In this document: one piece after another, positions 1-64,000 of the stretch | Position numbering within the stretch: position 1 is the first letter of the stretch | Layout: the number at the start of each line of letters is the position of its first letter | Assembly (NCBI GenBank): GCA_947172415.1 | Contig: OX359192.1 | Coordinates: 8,615,401-8,679,400, forward strand | Source of the DNA: Chondrosia reniformis | Lineage: Eukaryota > Porifera > Demospongiae > Chondrillida > Chondrillidae | DNA length: 64,000 bases | Direction: 5' to 3' | Notes under the pieces: model-generated | Database searches by the model: none | The model's input: only the letters and a program-made list of their open reading frames with translations | Told to the model about the DNA's origin: nothing | Translations under genes and position numbers: made by a program

Positions 1-212
1 TAATAGAAACAATCACTGGGTGATTATTATGTCAAGGTACCATATATCCCATTGATTGTTCTAATTCATATATTTACAATAGGTACGTATGAAGTAATGT
101 ACGTACAGTCGAGCATTAATACATTTAAAGTCAGCAGATTTCACATAACCTGTTTTTACACGTTCACACATTAGGTTGTATCGCTGTCCCGTTTGTAATG
201 TAAGTTTAGCAG

Positions 213-1051
213 ATATGGAGCAACAGTGGAGACACTTGGATCAAGAGGTAAAGGCGTGGCCAATGCCAAGAAGATATAGACACTTTAGGGTTAAGGTAAT
301 GTCTCATGCACTGACATGCTATCTGTAAGGCCCCTTACACTAGTGTGTATTATCTGTAAGGCCCCTTACATTAGTGTACTTTACGTTATATATGTTAACT
401 TTCAAGTGTCAGTGATGTTGCCATTTGCCACACCAGAATTGTGTATTTATAATGTATTTACAGATCCTGTGTAATGATTGCCACAAGGAGACAGAAGTCA
501 AGTACCACATAATTGGCATGAAGTGCATGGATTGTGCATCCTACAACACCAGACGGATTGGAGATGAAGAGCCCCCAAGTGACACCGATTCAGACCTCAC
601 CTCCGACGAGGAGGAGAGTGATGATCCAGCTAATGTGACACCATTCGAGCGTCACATCTCAACTTTGTTGAGAACGCTGAGCTCCCGGGTGAGAGCACTG
701 GAGAGACAGTCAAGTGATGAAGACTTTGAACTCGAAGAAGAAGAGGAGGAGGAAGAGGAGGAAGAGGAGGATGAGGATGATTTAAGTGTAATAGAAGAGG
801 AGTTTCCCGAAGGAAGAAATGATGAAGACTTTGGCCTCTACTTCAACCCATACCTTGATACCAGCCCCCATGATGCAGATGTCGATGAAGATGATTATGT
901 TGAAGACATTGATGAAGATGACGATGAAGATATGGAGGAGAACGTTGAAGAATCCATTCTTAGCTTAGACCCAACAGTTGAATCTGTTGAAGATTTATAC
1001 CAAGAAATCAACGACTTTGAGGATGAAGATCAAGGTTGTGTGCTAATGTGA
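213..1051 (+). CDS. RCHY1: RCHY1/PIRH2-type E3 ubiquitin ligase, last two exons (5' part lies outside the window)
   Basis: Exons 213-295 and 464-1051; intron 296-463 with GT..AG ends. The first exon reads [13 protein letters not shown] followed by a P-M-P motif, and the second opens with [20 protein letters not shown] and a CxxC pair. This is the C-terminal zinc ribbon that follows the CHY and RING fingers in RCHY1, an E3 ligase best known for targeting p53-family proteins. The CHY and RING exons must lie upstream of base 1. Unusually, the protein does not stop soon after the ribbon: about 150 further residues follow, very acidic, including an almost uninterrupted run of 14 or more Glu/Asp near 739-780. 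The ribbon identity is clear; the role of the acidic tail is unknown. Confidence 0.85.
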
Positions 1052-1151
1052 CTCGCCGCGCATGTGTGTATTTTTCAATATGTTAAATGGTAGTATTATA
1101 TACATTTTAGTTGTGGATTGTAATATTGCGTAATACTTGTGCTGCTGGAAG

Positions 1152-4100
1152 ATGTCCGCCAGAATAGAAGGTGTTCAGGTAGGTATAAACCGGGTTAGTA
1201 AGATGTGGTGGTGTTGTGTTCGGCCTTAGTTGGAGCGGCATACTTATCTTTAGACTAAGAAGGCTGTCCTCGCTCTGCGTCAATACAAGCAGAAGACTTC
1301 AAAGGGAAAGAAGATCGACTTGTTAGGCAACGATGACGTGATCTGGTTATTGTTATCTTTAAAGAAGATCCCTCCAGCAAGCATGAGACCAAAGAGAATG
1401 TAAGCACTCTACGTATGTCCTATTTAGTCTCCATTTTCTTATTTATAGAATTTTTGGTAAAGGCTCTTTTTAGCCAATTCTGATGTGTAATCGTCTAAAT
1501 GCACTTGAAGCGGGTCTGTACAACCTGACATGTTTGTAACAGTTAACTTCTCTATACTACCCGATGTTCATGTGATTAGAAGTTAGCTATATAATGTTTT
1601 GACTGTACCATGTGGTAATTATAACTTCTCTAGTGCCATGGGGTGGGGTATCCCTAGTGCCATGGGGTGGGGTATCCCTAGTGCCATGGGGTGGGGTATC
1701 CCTAGTGCCATGGGGTGGGGTATCCCTAGTGCCATGGGGTGGGGTATCCCTAGTGCCATGGGGTGGGGTATCCCTAGTGCCATGGGGTGGGGTATCCCTA
1801 GTGCCGTGGGGTGGGTATCCCTGGTGCCGTGGGGTGGGGTATCCCTAGTGCCGTGGGGTGGGTATCCCTGGTGCCGTGGGGTGGGGTATCCCTGGTGCCA
1901 TGGGGTGGGGTATCCCTAGTGCCATGGGGTGGGGTATCCCTAGTGCCATGGGGTGGGGTATCCCTAGTGCCGTGGGGTGGGGTATCCCTAGTGCCGTGGG
2001 GTGGGGTATCCCTAGTGCCGTGGGGTGGGGTATCCCTAGTGCCGCGGGGTGGGGTATCCCTAGTACCGCGGGGTGGGGTATCCCTGGTGCCACGGGGTGG
2101 GGTATCCCTGGTGCCACGGGGTGGGGTATCCCTGGTGCCACGGGGTGGGGTATCCCTGGTGCCACGGGGTGGGGTATCCCTGGTGCCATGGGGTGGGGTA
2201 TCCCTGGTGCCACGGGGTGGGGTATCCCTGGTGCCACGGGGTGGGGTATCCCTAGTGCCATCCCTGGTGCCACGGGGTGGGGTATCCCTGGTGCCACGGG
2301 GTGGGGTATCCCTGGTACCACGGGGTGGGGTATCCCTAGTGCCACGGGGTGGGGTATCCCTGGTGCCACGGGGTGGGGTATCCCTGGTGCCACGGGGTGG
2401 GGTATCCCTGGTGCTCTATAGTACAACAATCCAATACTAGTCTGGTGGGTGGAAGAGAATAGGGTCTAGCAACTATTGTCAATTTCACACCTTGCAAATC
2501 ATCACCTTGGACGTTTATTAATGACAATTCCAGTAAGCAGGATATGCTACTCTCCTCTCCAGTGGTGTCTCCTTAGTGGCACCTCTTGCTAGTAGCACCT
2601 CTCACTAGTAGCACCTCTCACTAGGAGCACCTCTCACTAGTAGCACCTCTCACTAGTAGCACCTCTCGCTAGTAGCACCTCTCACTAGGAGCACCTCTCA
2701 CTAGGAGCACCTCTCACTAGTAGCACCTCTTGCTAGTAGCACCTCTCACTAGTAGCACCTCTCGCCAGTAGCACCTCTCGCTAGTAGCACCTCTCGCTAG
2801 TAGCACCTCTTGCTAGTAGCACCTCTCACTAGTAGCACCTCTCGCCAGTTGCACCTCTCGCCAGTAGCACCTCTCGCCAGTAGCACCTCTCACTAGTAGC
2901 ACCTCTCGCTAGTAGCACCTCTCACCAGTAGCATCTCTTGCTAGTGTTTAACAGGTTATTTCCACTTCCTGAGCTGATAACATCTAATTGGATCAATGGA
3001 CATAAGTTCACACTACATGAGTAAACAGTGATGACTCAATCTCCTCCCTTACTGGTTATGGGGAACTGTCCTTTTCACATGATGCTTTCAATATTTTACA
3101 TATTTACTTAATGTGGTTGTGTAGATAAGTCATCCAGGAATTAACCAGTCTAAACTGCCTTACAGCAAGGACAAACATTCTATGAAACTACTAATGGTTT
3201 GATAGTGTATGATTGACCGCTTTTTAACAAGGAATCTTGTTGAAGGGAACATTTTAATGTTCCTTGAGTGTATAATCAGATTCATTACTTAGTAGTAGTT
3301 AGGAGTACTGGTGATGATGTAGAAAGCAAGCAAGATTATCCATAGATATAACTCAAACATGAAACATAAGTTTTGTTAAATTAGTTCATTTGCAGTTCAA
3401 AGCAATACAGCTAGCCCCTCCTATCTTGTGCTGCAGTCCTCACCTCTCCAGACCTTCTACCCAAGGGGCCTGCAGGATACTAAGCTTTGGAGAGAGGTAC
3501 CGAAATGGACAGAAATTCCATATTAAATACTAAGCTAGCAAAATGGTTGCTAGGGTTACTAGTAATGGTTGCTAGGGCTTGTGAAGGAGAGTTTAAAAAC
3601 TCCAAATATGGCAAAACTTATAGATGGCTAGATCTTATCTAATAAATAAGATTTTTTTCATATGTTAATCTCAAGTATGTAGTACCAATCAAAACTTTAA
3701 GATTCATCTGAAGTGCACAAGTTCTCCTATAGGCTCTTTTACACATAAGAATTTTGATTAATGTATCATTCCTGAATCCTCTTTACCTTCCTTTATGGTT
3801 CTGTATACCTTATTATCTAACCAATATCAACGACTGCCAATTGACCACTGCCCTTATCCATTAGAGCCCTTCCTTGTGGCCTATTTCCAGTTGAATCATC
3901 TGAGATATGTCTGATTACCAAAGACAACAAGCAGGCAGTGAAGGAACTGATTGAGCAACACAACATTGTAGGGATTAGCAAGGTCAGTCACATGTAATAT
4001 AATTACGTGCTCTGCTCTAGTTCAGTGCCTCCACACCTCCAGTCTCTGCTCTAGTTCAGTACACTCCACACCTCCAGTCTCTGCTCTAGTTCAGTACACT

Positions 4101-7100
4101 CCACACCTCCAGTCTCTGCTCTAGTTCAGTACACTCCACACCTCCAGTCTCTGCTCTAGTTCAGTACACTCCACACCTCCAGTCTCTGCTCTAGTTCAGT
4201 ACACTCCACACCTCCAGTCTCTGCTCTAGTTCAGTGCACCCCACACCTCCAGTCTCTGCTCTAGTTCAGTACACTCCACACCTCCAGTCTCTGCTCTAGT
4301 TCAGTACACTCCACACCTCCAGTCTCTGCTCTAGTTCAGTACACTCCACACCTCCAGTCTCTGCTCTAGTTCAGTACACTCCACACCTCCAGTCTCTGCT
4401 CTAGTTCAGTACACTCCACACCTCCAGTCTCTGCTCTAGTTCAGTACACTCCACACCTCCAGTCTCTGCTCTAGTTCAGTACACTCCACACCTCCAGTCT
4501 CTGCTCTAGTTCAGTACACTCCACACCTCCAGTCTCTGCTCTAGTTCAGTACACTCCACACCTCCAGTCTCTGCTCTAGTTCAGTACACTCCACACCTCC
4601 AGTCTCTGCTCTAGTTCAGTACACTCCACACCTCCAGTCTCTGCTCTAGTTCAGTACACTCCACACCTCCAGTCTCTGCTCTAGTTCAGTACACTCCACA
4701 CCTCCAGTCTCTGCTCTAGTTCAGTACACTCCACACCTCCAGTCTCTGCTCTAGTTCAGTACACTCCACACCTCCAGTCTCTGCTCTAGTTCAGTACACT
4801 CCACACCTCCAGTCTCTGCTCTAGTTCAGTACACCCCACACCTCCAGTCTCTGCTCTAGTTCAGTACACTCCACACCTCCAGTCTCTGCTCTAGTTCAGT
4901 ACACTCCACACCTCCAGTCTCTGCTCTAGTTCAGTGCACTCCACACCTCCAGTCTCTGCTCTAGTTCAGTGCACTCCACACCTCCAGTCTCTGCTCTAGT
5001 TCAGTACACTCCACACCTCCAGTCTCTGCTCTAGTTCAGTACACTCCACACCTCCAGTCTCTGCTCTAGTTCAGTACACTCCACACCTCCAGTCTCTGCT
5101 CTAGTTCAGTACACTCCACACCTCCAGTCTCTGCTCTAGTTCAGTACACTCCACACCTCCAGTCTCTGCTCTAGTTCAGTACACTCCACACCTCCAGTCT
5201 CTGCTCTAGTTCAGTACACTCCACACCTCCAGTCTCTGCTCTAGTTCAGTGCCTCCACACCTCCAGTCTCTGCTCTAGTTCAGTACACTCCACACCTCCA
5301 GTCTCTGCTCTAGTTCAGTACACCCCACACCTCCAGTCTCTGCTCTAGTTCAGTACACTCCACACCTCCAGTCTCTTCTCTAGTTCAGTACACTCCACAC
5401 CTCCAGTCTCTGCTCTAGTTCAGTACACCCCACACCTCCAGTCTCTGCTCTAGTTCAGTACACCCCACACCTCCAGTCTCTGCTCTAGTTCAGTACACCC
5501 CACACCTCCAGTCTCTGCTCTAGTTCAGTACACCCCACACCTCCAGTCTCTGCTCTAGTTCAGTACACTCCACACCTCCAGTCTCTGCTCTAGTTCAGTA
5601 CACTCCACACCTCCAGTCTCTGCTCTAGTTCAGTACACTCCACACCTCCAGTCTCTGCTCTAGTTCAGTACACTCCACACCTCCAGTCTCTGCTCTAGTT
5701 CAGTACACTCCACACCTCCAGTCTCTGCTCTAGTTCAGTACACTCCACACCTCCAGTCTCTGCTCTAGTTCAGTACACTCCACACCTCCAGTCTCTGCTC
5801 TAGTTCAGTACACCCCACACCTCCAGTCTCTGCTCTAGTTCAGTACACTCCACACCTCCAGTCTCTGCTCTAGTTCAGTACACTCCACACCTCCAGTCTC
5901 TGCTCTAGTTCAGTGCCTCCACACCTCCAGTCTCTGCTCTAGTTCAGTACACTCCACACCTCCAGTCTCTGCTCTAGTTCAGTACACCCCACACCTCCAG
6001 TCTCTGCTCTAGTTCAGTACACTCCACACCTCCAGTCTCTGCTCTAGTTCAGTACACTCCACACCTCCAGTCTCTGCTCTAGTTCAGTACACCCCACACC
6101 TCCAGTCTCTGCTCTAGTTCAGTGCACTCCACACCTCCAGTCTCTGCTCTAGTTCAGTACACTCCACACCTCCAGTCTCTGCTCTAGTTCAGTACACTCC
6201 ACACCTCCAGTCTCTGCTCTAGTTCAGTACACTCCACACCTCCAGTCTCTGCTCTAGTTCAGTACACTCCACACCTCCAGTCTCTGCTCTAGTTCAGTGC
6301 ACTCCACACCTCCAGTCTCTGCTCTAGTTCAGTGCACTCCACACCTCCAGTCTCTGCTCTAGTTCAGTACACTCCACACCTCCAGTCTCTGCTCTAGTTC
6401 AGTACACTCCACACCTCCAGTCTCTGCTCTAGTTCAGTACACTCCACACCTCCAGTCTCTGCTCTAGTTCAGTGCACTCCACACCTCCAGTCTCTGCTCT
6501 AGTTCAGTACACTCCACACCTCCAGTCTCTGCTCTAGTTCAGTACACTCCACACCTCCAGTCTCTGCTCTAGTTCAGTACACTCCACACCTCCAGTCTCT
6601 GCTCTAGTTCAGTACACTCCACACCTCCAGTCTCTGCTCTAGTTCAGTACACCCCACACCTCCAGTCTCTGCTCTAGTTCAGTGCACTCCACACCTCCAG
6701 TCTCTGCTCTAGTTCAGTACACTCCACACCTCCAGTCTCTGCTCTAGTTCAGTACACTCCACACCTCCAGTCTCTGCTCTAGTTCAGTACACTCCACACC
6801 TCCAGTCTCTGCTCTAGTTCAGTACACTCCACACCTCCAGTCTCTGCTCTAGTTCAGTGCACTCCACACCTCCAGTCTCTGCTCTAGTTCAGTGCACTCC
6901 ACACCTCCAGTCTCTGCTCTAGTTCAGTACACTCCACACCTCCAGTCTCTGCTCTAGTTCAGTACACTCCACACCTCCAGTCTCTGCTCTAGTTCAGTAC
7001 ACTCCACACCTCCAGTCTCTGCTCTAGTTCAGTGCACTCCACACCTCCAGTCTCTGCTCTAGTTCAGTACACTCCACACCTCCAGTCTCTGCTCTAGTTC

Positions 7101-9963
7101 AGTACACTCCACACCTCCAGTCTCTGCTCTAGTTCAGTACACTCCACACCTCCAGTCTCTGCTCTAGTTCAGTACACTCCACACCTCCAGTCTCTGCTCT
7201 AGTTCAGTACACTCCACACCTCCAGTCTCTGCTCTAGTTCAGTACACTCCACACCTCCAGTCTCTGCTCTAGTTCAGTGCACTCCACACCTCCAGTCTCT
7301 GCTCTAGTTCAGTACACTCCACACCTCCAGTCTCTGCTCTAGTTCAGTACACTCCACACCTCCAGTCTCTGCTCTAGTTCAGTACACTCCACACCTCCAG
7401 TCTCTGCTCTAGTTCAGTACACTCCACACCTCCAGTCTCTGCAGCGCATCCTGCAGTTTGATAAAAATCATTTTATAATGTGGCTGCCTTTTTGATCAGA
7501 TGGTGTGAAACCTGGGTAACATCCTGTGATTTAATTACAGGGTTTCACTTGTCCTGTGATTGACTGTCACCACACATTATTTGACTGAGGATACTAAACA
7601 GTTCCATTACACTAGCAGAGATGGGACACTACCGCTCTCTGTGGATGCCTGACTGGTGCATTCATTCGAGAGGAAGCTGAGATACCAGACGACCATAAAC
7701 ACCTCCTAATCTCCTAATTGCTAATGTGAATGGATGCCTATACAGATGTGGTGTGATTTGTGTACACATCTAAATTAGTAGTGGCAGTCAAATTAAATGT
7801 TTTAAATGTACGCTTAAAAGGAAATGAACGTTCACAAAGTGGATTCGTCGTCATGTGTCCTTGTTAAAGGAAGCGGTGGTAACTCTATGGCTACCCGCCT
7901 TTGGAAGGCATTTGATGTAGTCTGTTTTTAACATGCTTTTGATTGAAAGGTCAGAGAGGGGAGGGGCTTAGCTTACCTAGGTGTGGCTAATTACAGGAAC
8001 TGAACTTTGCACCCTCCCACTCAAGGATAAATAATAAGCTGGTATGTACTTATAGTAACTTGGAAACAGGGACATCATCAGACACCTTACATAAACATTC
8101 CCACAGAACAGATGATTAAGTTCATCAGTGCTAATCTCATTATGAAGATGACCCATGTCTGAGGTTATGGAGGAGAGCTGTATTCTCGACAAGCACACAT
8201 GTGATCCTTACTTTTCCTCTCTGTCCTTACACCAGGCTTTCCTCAACAATACATGCATTAATTATTTTGAGATTGTGTAAATAGGTCATTTCTCCTTTTT
8301 GTCCTTTCAGATAATAACTGTAAGAAAGTTAAAGACAGACTACAAGACATTTGAGCGCAAAAGACAATTGTGCTCAGCATATGACTTGTTTCTTACTGAT
8401 TCCAGTGTCTACCACCTGTTGCCGGGACTGCTGGGAAAGGAATTTTTTGCCAGAAAAAAGTGAGTTTTTGAAAGTGCCATCCGCTTTAGGTGATACATGT
8501 TGCTGGCTTGTTTGGGTTGTGGAATTTGCATCCTGTTTTTTTAGTCGGTAATTAGTCTGTGTTTTAAGATAATTCAGCCACTAATATGCGAATGTAAATT
8601 TTAAAATACTGCAGTCGCTATGATGTATCCTGGAACTTTATCAATAGACATGTGTATGTGGAAGTGGTATCTCGTGTGCGTTAGTGATTTTATGAATGCA
8701 TGAACTTGTATTATCAGTTTCATCCTCCTCGTGGGAAGCCATTTGGCATTAAATGTATGTATTTAGTTCATCATGTATGTAAGCCTTCATAAATGCTCTA
8801 AATACAAAACCAGTTAACAATGATTCTCTTTGTCCAATCAAGCATGCTAATTCCAATCAACCTATTGGATTATGTGATTACCTCTCATGATTTGCCCTAT
8901 TTACACCGGTTGCTATCACCTCCTGTAAACAAGCTGGCAGGAGTCAGAAAGGTGTATGTCTTAATGTACAATAATCTGATCTCTTAATGTAAGATAATCT
9001 GATTTTTTGTTCCACTTAACTGTTTGGAAGTGATCACATTGCAATGCCAGCTTATTACGTATTGATGGCCCACACTACTATAAACTGTATTGAAAGTGTT
9101 GTCAGATGCTGTATACCTCTTACCTGCTGAACAGCGCGTGCCACTTCTCCTCTCTGTGCAGGTTTCCACGTCCAGTTAAATTAACAAAGAAGAACCCAAA
9201 GAAAGAGATTGAACAAGCCATCAACTCCACTGATGTTCATCTGGGGCTTGGCCAATGCACGTAAGATTTCACCACTCCAAATTGACTTTTTGTATGTACA
9301 TATGAATTATAAATACGTATAAACAAATATTATTTGCAAGTTACAAAATACTAGAAAGACGTAGTAATTTAAATAAACAATTCATACACTCCTAGGAGGG
9401 TCATGTGAAGTAAATGTTCACAATATTTTTTAGGAGATTTAAATTATGTATAATATATTTACACATAATATTTTCACACTATATTATGGTTTCTATGTAC
9501 ATTATATATGTTATATTATACATATAAAATTGTACACATGTTGAAATTTATATATAGGGCCGTAGCTGTTGGTAGATTGAACTTTGATATTGAGGATGTA
9601 GTGTCAAATATCGAGGCTGCATGCAAGGGGCTGTCTTCATGTATTCCTGGGGGTTGGAAGAGGATTCAGACGGTGCATATGAAAACCAGTAATTCCATCG
9701 CCCTGCCCCTTTACAAGTCATTACCAGATAACCCCAATCTTATCACTACCACATCACATCAGGTTAACAGAAAAAGACTGTCTAAAGACACTACTGTTGA
9801 TACAGCACTATCATCACTGTCACCATCAGGTACAGCTGAAAAGGAGAGCAGTACAAAAAAGATCAAGGTAGCTAAACGTCAGGTGAAACCTTCATCCCAC
9901 AAATTGGCATCAGTTAGAGTGAAAGGAAGTAAAATTATTTCAAAAAGAAACAGAAAAGTGTGA
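1152..9963 (+). CDS. RSL1D1: Ribosomal L1 domain-containing protein 1
   Basis: Six exons: 1152-1178, 1254-1399, 3865-3982, 8311-8459, 9162-9260, 9558-9963; 314 residues, in frame at every junction. Order of motifs: KAVLALRQYK, a K-I-P-P segment, SSEICLITKD, IITVRKLKTDYKTFERKR, LLPGLLGKEFFARK, AVAVGRLNFDIEDVVSNI and SIALPLYKSL, which is the L1-fold order of nucleolar RSL1D1 (ribosome biogenesis, senescence regulation in mammals). The last 50 or so residues are Lys/Ser rich, as in the family. The acceptor at 3864 was preferred to the one at 3890 because it restores the I-x-L-P stretch expected before SSEICL. Start is the only ATG in exon 1, 100 bp after the RCHY1 stop. Introns 2 and 3 (2.5 and 4.3 kb) are mostly tandem repeat. 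An AATAAA lies at 10093. Confidence 0.88.
1632..2415. repeat. 24-bp minisatellite, about 33 copies, in RSL1D1 intron 2
   Basis: Unit of 24 bp of the form GTGCC(A/G)(T/C)GGGGTGGGG followed by TATCCCT(A/G), G-rich on this strand. Variants are ordered: CCATGG copies at the left, CCGTGG in the middle, two CCGCGG copies at about 2041-2075, then CCACGG copies to the right. Two units lost one G (about 1811 and 1860) and one is truncated near 2259. Long open frames on both strands are by-products of a period divisible by three. Confidence 0.97.
2575..2944. repeat. 16-bp minisatellite, about 23 copies, in RSL1D1 intron 2
   Basis: Unit AGTAGCACCTCTC(A/G)CT with scattered single-base variants (tag/gag, cgcc/cgct). 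It begins about 160 bp after the 24-bp array and has no sequence relation to it. Confidence 0.95.
4016..7442. repeat. 35-bp minisatellite, about 98 copies, in RSL1D1 intron 3
   Basis: Unit of 35 bp: CTGCTCTAGTTCAGT, then a variable ACACTCC / ACACCCC / GCACTCC segment, then ACACCTCCAGTCT. Three units are 2 bp shorter with GCCTCC (about 4023, 5250, 5914). Copies are nearly identical elsewhere and no unique spacers exist, so this is a plain tandem array. It ends at CTGCAG near 7440. Confidence 0.98.
7443..8310 (+). other. Remainder of RSL1D1 intron 3
   Basis: Unique AT-rich intron sequence ending in a pyrimidine-rich acceptor (tttctcctttttgtcctttcag style) at 8310. I see no coding exon or RNA gene in it. 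Confidence 0.6.
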
Positions 9964-10092
9964 TGATATTCTAAACAAGGGTTTTGTTCCTTGCTTCAAC
10001 CTTGTTTTAAGAATTATACAAAATATTAATTGTAATAATAATATAAAATGTCAACAAAACAGTGGTTGACCTGTAAGTGTGTAGAGGAATGC

Positions 10093-10098
10093 AATAAA
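10093..10098 (+). terminator. Probable RSL1D1 polyadenylation signal AATAAA
   Basis: AATAAA 130 bp after the RSL1D1 stop and before the stop of the convergent homeodomain gene at 10171. Confidence 0.5.
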
Positions 10099-10170
10099 AG
10101 TCATTATTGACAGATTCTGTCGCTTCACTGGGAACAGTCAAAACATGAAAATATTAAACATGCACAACAA

Positions 10171-13100
10171 TCAAATCTGACTATCCTTTAGAACCACCTC
10201 AATTTCTACATTATCTGTCATTCGTCTCACGTCGCTGTCCTTTCGAACCCATACATCTGGTAGCTTTCTTAGCCGAGAGATGGCCTTGGGTGTGATACTC
10301 AAATCTTGACAGATAGATTTGGTCAATACATCATACGACCGAAAAGGTACATCTACTTCCACAAAATCACCATGTGTCATACCTTCATTGGTACAGCGAA
10401 TTTTTGCAACAAAGGGAGTCAAAACTACATTGACAAATAAAGTGTTAAGCTAAAACTATATATAATATACAGTGTCCCTTAACTATATATAATATATAAT
10501 ATACAGTGTCCCCTAACTATATATAATATATAATATACAGTGTCCCTTAACTATATATAATATATAATATACAGTGTCCCTTAACTATATATAATATATA
10601 ATATACAGTGTCCCTTAACTATATATAATATATAATATACAGTGTCCCTTAACTATATATAATATACAATGTCCCTTTCTAGACTAGTATATAATTAGTA
10701 TATAATTCATGCTGAAAGACCAAAAAGTTTACTTTGCACATATGTACAGGATGCTCATTTCCAATGTATACATGTCCATGTGTACAGGATGCTCATTTCC
10801 AATGTATACATGTCCATGTGTACAGGATGCTCATTTCCAATGTATACATGTCCATGTGTACAGGATGCTCATTTCCAAAGCTTATCTTACTCTAATGGGC
10901 CCCACCAATTTAGACTGGTACACGTTCACTATTCGAATATACCTATTATAGTAACCACATGGTCTATTTAACTTAATGGTCGATCTAATGTGTATAAGAA
11001 GTGCCATCTCAACTTAATGTGTTTTGATAAGATGTAGCTAATGACTGTTTGCTGTTACAAGCCTTCATATCACACGCCTTTCAATTCTAACTGCTTAATG
11101 GACACCATCTATCAGTCATTTACTATACTGAAGCATGTTTTGACCCTCGAATGGCTTCCTAGTTGATATTAGCAACTTAATCTATATTGACCAGAGCTGC
11201 TAATTTTCAACATTCATGATATAAACTACTACTGTAGCTGAGAATTGGTTTATAACATTCAAGAGACATATATATCCATATCAAAGATAGTCAACACTTA
11301 AAAAAACAGTTCACTAAATTGGAGTGATATTGGCCAATTTTCAGCTCTCTGCTTAATGAAAGTGTATTTCTAATAGAAAGTTGATCTTTCACAATTAAAA
11401 TTTTACAACTAAATTCTCTAATAATAATATATAATAATGATGATAATGCAATCATGCATGCTAACTGATTTACTATATATACTGTACAATGCATGATAAA
11501 CATGTGATATATATATGCATCATAAATAAATCACTTCCCTACTATCAGAATGGTCACCACTTCTAAATAAATTTGATAATTACAAATACAATTGAACCCA
11601 ATCCATACATGACCATTTTATAATACATTTGTGGGAAGGTAATGACACTCCAAATTGACATGGTGCTTAGTTAATATGGATTATAGATATAACCTTTGAA
11701 ATTAATTGCGGTCAACATGAACACTAATGTTATTATTTACGGTAAATCCACAGAGAGTTTATCCTTATTTACACAACATCACAAACCAATTAAATTTCCA
11801 ACAAAGGTTGACACTCTAGACATACCATCGGGATGCTCCGTTGGGTCAGTTTGCGAGGCCGTGCTCTCCAATTGTTTTGATACTTCTGGACGCACTCTGA
11901 TTCCTGGCATTGATATCATGGGATGGCATATGTCATCGCTCTGTGATATAACAGATGGCTGGGTGAAACTGGTGATTGGAATGGGACCTGGTCTCTGCAC
12001 AATGGGGATCATTGGTATAGGACCAGGAGTACGTATTTTGGGCAGACCTGTGTGGTGGGTCATCTGTGCTACACTGTGCGGCTGCGGCGGATGAATCACC
12101 ATAAAATGGCCGCTTGGGCTCGGAAGCATTGTTGTGGGAGGCAGATGTCCAATGGAGGTTGCATCCAGCACCTGACCAGTCAAGTCACTATCATCTGAGT
12201 GAGCATCACCAGGAGTCTCATAGCTGTCCTTTGTGGAGCGGTTGACCAGATCTTCCTGGTTTTTCCTCCTTCTCCGATTGTGAATCCAATTCTGAGATGA
12301 TAAAAAAGACTTTAATGGAAGGACAATGACAATGGATGTGTTTAAAGGATTTTTTTATAAATTAAGGATAGTAGTAATTCATTGGAGAGGGTACACAAAT
12401 TAGGAAGCATGGCATTAGGAATTCCAATGCTAACTGATTAGGCCACTCATGGCAAGTTCCCACATTTTCTCAGGTAGCAAGTATACTGTCAAGGACATGT
12501 TTGAACACAATTATTTGTGTAAAATGTGATTAGCAAGAGCTTCTACAACATAGAAGCTGCAAATCTCACTGAGAGGCAAGGTACAAGTAATTAGAGCATA
12601 CAATGTTTACTTTGGGTACATCATGTAAACATGGCTAGCCACACAGTCTTCATATTTTTGAATATTTTAATGAAGGCAAATTCCAATGTGACCATGATTG
12701 ATGGGTAGATATTTTCAAAATAAGACTCACATGAATAATATCCATTCGAAGCCCCGTCCTCTGGGCTGCCTGCTCCTGTAACGAGCGCAGCTTCCTGCTT
12801 GTGCTTCTCATTCCAGCTTGCCATAATGCCTCAAGTATTTCCTTCTGTGAGGGCAATATCACCGTTCTCGGGGCACTCTTTGTCTTCCCGCTAGAGTCCT
12901 TTCGGTCCTGGCTCTCCTGCAGCATGCCGACTGCTAGATCTCCAGCATCACCTATATGGCTTTCGAAATCTGGCCTGTTCTTCTTGGGCGATGGCTCCAG
13001 GTCCTCATCGGAGTGAACCGACGATCCCTCCACCTCAACACGCATTGGCATTATACCTAATCCCTCGACCGGATCCGGGTAGGTATTCTTAATGTCATAT

Positions 13101-13387
13101 TGCGTAGGCACATCTTCTTGCACCGAGCCCTTCCAGGGCAAAGGGTTAACTTTACTTACTACCATGCTGTGGCTATCGTTCCCGTTCGTATGATACTTGT
13201 TCGCCGACGGGTCGAAATCCGGTTCCATAGATGGACAGCTACTGCTGGTAGATACCGGACTCAGCTGCTCGCTAACACCTCTGCTCTGCTCCTCGGTGAT
13301 GTCAATCTTAACAAGGGTCGGTATGCCTGCCTTTCCTCTGCGATGTCCTTCAGCTGGCGCGGTGTTGAATGACGATATCTTATCCAT
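10171..13387 (-). CDS. Divergent homeodomain protein with an ANKRD40-type C-terminal domain
   Basis: Three exons on the minus strand: 13387-12731, 12291-11826, 10424-10171; 458 residues, in frame. The start is the first ATG (MDKISSFNTAPAEG), 194 bp from the ATG of divergent ANKRD40. Residues about 1-165 are low complexity, Ser/Pro/Asp rich. Residues about 175-235 form a homeodomain: helix 1 SQKEILEALWQAG, helix 2 KLRSLQEQAAQRTG, and helix 3 DIIHNWIHNRRRRK, which keeps the spacing of classical WFQNRR (W48, N51, R53 equivalents) and has an intron inside helix 3. A Pro/Met-rich linker follows. The last 80 residues (AKIRC to the stop, with RLRKLPDVWVRKDSDVRR and EVVLKD) match the C-terminal domain of ANKRD40. 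Likely a nuclear DNA-binding protein. Class not recognised. Confidence 0.72.
10452..10675. repeat. 34-bp AT-rich tandem repeat, about 6 copies
   Basis: Units of TTAACTATATATAATATA followed by TAATATACAGTGTCCC, in intron 2 of the homeodomain gene (10425-11825). First and last copies are shortened. Confidence 0.93.
10738..10878. repeat. 38-bp tandem repeat, about 3.6 copies
   Basis: Units contain TGTACAGGATGCTCATTTCC then AATGTATACATGTCCA. Located in the same intron as the 34-bp array. The short open frames across it are repeat by-products. Confidence 0.93.
10880..11825 (-). other. Rest of homeodomain-gene intron 2
   Basis: AT-rich unique sequence. Nothing coding or structured was recognised. 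Confidence 0.5.
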
Positions 13388-13581
13388 GACAAATCGGACA
13401 TCGGCTAAGTTCAACTTATATCCCTACTGATCGTTCTGTGTAATTATTCGAAGATCCGGAAATTGATTAACTTTTTCCTTCAATTCGAGGTGATAATAGC
13501 GTATGTATCAAGGTACATGGGATGGGTGCCTGTAATTAGTGAGGCCAGGTGCGTGGGCTGAATACCTGATTACGCATCAAA
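13388..13581. promoter_or_regulatory. Shared intergenic promoter region, homeodomain gene (-) / ANKRD40 (+)
   Basis: 194 bp between two divergent start codons must hold both 5' UTRs and both core promoters. No TATA box is obvious. The pairing is notable because the two proteins share a C-terminal domain. Confidence 0.6.
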
Positions 13582-15972
13582 ATGGAGGCACTTGAGGAGG
13601 AACTAAGAGAAGCGACTTCTATAGGAAACATAGACAAGATTAAAGATCTTATAGAGAAATTAGGCGTAGAAATAAATTCACAACATAAAATAAATGGTTG
13701 GTGAGTACCTAAATCCACAGAATGCATTTAGCAACATCATTACTTAGGCGTGACAGCTCTTCCTTACAGTGCTAGCGCGACTATTGAATCATTTCATTGT
13801 CTAGGGCACTGTGTAAGGATAAATGGAATGTCTACGCCCACGTGGTATAGGCTATCGAAGCCAGATTGTATATCTCCCAGACTATCCATCTTGTCAAGAG
13901 GTCGTGATCATGTTACTTTTAAACGTTGCTATAGCATTACCATAGGCATTAAACTGGGTTTTTTGGAATATGATATTTCAATGTGTAGTGTACTGTAATT
14001 TATCAAGCTAGTTGTAATGTAAAGCTAGTTTCAGTATTTATTTGATCTCAATTTGAATGGTAGGGTGGTTAACGAAATGTCAGTCGGAAACTTCATTATG
14101 TTGCATTGTGTGCTATTGTGTCTTTTAATAATGAAAGATAGGACTATGTTTATGACTTTGATATTGAAAGACAACACACAATATTAGTTTCATATTTACA
14201 CCATTGGAGGCAAATTGATAAGATTCTCTCCCGAGCCAGAGAATAACTAAGGACCTGCTATTAGTGGTGTTAGTATCTAATGAACTGTCTGCCTGAATGT
14301 ACCAGTTGTACCACACTCAGCATGTAATGCGGTTGTTACATTACATTTAATTTTTTAATAATATGATTTGTACAGTCGTTGACCACGCCTTGTTGTGAAC
14401 AAATGCCCTGAAAGTGTTGACCGTCTAGTGTTTTGTACCTTGTGTGTACTTGTGTGTACTACAGTTTTTTGTACAAATGTACTAGCATTTCCTGAAATTT
14501 ATTCTAGCAATCTATATACAGTCCACAGTTCTCTGAGAAAGTCTATGTTTTCCTGATATTTCCTAATATTCCTGTGTTGAGATGTTGAGACTTATTTCTG
14601 TTTTTGTACCTTTTGTCTTGTTCACATTGGATAATGTCTAGTTTTGTTGGACAATTTCCCATCGGTAAAGACAAATTATTCTTTAGAGTAGCCATATTAG
14701 ATGGTTACATGAAATTTATTTGGCCATCAAAGCCCCGGATCACACAAGAAATCTTTTCCAGCTATTGTCACTATAGGTGGTCACGTGCTGCCAGATGCAT
14801 GGGAAATTGCCTCAGGGCTGCCCAAGGTTTTGTGGCTTCCCATAATCTTGAAGGAAGTTTACTAGATTCATAGAAGTATGCTTTACTTTGCAGATTTTGT
14901 TTTTTCTTATAATTGACAAAAGACTACATAAATTAAGTTCTGCTTATTGCAAATTAATCAAATAGGAAGTTTTCATTTGAACTTTGTAAGATATGTCAAC
15001 GGCTTAGGTTAACCTTCTCCCTTGGCTGTCTGAAGACTATGTATTGCACGATGCAGTTTGTGTAAAGCTTCTCTCTGTTGTAACCTTTAGGACGGCGCTA
15101 CACTGGGCTTGCCGGCGAGGTCACACTAGCATTGCCGCGTACCTTATCCAGCATGGTGCCAACATGAATCTGAAGAATTTCCAGGGTCAGACACCTTTAC
15201 AGGTATCAAGGGAGGAAGATGTCATTAAGATGCTTGGAGGTAAGGATGGGGGGACACGGAGGCTTTAGCTGGTAAGGAGGTCCCTCCGGTATGTAGTTTT
15301 GTCAGGACCCGCTGATGTAGTTAGTGTACCCCAGAGTAGATTGTATTTGTGTGTGTGTGATGATAAATATATCATTCCATTTAAGCAATCAAGTGTTCCT
15401 AATTAAGAAGCCCTCAGCTGTTATGGTTAATTACAGAACCACATAATACATGTCCCAACAAACAGATAATATCACTTTACATGTCTCCAGTTGTAGTACA
15501 TTTAAGCAGAAAATTGTTTTCTACTGTAGGGGATGGTACTGTTTCTCCAATGAAGGAAGACTTTCCTATTGTTCCGCACTATCTTGAACAGCCACAATTT
15601 CCTTATTATCGCTTCAACAGTTCTAGGCATTCTGGGAAAATCCAATCAAGTGTATTTGATGGGATGATGAAAGATGAAAACAAGGAGGGCACTGCTAATT
15701 CTGAAATGAAATCACTACATGATGAAGTGCAGGAAACCAGCATACTTCTCCTGAAAGTGAGGGTGTCACCAAGCTGCGAAGAGGACTTTGTAGAGTTTGA
15801 ATTGAAGGAAAGATCTTTCTCAGCCTTGATGCATGAATGCTGTACAGAACTGTCACAGAATCCTGACAACGTTTTGAAGATTAGAAAATTACCCAACGTT
15901 TTAGTTAGAAAGGACAAAGATGTACAAAGACTATTAAATGGACAGGAATTAGAATTGGTTTTAAAACCGTAA
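13582..15972 (+). CDS. ANKRD40: Ankyrin repeat domain-containing protein 40
   Basis: Exons 13582-13700, 15091-15239, 15530-15972; 236 residues, in frame. The N-terminus has two ankyrin repeats: LREATSIGNIDKIKDLIEK..VEINSQHKINGW, then TALHWACRRGHTSIAAYLI with a QHGAN turn and a QGQTPLQVS remnant. The middle is low complexity. The C-terminal 80 residues (LLLKVRVSPS, KIRKLPNVLVRKDKDVQR, ELELVL) are the conserved ANKRD40 C-terminal domain, of poorly known function. Shorter than vertebrate ANKRD40, mainly in the linker. The 1.4-kb first intron (13701-15090) shows nothing recognisable. Only 42 bp separate its stop from the RNASEH2A start on the same strand. Confidence 0.88.
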
Positions 15973-16014
15973 CTTGATCACGTGGTTAGAATAACGTTTT
16001 CGCGGGCAATAGAA

Positions 16015-19000
16015 ATGGAATTCGCAGACTTCCTCGCTAGTCCATTGAGGAATCGTACGCTATGCTCTGACGAACCTGATGTATGCAAGGCCGAGGAATG
16101 CTGTTTAGGGATAGATGAGGCTGGGCGCGGACCTGTCCTCGGTAAGAACCGTTCAGTCGATTGTGGGTTTCACTTGAATGACTGTTTTCGACTAGGTCCA
16201 ATGGTGTATGGATGCAGCTATTGCCCAATAAATTGGATTGATGAGCTGAAATCCTTAAAAGTTGCTGGTAAGCGTGGTGTTTGGGGATTTGAACTTTCAG
16301 TAACTTACAGTTGAACGCAGAGCGCATATATTTGAGGGATTCGTACATTTAATTCAAATCGTTGACTTTATCAAGGATTAATTTGTAAAAGTTATGTAAC
16401 TATCCATCTATGTCTATCATTAAATTAAATGAGTTAATCAGACACATGAATGGTCACATTCTGAAAACTGCCTATGAAGCAAAGGAATCAAGAGAATAAA
16501 CAAAGAACATAATTTCCTTAGACTAATGACTTCCTATAGAGGTTTGGGTGAAGATACGGTTAGGCTTCCAGGGAAGGAGAAAACTATACCTTCATCCTCT
16601 CTCCATTGGACCATCAATTATTTAAAACACTACTCTCCTGGATTTATCTCTGAACTAGATGCTGGTCAGATTCGTGTTTTGTCAATACCACACCTCATTA
16701 ATCCTTGTCATGTCAGCAATCCACAATTTCTTGGTCATTACAACTCCATGTGTCTGAAATGTTACTTGAGGTTATCAAGATGACCCCTCATAGCTGGTTG
16801 GGCTTACAAGTTCCCTAATAATTGGTCTTACCTTCTGACTGTACTTCCACTGCAAGGTTGCTACAAAGCCTTTTATTGTCTGTCATGGACAATTAGAAAC
16901 AACAGAAGTATCACCATCAAGCTGAATTGTGGACACTAAAATATATCCTGCCTAAGAAATTGTAGTCAGTTTGTTATTATCGAATTAGGAACAATAGTAC
17001 AATAGTCTTGAACTGACATTGGCGTGTTAGGCCATCTGTTAATTTTATTCAGATAACTGTTTCACTAAAAGTGATAACCCAGCCAGGAATGATCTACTCT
17101 TATTACCAGATTAACACGCTGAGTAGTGGGTAATCACATTACGATCCCTAGTTTGTTTACAGAGATGTCCAGGTCAGCCAGCACTGCAAGATGTGGCATC
17201 ACACAGTGCGTTGCCACCTGCATGAGGCCTTCACACAACTTGCTGGTATAGTAAACTGAGATGTCCCCTTTTGGAAGGTGCTATTGTCTGTGTGTCAAGG
17301 TCACATTTATTCACATGTCCAGTGACCTCTATGGAATGCTGTGAACCCTCTACAAGTGTACCCTGCCATTTATGATGCAGTGATAAGATCAATTTGGATA
17401 CATTTAGTGTCCGCCTTCTATCCCGGATGCCTTTAGTGCCAACAGTTGATATGTAATGGAAGATAAGTTTCCATCTTGCATCTGTTCTTTGTAGAGGTTG
17501 TCACATGTGTCTAGGGGACAATATATAACATATATTAGTGCCTACAATGCGGATGTGGGTCAAGCAGTCGCTATTACATGTTTGTTCTGGGAATTCCTTG
17601 CTTTTTTACTTGTACAAGAAGGAAATTACACAAAATTTAGTAAATATGAAATTGACAATTAACATAGAGTTGGTTAATGAAATATGTTAACCTAATGTAA
17701 AGAGGTTTGCAGTAACTATGGCGACAGAAGAATCTCTTTTCCTCTTGTATGCGTGTATTCCACCATTTGTTTGATTCTTGAATTAAGAATAACTGTAGAG
17801 TAAAATGTTGATGCTGTGCTGTGTTAACCAAAAGATTAGTATTCATTGTCAAAAGGTACTGGAATATGAAATTGTTAATTATCTCAACTGTAATCTATTT
17901 AAGATATATGATATGCGTAAATAATTATTTGTTTTAGCACACAAATCCCAAACATGCAGGTGGAATTAAGGGTTATTTCAAGTGTCCATGTGTGTATATA
18001 ATATGTATATACAGACTCCAAGACTCTTACTGAGGAACAGAGAGAAACTATTTTTGGCAGAATTAACAAAGCAAGTGATTCTATTGGATGGATTATAGAA
18101 ATTCTTTCTCCAAACTATCTCTCCAATGGAATGTTACAAAAGTGAGCTTAGGTTGTAGTTTTTATAGTAGTGGTAATGTCAACTCTTATCTGTTCACTTG
18201 TGCGAGTGTTTAGTGTGAACCTGTTTACACTACCCGTAAGGCTGATCTAATTGTCATATTCACTTTCGCCAACTGTATGTTTGAATTTCTCATTTACGTT
18301 TAAGCTTCTGAATTATTTTAGGAGTTTGATTAAAGGGTCTTACCCTTACTAGAAAGCTGATCCCTAATTAGAATTTATTTTACCCGACTTTTTCTTTAAT
18401 AGCCCAACTAACAGGCTAACTCTTTGATAGCCCCAAGACATCAGTATATCATATACAATTTGTAGTTTACAACTGTACTCAAACTAGACTGCACTGCTCT
18501 TAGACACTGGGATGTCTTCTAATAGGGGAGGGGTAATTGAGTTTAAGTTTCAGCAAGCAAAACTTTTTCTTCCTAAGGATTTGGCTAATTTGAAATGCTT
18601 AGAAGTGTCCTTGCTCAGAATGCTAAGCATGTTGTATCCCAGATTGTCAGGACTGGAATGTAATCATATTAATTATCCTATAAACCACTCTGAAGGGACT
18701 GTCAACATTATTGAAAGTGGTGTAATGCTAAATATTTTTGTTTTCATGAAATCCTATTGTTACATTCTATGATCATTCATGCTTGAATCTGCAGTTTTTC
18801 TCCACTTTTGATTACTGGCTGGACACATGTTGACATACAACCACATCTCTTTAGATCAAAATACAATCTGAATGCCATTTCTCATGATTCTGCAATTGGA
18901 TTGATACAAAAGGCCTTGGACAAGGGGATTCGTGTCACGCAGGTGTATGTGGACACAGTTGGAGACGCTGGCAAATACCAGGCCAAGCTGACAGCCAGAT

Positions 19001-21689
19001 TCCCTAACCTCTCCATTAAGGTGACTCCTAGGGCTGATGACCTCTTTCCAATTGTGGGTGCTGCCAGCATTTGTGCCAAAGTAAGCTCCATTAACCAGTG
19101 TGGTGTGAATGCAGTCATTGTGCAAATCACATGAAACACCTCATCAATCTGGAATGAAATTTTCTGCATGACATGATAACTATTGTCATGCATATTTACT
19201 ACTTGTCAATCAAATTTCTTTTTGACCCTTCCATAATAGTTTTACATTTATACTTGTATTTTGAGCAGTAGTTATTGTTTGTCAACTAAGTCAAGCCAAG
19301 ACTGTAAGGCAGTAGATTAATCCTAAATTACATTGTATGTATATAAATATAATGAACATGTTAAAATGGGAAGTGTATACAATCAATGTCGTAATTAATT
19401 AGGTGGGCTATGGATTTGAATATGCCAGTTGCTAGCCACTAATTATAGCTATAAAGTGGAAAGCCTCTTTTGTGTGTGTGTGAGTGGGAAGCAGTTATTA
19501 TTGAATGTACTATCAAGGTGATGATTTACTAAATCAGTTTATTCTGTTGTCCATACTTTAGAGATATATATAAAATTGCCTTGTGATAATCAATTCAGAA
19601 ATGTATTTAGTTAAATTAGTACTTCATAAATAAAAAGAAAAGGAGGAATTACATTCGCCAGTAGTTGGCCCAAGAGCCTTGGGTACCAAGCATATTCAGG
19701 TCTGCTGACTCACTATGTACGACAATGACTTGTGATGACACCAATTGTATTGAACCTATTGAAGCTGTTTGAATGCATGGTAATCCATTGGCCCACATAG
19801 AAAGAAAAAGTGCTGTTTCTTTAGTCATTGTGATTTCAAAAGATAACATTTAGATGAGTGGTAAACAATAATATTGATGACCACTTTGAAAGGCTATTTG
19901 TTAATAAATGGTGAGTATTGTGAGCCCCGTCTAATACAGCGTGCACAATAGGCCATAAAAGAAGATCACTTTCAAGTTCACAGTTGTACACTTACAGTGA
20001 GTATGGCAGTCGGCACTGTTTTGTGTTATATAATGTGTCACCTTTGCTCTACTCATAAATTTCTTTATTGAATTATCCCTCAAAGAAAGCTTAGTGCTTT
20101 TCATTAGTTTAGCTTTTCCTGATAGTTGGCCAAATTGTGATAATTTGACACTACATGTCCAACTTGATAAGATAACAGGTGTTAGGACATGTATTATACG
20201 TGGGCCTTCTGATGTCTTTTATGTAACATACTGCCATAATAAACAGTCTGCCCTTTGTAATATAATCATCTCTCAGCAAGAACCATTTGTGTATAAAACA
20301 TTTTGACCCTCTACACTAATAAATATCAATTTCTAGACCTTATGGTTGAGAGGGTTATATATAATATACTGCAATATAATCTGATACCATCTGTGGATTC
20401 TGTAACACTATATATGTGTGCTTGTGTCACTATATGTGTGTGTACTTGTGTCACTATATGTGTGTACTTGTGTCACTATATGTGTGTGTACTTGTGTCAC
20501 TATATGTGTGTACTTGTGTCACTATATGTGTGTGTACTTGTGTCACTATATGTGTGTACTTGTGTCACTATATGTGTGTGTACTTGTGTCACTATATGTG
20601 TGTACTTGTGTCACTATATGTGTGTGTACTTGTGTCACTATATGTGTGTGTACTTGTGTCACTATATGTGTGTGTACTTGTGTCACTATATGTGTGTGTA
20701 CTTGTGTCACTATATGTGTGTACTTGTGTCACTATATGTGTGTGTACTTGTGTCACTATATGTGTGTACTTGTGTCACTATATGTGTGTGTACTTGTGTC
20801 ACTATATGTGTGTGTACTTGTGTCACTATATGTGTGTGTACTTGAGCCAAGGATTCACAGAAGATCAAGTTAAAGAAAAAGACAAAGACTCCCAGGATCA
20901 CTGATGAAGGGTGGAATTCCCACGGCTGTCTGGCCCAGTGGGGAAGAAGATGAAAGAAATGAAAAGAAGGAAGAGAAGACTCCTGTATCTTCATCCAAAG
21001 TTCTCTTCAGGTTTAGTTCTCCTATAGGCTTTTTTACAGAATAGGCATAGCATGTAGGAAAATGGTATCTTAGATTTTTCTTGTGTCACTATATGTGTGT
21101 ATTGTGTATTGTGTAGGTAGCCAGAGATGGTATAGTGAGGCAATGGCAGTTTATTGAGAAAGGTATTGAATTTAGCAGAGATTTTGGTAGCGGCTATCCG
21201 TCTGATCCCCAGACTAAAAGTTGGTTGCAAGATAACATTGACTCAGTTTTTGGATTTCCTACATTTGTCAGGTTCAGTTGGAACACTTGTCAAGTAATAC
21301 TTCAAAACAAGTCGGTCAATATTGAATGGTAAGTGACACTGAGTGTACATCCATTAGAGAGTTTCGTATCATGCTGCTTCTCTCTTATTAACTGTTCTAT
21401 ATATGTGTGTATAACAGGTTTATAGAATACATATTTACATGAACTTCATTCCCCATGTCACTTCATGCCCCATGTCACTTCATGCCCCTTGTCATTTCAT
21501 TCCCCTTGTCACTTCAGGGAGGATGACACTGAAGAAGATGATTTACCAAAGGCCAAGAGATCGAAGCAGGCAAGCAAAGGATCTGCCAAATTGAACATGT
21601 TTTTCCAAGAAAAGGAAGAGTCACACGATGCACTACTTCCTCATAAATTCTTTAAAGAACGCGGGTTGTCCGTAGCCACTAAACTCTGA
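16015..21689 (+). CDS. RNASEH2A: Ribonuclease H2 catalytic subunit A
   Basis: Six exons: 16015-16141, 16196-16267, 18015-18141, 18855-19080, 21117-21328, 21518-21689; 311 residues, in frame. The enzyme cuts the RNA strand of RNA/DNA hybrids and starts removal of single ribonucleotides from DNA, in complex with subunits B and C. Visible signatures: [14 protein letters not shown] (first two acidic catalytic residues), [37 protein letters not shown] (third Asp), [22 protein letters not shown] (fourth Asp), and [14 protein letters not shown]. The C-terminus carries KLNMFFQ, a PIP-box-like motif (the K-x-x-x-F-F pattern). Intron 1 is only 54 bp. Intron 4 (19081-21116) holds a minisatellite and a dispersed repeat. 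Intron 2 (16268-18014) shows nothing recognisable. Confidence 0.93.
20404..20846. repeat. 22/24-bp minisatellite in RNASEH2A intron 4, about 19 copies
   Basis: Units ACTTGTGTCACTATATGTGT with one or two extra GT steps (22 or 24 bp, often alternating). One isolated unit also occurs at about 21080-21101, directly before the exon 5 acceptor at 21116. The 230 bp between array and isolated unit is a dispersed repeat that probably inserted into the array. Confidence 0.95.
20850..21079 (+). repeat. Dispersed repeat family, copy 1 (about 230 bp)
   Basis: From AGGATTCACAGAAGATC to CTTAGATTTTT. It matches 29797-30030 in reverse complement over its full length, at roughly 85-90% by eye. Both ends are shared by the two copies, so this is a discrete element rather than a random duplication. 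No terminal inverted repeats are obvious. Flanking CTTG on both sides is a possible short target duplication. Confidence 0.8.
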
Positions 21690-21748
21690 ACTCTTTTAAA
21701 TATTACGTCATTTGATTCCTACTTTCCAGCACGTGTGAAGCGGCCAAT

Positions 21749-22105
21749 ATGACGTTGCAAATCACATGTTTTTGTTTACTTATTCAGCAAAGGTTACGGA
21801 CTACTTCGCTAGTGTTTCAGGACGCTAGTCGACCTGTAGTATCTGAAATGAGAGTTCTTAGCGATCTGATGCAGCTCCCTTTAAACTTGTTGGTGGCGAT
21901 AATTCTGTTTCCTTCGCTGTTGTTGGATCAGGTGGCTGGTTTGTTGCGAGGCCTGTGCTGTTTGGCAGCCATGTTGTTTTACTCGGGAATAGGAGGGAAT
22001 TTGAAGTCAACCATCAAATTTGTCGCAGTTTCAAAGCTCCCTGAGTTGGCCCAGTCAAAGTTGCCCAAAAGTATAGCTAATGGAGTGGCATCCGTGAAAT
22101 CCTAG
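21749..22105 (+). CDS. Possible small membrane protein, unrecognised
   Basis: Open frame of 118 residues from ATG 21749, or 85 residues from the in-frame ATG at 21848, which I prefer because a good acceptor-like ttattcag lies between the two. From that ATG: MRVLSDLMQLPLNLLVAIIL, then a second hydrophobic stretch (LLRGLCCLAAMLFYSGIG), then a polar Lys/Ser-rich tail ending VASVKS. Two membrane-spanning segments are plausible. It starts 59 bp after RNASEH2A and is tail-to-tail with the minus-strand VNTR gene. I recognise no family; it may also be the last exon of something else or non-coding. Confidence 0.35.
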   Translation: MTLQITCFCLLIQQRLRTTSLVFQDASRPVVSEMRVLSDLMQLPLNLLVAIILFPSLLLDQVAGLLRGLCCLAAMLFYSGIGGNLKSTIKFVAVSKLPELAQSKLPKSIANGVASVKS

Positions 22106-22505
22106 TTGCAAATTAGTACTTCAATTGAACTGAATCTACTGCTACAATCATGTGGTTAAAGTCTTTATAGTCTCGCCTATGGACCCAGAAAACTGACCTC
22201 CAGTTTTCATCCTCCCATCATCATCATCATATCACTAATTCTCTTTTTTCACCTCACTGTTGCTGATTTATAGGCAAACTTTATTGTATACAGTTTCAAG
22301 TTTATTTCTACACTTATGCAATTGTAATGCAAGTTTATTACTTGATTGAATAAGAGTTTAAGAAGTAATTGTCAGAATGTATAGATATGTAGATTACGAT
22401 ATCTGTGCAGACTTTTGCAGTTTATATATAGCATGCATATGTATGTATATATTTATACATAAGTACTGTATCCTAGACAGTTTCTGTATTGGCCGCAAAC
22501 TGATT
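22106..22505. other. Convergent intergenic gap
   Basis: Three TTTATT hexamers near 22280, 22301 and 22335 read as AATAAA on the minus strand and are likely poly(A) signals of the minus-strand VNTR gene ending at 22506. Otherwise AT-rich with TATATA runs. Confidence 0.55.
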
Positions 22506-25500
22506 CTATAGTTGCTTTTCTGGAAATGCACCTCTTGGCTCTAATTGAACACTCCTGGAAGAAGGTTCTAATTGAACACTCCTGGAAGAAGGTTCTAATT
22601 GAACACTCCTGGAAGAAGGTTCTAATTGAACACTCTTGGAAGAAGGTTCTAATTGAACACTCTTGGAAGAAGGTTCTAATTGAACACTCTTGGAAGAAGG
22701 CTCTGGCTTAACACTCCTAGAAGAAGGTTCTGGCTTAATACTCTTGGAAGATGGTTCTGGCTTAACACTCCTGGAAGAAGGTTCTGGCTTAACGCTCTTG
22801 GAAGATGGTTCTGGTTGAATACTCCTGGAAGAAGGTTCTGGTTGAATACTCCTGGAAGAAGGTTCTGGCTTAACACTCCTGGAAGATGGTTCTGGTTGAA
22901 TACTCCTGAAAGAAGGTTCTGGTCGAACACTCTTTGAAGATGGTTCTGGTTGAACACTCTTAGAAGATGGTTCTGGCTTAACACTCCTGGAAGAAGGTTC
23001 TGGCTTAACACTCTTGGAAGATGGTTCTGGTTGAATACTCTTGGAAGAAGGTTCTGGCTTAACACTCCTGGAAGAAGGCTCCGGTTGAACACTCTTGGAA
23101 GAAGGTTCTGGTTTAACACTCTTGGAAGAAGGTTCTGGCTTAACGCTCTTGAAAGAAGGTTCTGGCTTAACGCTCTTGGAAGATGGTTCTGGTTGAATAC
23201 TCTTGGAAGAAGGTTCTGGCTTAACACTCCTGGAAGACGGCTCCGGTTGAACACCCTTGGAAGAAGGTTCTGGTTTAACACTCTTGGAAGAAGGCTCTGG
23301 CTTAACACTCCTGGAAGAAGATTCTGGCTTAACACCCCTGGAAGAAGGCTTCGGTTGAACGCTCTTGAAAGGAGGTTCCAGTTGAACACTCTTGGAAGAA
23401 GGCTCTGGCTTAACACTCCTGGAAGAAGGTTCTGGCTTAACACTCCTGGAAGAAGGCTCCGGTTGAACACTCTTGGAAGAAGGTTCTGGTTTAACGCTCT
23501 TGAAAGAAGGTTCTGGCTTAACACTCCTGGAAGAAGGCTCCGGTTGAACACTCCTGGAAGAAGGCTCTGGTTGAACACTCTTGGAAGAAGGTTCTGATTG
23601 AACACTCTTGGAAGAAGGCTCCGGTTGAACACTCCTGGAAGAAGGTTCCGGTTGAACACTCTTGGAAGAAGGCTCCAGTTGAACACTCCTGGAAGAAGGC
23701 TCCGGTTGAACACTCCTGGAAGAAGGCTCCGGTTGAACACTCCTGGAAGAAGGCTCCGGTTGAACACTCCTGGAAGAAGGCTCCGGTTGAACACTCCTGG
23801 AAGAAGGCTCCGGTTGAACACTCCTGGAAGAAGGCTCCGGTTGAACACTCCTGGAAGAAGGCTCCGGTTGAACACTCCTGGAAGAAGGCTCCGGTTGAAC
23901 ACCCCTGGAAGAAGGCTCCGGTTGAACACTCCTGGAAGAAGGCTCCGGTTGAACACTCTTGGAAGAAGGTTCTGATTGAACACTCTTGGAAGAAGGTTCT
24001 GGCTTAACACTCTTGGAAGAAGGCTCCGGTTGAACACTCCTGGAAGAAGGTTCCGGTTGAACACTCTTGGAAGAAGGCTCCGGTTGAACACTCTTGGAAG
24101 AAGGCTCCGGTTGAACACTCCTGGAAGAAGGTTCTGGCTCAACACTCCTGGAAGAAGGTTCTGGTTGAACACTCTTGGAAGAAGGTTCCAGTTGAACACT
24201 CTTGGAAGAAGGCTCTGGCTTAACACTCCTGGAAGAAGGTTCTGGCTTAACACTCCTGGAAGAAGGTTCTGGTTGAACACTTATGGAGGAAGCTGCAAAT
24301 AATGTTGATGGTCTTTGTGACAGTGGAGGTTTTGAAGACATGGCTGATTGACTGTAAATGGGTAGTTTGTAACTTTTGGATTTGACAAGTTCTATCTTTT
24401 TAGCAGAAGTTTGACTGCTAATACTATTGATTATCTCAGGTGATGCTGTTGTTCCTTTGATACTTAAAAGAGAAATCTGGGGAGAACATTCAGTAGCTTG
24501 TTTGTTTGTGTATGGAAGACTACTTGTTCGTGGTGGCCTGTCAGTTAGTTTATTTGCTGAAGAATCATGCATTTTAGCTTTTGTTGTTTGCAAGGAACTC
24601 ACTCTGATGCTGTTCCTTTGAGACTTAGCTGAATATTTGTTGCTTAACGCCGTACTAACCTTTCCACTCAGTAAGCTGATAGATAATCCATCAGGTGACA
24701 GAGTTGTCATTTCACTTTGAGGACAATCCTTAATGGTAGAATTATTTTCCAGTATGGGGAAACTAGGTGAACACCTCAATCCATGAAAAGCCTCAATAAA
24801 TACTTCATCAATGAAATTCTTTGCTACCTCTGAGTAGTGATCCAGCTTTTCATTACCTTCGGCCTCAGATCCTGTTTGTTGTCCTTCATCTTCTGAGGCA
24901 ACATTTTCTAACTGAAAGAGTCTGTTGTTCACATCTGAGAGTATAAATCCTTCTTTAATGCTGTGGAGAGATGGATCAACTGATGGTCTTGACTGATTAT
25001 CTTTTCTGACAAAGCTAGAGCATACAGAGAAAGGTTGCTGCTCAACACTAGTGTTTGCTGAAATGCTTTTGGGAAATGGAGTTGGTGATCGCTGAGATTC
25101 TTCATTTGTGCAAATATTGCCACTGGAAGCAACTCTTAGACTCAATTTACTTTTAATTTCTTCCAATACCTGAATGGCCTCAGGTCCTAATGAAGAGACC
25201 TTATTTACGATTGATTCAGAAATCTCTTTATGCATGCTAACTGCTCTATCAAGGAGTTTACTACTCACTGCCACTTGCAGTTCCTGTACTGCCTCAATGT
25301 ATTCCTCATCATCTATAATTGGTTGTTCCTGTAAATCACACTCGAGGTCACAAATGACTTGCTCATCAACTGACTCAGAATCATCAAAAAGTACCAAATC
25401 AGCTTGAGATGATCCGTAGTATGATGATGGCTCGATAAGCAGAGATTGTGAGCAGAGGGAGTTGTTGCTATCTGCAATAGGTTTTGGTGAGTAATTGACT

Positions 25501-27337
25501 GGTTGAGACTCTACTTTGTGATCAGATATCACTAGCATACCTTCCACTTGACCAGGCAAAGTATAACTGGTTGATACAGCTGGTTCGTTTATCTGTTTTG
25601 ATGAGCGTCCCTTTATGTAAAGTGTACTAGATTTTGCTTTGGTTGGCTCAATCTTGGGAGATGTTGTTGGTGATGAGATTAAGTTGTCCTCATATTCATT
25701 CTGTAGTTTTTTCTTTCTCTCCTCTGTCTTTTCCCTAGCATTCAACAATGTCTGTTGTCTGCCCTTTTCTCTTTCCAACATTTGTTGTTTTTCTCTTTGT
25801 ATGTTTGCAGCTAATTTAGCTTTAACTGATTCCTCCTACATATGTGCATATGTATAGGTTGTTAATATACGTAGTCTTACTTAGAGCGAACAGTGTGTTT
25901 AAATATTAATGCTTCCACTATGCATTAGTATTGAACTTAAAATTAACTTCAAGCTCCACTATTTGTACCTCAAGAGCTGTGACGATAGTCTCTAAAGCTA
26001 CTCTTCTTTTAATTTCTCTGTGCAATTTTAACTTTTCATCATCAAACTGTGTGTCCTCTTCAACTTTCTCTTTTATCTTGAGTAATTCCATTTCCTGCAG
26101 CTGCCTGCATTGATAAGAACAAAGCTTATAGTTCCCTTATCACTTATGGTACATGCATACAATATATATATAGTTATTTATGATACATGCACACAATAAA
26201 TGTATATAGTCATTTATGGTACATGCACACAATAGATGTATATAGTCATTTATGGTACATGTATACAATATATATATATATATAGTCGTATATAAATAAA
26301 GGTTTTACACACTGGTCAGTATTTTCCTTTCTTTTCCTTTCATAACAAACTCTTATTTTCAACAATTCCTCTTCCTGTTTGAGCAGCTGCTCATAGTAAG
26401 CTTTTTTTAGTCTCTCATTCTCTTCTGCCATTGCCAGGAGGACTCTCTCTCTGACATCCACAGCAGGAACTGGATCAACTTGCACACTGATGTTTCTAGT
26501 TAGCTTTTCATTGGAGGGACCAAGTGACCCCTTAGGAGCTGCTGCAACACTCTCTTCATTTGATGGTGGAAGGACATTAGTAAAGCAATTCTTTCTTTCC
26601 TGAATTGTATACACATTATATAGTAATATAATTTATAAAACTTATATTAGAGTATATAAATGTATAATTATGAGAAACACATTGTCACATGCAGTGCATG
26701 TATACATTGGTAAATGACTGGAATATCTCAATATGTGTGACTAGTCAATACTTACATTAGAGCCTGTCCTGCCTTCACTTTGAGTACAATCCTTAGATGT
26801 AGGAGGCTCAGAAGAGGGCAGCTGGTCCCGATCATTTGCACCAGTCTGGGCTTCTGGCAGGGTGTAAGGGGTACGTGCCCTCAGAAGGAATAATTTGCGT
26901 TTAGTTTCTTGAATAGTTCGAAGTTGCTTAGCTACAGACTCGTCTGCAGCAGATGGTACCTTACCAGGCTTGTAGCTTATATACAACTTTTCTAATCTCT
27001 CCTTTTCTTTTCTTTGGAGCTTCACAAGAATTTCTTCTCTTTCAATCAAAAGCCTTTTAGCCTTTTCTGTTAACCTCAATTCTTCCTTTGTCAGGACGGA
27101 AGTGCCATTCTCATTAATAAAACCTGCCTTTTGTAGGAACTCTTTCACCTTGGGTCTCTCAAAATATCCTTTCATATGTTTGTCATGCAGACTGTTGTAC
27201 GGACTCGGCTGATTATAAATTGCATTTGCTGCTTCCAAAATTGATTGAAAGTTCTCTTCTCGAGTGAGTGGGTCACAGCCAGGAAAAGCAGATTCAAGCA
27301 AATCTTGAGGTAATTTTGCTAATGGTGAATTGCTCAT
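22506..27337 (-). CDS. Large coiled-coil protein with a 9-residue coding VNTR, family not recognised
   Basis: Four exons on the minus strand: 27337-26756, 26599-26313, 26104-25969, 25835-22506; 1444 residues, in frame. Start MSNSPLAKLPQDLLES is the first ATG after a possible acceptor, so an upstream non-coding exon is likely. Residues about 40-100 (YNSLHDKHMKGYFERPKVKE, then LQKAGFINENGTSVLTKEE) resemble a segment I associate with sperm/ciliary proteins such as FSIP2, but I am not certain. Residues 90-390 are charged coiled coil. Then Ser/Thr-rich disordered sequence, then from about residue 865 more than 60 tandem copies of a 9-residue unit P-E-P-S-S-(R/K)-S-V-(Q/K), ending near the stop. 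Divergent from CEP112, 295 bp apart, which fits a centrosome or cilium role by context only. Confidence 0.68.
22530..24285 (-). repeat. 27-bp coding minisatellite, about 65 copies
   Basis: Inside the last exon of the minus-strand coiled-coil gene. Each 27-bp unit encodes nine residues of the type PEPSSRSVQ, with recurrent R/K, V/I, Q/K and E/L swaps and no frame breaks. Copies at about 23640-23940 are almost identical (recent expansion); those at both ends are more varied. Confidence 0.97.
26143..26292. repeat. About 36-bp AT-rich tandem repeat, 4 copies
   Basis: Units around TTTATGGTACATGCACACAA and TGTATATAGTCA in the intron between exons 2 and 3 of the minus-strand coiled-coil gene; the last copy grades into a (TA)n run. 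Confidence 0.85.
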
Positions 27338-27632
27338 GATGCGAGACTGCAAATAATTTTTCCTGCAATTAAGGGGTGTTTCTGCGGCCTGACACTGAAT
27401 ATATTGCTAACAAACTTTTAAGCAGATTGACTTAGCTTCTACTATTACTCAGCTACAGTGCCGTTGTATAAGTCTGTCGTCAAGAGAATTTTCTACAATT
27501 AGCACTTACACTTGGAGACCACATTGACCAATGAAGTGCGAGAATTCGAACCTACGGAGGCAAAAGGAATTACTGCTACAAGTACGTAGATAAAAGTTAT
27601 AACGTTCGATTCGTAACAACTGGGTGATCATC
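27338..27632. promoter_or_regulatory. Shared promoter region, coiled-coil VNTR gene (-) / CEP112 (+)
   Basis: 295 bp between divergent start codons, including a likely 5' splice-acceptor of the minus-strand gene just upstream of its ATG. No TATA box recognised. Confidence 0.5.
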
Positions 27633-30600
27633 ATGTCTTTCATGAGCACCACACAAGAAGACGAAGTCTTTAAGAAAATATTATCGGATCTCAAGCCGTA
27701 TGCCAAAGCACTACCCAAGAACACTGGTAAGAATTACGTAAATGTAGCATTTTGCATGTAACATCGATACTAACAAATATATTTATTTGCCATATTTTTA
27801 GATGTTCGTCATACAGTAACTAAGTGGATTAAAAAGTTGTTGACGTCTTCTGAACAAAAGTACGTTAAATAATGCAGTAAATTACTAACTACATTTAGCC
27901 CGCCATTTTTACTTGGCAAAAAGGACTAATAAAACCTGTGCCATTGACCTCTATAGATCATTGAGAAATTCTTATGCCAGTCTACTGTTGCATATGCTGA
28001 AAGAAGGTAATGTCGTTGGTGTATTTAATGAGACACCGACTTCTGGTCCTCTCAAGCCTTTGTTTGCCAGTAAGAGTGTCCAACACAGCACTTCACAAAG
28101 AGGTTCTTACCTCCTCAAGCCAGGATGGAGTAAGAACTCATCACTGCATGAGGACCCACAGCAGGTTAAATATGATGATGACATCAGTGAGCATGAGCCA
28201 CAAGAAGTGGTACCAGGAACCTCTTCTGAATTGCTACTTGAGGACCTCTCCGGGCACTTTGACCAAATTCAACCCAAACCTGACTACTCCTATCAACCAG
28301 AAACAAGTAGCATTGTTAGCAGAAGAGTGAAGTTTGATTCAAGTTCTTCCCTTGAAGATTTCAATAATGGTTTGTCTAACAATGATAAACATAAAGACTG
28401 CTTCTTATTTTACAAGACTTTGCTTCCAGATTTGGAGCCCCAGCTCATTCAGAGTGATGGCAGCGACTCTGATGTGGCAGAGCTGTTACAAGGAAGCCGT
28501 CAAGTCAAGCCAGCCAAAGATCAGGTACTACTAGTCCATATATTTGTTGACATGGCATGTGATACTGTACAACAGCTGCCCTATGGGGAAGAGGTTTTCA
28601 TTGTACTAATCAATCAATAGGACCTACTGGACCTGTTGAAGTCTTCTGTTGGTTCTGAAGTAAAGAGGCCTTGGAAAGGAGACCAACGTAATACATTTGA
28701 TATGTCAGGTCAGGTTACTCCAGGGTATGGGGGTAAGGGACCATTGTCCTCTCAAGGTTTGTCAGCACTTTCCCCAACATTCACGAGTTACTCAATTTTC
28801 ACTTTTCACTTTTCTTCAAGGTTCCCACAAATGGTTTTCACCATATAAAAAGAGTGCCACACAGAGCAGCAAGTTACAATCTAAAGAAGTACAGTATCAT
28901 ACACACATTTCTCCCTCCTACATGCATACGTATACATGTGTAGATACTGTATATGCGCACATATACGTACGTATATTATGCAGAAGTAGGATTGATCCAT
29001 CTAGTTTCTATATGATGCATATTTAGAGAGCACATGATGCATTTGTATCTAGAATATACACTGAGCACAACATTTGTGTATTTGTAGTTTGAAGTGCAGG
29101 CAAGACTAGCTGAATCACGTGTTTATGATGAGAGAGTGAAGATGCAACAGACTCTGGAACAGACTGTTAGAAAGGTATACAAGCAGTTAGTTCAGGATAG
29201 GTCCATCTCCTAATGAGACACATGTACAGTATGCATACGTACGTATATAATTGAGGGTATCTACAATAATATCATACCTACTATTTTTACCACAATTTAA
29301 TTGGTCGATTCTTCAATCATGACTAATGGGGCAGAAGTCCTTAGGAATCATACTCCTCTATATACAGCTGTGCTCCTCATCAATTTAGCTAATGATATTT
29401 AACACAGTCTTCTCTCTGATCCACAACCAGCTACGTATTTGTCATCAGCCGATTGTCTTAATGCAACCTAGGTCCAGTTTCTAGCAACGTCATTATACAT
29501 CCCTCCAATAAATTTATTAATTATTCAATAAAGATTGATGAAGGGTGGTAACACATATGTCATCACATATTAGAGATCAAGGCACACTTGAGATGGTGTA
29601 GCATGCACTTAACAATCTAACACCTTCAATGCATCTTATTAGTACCTGATAGCACCTTCTATTGGGTAACTTGATTATACATAAGTAAGTAAAACGTAAA
29701 ATAGCTGTTGCTAGCCAGTATATAGAATGGCTAATTTGTAGTATTTACATACATATGTATATGTTTGTACATACATATATAAGCTGCTAATGCATGAAAA
29801 ATCTAAGATACCATTTTCCTACATGCTATGCCTATTCTGTAAAAGAGCCTATAGGGGAACTAAACCTGAAGAGAGCTTTGGATGAAGATACAGGAGTCTT
29901 TTCTTCCTTCTTTTCCCTTCTTTCATCTTCTTCTCCACTGGGTCAGACAGCCGTTTCTGGGAATTCCACCCTTCATCAGTGATCCTGGGAGTCTTTGTCT
30001 TTTTCTTTATCTTGATCTTCTGTGAATCCTGTAATGTACACGTATACCTAGGTACATACATATACGTACGTATATATGGCATTGGAGATAAATATATCTA
30101 TTTTAATTAACTTTGTTGCACTGTGTACAGTTGTTGGATAAAAAGAATAATGAGCTAGAAGATTTGAAATCATCACATCAAATTCAACTGCACAAAACCC
30201 ACTCAAAAGTGCAATCATTGGAAAGGAAAGGTACTGACAACACTATTCCATATACGGTTAGTTAAATACGTATTACATTTGACCATCCCTGTTCGTCCGA
30301 TATGGCACAGTTCAGCATTTGCAAGGCGAATGTGCTCATCTGAAGCACGAAAGAGAGAGACTGGACAACGACCACAAGCTAGCAATGCAGCAACTCAAGT
30401 TTGACATACAAACGGAGCAACAGGACACGGTGCACTATCTAATTCACATACATAATGTTGAAATGAATATGTGTGATAAATACTGCAACTGTAGATTCAA
30501 GAGGTGAAGGAGCGTTTTGAGTTTGAGAAATGTGACTTGCAGCAGAAGAATGAAATTCAGTTGCAACACAATAATGAAGAATACGCAAGAAGAATGGGAA

Positions 30601-33600
30601 AACTAGAACAAGACTATAAAGCTCAACTGAAGACTTCAGTAAGACACATGTATAGGTAGCTGCATATTTATATCATTTAACAGATAATCCCTATTACTAA
30701 TATTAGAATGAGGTAACATCAATACAATATACGTATATACCTATGTAAGAAATGTGTATATACATATGTACAAGAAAGAAGCAATGAATGTGGTTGTGGG
30801 TGTACTACATGCAGATGTACATATTATGTGATTTTAGAATGAGCTGATAAGAGAACTAGAAGGAAGGATTTCTGACTTGACGCAGGAACAGGAAACAGCT
30901 GCTACTGCATATAGTAAACTAGTTCAGGAGAAGGCTATACTTGAAGAGACTGTCGGGACCCTTGAGGAAGAGCTAATCACTGCCAGGAATAAGTACGTGT
31001 GTACAGAGCTCACAATGATGTTTCTCCACAATTATTATATGGCATATACGTATTTCCTCTTTCTATAGATCAGCTCATATTGAAAAGATGACTGAAAAAT
31101 GTGAAAGAGACAGGAGAGAGCAGCTGGAACAGCACCAGAGAAGAGCTGAAGATACCATTAACCAACTGAAAATCCAGTTCAGTCGTCAGGAGGAGCAGTG
31201 GTCCAATCAATTAGCTGACAGAGAAAAGAAATTGACAAACTGTAGGAGGGCAAAGGAAGAATTGGAGAAGCGATACAAGAGAGAATTAGCAGTGAGTATA
31301 GCTTCGCTAGTATACATAACCTATTCTGCTATAAATGCCTGCTTAGGAGGCGGAAACTAATCACAGGAAAATATTTCAGGAAGAAAAGAGGAAACACCTT
31401 CAGAAGGTGAGATTAAGCTATTCCTGCTATGTGTTTATAATACTGATTTGCTAGTGTGCATACATATACAATGTACTTAATTGACACATGATTATCACTT
31501 GCATGTCACATGTTCTAAAGATACAAAGTCTAAAGAATGAGATGGAATCTCAGGGAGCTTCAGCTACTGCACAGCAGCGGAAACTTGAAACTACTATCAG
31601 GTACGTACGTATGTAGGTATGTGCATATTGATGTACGTACGTATATATTGCAACTGTAAGTAGTAAATCTCATTAGGAGTACAACGTGTATGTACGTATG
31701 TATGTATATGAAGATATTTTTATGGATAATACGTATATACATGTGCGTATGTGTGTATGCACGTTTAATTGCATGCACAAACTGTGACTTATAGCTACGC
31801 ACATATAATTTCATCCGAAATGTCAAAGGATGTTTGGTCTGTGAAGCAGAGCTATAGCATCTGTTCAGCCGGTGGTGGTGAACAACTTAGCTGTTCATCT
31901 GTCACTGTGGGCAGACACTAACTACACTAACTGGATAATTGATAAGCTGATAGTACAACCATGTATAGTGATATCCCTTCACCAGAGGAAACTCCAAATC
32001 AACTACTAATTCAATTGGTTACCTGACAACTTAATGTGGGCTGACACTTTTGTATCATATTGTAAGGACAGCTCCTATAAGCCTGCCTATGCAATCATAT
32101 CAACAAGGCTACACCCACGCACCACCCACGTACAGTGCTTTATCAGCTACAACCACAAGCTAATTAAGTTAATAGCATTCCTAGATTTGGAGAAGATTCA
32201 AAAATGATCAATCTCTTTATTCATATATAAATATCTTCGTTTGCATACAATATGATAATGGAGTATAACAAGTATTCATTGTCTGTACTAATGTCTGCGT
32301 ATTGTTGCTTGTCACGTGCCTTCTTGTAGAGAATGTTCGAATCAAATGGAAGACTTGAAAAAGGTGCAGGAGCTTCAAGTGAAACAGGCAGAAAAGGCTC
32401 TTGAAGAATATAAAACTCATTCTGAAGCCAGCACTTCCAAAATGTTTACGCAAATGAAAAGGGAGGTGTGTCTTGTCTCCCTAAAGGGGAGTGTACTGCT
32501 ACTTGACAATTCTGTTAATAATGTTTAGATGGAAATTCTGGAAAATGAGTTGGCTAATTCCAGACTACAGAAAGAAAAGAAAACAGCTGATTTTATAAAG
32601 CAGATTGAAAAAGAGAAAAGGAAACATGAAAGAGAGGTGGACGTCCCCACTAATTCTGAGCCATTCATTCTCCTATCAATCCATCTGCTCAATCATATAT
32701 ATCCCTTTTAGGTTGTACTCTCTAATATGTCCATGTATTTAGGTGGAAGTGAGTGAGGCAAAAATGAAGAATGAGATCAGTTATTTAAAACAAGAGCATT
32801 CTCTGGAAGTAGATAAACTTAAAAAGGACCTCAAATTTGAAAAGGTATTTGCTCAGTTTCCTGTCTAGTCTGGTGTGACTCTCTGTTCTTAATGAGACCC
32901 GGCTATTTCATTCTTAGCGTGTAAAATATACTACATTCCTTTCACATTACAACAAATTAGAAAGTGCTCCAATTTTGTAGCTCTAGTCTAGTTAGTTTGA
33001 AAGGAATTGACCCTCCTTGTGCTCTGATAGCTTGTTTTGTCTTTATAAAGTTGGTATGTAGTCTGGACTGTCCCCAATATTGTCTGGAGTGCATATATGT
33101 ATTTACTCTAACAGTCATTACTGCACCCACCTCATTAAATCTGTTAATGGATATTTGTAGGACCATTATACATTTTATAACTTGAACCTTGCCTTGTGGC
33201 ACACCCTCTCTACATGACACGCCCTCACTCCATGGCACACCCTCACTCCATGACACACCCTCACTCCATGACACACCCTCACTCCATGGCACACCCTCAC
33301 TCCATGGCACACCCTCACTCCATGACACACCCTCACTCCATGGCACACCCTCACTCCATGGCATGCCCTCACTCCATGGCACACCCTCACTCCATGACAC
33401 ACCCTCCTTCCATGGCACACCCTCACTCCATGACACACCCTCCTTCCATGACACACCCTCCTTCCATGACACACCCTCCTTCCATGACACACCCTCCTTC
33501 CATGGCACACCCTCACTCCATGACACACCCTCACTCCATGGCACACCCTCACTCCATGGTACTTACATCCTCACTTTAAAGTGGACATACACTCCATAAT

Positions 33601-36600
33601 ACTCAACTCCTTGATGATAATGTTCTTAGACTAATTCTTTATACAAATCTGACACTTACTGTTTTAGATAATCGCAGTTGTCTATTGTCTAATCTTTGTG
33701 ATCTTGAAAATCACAGAATTAGATTAATGCTCACACAGTAACATTATAATATTAGTGAAAGGTGATTTAGCACATTCTGTTAGGAATATTCTCATTATTG
33801 CATTAAAGGGTTAGCCAGAATGACTGATATTACATAACCATGGAAATTTGTATGTAAAGATATTGTTTCAATCCACTTGCTTGGGGACTGGCTTAGTAGA
33901 GAAATAGTTTCATTTTTCTACTAAAAGAACTTTTATGTGTATATAACTCTTTTGGGTTGTAATTAGTTAATTGTTGTCCTTCTACTCGTAGTCTGACAGT
34001 GGAGTGAGACTACCACTCAATCTCTCTATCTCTCTTGCAATGCTGGTGTTGTACGTATATACAGTATGATGTGTCCAGCGCACTTCTTACGTAGGTGCAT
34101 GTTGATAAGGGAATTTATTCCACTGTAGATCACTAAAACATTAACTGATTATTGACACTTAATTTTTCCAGGCAGCAATTGTGGACACAATAATAAGCTA
34201 ATCTTTATGCGTATATTTGTGAACATTCTTTAAAGACTTTCTGTATATTTCTTCCTTACAAGCACTATTTACATCTGTATCACCCTTAAAGGATACTTTT
34301 TAGATCATAAGATATTCTAGAGGCAGTGATAGGCTTGAGGTGATTTTTTTTGTAGAGTGGGTGGATTTAATCACCCTAATCCCACTCTGTAATGTACCTA
34401 ATTAGTGACAGATGTGATTTCTATAGTCATCTGTACCTTCTGTAGCTACTGGTAGCCCACAGATACAAGTGGGCGTGTCCTAATTAGCCTAGGGATGAGC
34501 ATTTCTAGGAAATTTGAGATATATAGGTCCATTGTGTCACAGTATTCCCATGCGAACCTATTATGCAAGCGTCATAGCTGGTACACTTATCAGTTCACAC
34601 AATTAAGACTACGTACAACACATGGAACATCTCATCCATTGCACATGTGTTCATACATACGTACGTTTGTATTAACTTACTGTAGGAGGAGGCAATTGCA
34701 CGGATGACAAAGGAGACAGAGGTGAGAGAGAGGCAGTGGAAGGACAAGGTTACATCTTATGGCGAGGTTTGTATTTTGTTGTTGCTTCCATTTTGTCCTC
34801 ATATATATATAAGTCCACATTCAGACACAGCTGAGCTTAATCCTTTATTTTCCCTTAATTCATTTCTACATGCAAACACATACATACAATGGTTGTACGA
34901 ACCTCTTAATACTATTGCAATTGTTGAAAGTTCCTAAATAATAAATGTGAATGAATGTTATAAACATTCATAGATTCAGACACAAATTTCACTTACTCTT
35001 TGTACATTAGAGCTGCCTTATTCTCTCTACATTAGAGCTCTTCCTACGTATGTCTGCACACATATATGTATGTAGTTACCTATGACTGTGCTATTGCACT
35101 GTATGTAGATGGTGGAATCATTAGAAGAAGAGGTCCAGAGTCTATCAGCTCAAATTCATGAGATGAAAGCAACTTCCCAGAAGGAGTCTGCCGATGCTTC
35201 AGTCAGATGGGAAGAGGAGAGGTTGATGTTGCTGAAGCAACAGGAAATAATGGTGTGTAAAGGGGTTACTGGTAAATCTAAAACACCTTTTTCCTGACAT
35301 CAATATAAATCTAAAGAAAATATTTAGCCTGATTCCTAGACCTACGTACGTACGTATTACACACAAAGAGAAAACCTTTAGAGCTTTGGATGAGAAGATA
35401 CCAATTTTACTTCTTTTTCCACTGGACCAGATAACAGTAATTTTGTGGTACCCTGTGTGTGTGTATATGTACGTACCTTTGTATGGGCAATGAAGTAATC
35501 GTCTACTTGTAATGTTCCATAGACCAGTAAGTGATACGTATGTACGTATATGTATGTATCATTAAGGATGGACTATGTAAATATCACCAAGCCCTAAACA
35601 GCTAACATTAGCTAATTATTAGAGGTCTGCATAGGATTGGAGATGGTATGACATACGTACATATGAGTGAAACTGATAATGATGAAATAGTAGAGTTATT
35701 GTGGTGATAATATCACATGATGCATACCAATATACCTTTATATACCTCTAAATTCTTAAGGTGTGCGTAGGCTGATGTATACCAATATACCTTTATATAC
35801 CTCTAAATTCTTAAGGTGTGCGTAGGCTGATGCATACCAATATACCTTTATATACCTCTAAATTCTTAAGGTGTGCGTAGGCTGATGCATACGCCGTAGT
35901 CTGTGTGTACATATTTGGATAAAGAGGCAGTTCCAACAGAAGTGCTCTCATTGGCAGGTTGTCTGTGTGATTTGGTTGCTATAATTACATCAGCCCCCGT
36001 AAGGTTATAAAATAGAGCCTATTGGTAGTCTTTTAAATTAACCTAATTTAGACCATTCACCACATTTTATTGTGTAATAGTACTACAGGATGGTCAGTTT
36101 GTATTGAATAATGGGCATAATATAATTAATATATTCATCATTATCAGTATAGGTACATTATAATATGTATATAAAAGTATTATAATGTTTGTATAATAAA
36201 GGCCTCACATTGCTATAAATGTACAGCGTGAGAGTGGGAGGAATCAATTATATTTATTTGGTTCTACGTACGTATGTATTGAGGAATCAATTATATTTAT
36301 TTGGTTCTACGTACGTATGTATTGAGGAATCAATTATATTTATTTGGTTCTACGTACGTATGTATTGAGGAATCAATTATATTTATTTGGTTCTACGTAC
36401 GTATGTATTGAGGAATCAATTATATTTATTTGGTTCTATATACATATGCACACACATACGTACATACGTATGTGTGTGCATAGATATTTTGTGTCCGTGT
36501 GCATGTGCATTTGTGACAAATCTGTGCATCCTTTAGGTTTCAAAACTGAAATCTCAATATGAGAATGAGAACGAGCAGGCCAAACTTGACCACACTAAAC

Positions 36601-38657
36601 AAATGGAAACTTTAAGGAAGACAGCTCAAGATCAAGCAAGGCACCTGGAACTAGAGTACAGTGGTAGAGTAGCCCAAACCAGCGAGGTACAGCTCATAAA
36701 CGTGTTCCTAATTATAAAGTGGTGTCACGTACTATATATGTACGTCCTGTACTATATACGTACGTACGTGTGTGTCATACTCCAATTGTGCACTGCCACC
36801 ATGTGTAGGCAGTCATAAACCTTCAAAGACAAGTCACAGAGTTGGAAGATGAACTTCAAAAGTAAGTCTGTACATATGAAGGTAGGTAGGTACTATATAA
36901 TGGTAGGTACTAGAATCATACTATGGATGTGTAGATACATATTATTGCACTGCAAAGATGGGTTGTCCCAATCATCACAGAACCACAGACAGTTGTTCTA
37001 CCCTCTTCAGAGCTCATTACTGAGGTACACTTTGGTGGATGACTATTTTCAATTGAAATACTTGTGGTTTCATTATAAAAGAAGGTTGAGTCTGCAGTCA
37101 AAGCAGGACTGGGTGCTCACAATAATAAGGACAATGCCATTAACTCACATTTTCACTCTATTATGCTGTAGAGTGTGTAAAGCTTCAACATAAGCATAAC
37201 ACATACAATAGCCCAAACATATGTGTTTGTAATGTATGCTGATAGAATAAGTTCTGGAACACCTATGACTGCTACATATACATTTATATAATTACCTTTC
37301 TGAAGTCATTTAATCTAATTGTACCAGACTTCTGAACCCAGGTTATGTAAGCAGTGAGTACCTAAGTAAACCTTACCAGTCATTGTGTCATTAAAGAGCT
37401 ATGGTGCCTGTGGGTTATTCCTGGCTCCTCAGACATTACAGTGCTGATGTCACCACACTATGGAGTGTACAACCCCTCCTCATTCTATACTAGGTGTATG
37501 AAGTGATACAAACACAACTACTACAATATGTGGTGAATATTCTCTACTCCAGTTGTGTCTTAGTTCATGTACTTGTCTCAATACCAGCCCAAGACATTAG
37601 CTGATATAAATGATCCATTCAGCATACATTTTTGTACCATTTGAATATACGTATACATATGTACCTACATTTGTGTAAACAGTGTTAATTATATGCATAC
37701 ATATGCATACGTACATATACTTTGGAAGTTGCTGTTGTGTAGGCAACAAAGACTGCACAAGGAACAGATCAAAGATTATGAATTACAACATGAAAATGAG
37801 CTAAATAGTCTGAAGACACATCACTTAGCTATGGATAAGGTACATTTAAGGACTTAATTTTGTAATACAAATAATTACAGGATCAACATGACATAATCTT
37901 AGGTTGTTGAACAAGAAAGCAAAGATTTGAAAAGTAAAGTAAACCAACTTGAAAGCCAATTGAAAGAATGTGAACTGAAAAATTCTGAAAAGGTACAGTA
38001 TGTATTATTACCTCTTAAATAGTTTCATGGTGGGGCATCACAGTAGATGAATATGCATGCAAAGTCCAATGTTATTTAATCCAATATATATGTATGTGTA
38101 TGTGTGTGTGTGTGTGTGTGTATGTGTGTATGTGTGTGCTTAGAAATATGAAGTGTGACTTGCTGAATTAAGCTGCTGACTTTACTGTGCCTTTACAACG
38201 CTTGTGTGTCTACTTCCATATGAATGTAGCTTTCAAGACTAAAACTTCAATATGAGAATCGAATGAAGGGTTTGGTACCCCAGAGTGTTCAGAGGGTACG
38301 TATGTACATGTATATGTATCTGCACACCTGGTATATTGCATGTTATGTATGTAAATATTAAGTCCAACATTAATAAGGAAGCCATGTATGCAATTATTGT
38401 ACAACCATAATTTATACTAAACATGTAAATTTTAATTTATTAAATTACTATTAGCAAGAGATGTGTAATAATAGAGTTTACTTTAATGGGATCTTGTTTT
38501 GATATAGGATTATGAGAGTACAATTCGGTCGCTTAGAGATCAAATACAAGTTTCAAACCAAAGATCGTCATTACTTCAACAAGAACTCAATCATTTAACA
38601 GAACCCAAGTTTACATCATCTTATTCAGCTACTCCTTCAAAATCACGCCCTTTTTAA
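27633..38657 (+). CDS. CEP112: Centrosomal protein of 112 kDa
   Basis: 24 exons sum to 2988 nt, 995 residues (human about 955): 27633-27726, 27802-27859, 27957-28524, 28621-28708, 28821-28888, 29088-29174, 30131-30230, 30311-30429, 30495-30638, 30838-30992, 31069-31291, 31380-31406, 31521-31600, 32330-32465, 32529-32636, 32743-32844, 34686-34766, 35109-35252, 36537-36686, 36809-36861, 37743-37839, 37903-37992, 38230-38295, 38508-38657. The N-terminus (DEVFKKILSDLKPYAKALP, TKWIKKLL, SYASLLLHMLKEGNVVG) matches the CEP112/CCDC46 head domain. A low-complexity acidic segment follows. From exon 6 to the end it is almost continuous heptad coiled coil. Exon 12 is a 27-bp microexon (EEKRKHLQK). Role: centrosome-associated coiled-coil protein. 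Confidence 0.85.
29797..30030 (-). repeat. Dispersed repeat family, copy 2 (about 234 bp)
   Basis: In CEP112 intron 6, reverse complement of 20850-21079 with the same two ends (AAAAATCTAAGATACC at left, TGTGAATCCT at right). Small indels and scattered substitutions separate the copies. A more decayed relative lies at about 35370-35450. Confidence 0.8.
33199..33560. repeat. 18-bp minisatellite, about 20 copies, in CEP112 intron 16
   Basis: Unit CATG(A/G)CACACCCTC(A/C)(C/T)TC. Period divisible by three gives long open frames on both strands. The rest of the 1.84-kb intron (32845-34685) is unique AT-rich sequence with no exon that I can see. Confidence 0.95.
35370..35450 (-). repeat. Decayed fragment of the 230-bp dispersed repeat
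   Basis: TTTAGAGCTTTGGATGA, a short TTTTTCCACTGG block and a CAGATAACAG segment align in order with the middle of the copy at 29797-30030. Too diverged for exact ends. Confidence 0.45.
35719..35895. repeat. 55-bp tandem repeat, 3.2 copies
   Basis: Copies start at 35719, 35774, 35829 and 35884 (partial) with GATG(C/T)ATACC; nearly identical, so recent. In CEP112 intron 18. Confidence 0.95.
36241..36438. repeat. 43-bp tandem repeat, 4.6 copies, each with a TACGTACGTA palindrome
   Basis: Copies start at 36241, 36284, 36327, 36370 and 36413 with GAATCAATTATATTTATTTG then TTCTACGTACGTATG. Almost no divergence. In CEP112 intron 18, about 100 bp from exon 19. Confidence 0.95.
38092..38138. repeat. 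(TG)n microsatellite
   Basis: Interrupted TG/TATG run of about 45 bp in CEP112 intron 22. Confidence 0.9.
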
Positions 38658-39225
38658 TTGAATAACTTGGTTGATATATATATTCAGTATTAACTGTATG
38701 TTCTTAGTTGAGTGCATATACTTAAGTTGTCAACTAACATATATACCTTCACTTAAGCAGATCTTGCATCAATCATATAAAAGTACATCTTATTACATAG
38801 ACATATATATATATAGTTATACACTTAAATATACAGATTTACTCATGATCAGTGGTCATGTAAACTGAGTTCCTGAAAAGAGTTCAGCACTAAGGCATGT
38901 GTATAGCTAGCTATTATATAACTGTTAATGCATAGTTCAGCAACATACACACGACTATCATATATACTGGTTTATATATACGCCCACTCCTAACTATAGC
39001 TATAGAGTGAGGTGTTAGATTATTTGGCAGGAATCAGCTAATTCTATTATACCATCAACCACAACTGCCTTATTCTTATAATATACCTGCATTGAGTATA
39101 AAAGAAGAATTACCTGGAGTTTAGCAGTCATTTGTAGACACTCTCCCGGCATAGCTAGGTGTATATAGCTAAGAAGGCACTGGTATATATATATACTCCA
39201 AGGCCCGAGTGCTTGTACAAGTATA
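38658..39225. other. Intergenic gap between CEP112 and Reeler gene 1
   Basis: AT-rich with TATATA runs. A TATATATATATA stretch sits about 40 bp before the Reeler 1 start and could serve as its TATA region. No gene recognised. Confidence 0.4.
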
Positions 39226-40522
39226 ATGGTAAGCTTAGGGTGCAGAATAGTGCAACTTTTATATTCCAATTCAGTTATTTAACAAGGTTTTCAGTGTAAC
39301 ATTCTGTTTCTGTTCTTTATCTTTAGTGTCTCCTTTTGTTGATTACTCTAAGCTTGTTAGCTCAGTTGGTGGTTGGTGGACCCAGTGGTATACCGAGGGA
39401 AGCCTGTGATACACTAATACCCGGTCGTGGGGTTGATCAAAAGGTGTTACCACACATGTTTCAGTTCAACTTAATGCGTCAAACAGAAAATGGAACTTTA
39501 GAGAAGGTGGTCACTTATATCCCTGGTGAAATATACACAGGTTTGTTGTATAGACAATATGTGGAAGATCTCATGTATACACATTTGTAGTGCATGACTA
39601 GTATATATACGTACGTACTGCTCTGTGTAGGGAGATTCTATGCTAATGACACAAAGAGTTCAAATATATTCTGCAAAGGATTCATAATAGTGGCAAAATA
39701 CAAGAATAAGCTTATGAACATTGTGGATGCAGGTTTCCTAAAGCCAGGACCAGGTGCACGATACAATCTCAGCAACTGTTACCCACCAAATGTAAGTAAA
39801 TTATTGCACTGTGGACATTTGCCTAATTTAATTAGTTAAAAGACACCGGATATATATGTCAAATACTGGTCTTTTGTCACCTCACAGGCTGGTATCATGC
39901 ATATAGACTATGAAAAGAAGTCAACAATACTCTTCAGATGGAGAGCACCTCCAGCGTCAGCAGGAAACATAAACTTTAGGTAGGTACTTGCCCATTTAAA
40001 TCTTTCCCCTTTAGATTTCATAGGACAGACATCACATGTACATATATCACATAAAATATCATGTACACAGCTGCCCATACATATGGGATTATAATCACTA
40101 GAGAATATTTCTTGAAAGTATTACATTTTATATGCTGCTACGTATCTGAACCTAGATTTACCTGTGAACAACATGAGGACTTCTTCTTTGCTAACAAGGA
40201 TGGAGCCACACTTAAGCCAGGTGAGCGGTGCAGCCAGATATATAAGATGTACATTCATTGGATATTGACCTCTGTCCTTGTTTAGATCCATCTGCTTCAG
40301 TGGAGGATTCTTTGGTAACTGTTCCTCCTGAAGGGTTTACTACAGTGAACTCCTCTATACCTAAATCCAGCTGTGGTGAGGAACATTTTACTTATTACAA
40401 TTATAATTAGATTACATGTATGAGATCCTGAGACTGCATTCAGATTGAATTCTTTGTATTCCTTCTCTTTAGGCATATCATTGCTCATCTTGCTGACACT
40501 TGTTGCTGTAATGTGGTTCTAA
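39226..40522 (+). CDS. Secreted Reeler-domain protein, probably GPI-anchored (copy 1)
   Basis: Seven exons: 39226-39228 (start codon alone), 39327-39540, 39631-39791, 39888-39979, 40156-40220, 40286-40375, 40473-40522; 224 residues. Signal peptide MCLLLLITLSLLAQLVVG. Mature part has the Reeler pattern: PSGIPREACDTLIPG, YIPGEIYTG, CKGFIIVAKYKNKLMNIVDAG, LSNCYPPN, FRWRAPPASAGNINF and FTCEQHEDFFF. Cys positions fit the two expected disulphides. A Ser/Thr/Pro segment and a final hydrophobic ISLLILLTLVAVMWF with no cytoplasmic tail suggest GPI attachment. Reeler domains occur in reelin, ferric-chelate reductases and invertebrate immune proteins; the ligand here is unknown. Paralogue follows at 41434. 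Confidence 0.82.
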
Positions 40523-41433
40523 ATCACATAAAAAAACTTGCTTGACAATAGCGTAATTGGTTAACTAAGTTGTGGAATGACTCTTGACATTACTTCATAT
40601 TTTATATTTGCATGGCAGTGCTAGTATGTGTGTGACTGCATATATACCATGCACTTACTACCTGTATCATGTGTTTAACTGTATATACCATGCACTTACT
40701 ACCTGTATCATGTGTTTAACTGTATATATTTTGAATGACACTTTATCAATATATATTTGTACACCATGTATATCACTGGTAAATCAAGATCATTCATTTT
40801 TAAACATATGCTATAATGAAATACATAGTTGTCATTTTAAAATCAGATTTATAAATACAGGCCATTGCTTGCAGTACATAAACATATATTTAACAACAGC
40901 ATATCAGCTTATTATATATTACATAATACGTATGGTTAAGAGCATTACTGCTTCCAAGGTCGCGTTGGTGATCATGGAGAATGGAATTTGAAAATATTTG
41001 TCTAATACACACAACAGATAATGAGAAGGGAATCTAATGGAATTGGAGGATCTCATTTCTGAGCATACAGTCATATATAAATACATATATATAGCCATAT
41101 TAAGGCATAAGGTTATAGTTCATACTCACACAATGTACAGAGTAACTTTAATATTATAGCTCTCATCTCTTATATATATATTATAATATGACTGTGTGTA
41201 TACTGCCTTTAAGTTAGCTATATATATATATATATGTAAAACTGCCCACACTGAGTCACATTAACTAATTAAATTAGAAGATTACATAAGAGCTAATTTT
41301 ATTATAAGTTATCATTACCACTAATCTAATATAATTTGACACCTCTAGCATATAAATAAGAAGGCAGTGAATGGCCATCATATATTAGCTGGTAAAATAG
41401 GTATTCTTCTAAAAAACTACAGAAATCAGAGAA
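40523..41433. other. Intergenic gap between the two Reeler genes
   Basis: AT-rich. Contains two copies of a 41-bp tandem repeat at about 40648-40732 (CCATGCACTTACTACCTGTA start) and a TA run near 41218-41236. No gene recognised. Confidence 0.5.
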
Positions 41434-42839
41434 ATGGTAAGTGCCCAAATTTATTATGTGAGCATTATACAAATAAAGTTTATATTAAGAATATTCAAAA
41501 ACAGGTATTACATCTCACCACTTTCTCCTTACAGAAATTTTGTAATCAACTTCTGTTACTGTTTGTTGTATCTCTATCCCTGATTGGTCAGCCAGTGTTC
41601 AGTAAACCTGATGGTGCACCTAGGGCAGCTTGTAGAGACCTAAGACCACAACATGCCGGGGCAGCTCAAAAGGTATTGCCACACATGTTTCAGATCAGCT
41701 TTTACAAGTCAGAAAGTGAGGACTTACGCAATGTTAGCAGATATAGTCCTGGTGAAAACTACACAGGTTTGTGTAAGTGATATAGCGTGTGCACATCATT
41801 AACCTTAAGTGTGTTTATATGCACTGATAAAAAGACAACTGACTGAAATACTTTATAATTTAGCCTGCAAAATTCAAGCAAATATTCATTGCATGGTCCC
41901 TAGACAAATACAATGTCATGTGTAGGTATATATATATATTGTACTATTGTAGAAGAGATCTATGTATAATATATATATATGGTTATATATTTTTAGTTAA
42001 ACTGGTAGCAAACAACAGTAGAAGCTCAAATGTGCATTGCAAAGGATTCCTAATAGTGGCGAAATACAACAATAAGCTTATGAACATTGTGGATACAGGT
42101 TTCCTAGAGCCAGGACCAGGTGCAAACTACAAACTAAGCAACTGCTACCCACCAAATGTAAGCGGCTTACTAAACTGCTTGAGGATAAACATTGTCAAGT
42201 ATTAAATTAATTATGACCATAATTTAAAGTGATAAGTTAGTGGGTTCATCTATTTAAGTGTATCTCATATTACAGGCTGGAATCACCCATGTTAACAGTA
42301 ATGCTAAGTCAATGGTTACATTTCAATGGAGGGCACCACCAGCTTCTGCAGGACCCATCAACTTTAGGTACATATATACGTATATATATATTGTAACTTG
42401 TATTGTATATACACATTTGACTAACTATAGCTATATTTCACATTAATAGATTCACTTGTGTACAGGCGTATGATTTCTTCTATGTCGATGTTAATGGAGG
42501 AACTCTTTATCCAGGTACATACATGCATACCAACATTTATACATTTTAGACTCACATATATAATGTATAATTTACTATATACATTATGTACATAGTATGA
42601 GAATATTATATTATATATCATATATTATATATTATATAGATGCTACTGCTCCTAGTGATGTTCCTCTGATTACTGTCAATCCAAGTACAGAGCCACCAAG
42701 CTCTGGCGCAACAAGGCAGTTCAAGGGTAAACCAACAGTTTAATATACATGTGACTCATTCATTAAATTCACTCTTCCAACATTTGCAGGCATATCTGTG
42801 GTGACATTACTACTCGGTATAGTTGTGCTGTCCCTATGA
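41434..42839 (+). CDS. Secreted Reeler-domain protein, probably GPI-anchored (copy 2)
   Basis: Seven exons with the same plan and almost the same sizes as copy 1: 41434-41436, 41535-41766, 41997-42157, 42276-42367, 42450-42514, 42640-42726, 42790-42839; 229 residues. Signal peptide MKFCNQLLLLFVVSLSLIG, then PDGAPRAACRDLRP, YSPGENYTG, CKGFLIVAKYNNKLMNIVDTG, LSNCYPPN, FQWRAPPASAGPINF and FTCVQAYDFFYVD. Ends in hydrophobic ISVVTLLLGIVVLSL at the stop, consistent with GPI anchoring. Exons 3, 4, 5 and 7 are exactly the same length in both genes (161, 92, 65, 50), so this is a tandem duplication with diverged introns. AATAAA at 43074 is the likely poly(A) signal. Confidence 0.82.
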
Positions 42840-43098
42840 GACACATCAACACATGACAAGACCTCTGCTGACTTAGTCAGAAACTTAACTGTACACTGTA
42901 TAATTGCATGGATACAAGACTACTTTTAGCAAATATTTTATCATTCAAACATATTATGAATACAAGTTTGTATGTACTTATACAAAACTATTTTTGTGTG
43001 TATTTCTACATGTTACACATGGTGTGCAAATATATATAAAATATTCAAAGTATCAATTTTTTAACATCATAAAAATAAATAAGATTACGAAATGAGAT

Positions 43099-44848
43099 TT
43101 AAATATCTTGCAAAACCTTTTCTGTTAAAACAGCAGTCATGGTATTTAAGACACGTTCATCAGTAAAACAGTTTAATAGTTGAGTGTTAGTACACAAATC
43201 TTGCAAGGAAGTCGCACTTGGCATATTCCAACCATCAGGTAACTGTTTAAGGTTTTGGTCGACTTCTTGTTGAAGGGAGGCAGCAGGCAAAGGCTCACTG
43301 GTAGAACAGTCACACACTGCCTCAGATACACTATGATCTTTTACAGATTGTTTGAGCATCATTGAAACGAGCCTTAAGTTGGTTGAATGTGAGAACACAT
43401 CCTATAGTGAACATATAAAACACTTCATGTTGGGAATATATGGAGAATAATAACTACAGTACTTCACACCAGCCACAGAACAAATTTGTACTATGTAATG
43501 TGCACTTGGTTAAGGAATTGTAGCGGATGTATATCTAAACTGATCACCTCTCCAGGATTCAACCAATTCTTAGAGGAGGTGAGAAACGTGTCTGTAGGAC
43601 AGTGTTCACAATGCTTGAATGCACACACCTACAGTGAAGTACACAATAAAGATTACAAATTTAAGATCATTAATACATACATCAATATCTTAATTATGTA
43701 CTATCAGAAGAGGTACTCACAAGACATCTAACAATGGCCTCCTTTACCCTCTCCCCTCCATCCTCCGGCTGCACACAACACGAGACACATTGTATACAGA
43801 TAAAAAGACAAAGGATTCACATTTGCATGAGACTACCATGTCAATCCAGGTATTGACACTAATGGAGGGCGTGAGACATTCCACGTAATGCCACCAATGT
43901 CTCGGAACAAAGAGAACCTGCCCAGGCTCCAGAATAGTCTAACATTGAGAAGAAGACAACTCTCATATCCTTCACAGGCACACTCAGACACTGCTGCATA
44001 AGATAATATTTAAAGATGGTCAGTCATAATGAGATGAATACCTCAAAACACTTTACATTCTTGAATTTGGGATACTTGTCCAAATCCGGCTCTGTAACAT
44101 TGACAAGGCTGAAGACACTAGACTCCTCATAAGGTATTCTTGTTGGATACATGCTTGCATATTCTGCTGCTGGAATGAGTACCCATCTCTTCTTCCCAAA
44201 TATCTGAGCTACCAGATTTATACCATAAGTGTCATAATGACATGGAGTGAAGGCCCCACCTGACCCCACCCACAGGGTGGAGTCATTTCCAGTTCTGCCC
44301 TCAAATCCAAACATGTCCCACGATACTGCATCCTTCAAGTGTGGAGCTCTGTCACACAGCTCAGACATGTACTTGTAGTCTGCATACAACCAGTACTGAT
44401 CACTTGGATACCCCAGTAGAGGGTTTCTTGCAATGTCAGCCTCCTCTACAGAGTGATATTTTGCTTTTTTTCCTTCCGAACACTCACTGTGTTCTTCACG
44501 ATCTGTCTGCTTCCCGCTCTCTAGCCACTCGTCGAAATCTGCTAGAGTTGCAGATATGTAACTACAGTCAGTCTCAAATACCGCCCTTCTCGATTTTCTA
44601 ACTTGTAAATTAGTCTCTCTCTTCGGGTATACCTTAAATAATGTCGTAATGCCCGCCAATTCTCCCGCCAGTTTGGTGGGAGTCCATTGGACTGCATCAG
44701 TCCAGCTTGTCAGTTTGTCTGTGAATATCTTTGGTTCGTCTAACTGAGTAAGAATTAAGGTCTTTAAGTCTTTCGGACCATATTCAGAGCGGTTCTGGAA
44801 TGTTGGAACACAGTTTGGAACTTGTTTTGGATTGCTCTGACACGCCAT
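43099..44848 (-). CDS. HSPBAP1: HSPB1-associated protein 1, JmjC-domain dioxygenase-like
   Basis: Five exons on the minus strand: 44848-44042, 43938-43837, 43768-43721, 43628-43548, 43401-43099; 446 residues, in frame. JmjC (cupin) fold: [55 protein letters not shown] (H-x-D iron ligands), [12 protein letters not shown], then in exon 2 [18 protein letters not shown] (third, distal His ligand). All three metal ligands are present, so 2-oxoglutarate oxygenase activity is possible. WLNPGE near the C-terminus also matches the family. Start chosen at MACQSNPKQ; an upstream in-frame ATG at 44890 would overlap PHF5A. Tail-to-tail with Reeler 2. Confidence 0.88.
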
Positions 44849-44878
44849 CTTGACGCAAACGTCGCAACAACGATAAAA
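44849..44878. promoter_or_regulatory. 30-bp gap between divergent HSPBAP1 and PHF5A start codons
   Basis: Contains two CG dinucleotide clusters and no TATA box. It is too short to hold both 5' UTRs, so the two transcripts must overlap in antisense at their 5' ends or one must start inside the partner. Confidence 0.6.
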
Positions 44879-45845
44879 ATGGCGAAGCATCACCCCGACT
44901 TGATCATGTGCAGAAAGCAGCCGGGAGTAGCTATTGGACGGCTCTGCGAGAAATGTGAGTTTAAATCATAGGAGCATACAGTGTCGGTTCAGTGGTAGTG
45001 TGCAAGGCCCACTAGGCACTGTGCGTGTCTATGGTAATCCCTTATCTGAGTAGATAATAGTGCGAGATATACTGTAGAACAGTCTCACTTGTGAAATATA
45101 CAATATCATAATGTTGTCAAAAGTCTTTAATATAAAAAATAATTGTTAGCATTAAAATATTTAATTGGAGATGAATTCTCTTATGATGTGTTCTTGTATA
45201 ATGTTCCTAGGTGATGGTAAGTGCGTAGTGTGTGATTCCTACGTGAGACCATGTACACTAGTGCGAATATGTGATGAATGCAACTACGGCTCCTATCAGG
45301 GTCGCTGCACCATCTGTGGAGGACCCGGAGTTTCAGATGCCTATTACTGCAAGGAATGCACCATTCTGGAGAAGGACGTGAGTGTTGGCATTGAGATATC
45401 GTGACTTCACATGCGCACAGCTAAACCATTATTGCTCTGGGGGAGGAGTCTAGTTGACCAGGCCTAATGCTGCTTTTACTGTTATAGGACAAAGTCCATT
45501 GCATTGTATTCTATTATGAAAAAGGGGAGTTAATTGCACTGAGCTGTGCAAAGGCTAGGATGATAAGCAAAAGTATTCACTGGAAGATATTACGCCAAAC
45601 CTGACTGACTGGGAGGCGATCACTGGTTGCCATTTTTAATAGGACTTCGGTCCCCCAGCCAAGATTAGACTTCAGTCACTTGGCTGGTTTGGCGTAATAT
45701 CTTCCAGTGAATACTTTTGCTTAGTATTCTATTATGTCTACTCTACTCCCTGCAGCGTGATGGATGTCCCAAGATTGTCAATCTTGGCAGCTCAAAGGTA
45801 GATTTGTTTTATGAAAGAAAGAAATATGGATTCAAGAAACGTTAA
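44879..45845 (+). CDS. PHF5A: PHD finger-like domain protein 5A, SF3b subunit
   Basis: Exons 44879-44954, 45211-45377, 45756-45845; exactly 110 residues, as in other animals. Reads [20 protein letters not shown], then [39 protein letters not shown], and ends KKYGFKKR. The CxxC pairs bind three zinc ions in a knotted fold; with SF3B1 the protein forms the branch-point adenosine pocket of U2 snRNP. Near-invariant across eukaryotes, so identity is certain. Intron 2 carries a MITE. AATAAA at 45860 lies 14 bp past the stop, giving a very short 3' UTR. Confidence 0.98.
45566..45721. mobile_element. MITE with about 35-bp terminal inverted repeats and TA target duplication
   Basis: In PHF5A intron 2. 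The left end (AGCAAAAGTATTCACTGGAA, then GATATTACGCCAAAC) is the reverse complement of the right end at about 45687-45721, essentially without mismatch. TA flanks both sides (45564-45565, 45722-45723), the Tc1/mariner signature. 156 bp, no coding capacity, so a non-autonomous element. The interior has imperfect internal symmetry (CAGTCAGTTGG-like against CAGTCACTTGG). Confidence 0.88.
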
Positions 45846-45859
45846 TACACACACTTTTA

Positions 45860-45865
45860 AATAAA
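45860..45865 (+). terminator. PHF5A polyadenylation signal AATAAA
   Basis: First AATAAA after the stop codon, before the convergent ceramidase-family stop at 45992. Confidence 0.65.
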
Positions 45866-45991
45866 CCTTACCATTCATATTCAATGCAAGCTAGCTCTAT
45901 AATCACATTTCATTTTGATTATACAAATTGTGAAATATTAAATGACTTATGTATAAATGAGTTTTTGGTTTGTCAATTTAAAAGAGACGTA

Positions 45992-48201
45992 TCATGGCTT
46001 CAATTTAGTGGCAACAGCTTTGACATTGTTTCTGATCTTTTCAGCTGTCTCTTCTCCCCACATGGTTAGCAGTGACTCATAGCCACCCACTTCATATTCA
46101 CGGGGAGTTGCAAAATAACCCATGTGATTGTTACTATATCTACATACGAGATTGATATAGAAGCAGTCACACTGAAATGATATACCAAATATAACTACCA
46201 ATAACAATGTACGGCATGGAACAGAGTCTAATGTTTGTCTAAATCATTGTGTGGGTGTGTCATTGTGTGGGTGTGTCAGTGTGTGGGTGTGTGGGTGTGT
46301 CAGTGTGTGGGTGTGTGGGTGTGTCATTGTGTGGGTGTGTCAGTGTGTGGGTGTGTCAGTGTGTCAGTGTGTGGGTGTGTGGGTGTGTGGGTGTGTCAGT
46401 GTGTGGGTGGTTACCCTGCTAAAATAAGGTGATCAAAACCAAGTTGTTCTGTATCATTCCTAATTTGGAATCCCAGATCGGACAACGGTTCTCCTGGAGC
46501 TGTCAAGAGAATGTTATGCTGACCATCAATGTCAAACCGGAAGGCACTGAAGCGAGGATTCTGCTCTATCCACCCGCCATTCAAGTGAATGTTTGCGTCA
46601 CACTTCAGCTATAACATCAGAAAGGAAACTGAATTATATATATCATGTTGATAGCTCATAGACAGTATATTGTGGGGTGTTCACACTTGTACTACTCACT
46701 GCTGCGCAGAGTGAACAGATATCAAGTGGTCCACCATGAGTGCAGTTCTCCACTCTGGCCAGCGTCAAGTTCAGGTCCGTCTCTCCAAAGGGCACCACGG
46801 TCGAGAAGGAATACAGCTGACCAGAGGAGGATGGCTTTATGTTCTGCCTGATCTTCTGCACCTCCTTAGCAATGATGGGAGCTCCTGCAAAGTTGGGTTT
46901 CCCTTCACATGCCGATGGAGCTGTGTGATAGAAATACAGGACAACTATAAGTGAAGTAAATCACTTGTATACTTTCAAGCAACACACTAACCTGGAGCAA
47001 TATCGCCTGCATCGGCATTCACAAAGAGTGCCACTCCACCAATCAGCTTCTCTATTGCCTCACAAGCCCCTCCCATTATGTCCCCATTTGAGAGCAGCTG
47101 TTCAGGCCCAAAGCAGGTCCCATGAATAGCAAAGTTCCACAGTGTGGCAAGGGGCTTTCCCCTGCTATCATCAACACGCAAGACAGCAAGGTTTGGGTCA
47201 ATGGAACCCTTGTTAAGGTAGGGACTGATATTAGCTCGTCTGTTAATAGTTACCCCATGAAGCTGTCCCACTCCTAACAATAAGCAATGGAAAGCTCACA
47301 CTACATATAAAGACATACATACATCCAGTAAGGCTTAGTAACTATACCTATTCCAATAGATGCATCTTGCATTTTTTCCCCAGCTTCTAACATGGCATCT
47401 GCAATAAAGGTGGCCAGCATTTCCTGCAGTTGTGGTACCACTAGATCCATAGCCGGTGCAAACTCCCACAGAAACTCTGGAGTGATCCCAGCTGGTCCAC
47501 TGTGTGTGTGGGAGCCATGCAGGGCTACATTCTCAATGGGCACCTTGAATCCCCTCCCTGCAGCCTTATCATACGCCATTTCCAAGAGTGTGCCACCAGC
47601 TCCAATAGCATCAACAGTTACAAAACAGAATGTAGTGGAGCCATCAGAGAGAATCAGTGCCTTTACCCAAGTTGGAGTCAAGTGGCCAATGCTAGGCTTC
47701 ATCCACTACGTAGAGATTCAATGAAAGTGAATACTATCAATGAAACTATCACAATATTGTTGCTATTGTTGTTATTATTATAAAACTGCATTGTGGCATG
47801 CTATGTAATGAAAACAATCAACAATAGACCAAATAGCAGCGTTATTTACGTCACATATCTAGTTAGTTGGTTCACCTCATTTACAGCACACTAGGTTAAC
47901 ATAGTCACAGGCAATAACTGGTCTCCATAGCAACTCACAGTAGTATATTTTGTAGGCTCTGGAATAGGCCAGAGGTCCTTCTTACGGGCACTGTAGCCGC
48001 CCAGAGGCACGCCCACTGGGAGAGTGGCTGGAGGGACGGGTCATATCTCTCAAGGAGACAGAGCACTACATGCACAAATTTGACAGGTCGCAGCGTACCG
48101 TTAACTTTTGACACTCCAGCCTTCAATACTCCTTCGATCGAGCAAATTGAGGCGGCGCCTGCTACAAGTAGAAGAAGCCGACTTGACACAGCCATTTTCA
48201 T
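45992..48201 (-). CDS. Neutral/alkaline non-lysosomal ceramidase-family hydrolase, short form
   Basis: Seven exons on the minus strand: 48201-48099, 48027-47939, 47705-47348, 47273-46992, 46920-46700, 46608-46415, 46139-45992; 464 residues, in frame. Signal peptide MKMAVSSRLLLLVAGAASIC, then AGVSKVNATLPVGVPLGGYS, the zinc motif LHGSHTHSGPAG, LWNFAIHGTCFG (third zinc His), and NADAGDIAPG, all diagnostic of the alkaline ceramidase N-terminal catalytic domain. Metazoan neutral ceramidases (ASAH2) are about 750 residues with a C-terminal Ig-like domain. This protein ends soon after the HMGYFATPREYEVGGYES segment and lacks that domain. Secreted or lysosomal ceramide or related amide hydrolysis is likely. 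Intron 1 is only 71 bp. Confidence 0.82.
46245..46408. repeat. GT-rich minisatellite in ceramidase intron 6
   Basis: Mixed 8- and 16-bp units of GTGTGGGT and GTGTCAGT/GTGTCATT. It ends about 5 bp before the donor of exon 6 (46414 on the minus strand), so the array nearly touches the splice site. Confidence 0.9.
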
Positions 48202-48244
48202 TCTCGTGACACTCCCAATTTCGATCACGCCCTCCGTTTGAAAT
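48202..48244. promoter_or_regulatory. 43-bp gap between divergent ceramidase-family and NOL8 start codons
   Basis: No TATA box. Contains CG dinucleotides and a TCGATCACG stretch. As at HSPBAP1/PHF5A, the two 5' UTRs must overlap. Confidence 0.55.
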
Positions 48245-50413
48245 ATGGCTGACGAACGAGAGAGACATCGCCTATTCGTTGGTGGCTTGCATCCATCTGT
48301 TAGCAAGGAAGAAATCAGAACGCGTTTTTCCCCTTACGGAAATGTACTCTCTGTAGACATGATCACAAGAGATCGTTGCGGAGACTTTCCAGGTAACTAT
48401 AGTTAGTACTCTCTGTACTTGATCCGATATGTTACCTTGTCCTATGTGAGTATATCTAACACGATTTGCTATCAATTTACGATATAATTTAAATTGCAAT
48501 AATCAGTTAAACTTTCCTTTACTGCAGGAAAGACATTTGCTTACATGGATATAGATATATCGCCCCGAGACTTGCAAAGGTGCCGCCACGTTTATTGCAA
48601 TTCTAAGTGGAAAGGGGGCGTTGTGACAATTCAAACCGCAAAAGATAGTTTTCTTGACCGTCTCTGCGAGGAAAGAAAGGCAGCACTGGAGGACACTGAT
48701 GTAGGCGTGTCTGCCACTCCCAAGGATATCTCAAGTGCGAGAGCTGGCTCACGAGCTAGAGTGAAAGGGAAGTGGATAAGAGGTCCCAAGGGACGATTCC
48801 TTCCTCTGCTAAGACTAAAAGACAGGGCTGGAAAAGTCTTTGATTACAACCCTTTGAGATTTGCTAGGTCTTTAAAGGTGCCACACCCACACCAGTTTGA
48901 CCACACCCACATTAGCGATCTGACATGGGACTATGACACTTCAACAGGTGTCACTAAAGTGGATGTCCTCAGAGCAAATGAGACGTGCAGCTCCTCCAAC
49001 ACATCAGACAGTGATCACAGTCAATGTGCTGGTGAGAGGGTGCAGGGCCATGCCTCTTCTGTATATTTCTCATTAAAACCAGGAGACTCTAATCTTACAC
49101 CAATCATGCATGCTCTCTCAGTAAAAAAACTGACAATAGAGCCCGTGACTTCTCACAAAGCATTTCCACATGCTCCCAATGGTCAAGCTGCACCTATTGA
49201 GAAGTCCTTCAAGAAGATGGATAACTCTTTGGAGCCACTTTATGCCCAAAAAGAGCCATTTAGTGCCCCAATTAAGGGCAATGAAGGAAAGCGACGCAAA
49301 TCCGAGGAACAAAGAAAGAAAGCACTAACTGAAATGTTGGTTAGGAAGAAGAAATTACCTCTTTCTATTGCAAGTAAGATTCCGCCTAAAAAGATTATAT
49401 TTTCTGATTCTGAATCAGAAGGAAATACTGATAATCTACTAACCAACAAAGTTACAAGTAAACTAAAATCTAAAACACCACTTTTTGAATCTTCATCGTC
49501 CGCATCAGATGATGATGAACAAGATAACACACTGGAACACTTTTCCATCAAGCCACAATTTGAAGGAGAGAAGGGAAGAAAGTTGTTTAAACTACAAAAG
49601 AAATTTAAAGGAGATCCAAGATTTCGGCTTGACAGTAGGTTTGTTGATGCCACCCAAGGTCATAGTTCAGACCAATCTTCAGAGACTGGTAGCATGACAA
49701 AGCAGTTTGGGCATGAAAGAGAAGCAGCTCTTAGCTACATTGACAACATCTTGGGTACCTCTCGACACATCCCTGAACAAGGTCACAATGACCTCTTTGG
49801 TCAAAGAATGAAGCGGTATGATCCAGAAGATGATGGTTGTGCTGATCTTGAATTAGCCATCTTACCAGAGGATGAGCTAGAAGGAAAGCATGAATTGAAA
49901 CTAAATTCTTCTGATGAGGTAGTAAGAGAAGAATACAGTAAGGATTCAATTACAGTAGAATCTATGAAGCAAAAATATTTTTCTGTTGGGGATGATTTTA
50001 AAGATACCTTTCAGAAATCAGCGAGCTCTGCAAAGCATTGTTTCAACTTTGAAACAGAAGAGCTTAATAACATACATCACAGTGACCAATCAATTGAAAT
50101 ACATTCCAGACATAAGCCAAGCCACTATAGTGATAGCAGCGATGAGGAAGAGGAAAATGGCAAAAAGATTTCTGAGGAGCAAGATGTTAATGTAAGCAGC
50201 CAAAATAGACAGATGTTCTTTTTTCATCCTGAGAATGTAGCATTGCGTAATAGACTTGACCCCCTCAGCAACACAGTATTTATGCGTAACCAAAGACTGG
50301 AAGAACTGGAAAGTAAATGGTCTGAGAAGCGAAGCAAGATTAAGCAAAACTTTAAGCAAAGAAGGAAGGATTCTCTTAGGGCATCTAAGTTGAGAGAATA
50401 CCATAAAAATTGA
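48245..50413 (+). CDS. NOL8: Nucleolar protein 8, RRM protein of ribosome biogenesis
   Basis: Exons 48245-48392 and 48528-50413; 677 residues. An N-terminal RRM spans both exons: RLFVGGLHPSVSKEEIRTRF (RNP2), then KTFAYMDIDI (RNP1), CNSKWKGGVVTIQTAKDSFLDRL. The fused KWKGG..A-K-x-S-F-L-x-R-L ending is typical of NOL8. The long middle is Lys/Glu/Ser rich with acidic SDSESE and SSSASDDDEQD patches. The C-terminal 60 residues (NVALRNRLDPLSNTVFMRNQ, EELESKWSEKR, KQRRKDSLRASK) form a basic helix conserved in the family. Shorter than human NOL8 (about 1167), mostly in the disordered middle. Start is the first ATG, 43 bp from the divergent ceramidase start. Confidence 0.85.
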
Positions 50414-50790
50414 TATAATTCATTATTTATTTATTGCAATCAAGTGCTAACATATACCGTATTATCTCTAATATAAACCTGGGGCTTGTATTTTTTCAAA
50501 CCCCTCTGAACCTGGGCTTTTATTGGAGACTGGGTTTGTATAAGAGACTAGCCTTTATTTTTTCAACCCTTGAATTCATATTGGGGTCGTCCATATCAAA
50601 AGTGTACACGGCTCGTACTGTTATTATATAGGTTCATTTCTATTCTTTACTGAGTAATTTGCTTCGGTTAGCATGATTCTTTACTAACTCACAGACTGAA
50701 ACATCATATTATAAAGACAATTCCAACATGCTATACTGTTAATAGACTTTACAAATTTCATAAATCATAAATCTACTTTAAATTACTGCT
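50414..50790. other. Gap between NOL8 and the satellite region
   Basis: AT-rich, several TTTATT/ATTTATT motifs, no gene or repeat recognised. Confidence 0.5.
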
Positions 50791-50800
50791 ATACAAAGTT

Positions 50801-50975
50801 AATGTACGTACAGTGAGTGATAGGGCAAATTTGTGTAGATATTAAAATTTGCAAAACTCATTGGAAACCTTTCATACATCTCTGTGAATACTGAGCTAGA
50901 GTTTCAGATTCATATCTCTCGATTTGGAAGAGTTACAGCACTCTAATGTACATTAAATTTCTACTATACGACCTT
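50801..50975 (+). repeat. Isolated monomer of the 170-bp satellite
   Basis: One diverged subfamily-1 monomer (gtgatagggcaaatt, then CAAAACTCATTGGAAACC and AGTTACAGCAC) left of the main array. The next 300 bp (50976-51300) is unique. Confidence 0.8.
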
Positions 50976-51412
50976 AAATGGTGTAGCATATATATCGTGC
51001 GATATTATTATGCAGATTATCGGCATACCAAGTTAAAATGTTTTGACATGAATGGGGCAACTAGAAACACGCAGGGACAGTCCAAAACGCAGCTGTCATA
51101 AGGTCTTTATATAGAGGCAGGTAGCCATTATGCTATTACAGCAATTGAGATTGAGTGTGGCTGGTTATACCAGTTTACGTTCATATCGGAACACCTCTCG
51201 CTAAAATCGTTTCTACATGGGACCAGAAAAGTTGGTCTCCTCCGCCAATCAAGACACTTACAGGATTCTATCCATTTTTCCCAGTTTCTAGATGAACCAC
51301 GAATACTGGATATACCTTTAAAATGGCTTGGAACGATGCACTCATCCCGAATTAACTTGATATAATTTGACTACATTTTTCTCGCAAATACCCTATTCTT
51401 AAGTATGGAATA

Positions 51413-51457
51413 GCGCCAACCACAATCGTTTCCTTTTGAAATTTTCTTGTTTAAATA
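51413..51457 (+). promoter_or_regulatory. PSE-like and TATA-like blocks of ncRNA copy A
   Basis: GCGCCAACCACAATCGTTT (51413-51431, about -65 to -47) and TTTAAATA (51450-51457, -28 to -21 from the G at 51478). These two blocks stay conserved between A and B/C while the bases between them vary. Spacing fits a type-3 Pol III (snRNA-type) promoter. A third conserved block, AATACCCTATTCT plus AAGTAT, lies at 51387-51406. Confidence 0.5.
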
Positions 51458-51477
51458 GAAGCGCAAAACCTTATAAA

Positions 51478-51785
51478 GTAGGCCTACCTGGACACATCTC
51501 TATGGTGGTAGCGGTTCCCATAGAGGTTGGTAGCGCTTAGACTCTGAAGCTGTCTCCTAATCGGTTGGTGCCATAGAGACGTGCTCACCAATAATCCGGA
51601 TTTCGGGGGGGTTCCACGTAATGTGGGATTGGCATCTGATATCTTTAAGGATTCATATGAGTCGGCCATATCGAGAAGAACTGGTTCTTCTCACGCAAGT
51701 GACACCCAAAGCTCAACTCGGCAGAGCGTTACCACCGATCCCGGCCTCTGAGCGTCGTGGATGGTAGCGTTCGGTATGGTCCAAC
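51478..51785 (+). ncRNA. Candidate Pol III-transcribed structured RNA, copy A (about 305 nt)
   Basis: The core begins at the palindrome GTAGGCCTAC and ends at GGTCCAAC just before T7. It differs from copy C only by a 2-bp indel near 51642-51645, over about 305 bp, although its flanks have diverged by 20-25%. Predicted hairpins: CTCTATGG/CCATAGAG (51498-51525, 8 bp), TTGGTG/CACCAA (about 51565-51591), CCAC/GTGG around GTAAT, and a 9-bp perfect stem GAGAAGAAC/GTTCTTCTC. TGGAC near the 5' end can pair with GTCCA at the 3' end. I checked for hallmarks of SRP, RNase P, MRP, 7SK, U1-U6, U3 and telomerase RNA and found none. Confidence 0.5.
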
Positions 51786-51792
51786 TTTTTTT
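51786..51792 (+). terminator. T7 Pol III terminator of ncRNA copy A
   Basis: Seven T residues immediately after the conserved core; also T7 at the same place in copies B and C. Confidence 0.5.
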
Positions 51793-52019
51793 CTTTGGAG
51801 TTTCATTAGCCGTCGATCGGCAAAATTTCACTTTAACGACATCCATATAATATATGTGGATAGACACTACTTCAACAACAATCAAGTACTACACAGTGCA
51901 TATCCATGTGTATAAAAAATCTTTCAAAGAGTTCTATTTTTTCAGAAATATATACAGTACCGCAGTTTCACTCTTACACCTACTCAAGGTCGGCCATTTA
52001 TAGTATTACGCAATTAGGG

Positions 52020-53200
52020 TTAGTTAATGTATGGTGAGAGATAGGGCAAATTTATGTAGAAATCAAAATTTCTAAAACTGTTTAGAAATGTTTCATACAT
52101 GTCTGTGAATGTAGACACCAAGTTTAAACTTCATATGCATATTTAGCCATTTGACAGAGTTACAGCACTAAATGTACATTTGTTAAGTTAATGTACGTAT
52201 GGGGAGAGATAGGGCAAATTTAGGTAGAAATCAAAATCTGCAAAACTCATTGGAAACCTTTCATACATCTCTGTGAATACTGGCACAGAGTTTCAGATCC
52301 ATATCTCCCCATTTGGAAGAGTTACAGCACTTAATGTACTTTAAATTACTGCTATACAAAGTTAATGTATGGTGAGAGATAGGGCAAATTTGAGTTGATA
52401 TCAAAATTTTCAAAACTCATTGGAAACCTTTCATACATTTCTGTGAATACTGAGCTAGAGATTCAAACACATATCTGTTTATTTCGAAGAGTTAGAGCCA
52501 TAAATGTACTTTAAATTACTGCTATACAAAGTTAATGTATGGTGAGAGATAGGGTAAATTTGAGCTGATATTAAAATTTGCAAAACTCATTGGAAACCTT
52601 TCATACATCTCTGTGAATACTGAGCTAGAGTTTTAGATACATAACTCTCCAGTTGGAAGAGTTACAGCCATAAATGTACTTTAAATTACTGCTATACAAA
52701 GTTAATGTATGGTGAGAGATAGGGCAAATTTGAGTAGATATAAAAATTTGCAAAACTCATTGGAAACCTTTCATACATCTCTGTGAATACTGGCATAGAG
52801 TTTTAGATCCATATCTCTCCATTTGGAAGAGTTAGAGCCATAAATGTACTTTAAATTACTGCTATACAAAGTTAATGTATGGTGAGAGATAGGGTAAATT
52901 TGAGCTGATATTAAAATTTGCAAAACTCATTGAAAACCTTTCATACATCTCTGTGAATACTGAGCTAGAGTTTTAGATACATAACTCTCCAGTTGGAAGA
53001 GTTACAGCCATAAATGTACTTTAAATTACTGCTATACAAAGTTAATGTATGGTGAGAGATTGGGCAAATTTGAACTGATATCAAAATTTGCAAAACTCAT
53101 TGGAAACCTTTCATACATCTCTGTGAATACTGACATAGAGTTTTAGATACATATCTCTCCATTTGGAAGAGTTACAGCACTTAATGTACATTAGATTCTG
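52020..53200 (+). repeat. 170-bp satellite, subfamily 1, about 7 monomers
   Basis: Monomers start with GTTAATGTATGGTGAGAGAT at 52361, 52531, 52701, 52871 and 53041, exactly 170 bp apart. Subfamily marks: CAAAACTCATTGGAAACCTT and CATACATCTCTGTGAATACT. Monomers at 52531 and 52871 are near identical and differ from 52701, so a dimeric 340-bp higher-order repeat is present. The junction with subfamily 2 lies near 53200. Confidence 0.93.
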
Positions 53201-56200
53201 CTATACAAATTTAATGTATGGTGAGAGATAGGACAAATATGAGTGAACATCAAAATTTGTAAAACTCTTTGGATATGCTTTCAGGATAGCTGTGAATGCT
53301 GACACCAAGTTTCAGCTTCACATCTTTCCAATTGACAGAGTTACAGCACTAAATGTAGATTAGATTCTTGTATACAATTTTAATGTATGGTGAGAGATAG
53401 GGCAAATATGAGTGAACATCAAAATTTGTAAAACTCTTTGGATATGCTTTATGTATGTCTGTGAATGCTAACACCAAGTTTCAGCTTCACATCTTTCCAA
53501 TTGACAGAGTTACAGCACTAAATGTACATTAGATTCTTGCATACAAATTTAAAGTATGGTGAGATATTGGGCAAATATGAGTGAACATCAAAATTTGTAA
53601 AACTCTTTGGATATGCTTTAAGGATAGCTGTGAATGCTGACACCAAGTTTCAGCTTCACATCTTTCCAATTGACAGAGTTACAGCACTAAATGTACATTA
53701 GATTCTGCTATACAATTTTAATGTATGATGAGAGATAGGGCAAATATGAGTGAACATCAAAATTTGTAAAACTCTTTGGATATGCTTTATGTATGTCTGT
53801 GAATGCTAACACCAAGTTTCAGCTTCACATCTTTCCAATTGACAGAGTTACAGCACTAAATGTACATTAGATTCTGCTATACAAATTTAAAGTATGGTGA
53901 GATATTGGGCAAATATGAGTGAACATCAAAATTTGCTAAACTCTTTGGATATGCTTTAAGGATAGCTGTGAATGCTGACAGGAAGTTTCAGCTTCACATC
54001 TTTCCAATTGACAGAGTTACAGCACTAAATGTACATTAGATTATTGTATACAAATTTAATGTATGGTGAGAGATAGGGCAAATATGAGTGAACATCAAAA
54101 TTTGTAAAACTCTTTGGATATTCTTTATGTATGTCTGTGAATGCTAACACCAAGTTTCAGTTTCACATCTTTCCAATTGACAGAGTTATTGCACTAAATG
54201 TACATTAGATTCTTGCATACAAATTTAATGTATGGTGAGAGATAGGGTAAATATGAGTGAACATCAAAATTTGCTAAACTCTTTGGATATGCTTTATGTA
54301 TGTCTGTGAATGCTGACAGCAAGTTTCAGCTTCACATCTTTCCAATTGATAGAGTTACAGCACTAAATGTACAATAGATTCTTGCATACAAATTTAATGT
54401 ACGTATGGTGAGAGATAGGGCAAATATGAGTGAACATCAAAATTTGTAAAACTCTTTGGATATGCTTTAAGGATAGCTGTGAATGCTGACACCAAGTTTC
54501 AGCTTCACATCTTTCCAATTGACAGAGTTACAGCACTAAATGTACATTAGATTCTTGCATACAAATTTAAAGTATGGTGAGATATTGGGCAAATATGAGT
54601 GAACATCAAAATTTGTAAAACTCTTTGGATATGCTTTAAGGATAGCTGTGAATGCTGACACCAAGTTTCAGCTTCACATCTTTCCAATTGACAGAGTTAC
54701 AGCACTAAATGTACATTAGATTCTGCTATACAATTTTAATGTATGATGAGAGATAGGGCAAATATGAGTGAACATCAAAATTTGTAAAACTCTTTGGATA
54801 TGCTTTATGTATGTCTGTGAATGCTAACACCAAGTTTCAGCTTCACATCTTTCCAATTGACAGAGTTACAGCACTAAATGTACATTAGATTCTGCTATAC
54901 AAATTTAAAGTATGGTGAGATATTGGGCAAATATGAGTGAACATCAAAATTTGCTAAACTCTTTGGATATGCTTTAAGGATAGCTGTGAATGCTGACAAC
55001 AAGTTTCAGCTTCACATCTTTCCAATTGACAGAGTTACAGCACTAAATGTACATTAGATTATTGTATACAAATTTAATGTATGGTGAGAGATAGGGCAAA
55101 TATGAGTGAACATCAAAATTTGTAAAACTCTTTGGATATTCTTTATGTATGTCTGTGAATGCTAACACCAAGTTTCAGTTTCACATCTTTCCAATTGACA
55201 GAGTTATTGCACTAAATGTACATTAGATTCTTGCATACAAATTTAATGTATGGTGAGAGATAGGGTAAATATGAGTGAACATCAAAATTTGCTAAACTCT
55301 TTGGATATGCTTTATGTATGTCTGTGAATGCTGACAGCAAGTTTCAGCTTCACATCTTTCCAATTGATAGAGTTACAGCACTAAATGTACAATAGATTCT
55401 TGCATACAAATTTAATGTACGTATGGTGAGAGATAGGGCAAATATGAGTGAACATCAAAATTTGTAAAACTCTTTGGATATGCTTTAAGGATAGCTGTGA
55501 ATGCTGACAGCAAGTTTCAGCTTCACATCTTTCCAATTGACAGAGTTACAGCACTAAATGTACATTAGATTCTTGTATACAAATTTAATGTATGGTGAGA
55601 GATAGGGCAAATATGAGTGAACATCAAAATTTGTAAAACTCTTTGGATATGCTTGGATATCTGTGAATGCTGAGAGCAAGTTTCAGCTTCACATCTTTCC
55701 AATTGACAGAGTTACAGCACTAAATGTACATTAGATTCTTGTATACAAATTTAATGTATGGTGAGAGATAGGGCAAATATGAGTGAACATCAAAATTTGC
55801 AAAACTCTTTGGATATGCTTTAAGGATAGCTGTGAATGCTGACAGCAAGTTTCAGCTTCACATCTTTCCAATTGACAGAGTTACAGCACTAAATGTACAT
55901 TAGATTCTTGTATACAAATTTAATGTATGATGAGAGATAGGGCAAATATGAGTGAACATCAAAATTTGTAAAACTCTTTGGATATGCTTTAAGGATAGCT
56001 GTGAATGCTGACAGCAAGTTTCAGCTTCACATCTTTCCAATTGACAGAGTTACAGCACTAAATGTACATTAGATTCTTGTATACAAATTTAATGTATGAT
56101 GAGAGATAGGGCAAATATGAGGGAACATCAAAATTTGTAAAACTCTTTGGATATGCTTTATGTATGTCTGTGAATGCTGACAGCAAGTTTCAGCTTCACA

Positions 56201-57968
56201 TCTTTCCAATTGACAGAGTTACAGCACTAAATGTACATTAGATTATTGTATACAAATTTAATGTATGGTGAGAGATAGGGCAAATATGAGTGAACATCAA
56301 AATTTGTAAAACTCTTTGGATATTCTTTATGTATGTCTGTGAATGCTAACACCAAGTTTCAGTTTCACATCTTTCCAATTGACAGAGTTACAGCACTAAA
56401 TGTACATTAGATTCTTGTATACAAATTTAATGTATGGTGAGAGATAGGGCAAATATGAGTGAACATCAAAATTTGTAAAACTCTTTGGATATGCTTTAAG
56501 GATAGCTGTGAATGCTGACAGCAAGTTTCAGCTTCACATCTTTCCAATTGACAGAGTTACAGCACTAAATGTACATTAGATTCTGCTATACAAATTTAAT
56601 GTATGATGAGAGATAGGGCAAATATGAGTGAACATCAAAATTTGTAAAACTCTTTGGATATGCTTTATGTATGTCTGTGAATGCTGACAGCAAGTTTCAG
56701 CTTCACATCTTTCCAATTGACAGAGTTATTGCACTAAATGTACATTAGATTCTTGTATACAAATTTAATGTATGGTGAGAGATAGGGCAAATATGAGTGA
56801 ACATCAAAATTTGTAAAACTCTTTGGATATGCTTTATGTATGTCTGTGAATGCTGACAGCAAGTTTCAGCTTCACATCTTTCCAATTGACAGAGTTATTG
56901 CACTAAATGTACATTAGATTCTTGTATACAAATTTAATGTACGTATGGTGAGAGATAGGGCAAATATGAGTGAACATCAAAATTTGTAAAACTCTTTGGA
57001 TATGCTTTAAGGATATCTGTGAATGCTGACAGCAAGTTTCAGCTTCACATCTTTCCAATTGACAGAGTTACAGCACTAAATGTACATTAGATTCTGCTAT
57101 ACAAATTTAATGTATGATGAGAGATAGGGCAAATATGAGTGAACATCAAAATTTGTAAAACTCTTTGGATATGCTTTATGTATGTCTGTGAATGCTGACA
57201 GCAAGTTTCAGCTTCACATCTTTCCAATTGACAGAGTTATTGCACTAAATGTACATTAGATTCTTGCATACAAATTTAATGTATGGTGAGAGATAGGGCA
57301 AATATGAGTGAACATCAAAATTTGTAAAACTCTTTGGATATGCTTTATGCATGTCTGTGAATGCTGACAGCAAGTTTCAGCTTCACATCTCTCCAATTGA
57401 CAGAGTTACAGCACTAAATGTACATTAGATTGTGCTATACAAATTTAATGTACGTATGGTGAGAGATAGGGCAAATATGAGTGAACATCAAAATTTGTAA
57501 AACTCTTTGGATATGCTTTAAGGATAGCTGTGAATGCTGACAGGAAGTTTCAGCTTCACATCTTTCCAATTGACAGAGTTACAGCACTAAATGTACATTA
57601 CATTCTTGCATACAAATTTAATGTATGGTGAGAGATAGGGCAAATATGAGTGAACATCAAAATTTGTAAAACTCTTTGGATATGCTTTATGCATGTCTGT
57701 GAATGCTGACAGCAAGTTTCAGCTTCACATCTCTCCAATTGACAGAGTTACGGCACTAAATGTACAATAGATTCTTGCATACAAATTTAATGTACGTATG
57801 GTGAGAGATAGGGTAAATATGAGTGAACATCAAAATTTGTAAAACTCTTTGGATATGCTTTATGTATGTCTGTGAATGCTGACAGCAAGGTTCAGCTTCA
57901 CATCTCTCCAATTGACAGAGTTACAGCACTAAATGTACATTAGATTCTTGTATAGAAATTTAATGTAC
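53201..57968 (+). repeat. 169-173-bp satellite, subfamily 2, about 28 monomers
   Basis: Subfamily marks: AACTCTTTGGATATGCTTTA, GTGAATGCTGACA and TTTCAGCTTCACATC. Some monomers carry an extra ACGT before ATGGTGAGAG (173 bp). A block of six monomers is duplicated: about 53490-54500 reappears at +1018 bp with very few changes. Confidence 0.95.
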
Positions 57969-58195
57969 GGGAGTTTCGTAATAATATAAATGGCTGACCT
58001 AGAGAAGGGAATATTGAAAATACGTTATTTTTATATGTATATTTGAATGACGAGAACGCTTTTAAAGATTTTAATGCACATGGATATTCACTCTGTAATA
58101 CTTGATTGTTTTGAAGTAGTATCTGTCCATATTATAATATATGGATGTCGCTAAAGTGAAAAATCGTCAATCGACTGCTAAAGAAACTCCAAAGG

Positions 58196-58202
58196 AAAAA
58201 AA
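58196..58202 (-). terminator. T7 Pol III terminator of ncRNA copy B
   Basis: A7 on the plus strand, T7 on the transcribed minus strand, abutting the conserved core. Confidence 0.45.
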
Positions 58203-58507
58203 TTGGACCATACCGAACGCTACCATCCACGACGCTCAGAGGCCGGGATCGGTGGTAACGCTCTGCCGAGTTGAGCTTTGGGTGTCACTTGCGTGAGAAG
58301 AACCAGTTCTTCTCGATATGGCCGACTCATATGAATCCTAAGATATCAGATGCCAATCCCACATTACGTGGAACCCCCCCGAAATCCGGATTATTGGTGA
58401 GCACGTCTCTATGGCACCAACCGATTAGGAGACAGCTTCAGAGTCTAAGCGCTACCAACCTCTATGGGAACCGCAACCACCATAGAGATGTGTCCAGGTA
58501 GGCCTAC
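58203..58507 (-). ncRNA. Candidate Pol III-transcribed structured RNA, copy B
   Basis: Same core as copy A, on the minus strand. Against copy C it has a single substitution (T for A on the transcribed strand, plus-strand CCGCAACC for CCGCTACC), which falls in the 12-nt loop of the CTCTATGG hairpin, not in the stem. Two overlapping plus-strand open frames here are disrupted by the A/B indel and are not taken as coding. Confidence 0.5.
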
Positions 58508-58527
58508 TATTATAAGGTTTTATCTTC

Positions 58528-58571
58528 TATTTAAATAAAGTAATTTCCTATGAAAACGCTTGTGGTTGGCG
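58528..58571 (-). promoter_or_regulatory. TATA-like and PSE-like blocks of ncRNA copy B
   Basis: Minus strand TTTAAATA at 58535-58528 (-28 to -21) and CGCCAACCACAAGCGTTT at 58571-58554, same spacing as copy A. Confidence 0.5.
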
Positions 58572-58690
58572 AATCTTCAATACTTTAGAATAGGGTATTT
58601 TTCGATCTGCAGTAACTCGGGTATCCTTTTTTGAAATTTTACAAAACTAGCAGGATATACTGTATAGCTATATGTGCATACAGCCAAGAG

Positions 58691-61668
58691 GTTTTAGCTT
58701 CATATCTTTCCAATTGACAGAGTTACGGCACTAAATGTAGATTAGATTCTTGTATACAAATTTAAAGTATGGTGAGATATAGGGCAAATATGAGTGAACA
58801 TCAAAATTTGCAAAACTCTTTGGATATGCTTTAAAGATAGCTGTGAATGCTGACAGCAAGTTTCAGCTTCACATCTTTCCAATTGACAGAGTTACAGCAC
58901 AAAATGTACATTAGATTCTGCTATACAAATTTAATGTACGTATGGTGAGAGATAGGGCAAATATGAGTGAACATCAAAATTTGTAAAACTCTTTGGATAT
59001 GCTTTAAGGATGTCTGTGAATGCTGACAACAAGTTTCAGCTTCACATCTTTCCAATTGACAGAGTTACAGCACTAAATGTACATTAGATTCTTGTATACA
59101 AATTTAATGTATGGTGAGAGATAGGGCAAATATGAGTGAACATCAAAATTTGCAAAACTCTTTGGATATGCTTAAAGATAGCTGTGAATGCTGACAGCAA
59201 GTTTCAGCTTCACATCTTTCTAATTGACAGAGTTACAGCACTAAATGTACATTAGATTCTGCTATACAAATTTAATGTACGTATGGTGAGAGATAGGGCA
59301 AATATTAGTGAACATCAAAATTTGTAAAACTCTTTGGATATGCTTTAAGGATTTCTGTGAATGCTGACAACAAGTTTCAGCTTCACATCTTTCCAATTGA
59401 CAGAGTTACAGCACTAAATGTACATTAGATTCTTGTATACAAATTTAATGTATGGTGAGAGATAGGGCAAATATGAGTGAATATCAAAATTTGCAAAACT
59501 CTTTGGATATGCTTAAAGATAGCTGTGAATGCTGACAGCAAGTTTCAGCTTCACATCTTTCTAATTGACAGAGTTACAGCACTAAATGTACATTAGATTG
59601 TGCTATACAAATTTAATGTACGGATGGTGAGAGATAGGGCAAATATGAGTGAACATCAAAATTTGCAAAACTCTTTGGATATGCTTTAAGAATGTCTGTG
59701 AATGCTGACAACAAGTTTCAGCTCCACATCTTTCCAATTGACAGAGTTACAGCACTAAATGTACATTAGATTCTTGTATACAAATTTAATGTATGGTGAG
59801 AGATAGGGCAAATATGAGTGAACATCAAAATTTGCAAAACTCTTTGGATATGCTTTAAGGATGTCTGTGAATGCTGACAGCAAGTTTCAGCTTCACATCT
59901 TTCCAATTGACAGAGTTACAGCACTAAATGTACATTAGATTCTGCTATACAAATTTAACGTACGTATGGTGAGAGATAGGGCAAATATGAGTGAACATCA
60001 AAATTTGTAAAACTCTTTGGATATGCTTTAAGAATGTCTGTGAATGCTGACAACAAGTTTCAGCTTCACATCTTTCCAATTGACAGAGTTACAGCACAAA
60101 ATGTACATTAGATTCTTGTATACAAATTTAATGTATGGTGAGAGATAGGGCAAATATGAGTGAACATCAAAATTTGTAAAACCCTTTGGATATGTTTTAT
60201 GTATGTCTGTGAATGCTGACAACAAGTTTCAGCTTCACATCTTTCCAATTGACAGAGTTATTGAACTAAATGTACAATAGATTCTTGTATGCAAATGTAC
60301 GTATGGTGAGAGATAGGGCAAATATGAGTGAACATCAAAATTTGTAAAACTCTTTGGATATGCTTTAGGGATGTCTGTGAATGCTGACAACAAGTTTCAG
60401 CTCCACATCTTTCCAATTGACAGAGTTACAGCACTAAATGTACATTAGATTCTGCTATACAATTTTAATGTATGGTGAGAGATAGGGCAAATATGAGTGA
60501 ACATCAAAATTTGTAAAACTCTTTGGATATGCTTTATGTATGTCTGTGAATGCTAACACCAAGTTTCAGTTTCACATCTTTCCAATTGACAGAGTTACAG
60601 CACTAAATGTACATTAGATTCTGCTATACAATTTTAATGTATGGTGAGAGATAGGGCAAATATGAGTGAACATCAAAATTTGCAAAACTCTTTGGATATG
60701 CTTTATGGATAGATGTGAATGCTGACAACAAGTTTCAGCTTCACATCTTTCCAATTGACAGAGTTACAGCACTAAATGTACATTAGATTCTGCTATACAA
60801 ATTTAACGTACGTATGGTGAGAGATAGGGCAAATATGAGTGAACATCAAAATTTGTAAAACTCTTTGGATATGCTTTAAGGATGTCTGTGAATGCTGACA
60901 GCAAGTTTCAGCTTCACATCTTTCCAATTGACAGAGTTACAGCACTAAATGTACATTAGATTCTGCTATACAAATTTAATGTATGGTGAGATATTGGGCA
61001 AATATGAGTGAACATCAAAATTTGAAAAACTCTTTGGATATGCTTTAAGGATAGCTGTAAATGCTGACAGCAAGTTTCAGCTTCACATCTTTCCAATTGA
61101 CAGAGTTACAGCACTAAATGTACATTAGATTCTGCTATACAATTTTAATGTATGGTGAGAGATAGGGCAAATATGAGTGAACATCAAAATTTGTAAAACT
61201 CTTTGGATATGCTTTATGTATGTCTGTGAATGCTAACACCAAGTTTCAGTTTCACATCTTTCCAATTGACAGAGTTATTGCACTAAATGTACATTAGATT
61301 CTTGCATACAAATTTAATGTACGGATGGTGAGAGATAGGGCAAATATGAGTGAACATCAAAATTTGCAAAACTCTTTGGATATGCTTTAAGGATGTCTGT
61401 GAATGCTGACAATAAGTTTCAGCTCCACATCCTTCCAATTGACAGAGTTACAGCACTAAATGTACATTAGATTCTGCTTTTCAAATTTAATGTACGTATG
61501 GTGAGAGATAGGGTAGATATGAGTGACCTTCAAAATTTGTAAAACTCTTTGGATATGCTTTATGTATGTCTGTGAATGCTGACAGCAAGGTTCAGCTTCA
61601 CATCTCTCCAATTGACAGAGTTACAGCACTAAATGTACATTAGATTCTTGTATAGAAATTTAATGTAC
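58691..61668 (+). repeat. Satellite subfamily 2 between units B and C, about 17 monomers
   Basis: Same 169-173-bp monomers. Flanks of B and C share private variants (AGCAAGGTTCAGC, TATAGAAATTTAATG on the left; GAGGTTTTAGCTTC on the right), so B and C were amplified together with neighbouring satellite. Confidence 0.93.
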
Positions 61669-61895
61669 GGGAGTTTCGTAATAATATAAATGGCCGACCT
61701 AGAGAAGGGAATATTGAAAATACGTTATTTTTATATGTATATTTGAATGACGAGAACGCTTTTAAAGATTTTAATGCACGTGGATATTCACTCTGCAATA
61801 CTTGATTGTTTTGAAGTAGTATCTGTCCATATTATAATATATGGATGTCGCTAAAGTGAAAAATCGTCAATCGACTGCTAAAGAAACTCCAAAGG

Positions 61896-61902
61896 AAAAA
61901 AA
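61896..61902 (-). terminator. T7 Pol III terminator of ncRNA copy C
   Basis: A7 on the plus strand, at the same position as in copy B. Confidence 0.45.
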
Positions 61903-62207
61903 TTGGACCATACCGAACGCTACCATCCACGACGCTCAGAGGCCGGGATCGGTGGTAACGCTCTGCCGAGTTGAGCTTTGGGTGTCACTTGCGTGAGAAG
62001 AACCAGTTCTTCTCGATATGGCCGACTCATATGAATCCTAAGATATCAGATGCCAATCCCACATTACGTGGAACCCCCCCGAAATCCGGATTATTGGTGA
62101 GCACGTCTCTATGGCACCAACCGATTAGGAGACAGCTTCAGAGTCTAAGCGCTACCAACCTCTATGGGAACCGCTACCACCATAGAGATGTGTCCAGGTA
62201 GGCCTAC
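61903..62207 (-). ncRNA. Candidate Pol III-transcribed structured RNA, copy C
   Basis: Core identical to copy A except the 2-bp indel, and to copy B except one loop base. It keeps the PSE-like and TATA-like blocks at 62271-62254 and 62235-62228. Confidence 0.5.
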
Positions 62208-62227
62208 TATTATAAGGTTTTATCTTC

Positions 62228-62271
62228 TATTTAAATAAAGTAATTACCTATGAAAACGCTTGTGGTTGGCG
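62228..62271 (-). promoter_or_regulatory. TATA-like and PSE-like blocks of ncRNA copy C
   Basis: Minus strand TTTAAATA at 62235-62228 and CGCCAACCACAAGCGTTT at 62271-62254, as in copy B. Confidence 0.5.
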
Positions 62272-62390
62272 AATCTTCAATACTTTAGAATAGGGTATTT
62301 TTCGATCTGCAGTAACTCGGGTATCCTTTTTTGAAATTTTACAAAACTAGCAGGATATACTGTATAGCTATATGTGCATACAGCCAAGAG

Positions 62391-64000
62391 GTTTTAGCTT
62401 CATATCATTCCAATTGACAGAGTTACGGCACTAAATGTAGATTAGATTCTTGTATACAAATTTAAAGTATGATGAGAGATAGGGCAAATATGAGTGAACA
62501 TCAAAATTTGCAAAACTCTTTGGATATGCTTTAAGGATAGCTGTGAATGCTGACAACAAGTTTCAGCTTCACATCTTTCAAATTAACAGAGTTACAGCAC
62601 TAAATGTACATTAGATTCTGCTATACAAATTTAATGTACATACGTATAGTGAGAGATAAGGCAAATATGAGTTAACATCAAAATTTGTAAAACTCTTTGG
62701 ATATGCTTTATGTATTTCTGTGAATGTTAACACCAAGTTTCAGCTTCACATCTTTCTAATTGACAGAGTTACAGCACTAAATGTACATTAGATTCTTGTA
62801 TACAAATTTAATGTATGATGAGAGATAGGGCAAATATGAGTGAACATCAAAATTTGTAAAACTCTTTGGATATGCTTTAAGGAAGTCTGTGAATGCTGAC
62901 AACAAGTTTTAGCTCCACATCTTTCCAATTGACAGAGTTACAGCACTAAATGTACATTAGATTCTTGTATACAAATTTAATGTACGTATGGTGAGAGATA
63001 GGGCAAATATGAGTGAACATCAAAATTTGTAAAACTCTTTGGATATGCTTTAGGGATGTCTGTGAATGCTGACAACAAGTTTCAGCTCCACATCTTTCCA
63101 ATTGACAGAGTTACAGCACTAAATGTACATTAGATTCTTGCATACAAATTTAATGTATGGTGAGATATAGGGCAAATATGAGTGAACATCAAAATTTGTA
63201 AAACTCTTTGGATATGTTTTATGGATGTCTGTGAATGCTGACAGCAAGTTTCAGCTTCACATCTTTCCAATTGACAGAGTTACAGCACTAAATGTACATT
63301 AGATTCTGCTATACAAATTTAATGTATGGTGAGAGATAGGGCAAATATGAGTGAACATCAAAATTTGTAAAACTCTTTGGATATGCTTTATGTATGTCTG
63401 TGAATGCTGACAACAAGTTTCAGCTTCACATCTTTCCAATTGACAGAGTTATTGAACTAAATGTACAATAGATTCTTGCATAAAAATTTAATGTACGTAC
63501 GTATAGTGAGAGATAGGGCAAATATGAGTGAACATCAAAATTTGTAAAACTCTTTGGATATGCTTTATGTATGTCTGTGAATGCTAACACCAAGTTTCAG
63601 CTTCACATCTTTCCAATTGATAGAGTTATTGCACTAAATGTACATTAGATTCTTGCATACAAATTTAATGTATGGTGAGAGATAGGGCAAATATGAGTGA
63701 ACATCAAAATTTGTAAAACTCTTTGGATATGCTTTAAGGATGTCTGTGAATGCTGACAACAAGTTTCAGCTCCACATCTTTCCAATTGACAGAGTTACAG
63801 CACTAAATGTACATTAGATTCTGCTATTCAAATTTAATGTACGTATGGTGAGAGATAGGGTAAATATGAGTGAACATCAAAATTTGTAAAACTCTTTGGA
63901 TATGCTTTATGTATGTCTGTGAATGCTGACAGCAAGGTTCAGCTTCACATCTCTCCAATTGACAGAGTTACAGCACTAAATGTACATTTGTTAAGTTAAT
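62391..64000 (+). repeat. Satellite subfamily 2, running off the window end
   Basis: About nine further monomers. The last one repeats the left flank of units B and C (AGCAAGGTTCAGC) and then switches to TTTGTTAAGTTAAT as at about 52170, hinting at another subfamily switch beyond 64000. Confidence 0.93.

Follow-up and report, generated by a model that had tools for sequence, protein, structure and literature searches.

The sponge Chondrosia reniformis carries a large family of what are probably genes for a non-coding RNA with a type-3 RNA polymerase III (Pol III) promoter, amplified along with a dispersed satellite and maintained by both selection and concerted evolution, as judged from comparisons of sequence. 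The window (the whole 64-kb stretch of DNA analysed; contig C4, 8615401-8679400) holds three copies of a unit with a core of ~306 bp, A on the + strand and B and C on the - strand, and the family is far larger than this local three-copy feature. The features of the window, in its own coordinates, are the following.

51413..51434, + strand: PSE of copy A, with ACCACAA at 51419-51425 (PWM score 19.5, rank 3 in the window)
51450..51458, + strand: copy A's TATA box, reading TTTAAATAG and 31 nt from ACCACAA (sequence and spacing shared with U6atac)
51480..51785, + strand: core of copy A, predicted to be transcribed as ~306 nt with a U tail (+1 = 51480, placed by the U6atac spacing)
51498-51505, 51518-51525 and 51571-51578: CTCTATGG / CCATAGAG stretches that could pair in the RNA
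51786..51792, + strand: T7 of copy A, presumed Pol III terminator (at least T5 in 75 of 76 copies)
51793..51950, + strand: 3' flank of copy A, homologous between the compared subfamilies and variable past 51804
52024..57967, + strand: satellite array between A and B (period 169, 35 copies)
58551..58572, - strand: PSE of copy B (PWM score 26.4, joint first in the window)
58527..58535, - strand: TATA box of copy B (by sequence and spacing)
58202..58505, - strand: core of copy B, predicted to be transcribed, 304 bp, +1 at 58505 (by alignment)
58202-58196, - strand: T7 of copy B, its first T aligning with C51785 of copy A
58691..61667, + strand: satellite array between B and C (period 169, 17.5 copies)
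62251..62272, - strand: PSE of copy C (PWM score 26.4, joint first in the window)
62227..62235, - strand: TATA box of copy C (by sequence and spacing)
61902..62205, - strand: core of copy C, predicted to be transcribed, 304 bp, +1 at 62205 (by alignment)
61902-61896, - strand: T7 of copy C
62391..63988, + strand: satellite array past C towards the window end

The initial annotation had described three nearly identical copies whose cores differ by one 2-bp indel and one substitution, and all three were found where it implied. The indel is the TA at 51646-51647, present in A and absent from B and C in the alignment; the substitution lies at 51510, where B alone differs, and the base preceding T7 (51785) is also different among the window copies. 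Over ~615 bp, core included, A is ~89% identical to B or C. The T7 directly after the core was borne out too, as was a PSE-like block at about -60 (ACCACAA starts at -61), but the TATA box, which had been placed at -28, starts at -30. ARAGORN found no tRNA gene in the window. A telomere-like TTAGGGTTAG at 52014-52023, close to where the copy A unit meets the satellite, is probably there by chance.

In type-3 promoters SNAPc binds the PSE and TFIIIB binds the TATA box. We located known genes of the same genome (U6, U2, U5, MRP, RNase P and U6atac, part of the candidates being scored in each search) and compared their promoters with those of the copies. ACCACAA followed by a T-rich block was found in four of four U2 genes examined (6 listed) and in seven of seven U5 genes examined (8 listed), and the same block in the promoters of RNase P (1/1) and U6atac (1/1). 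A PWM built from nine PSE sites (4 U2, 4 U5 and 1 RNase P; none from the element) and run over both strands of the 64-kb window ranked the three copies 1-3 (26.4, 26.4 and 19.5). The next match (37074, - strand) scored 13.5 and by eye has no TATA box 31 nt on. The U6atac PSE, outside the training set, scored 23.0. Leave-one-out scores of the nine training PSEs ranged from 9.3 to 30.0; since true PSEs thus fall below the best background of 13.5, the PWM is not sharp for every gene. The PSE-like block of the copies is this species' PSE, and a sponge PSE, about AACCACAAGYGTTT, is thereby obtained from the U2, U5, U6atac and RNase P genes.

The spacing of the elements separates two groups of genes. 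In each of the 11 U2 and U5 genes, which by family we take to be Pol II genes, ACCACAA lies at -56 counted from the model start, versus -61, with a TATA box, in the element copies and in U6atac, by family presumably a Pol III gene. In U6atac, TTTAAATAG comes 31 nt after ACCACAA, and the RNA begins 30 nt farther on. The copies have the same spacings: 31 nt from PSE to TATA in 76/76, and 30 nt from TATA to start in 74/74 copies, those of the 76 with an identifiable start marker, AGGCCTACC. Their TATA box reads TTTAAATAG in 49 of the 76 and TATAAATAG in the other 27; a T-run of at least T5 is present in 75, and PSE, TATA and T5 are intact together in 75 of 76. TTTT is absent from the core, which says little, since it is absent on both strands. 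Taken as sequence features, the PSE, the TATA box, their spacings and the T-run support the type-3 Pol III gene form that had been proposed initially.

The sharing of the PSE with other snRNA-type genes, a check suggested in the initial annotation, held for U2, U5, RNase P and U6atac and failed for U6 and MRP: the block is absent from the best U6 gene (L001, C12:6259216) and from the MRP gene (L081, C13:765951). The annotation had named a U6 gene lacking the block as counting against its reading, and the one strong U6 gene found does lack it. Further U6 genes may exist, since 47 of 10677 U6 candidates were scored. Despite the missing PSE, both of these genes have TATA-like boxes. In two U5 loci an extra PSE lies upstream of the gene (L078:1313 and L080:1310), followed by an apparent decayed U5 copy.

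To count the copies we searched the whole assembly (117,379,552 bases in 15 contigs). A core 30-mer (51525-51554) occurs at 890 places genome-wide with up to three mismatches, 439 on the + and 451 on the - strand, and exactly at 836; the reversed patterns used as controls gave no match. A 471-bp query from copy A gave at least 41 matches, of which 40 spanned its full length at 99-100% identity (40 of 939 candidates scored), on contigs C1, 2, 4, 5, 6, 7, 8, 10 and 11. The pattern PSE-N17-21-TTTAAATAG occurs at 460 places genome-wide (control 0), an incomplete count, because the pattern omits the TATAAATAG copies (27/76); it adds contig C3, so the family is on at least 10 of the 15 contigs. Exact searches found no match in viral contigs (26-mer) or in a set of genome contigs without other sponges (20-mer). 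An earlier description of the family was not found in a literature search, to which subscription papers were mostly out of reach.

The copies are tied to the satellite, whose monomer is 158-170 bp. It was present in 70 of 70 loci (30/30 collected by similarity, and 20/20 in each of two positional sets), which correspond to 67 distinct places, three loci repeating the place of another and window copy A being included. Gene and satellite have the same or the opposite orientation, depending on the subfamily. Regular spacing was seen as well, with three copies 2466 bp apart on C1. Isolated blocks start and stop at varied points of the satellite monomer, and by eye no shared terminal repeat or target duplication was seen at the block ends inspected in the eight isolated loci compared (L033-L040). 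Inverted repeats occur in four of these eight (L033, L035, L036 and L038), and those of L035 and L036 belong to an element that borders the satellite block on its left; these two loci represent at most one insertion, since they have common sequence outside the block on both sides. The same inverted-repeat element carries a type I hammerhead ribozyme (Rfam RF00163; L035:2668-2712 and L036:2351-2395; 34.6 bits, gathering score 34). In L033 a tRNA gene (3956-4028, - strand, 55 bits) is flanked by satellite stretches and located upstream of the gene copy.

For comparisons among copies, we collected them by similarity or by an exact match to the core 30-mer, a choice that under-samples decayed copies. 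Window copy A (L003) was left out before a set of 62 was formed, of which 57 were used (three came from place-repeating loci and two lay near locus ends). The 76-copy set consists of these 57 less L046, a fetched copy that matches the unit only to about 51607, plus 20 new ones. A 50-copy subset of these 76 comprises 45 copies from the first 100 of the 890 listed places (on C1 and C2), the three of the window, and L039 and L040, which were picked from the similarity list and without which the footprint counts hardly change.

Variation among the 50 copies is sharply confined. Only 1/16 sites of the PSE (51416-51431), 1/9 of the TATA box, 24/306 of the core and 1/7 of the T-run are variable, and the figures are 44/51 upstream of the PSE, 15/18 in the spacer between PSE and TATA, 10/21 between TATA and the start, 5/12 at 51793-51804 and 115/146 at 51805-51950. 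For PSE plus TATA versus the two spacers this amounts to 2/25 versus 25/39 (P 7e-6). Diversity is 0.006 in the core versus 0.16-0.39 in most flank blocks. In pairs of copies whose flanks diverge by at least 26%, the core differs by 0.6-0.8% on average (medians 0.3-0.7%), and the ~306-bp core likewise differs by a mean of 0.6-0.8% between subfamilies with a flank difference of ~30%. We then placed changes on a tree of the 50 copies made from the flanks only (270 flank and 279 core sites, the search 30-mer excluded). Flank changes numbered 172 on terminal and 273 on internal branches, and core changes 21 and 11, giving core/flank rates of 0.12 and 0.04, respectively; the flank counts in these ratios may be too high owing to gaps in the flank alignment. 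The core is thus constrained on recent branches too, and more strongly on old ones.

Selection does not act alone. On a flank tree of 76 copies, the core polymorphisms at 51510, 51646 and 51524 require 5, 9 and 8 changes, compared with 25.5, 20.7 and 8.7 on average for shuffled labels. Those at 51510 and 51646 follow the flank tree in part, yet recur in diverged subfamilies, and 51524 fits it no better than random labels do. Because core variants are common to different flank subfamilies, gene conversion probably also acts: the data support exchange of core sequence between subfamilies, probably by this route, and variants may also recur through repeated mutation or through errors in the tree. 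The alternative drawn earlier, of a functional or a recently gene-converted family, therefore needs no choice, there being signs of both, and maintenance by selection plus concerted evolution is the best reading.

The predicted fold adds little. The several strong hairpins reported in the initial annotation found weak backing, the core having an MFE of -106.1 kcal/mol (z -1.3), with 10 of 100 shuffles folding as well. Neither the MFE z nor site-by-site pairing in the core supports a structure. Of the variable sites, 14 are paired in the MFE fold, and in 7 of them the change breaks the pair; the antisense strand folds relatively better (z -2.1 and -2.7). In the same genome RNase P, U6atac and U2 RNAs reach z values of -4.4, -4.3 and -3.9, and the MRP RNA only -1.5, so this shuffle test has little power. 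A candidate compensatory pair, 51499/51524 (T-A in 66 copies, T-G in 8, C-G in 1), was rejected, one C-A copy existing too. Because the RNA has two CCATAGAG stretches with which CTCTATGG can pair, two mutually exclusive folds could form. TGGTAGCG occurs three times in the core (51506, 51528 and 51762).

The family is predicted to yield an RNA of ~310 nt that matches no Rfam family. The lack of an assigned family, noted at the outset without database searches, held when Rfam was searched: none of 4227 families reached its gathering score anywhere in the window. With the threshold relaxed to E 10, the region 51400-51820 gave one match, TMV_UPD-PK3 (E 3.2; 11.7 bits versus a gathering score of 34), which lies in the promoter and which we rejected as chance. 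Other families, including SRP RNA, U snRNAs, U3 and 5S, were rejected for lack of a covariance model match, and so were RNase P and MRP RNAs, for which the genome has its own genes (C6:7092698 and C13:765951). Metazoan telomerase RNAs, sponges included, have been described (PMC8480181, accessible text); the core contains no 7-mer of (CCCTAA)n on either strand, a test that assumes TTAGGG, from which the telomere repeat of this species may differ. Protein coding was rejected, as the longest ORF overlapping the region has 64 aa and a 2-bp indel segregates in 24/76 copies; a Pfam scan of 5 of the 12 ORFs gave only two matches, both below the cut-off (E 0.07 and 0.18). SINE membership was rejected as well, the core not being found alone in unrelated flanks and satellite being present at 70/70 loci.

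How such a family might work can be pictured as follows. With SNAPc bound to the PSE (-61) and TFIIIB to the TATA box (-30), Pol III would start at about 51480 and stop within T7, giving a non-coding RNA of ~310 nt. The gene lies in a ~1-kb unit within the 158-170-bp satellite and would have spread with it as arrays and isolated blocks; the blocks, lacking fixed ends, would fit a spread in which arrays expand and excised satellite DNA, possibly circular, re-inserts. Selection on working copies would keep the promoter and the transcribed region, and core variants would swap between subfamilies, probably by gene conversion. The RNA may act as a nuclear RNP RNA, either at high dosage for the host or in the service of the element.

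Whom the RNA serves is the point on which the most plausible variant of this explanation turns. It may be that the satellite is selfish, its RNA serving its own amplification or homogenisation so that only copies with a live promoter propagate, a possibility to which we give some but clearly minority weight. The ~890 copies and the satellite at 70/70 loci agree with it, as does the weaker constraint on terminal branches (0.12 versus 0.04), expected if old copies drift; however, terminal branches are still constrained about eightfold, beyond what a passive copy would need, and the block ends, judged by eye, have no shared ends or target duplications. A related and more doubtful idea is that the transcript of the satellite's own Pol III gene drives the spread of the satellite or templates the repair of gene copies, which would explain both the footprint edges near the start and terminator and the exchange of core variants between diverged subfamilies. 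Concerted evolution with no functional RNA, the core being homogenised by gene conversion inside the repeat, would account for identical core variants in diverged flank subfamilies and for the 5, 9 and 8 changes at 51510, 51646 and 51524. We nevertheless think it unlikely, because tracts of conversion leave three things unexplained: the two short blocks, PSE and TATA, conserved amid changing spacers; the fixed spacing in 76/76 copies; and the edges near the predicted start and terminator.

The remaining explanations concern the class of gene. Spliced-leader RNA genes usually have a high copy number, and the element has its PSE in common with U2 and U5, so that it might be a Pol II snRNA-type gene, for example for a spliced-leader RNA, whose T-run is no terminator; the -56 position of ACCACAA in U2 and U5 versus -61 plus TATA in U6atac and the element, and the run of at least T5 in 75/76 copies, make this very improbable. 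We hold it equally improbable that the element is a multiplied sponge 7SK RNA too diverged for Rfam. A number of ~890 gene copies would be unusual for 7SK. The genome does encode a HEXIM-family gene (C2:1692605-1692976, E 6.6e-21), and the RF00100 model found no 7SK in it (19 of 1797 candidates scored; this lenient search gave signals in 3/14 control genomes also, none above the cut-off). Length class and polymerase fit, 7SK being a Pol III RNA of 332 nt (PMC8406779, in the text available), but the core has no Rfam match to 7SK and lacks the repeated GAUC of the HEXIM-binding 5' hairpin, containing GATC once, at 51737 in its 3' third. Dispersal over many contigs could suggest a SINE, a DNA transposon or another ordinary mobile element; since homology extends well past the core, satellite accompanies all 70 loci and blocks end at different satellite phases, we regard this as very unlikely.

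A type-3 Pol III gene family carried by a satellite has partial counterparts. Within the same genome, U6atac (RF00619, C13:6345854) is like the copies in its PSE, TTTAAATAG, 31/30-nt spacings and T-run, but Rfam matches it once in the genome (46 of the 5444 candidates being scored), its RNA has another sequence, and it is 122 nt long. The RNase P RNA gene (RF00009, C6:7092698) is alike in its PSE, in a TATA-like box seen by eye and in an RNA of ~300 nt, and differs in its single genome match and in its model, which does not match the core. Satellite 2 of newts uses snRNA-type promoter elements. It is a transcribed satellite, as proposed here, and its transcript holds a hammerhead ribozyme (PMC6155905, accessible part); in the sponge, by contrast, the gene and the satellite monomer are separate sequences, and the core matches no ribozyme family. 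In mouse-like rodents a single Pol III RNA, 4.5SH, is encoded by hundreds of gene copies, and every copy lies in a long tandem repeat (PMC10137851); these genes are 7SL-derived with A and B boxes, whereas the sponge copies have an external PSE and TATA box and lie in a 158-170-bp satellite.

If transcribed, the copies would define an RNA family with no Rfam match and with the size and promoter class of 7SK, RNase P and MRP RNAs, present in an early-branching animal at a copy number near 890. They would also clearly exemplify a satellite that disperses an RNA gene together with its promoter. The repeat lets selection and gene conversion be measured separately within one element.
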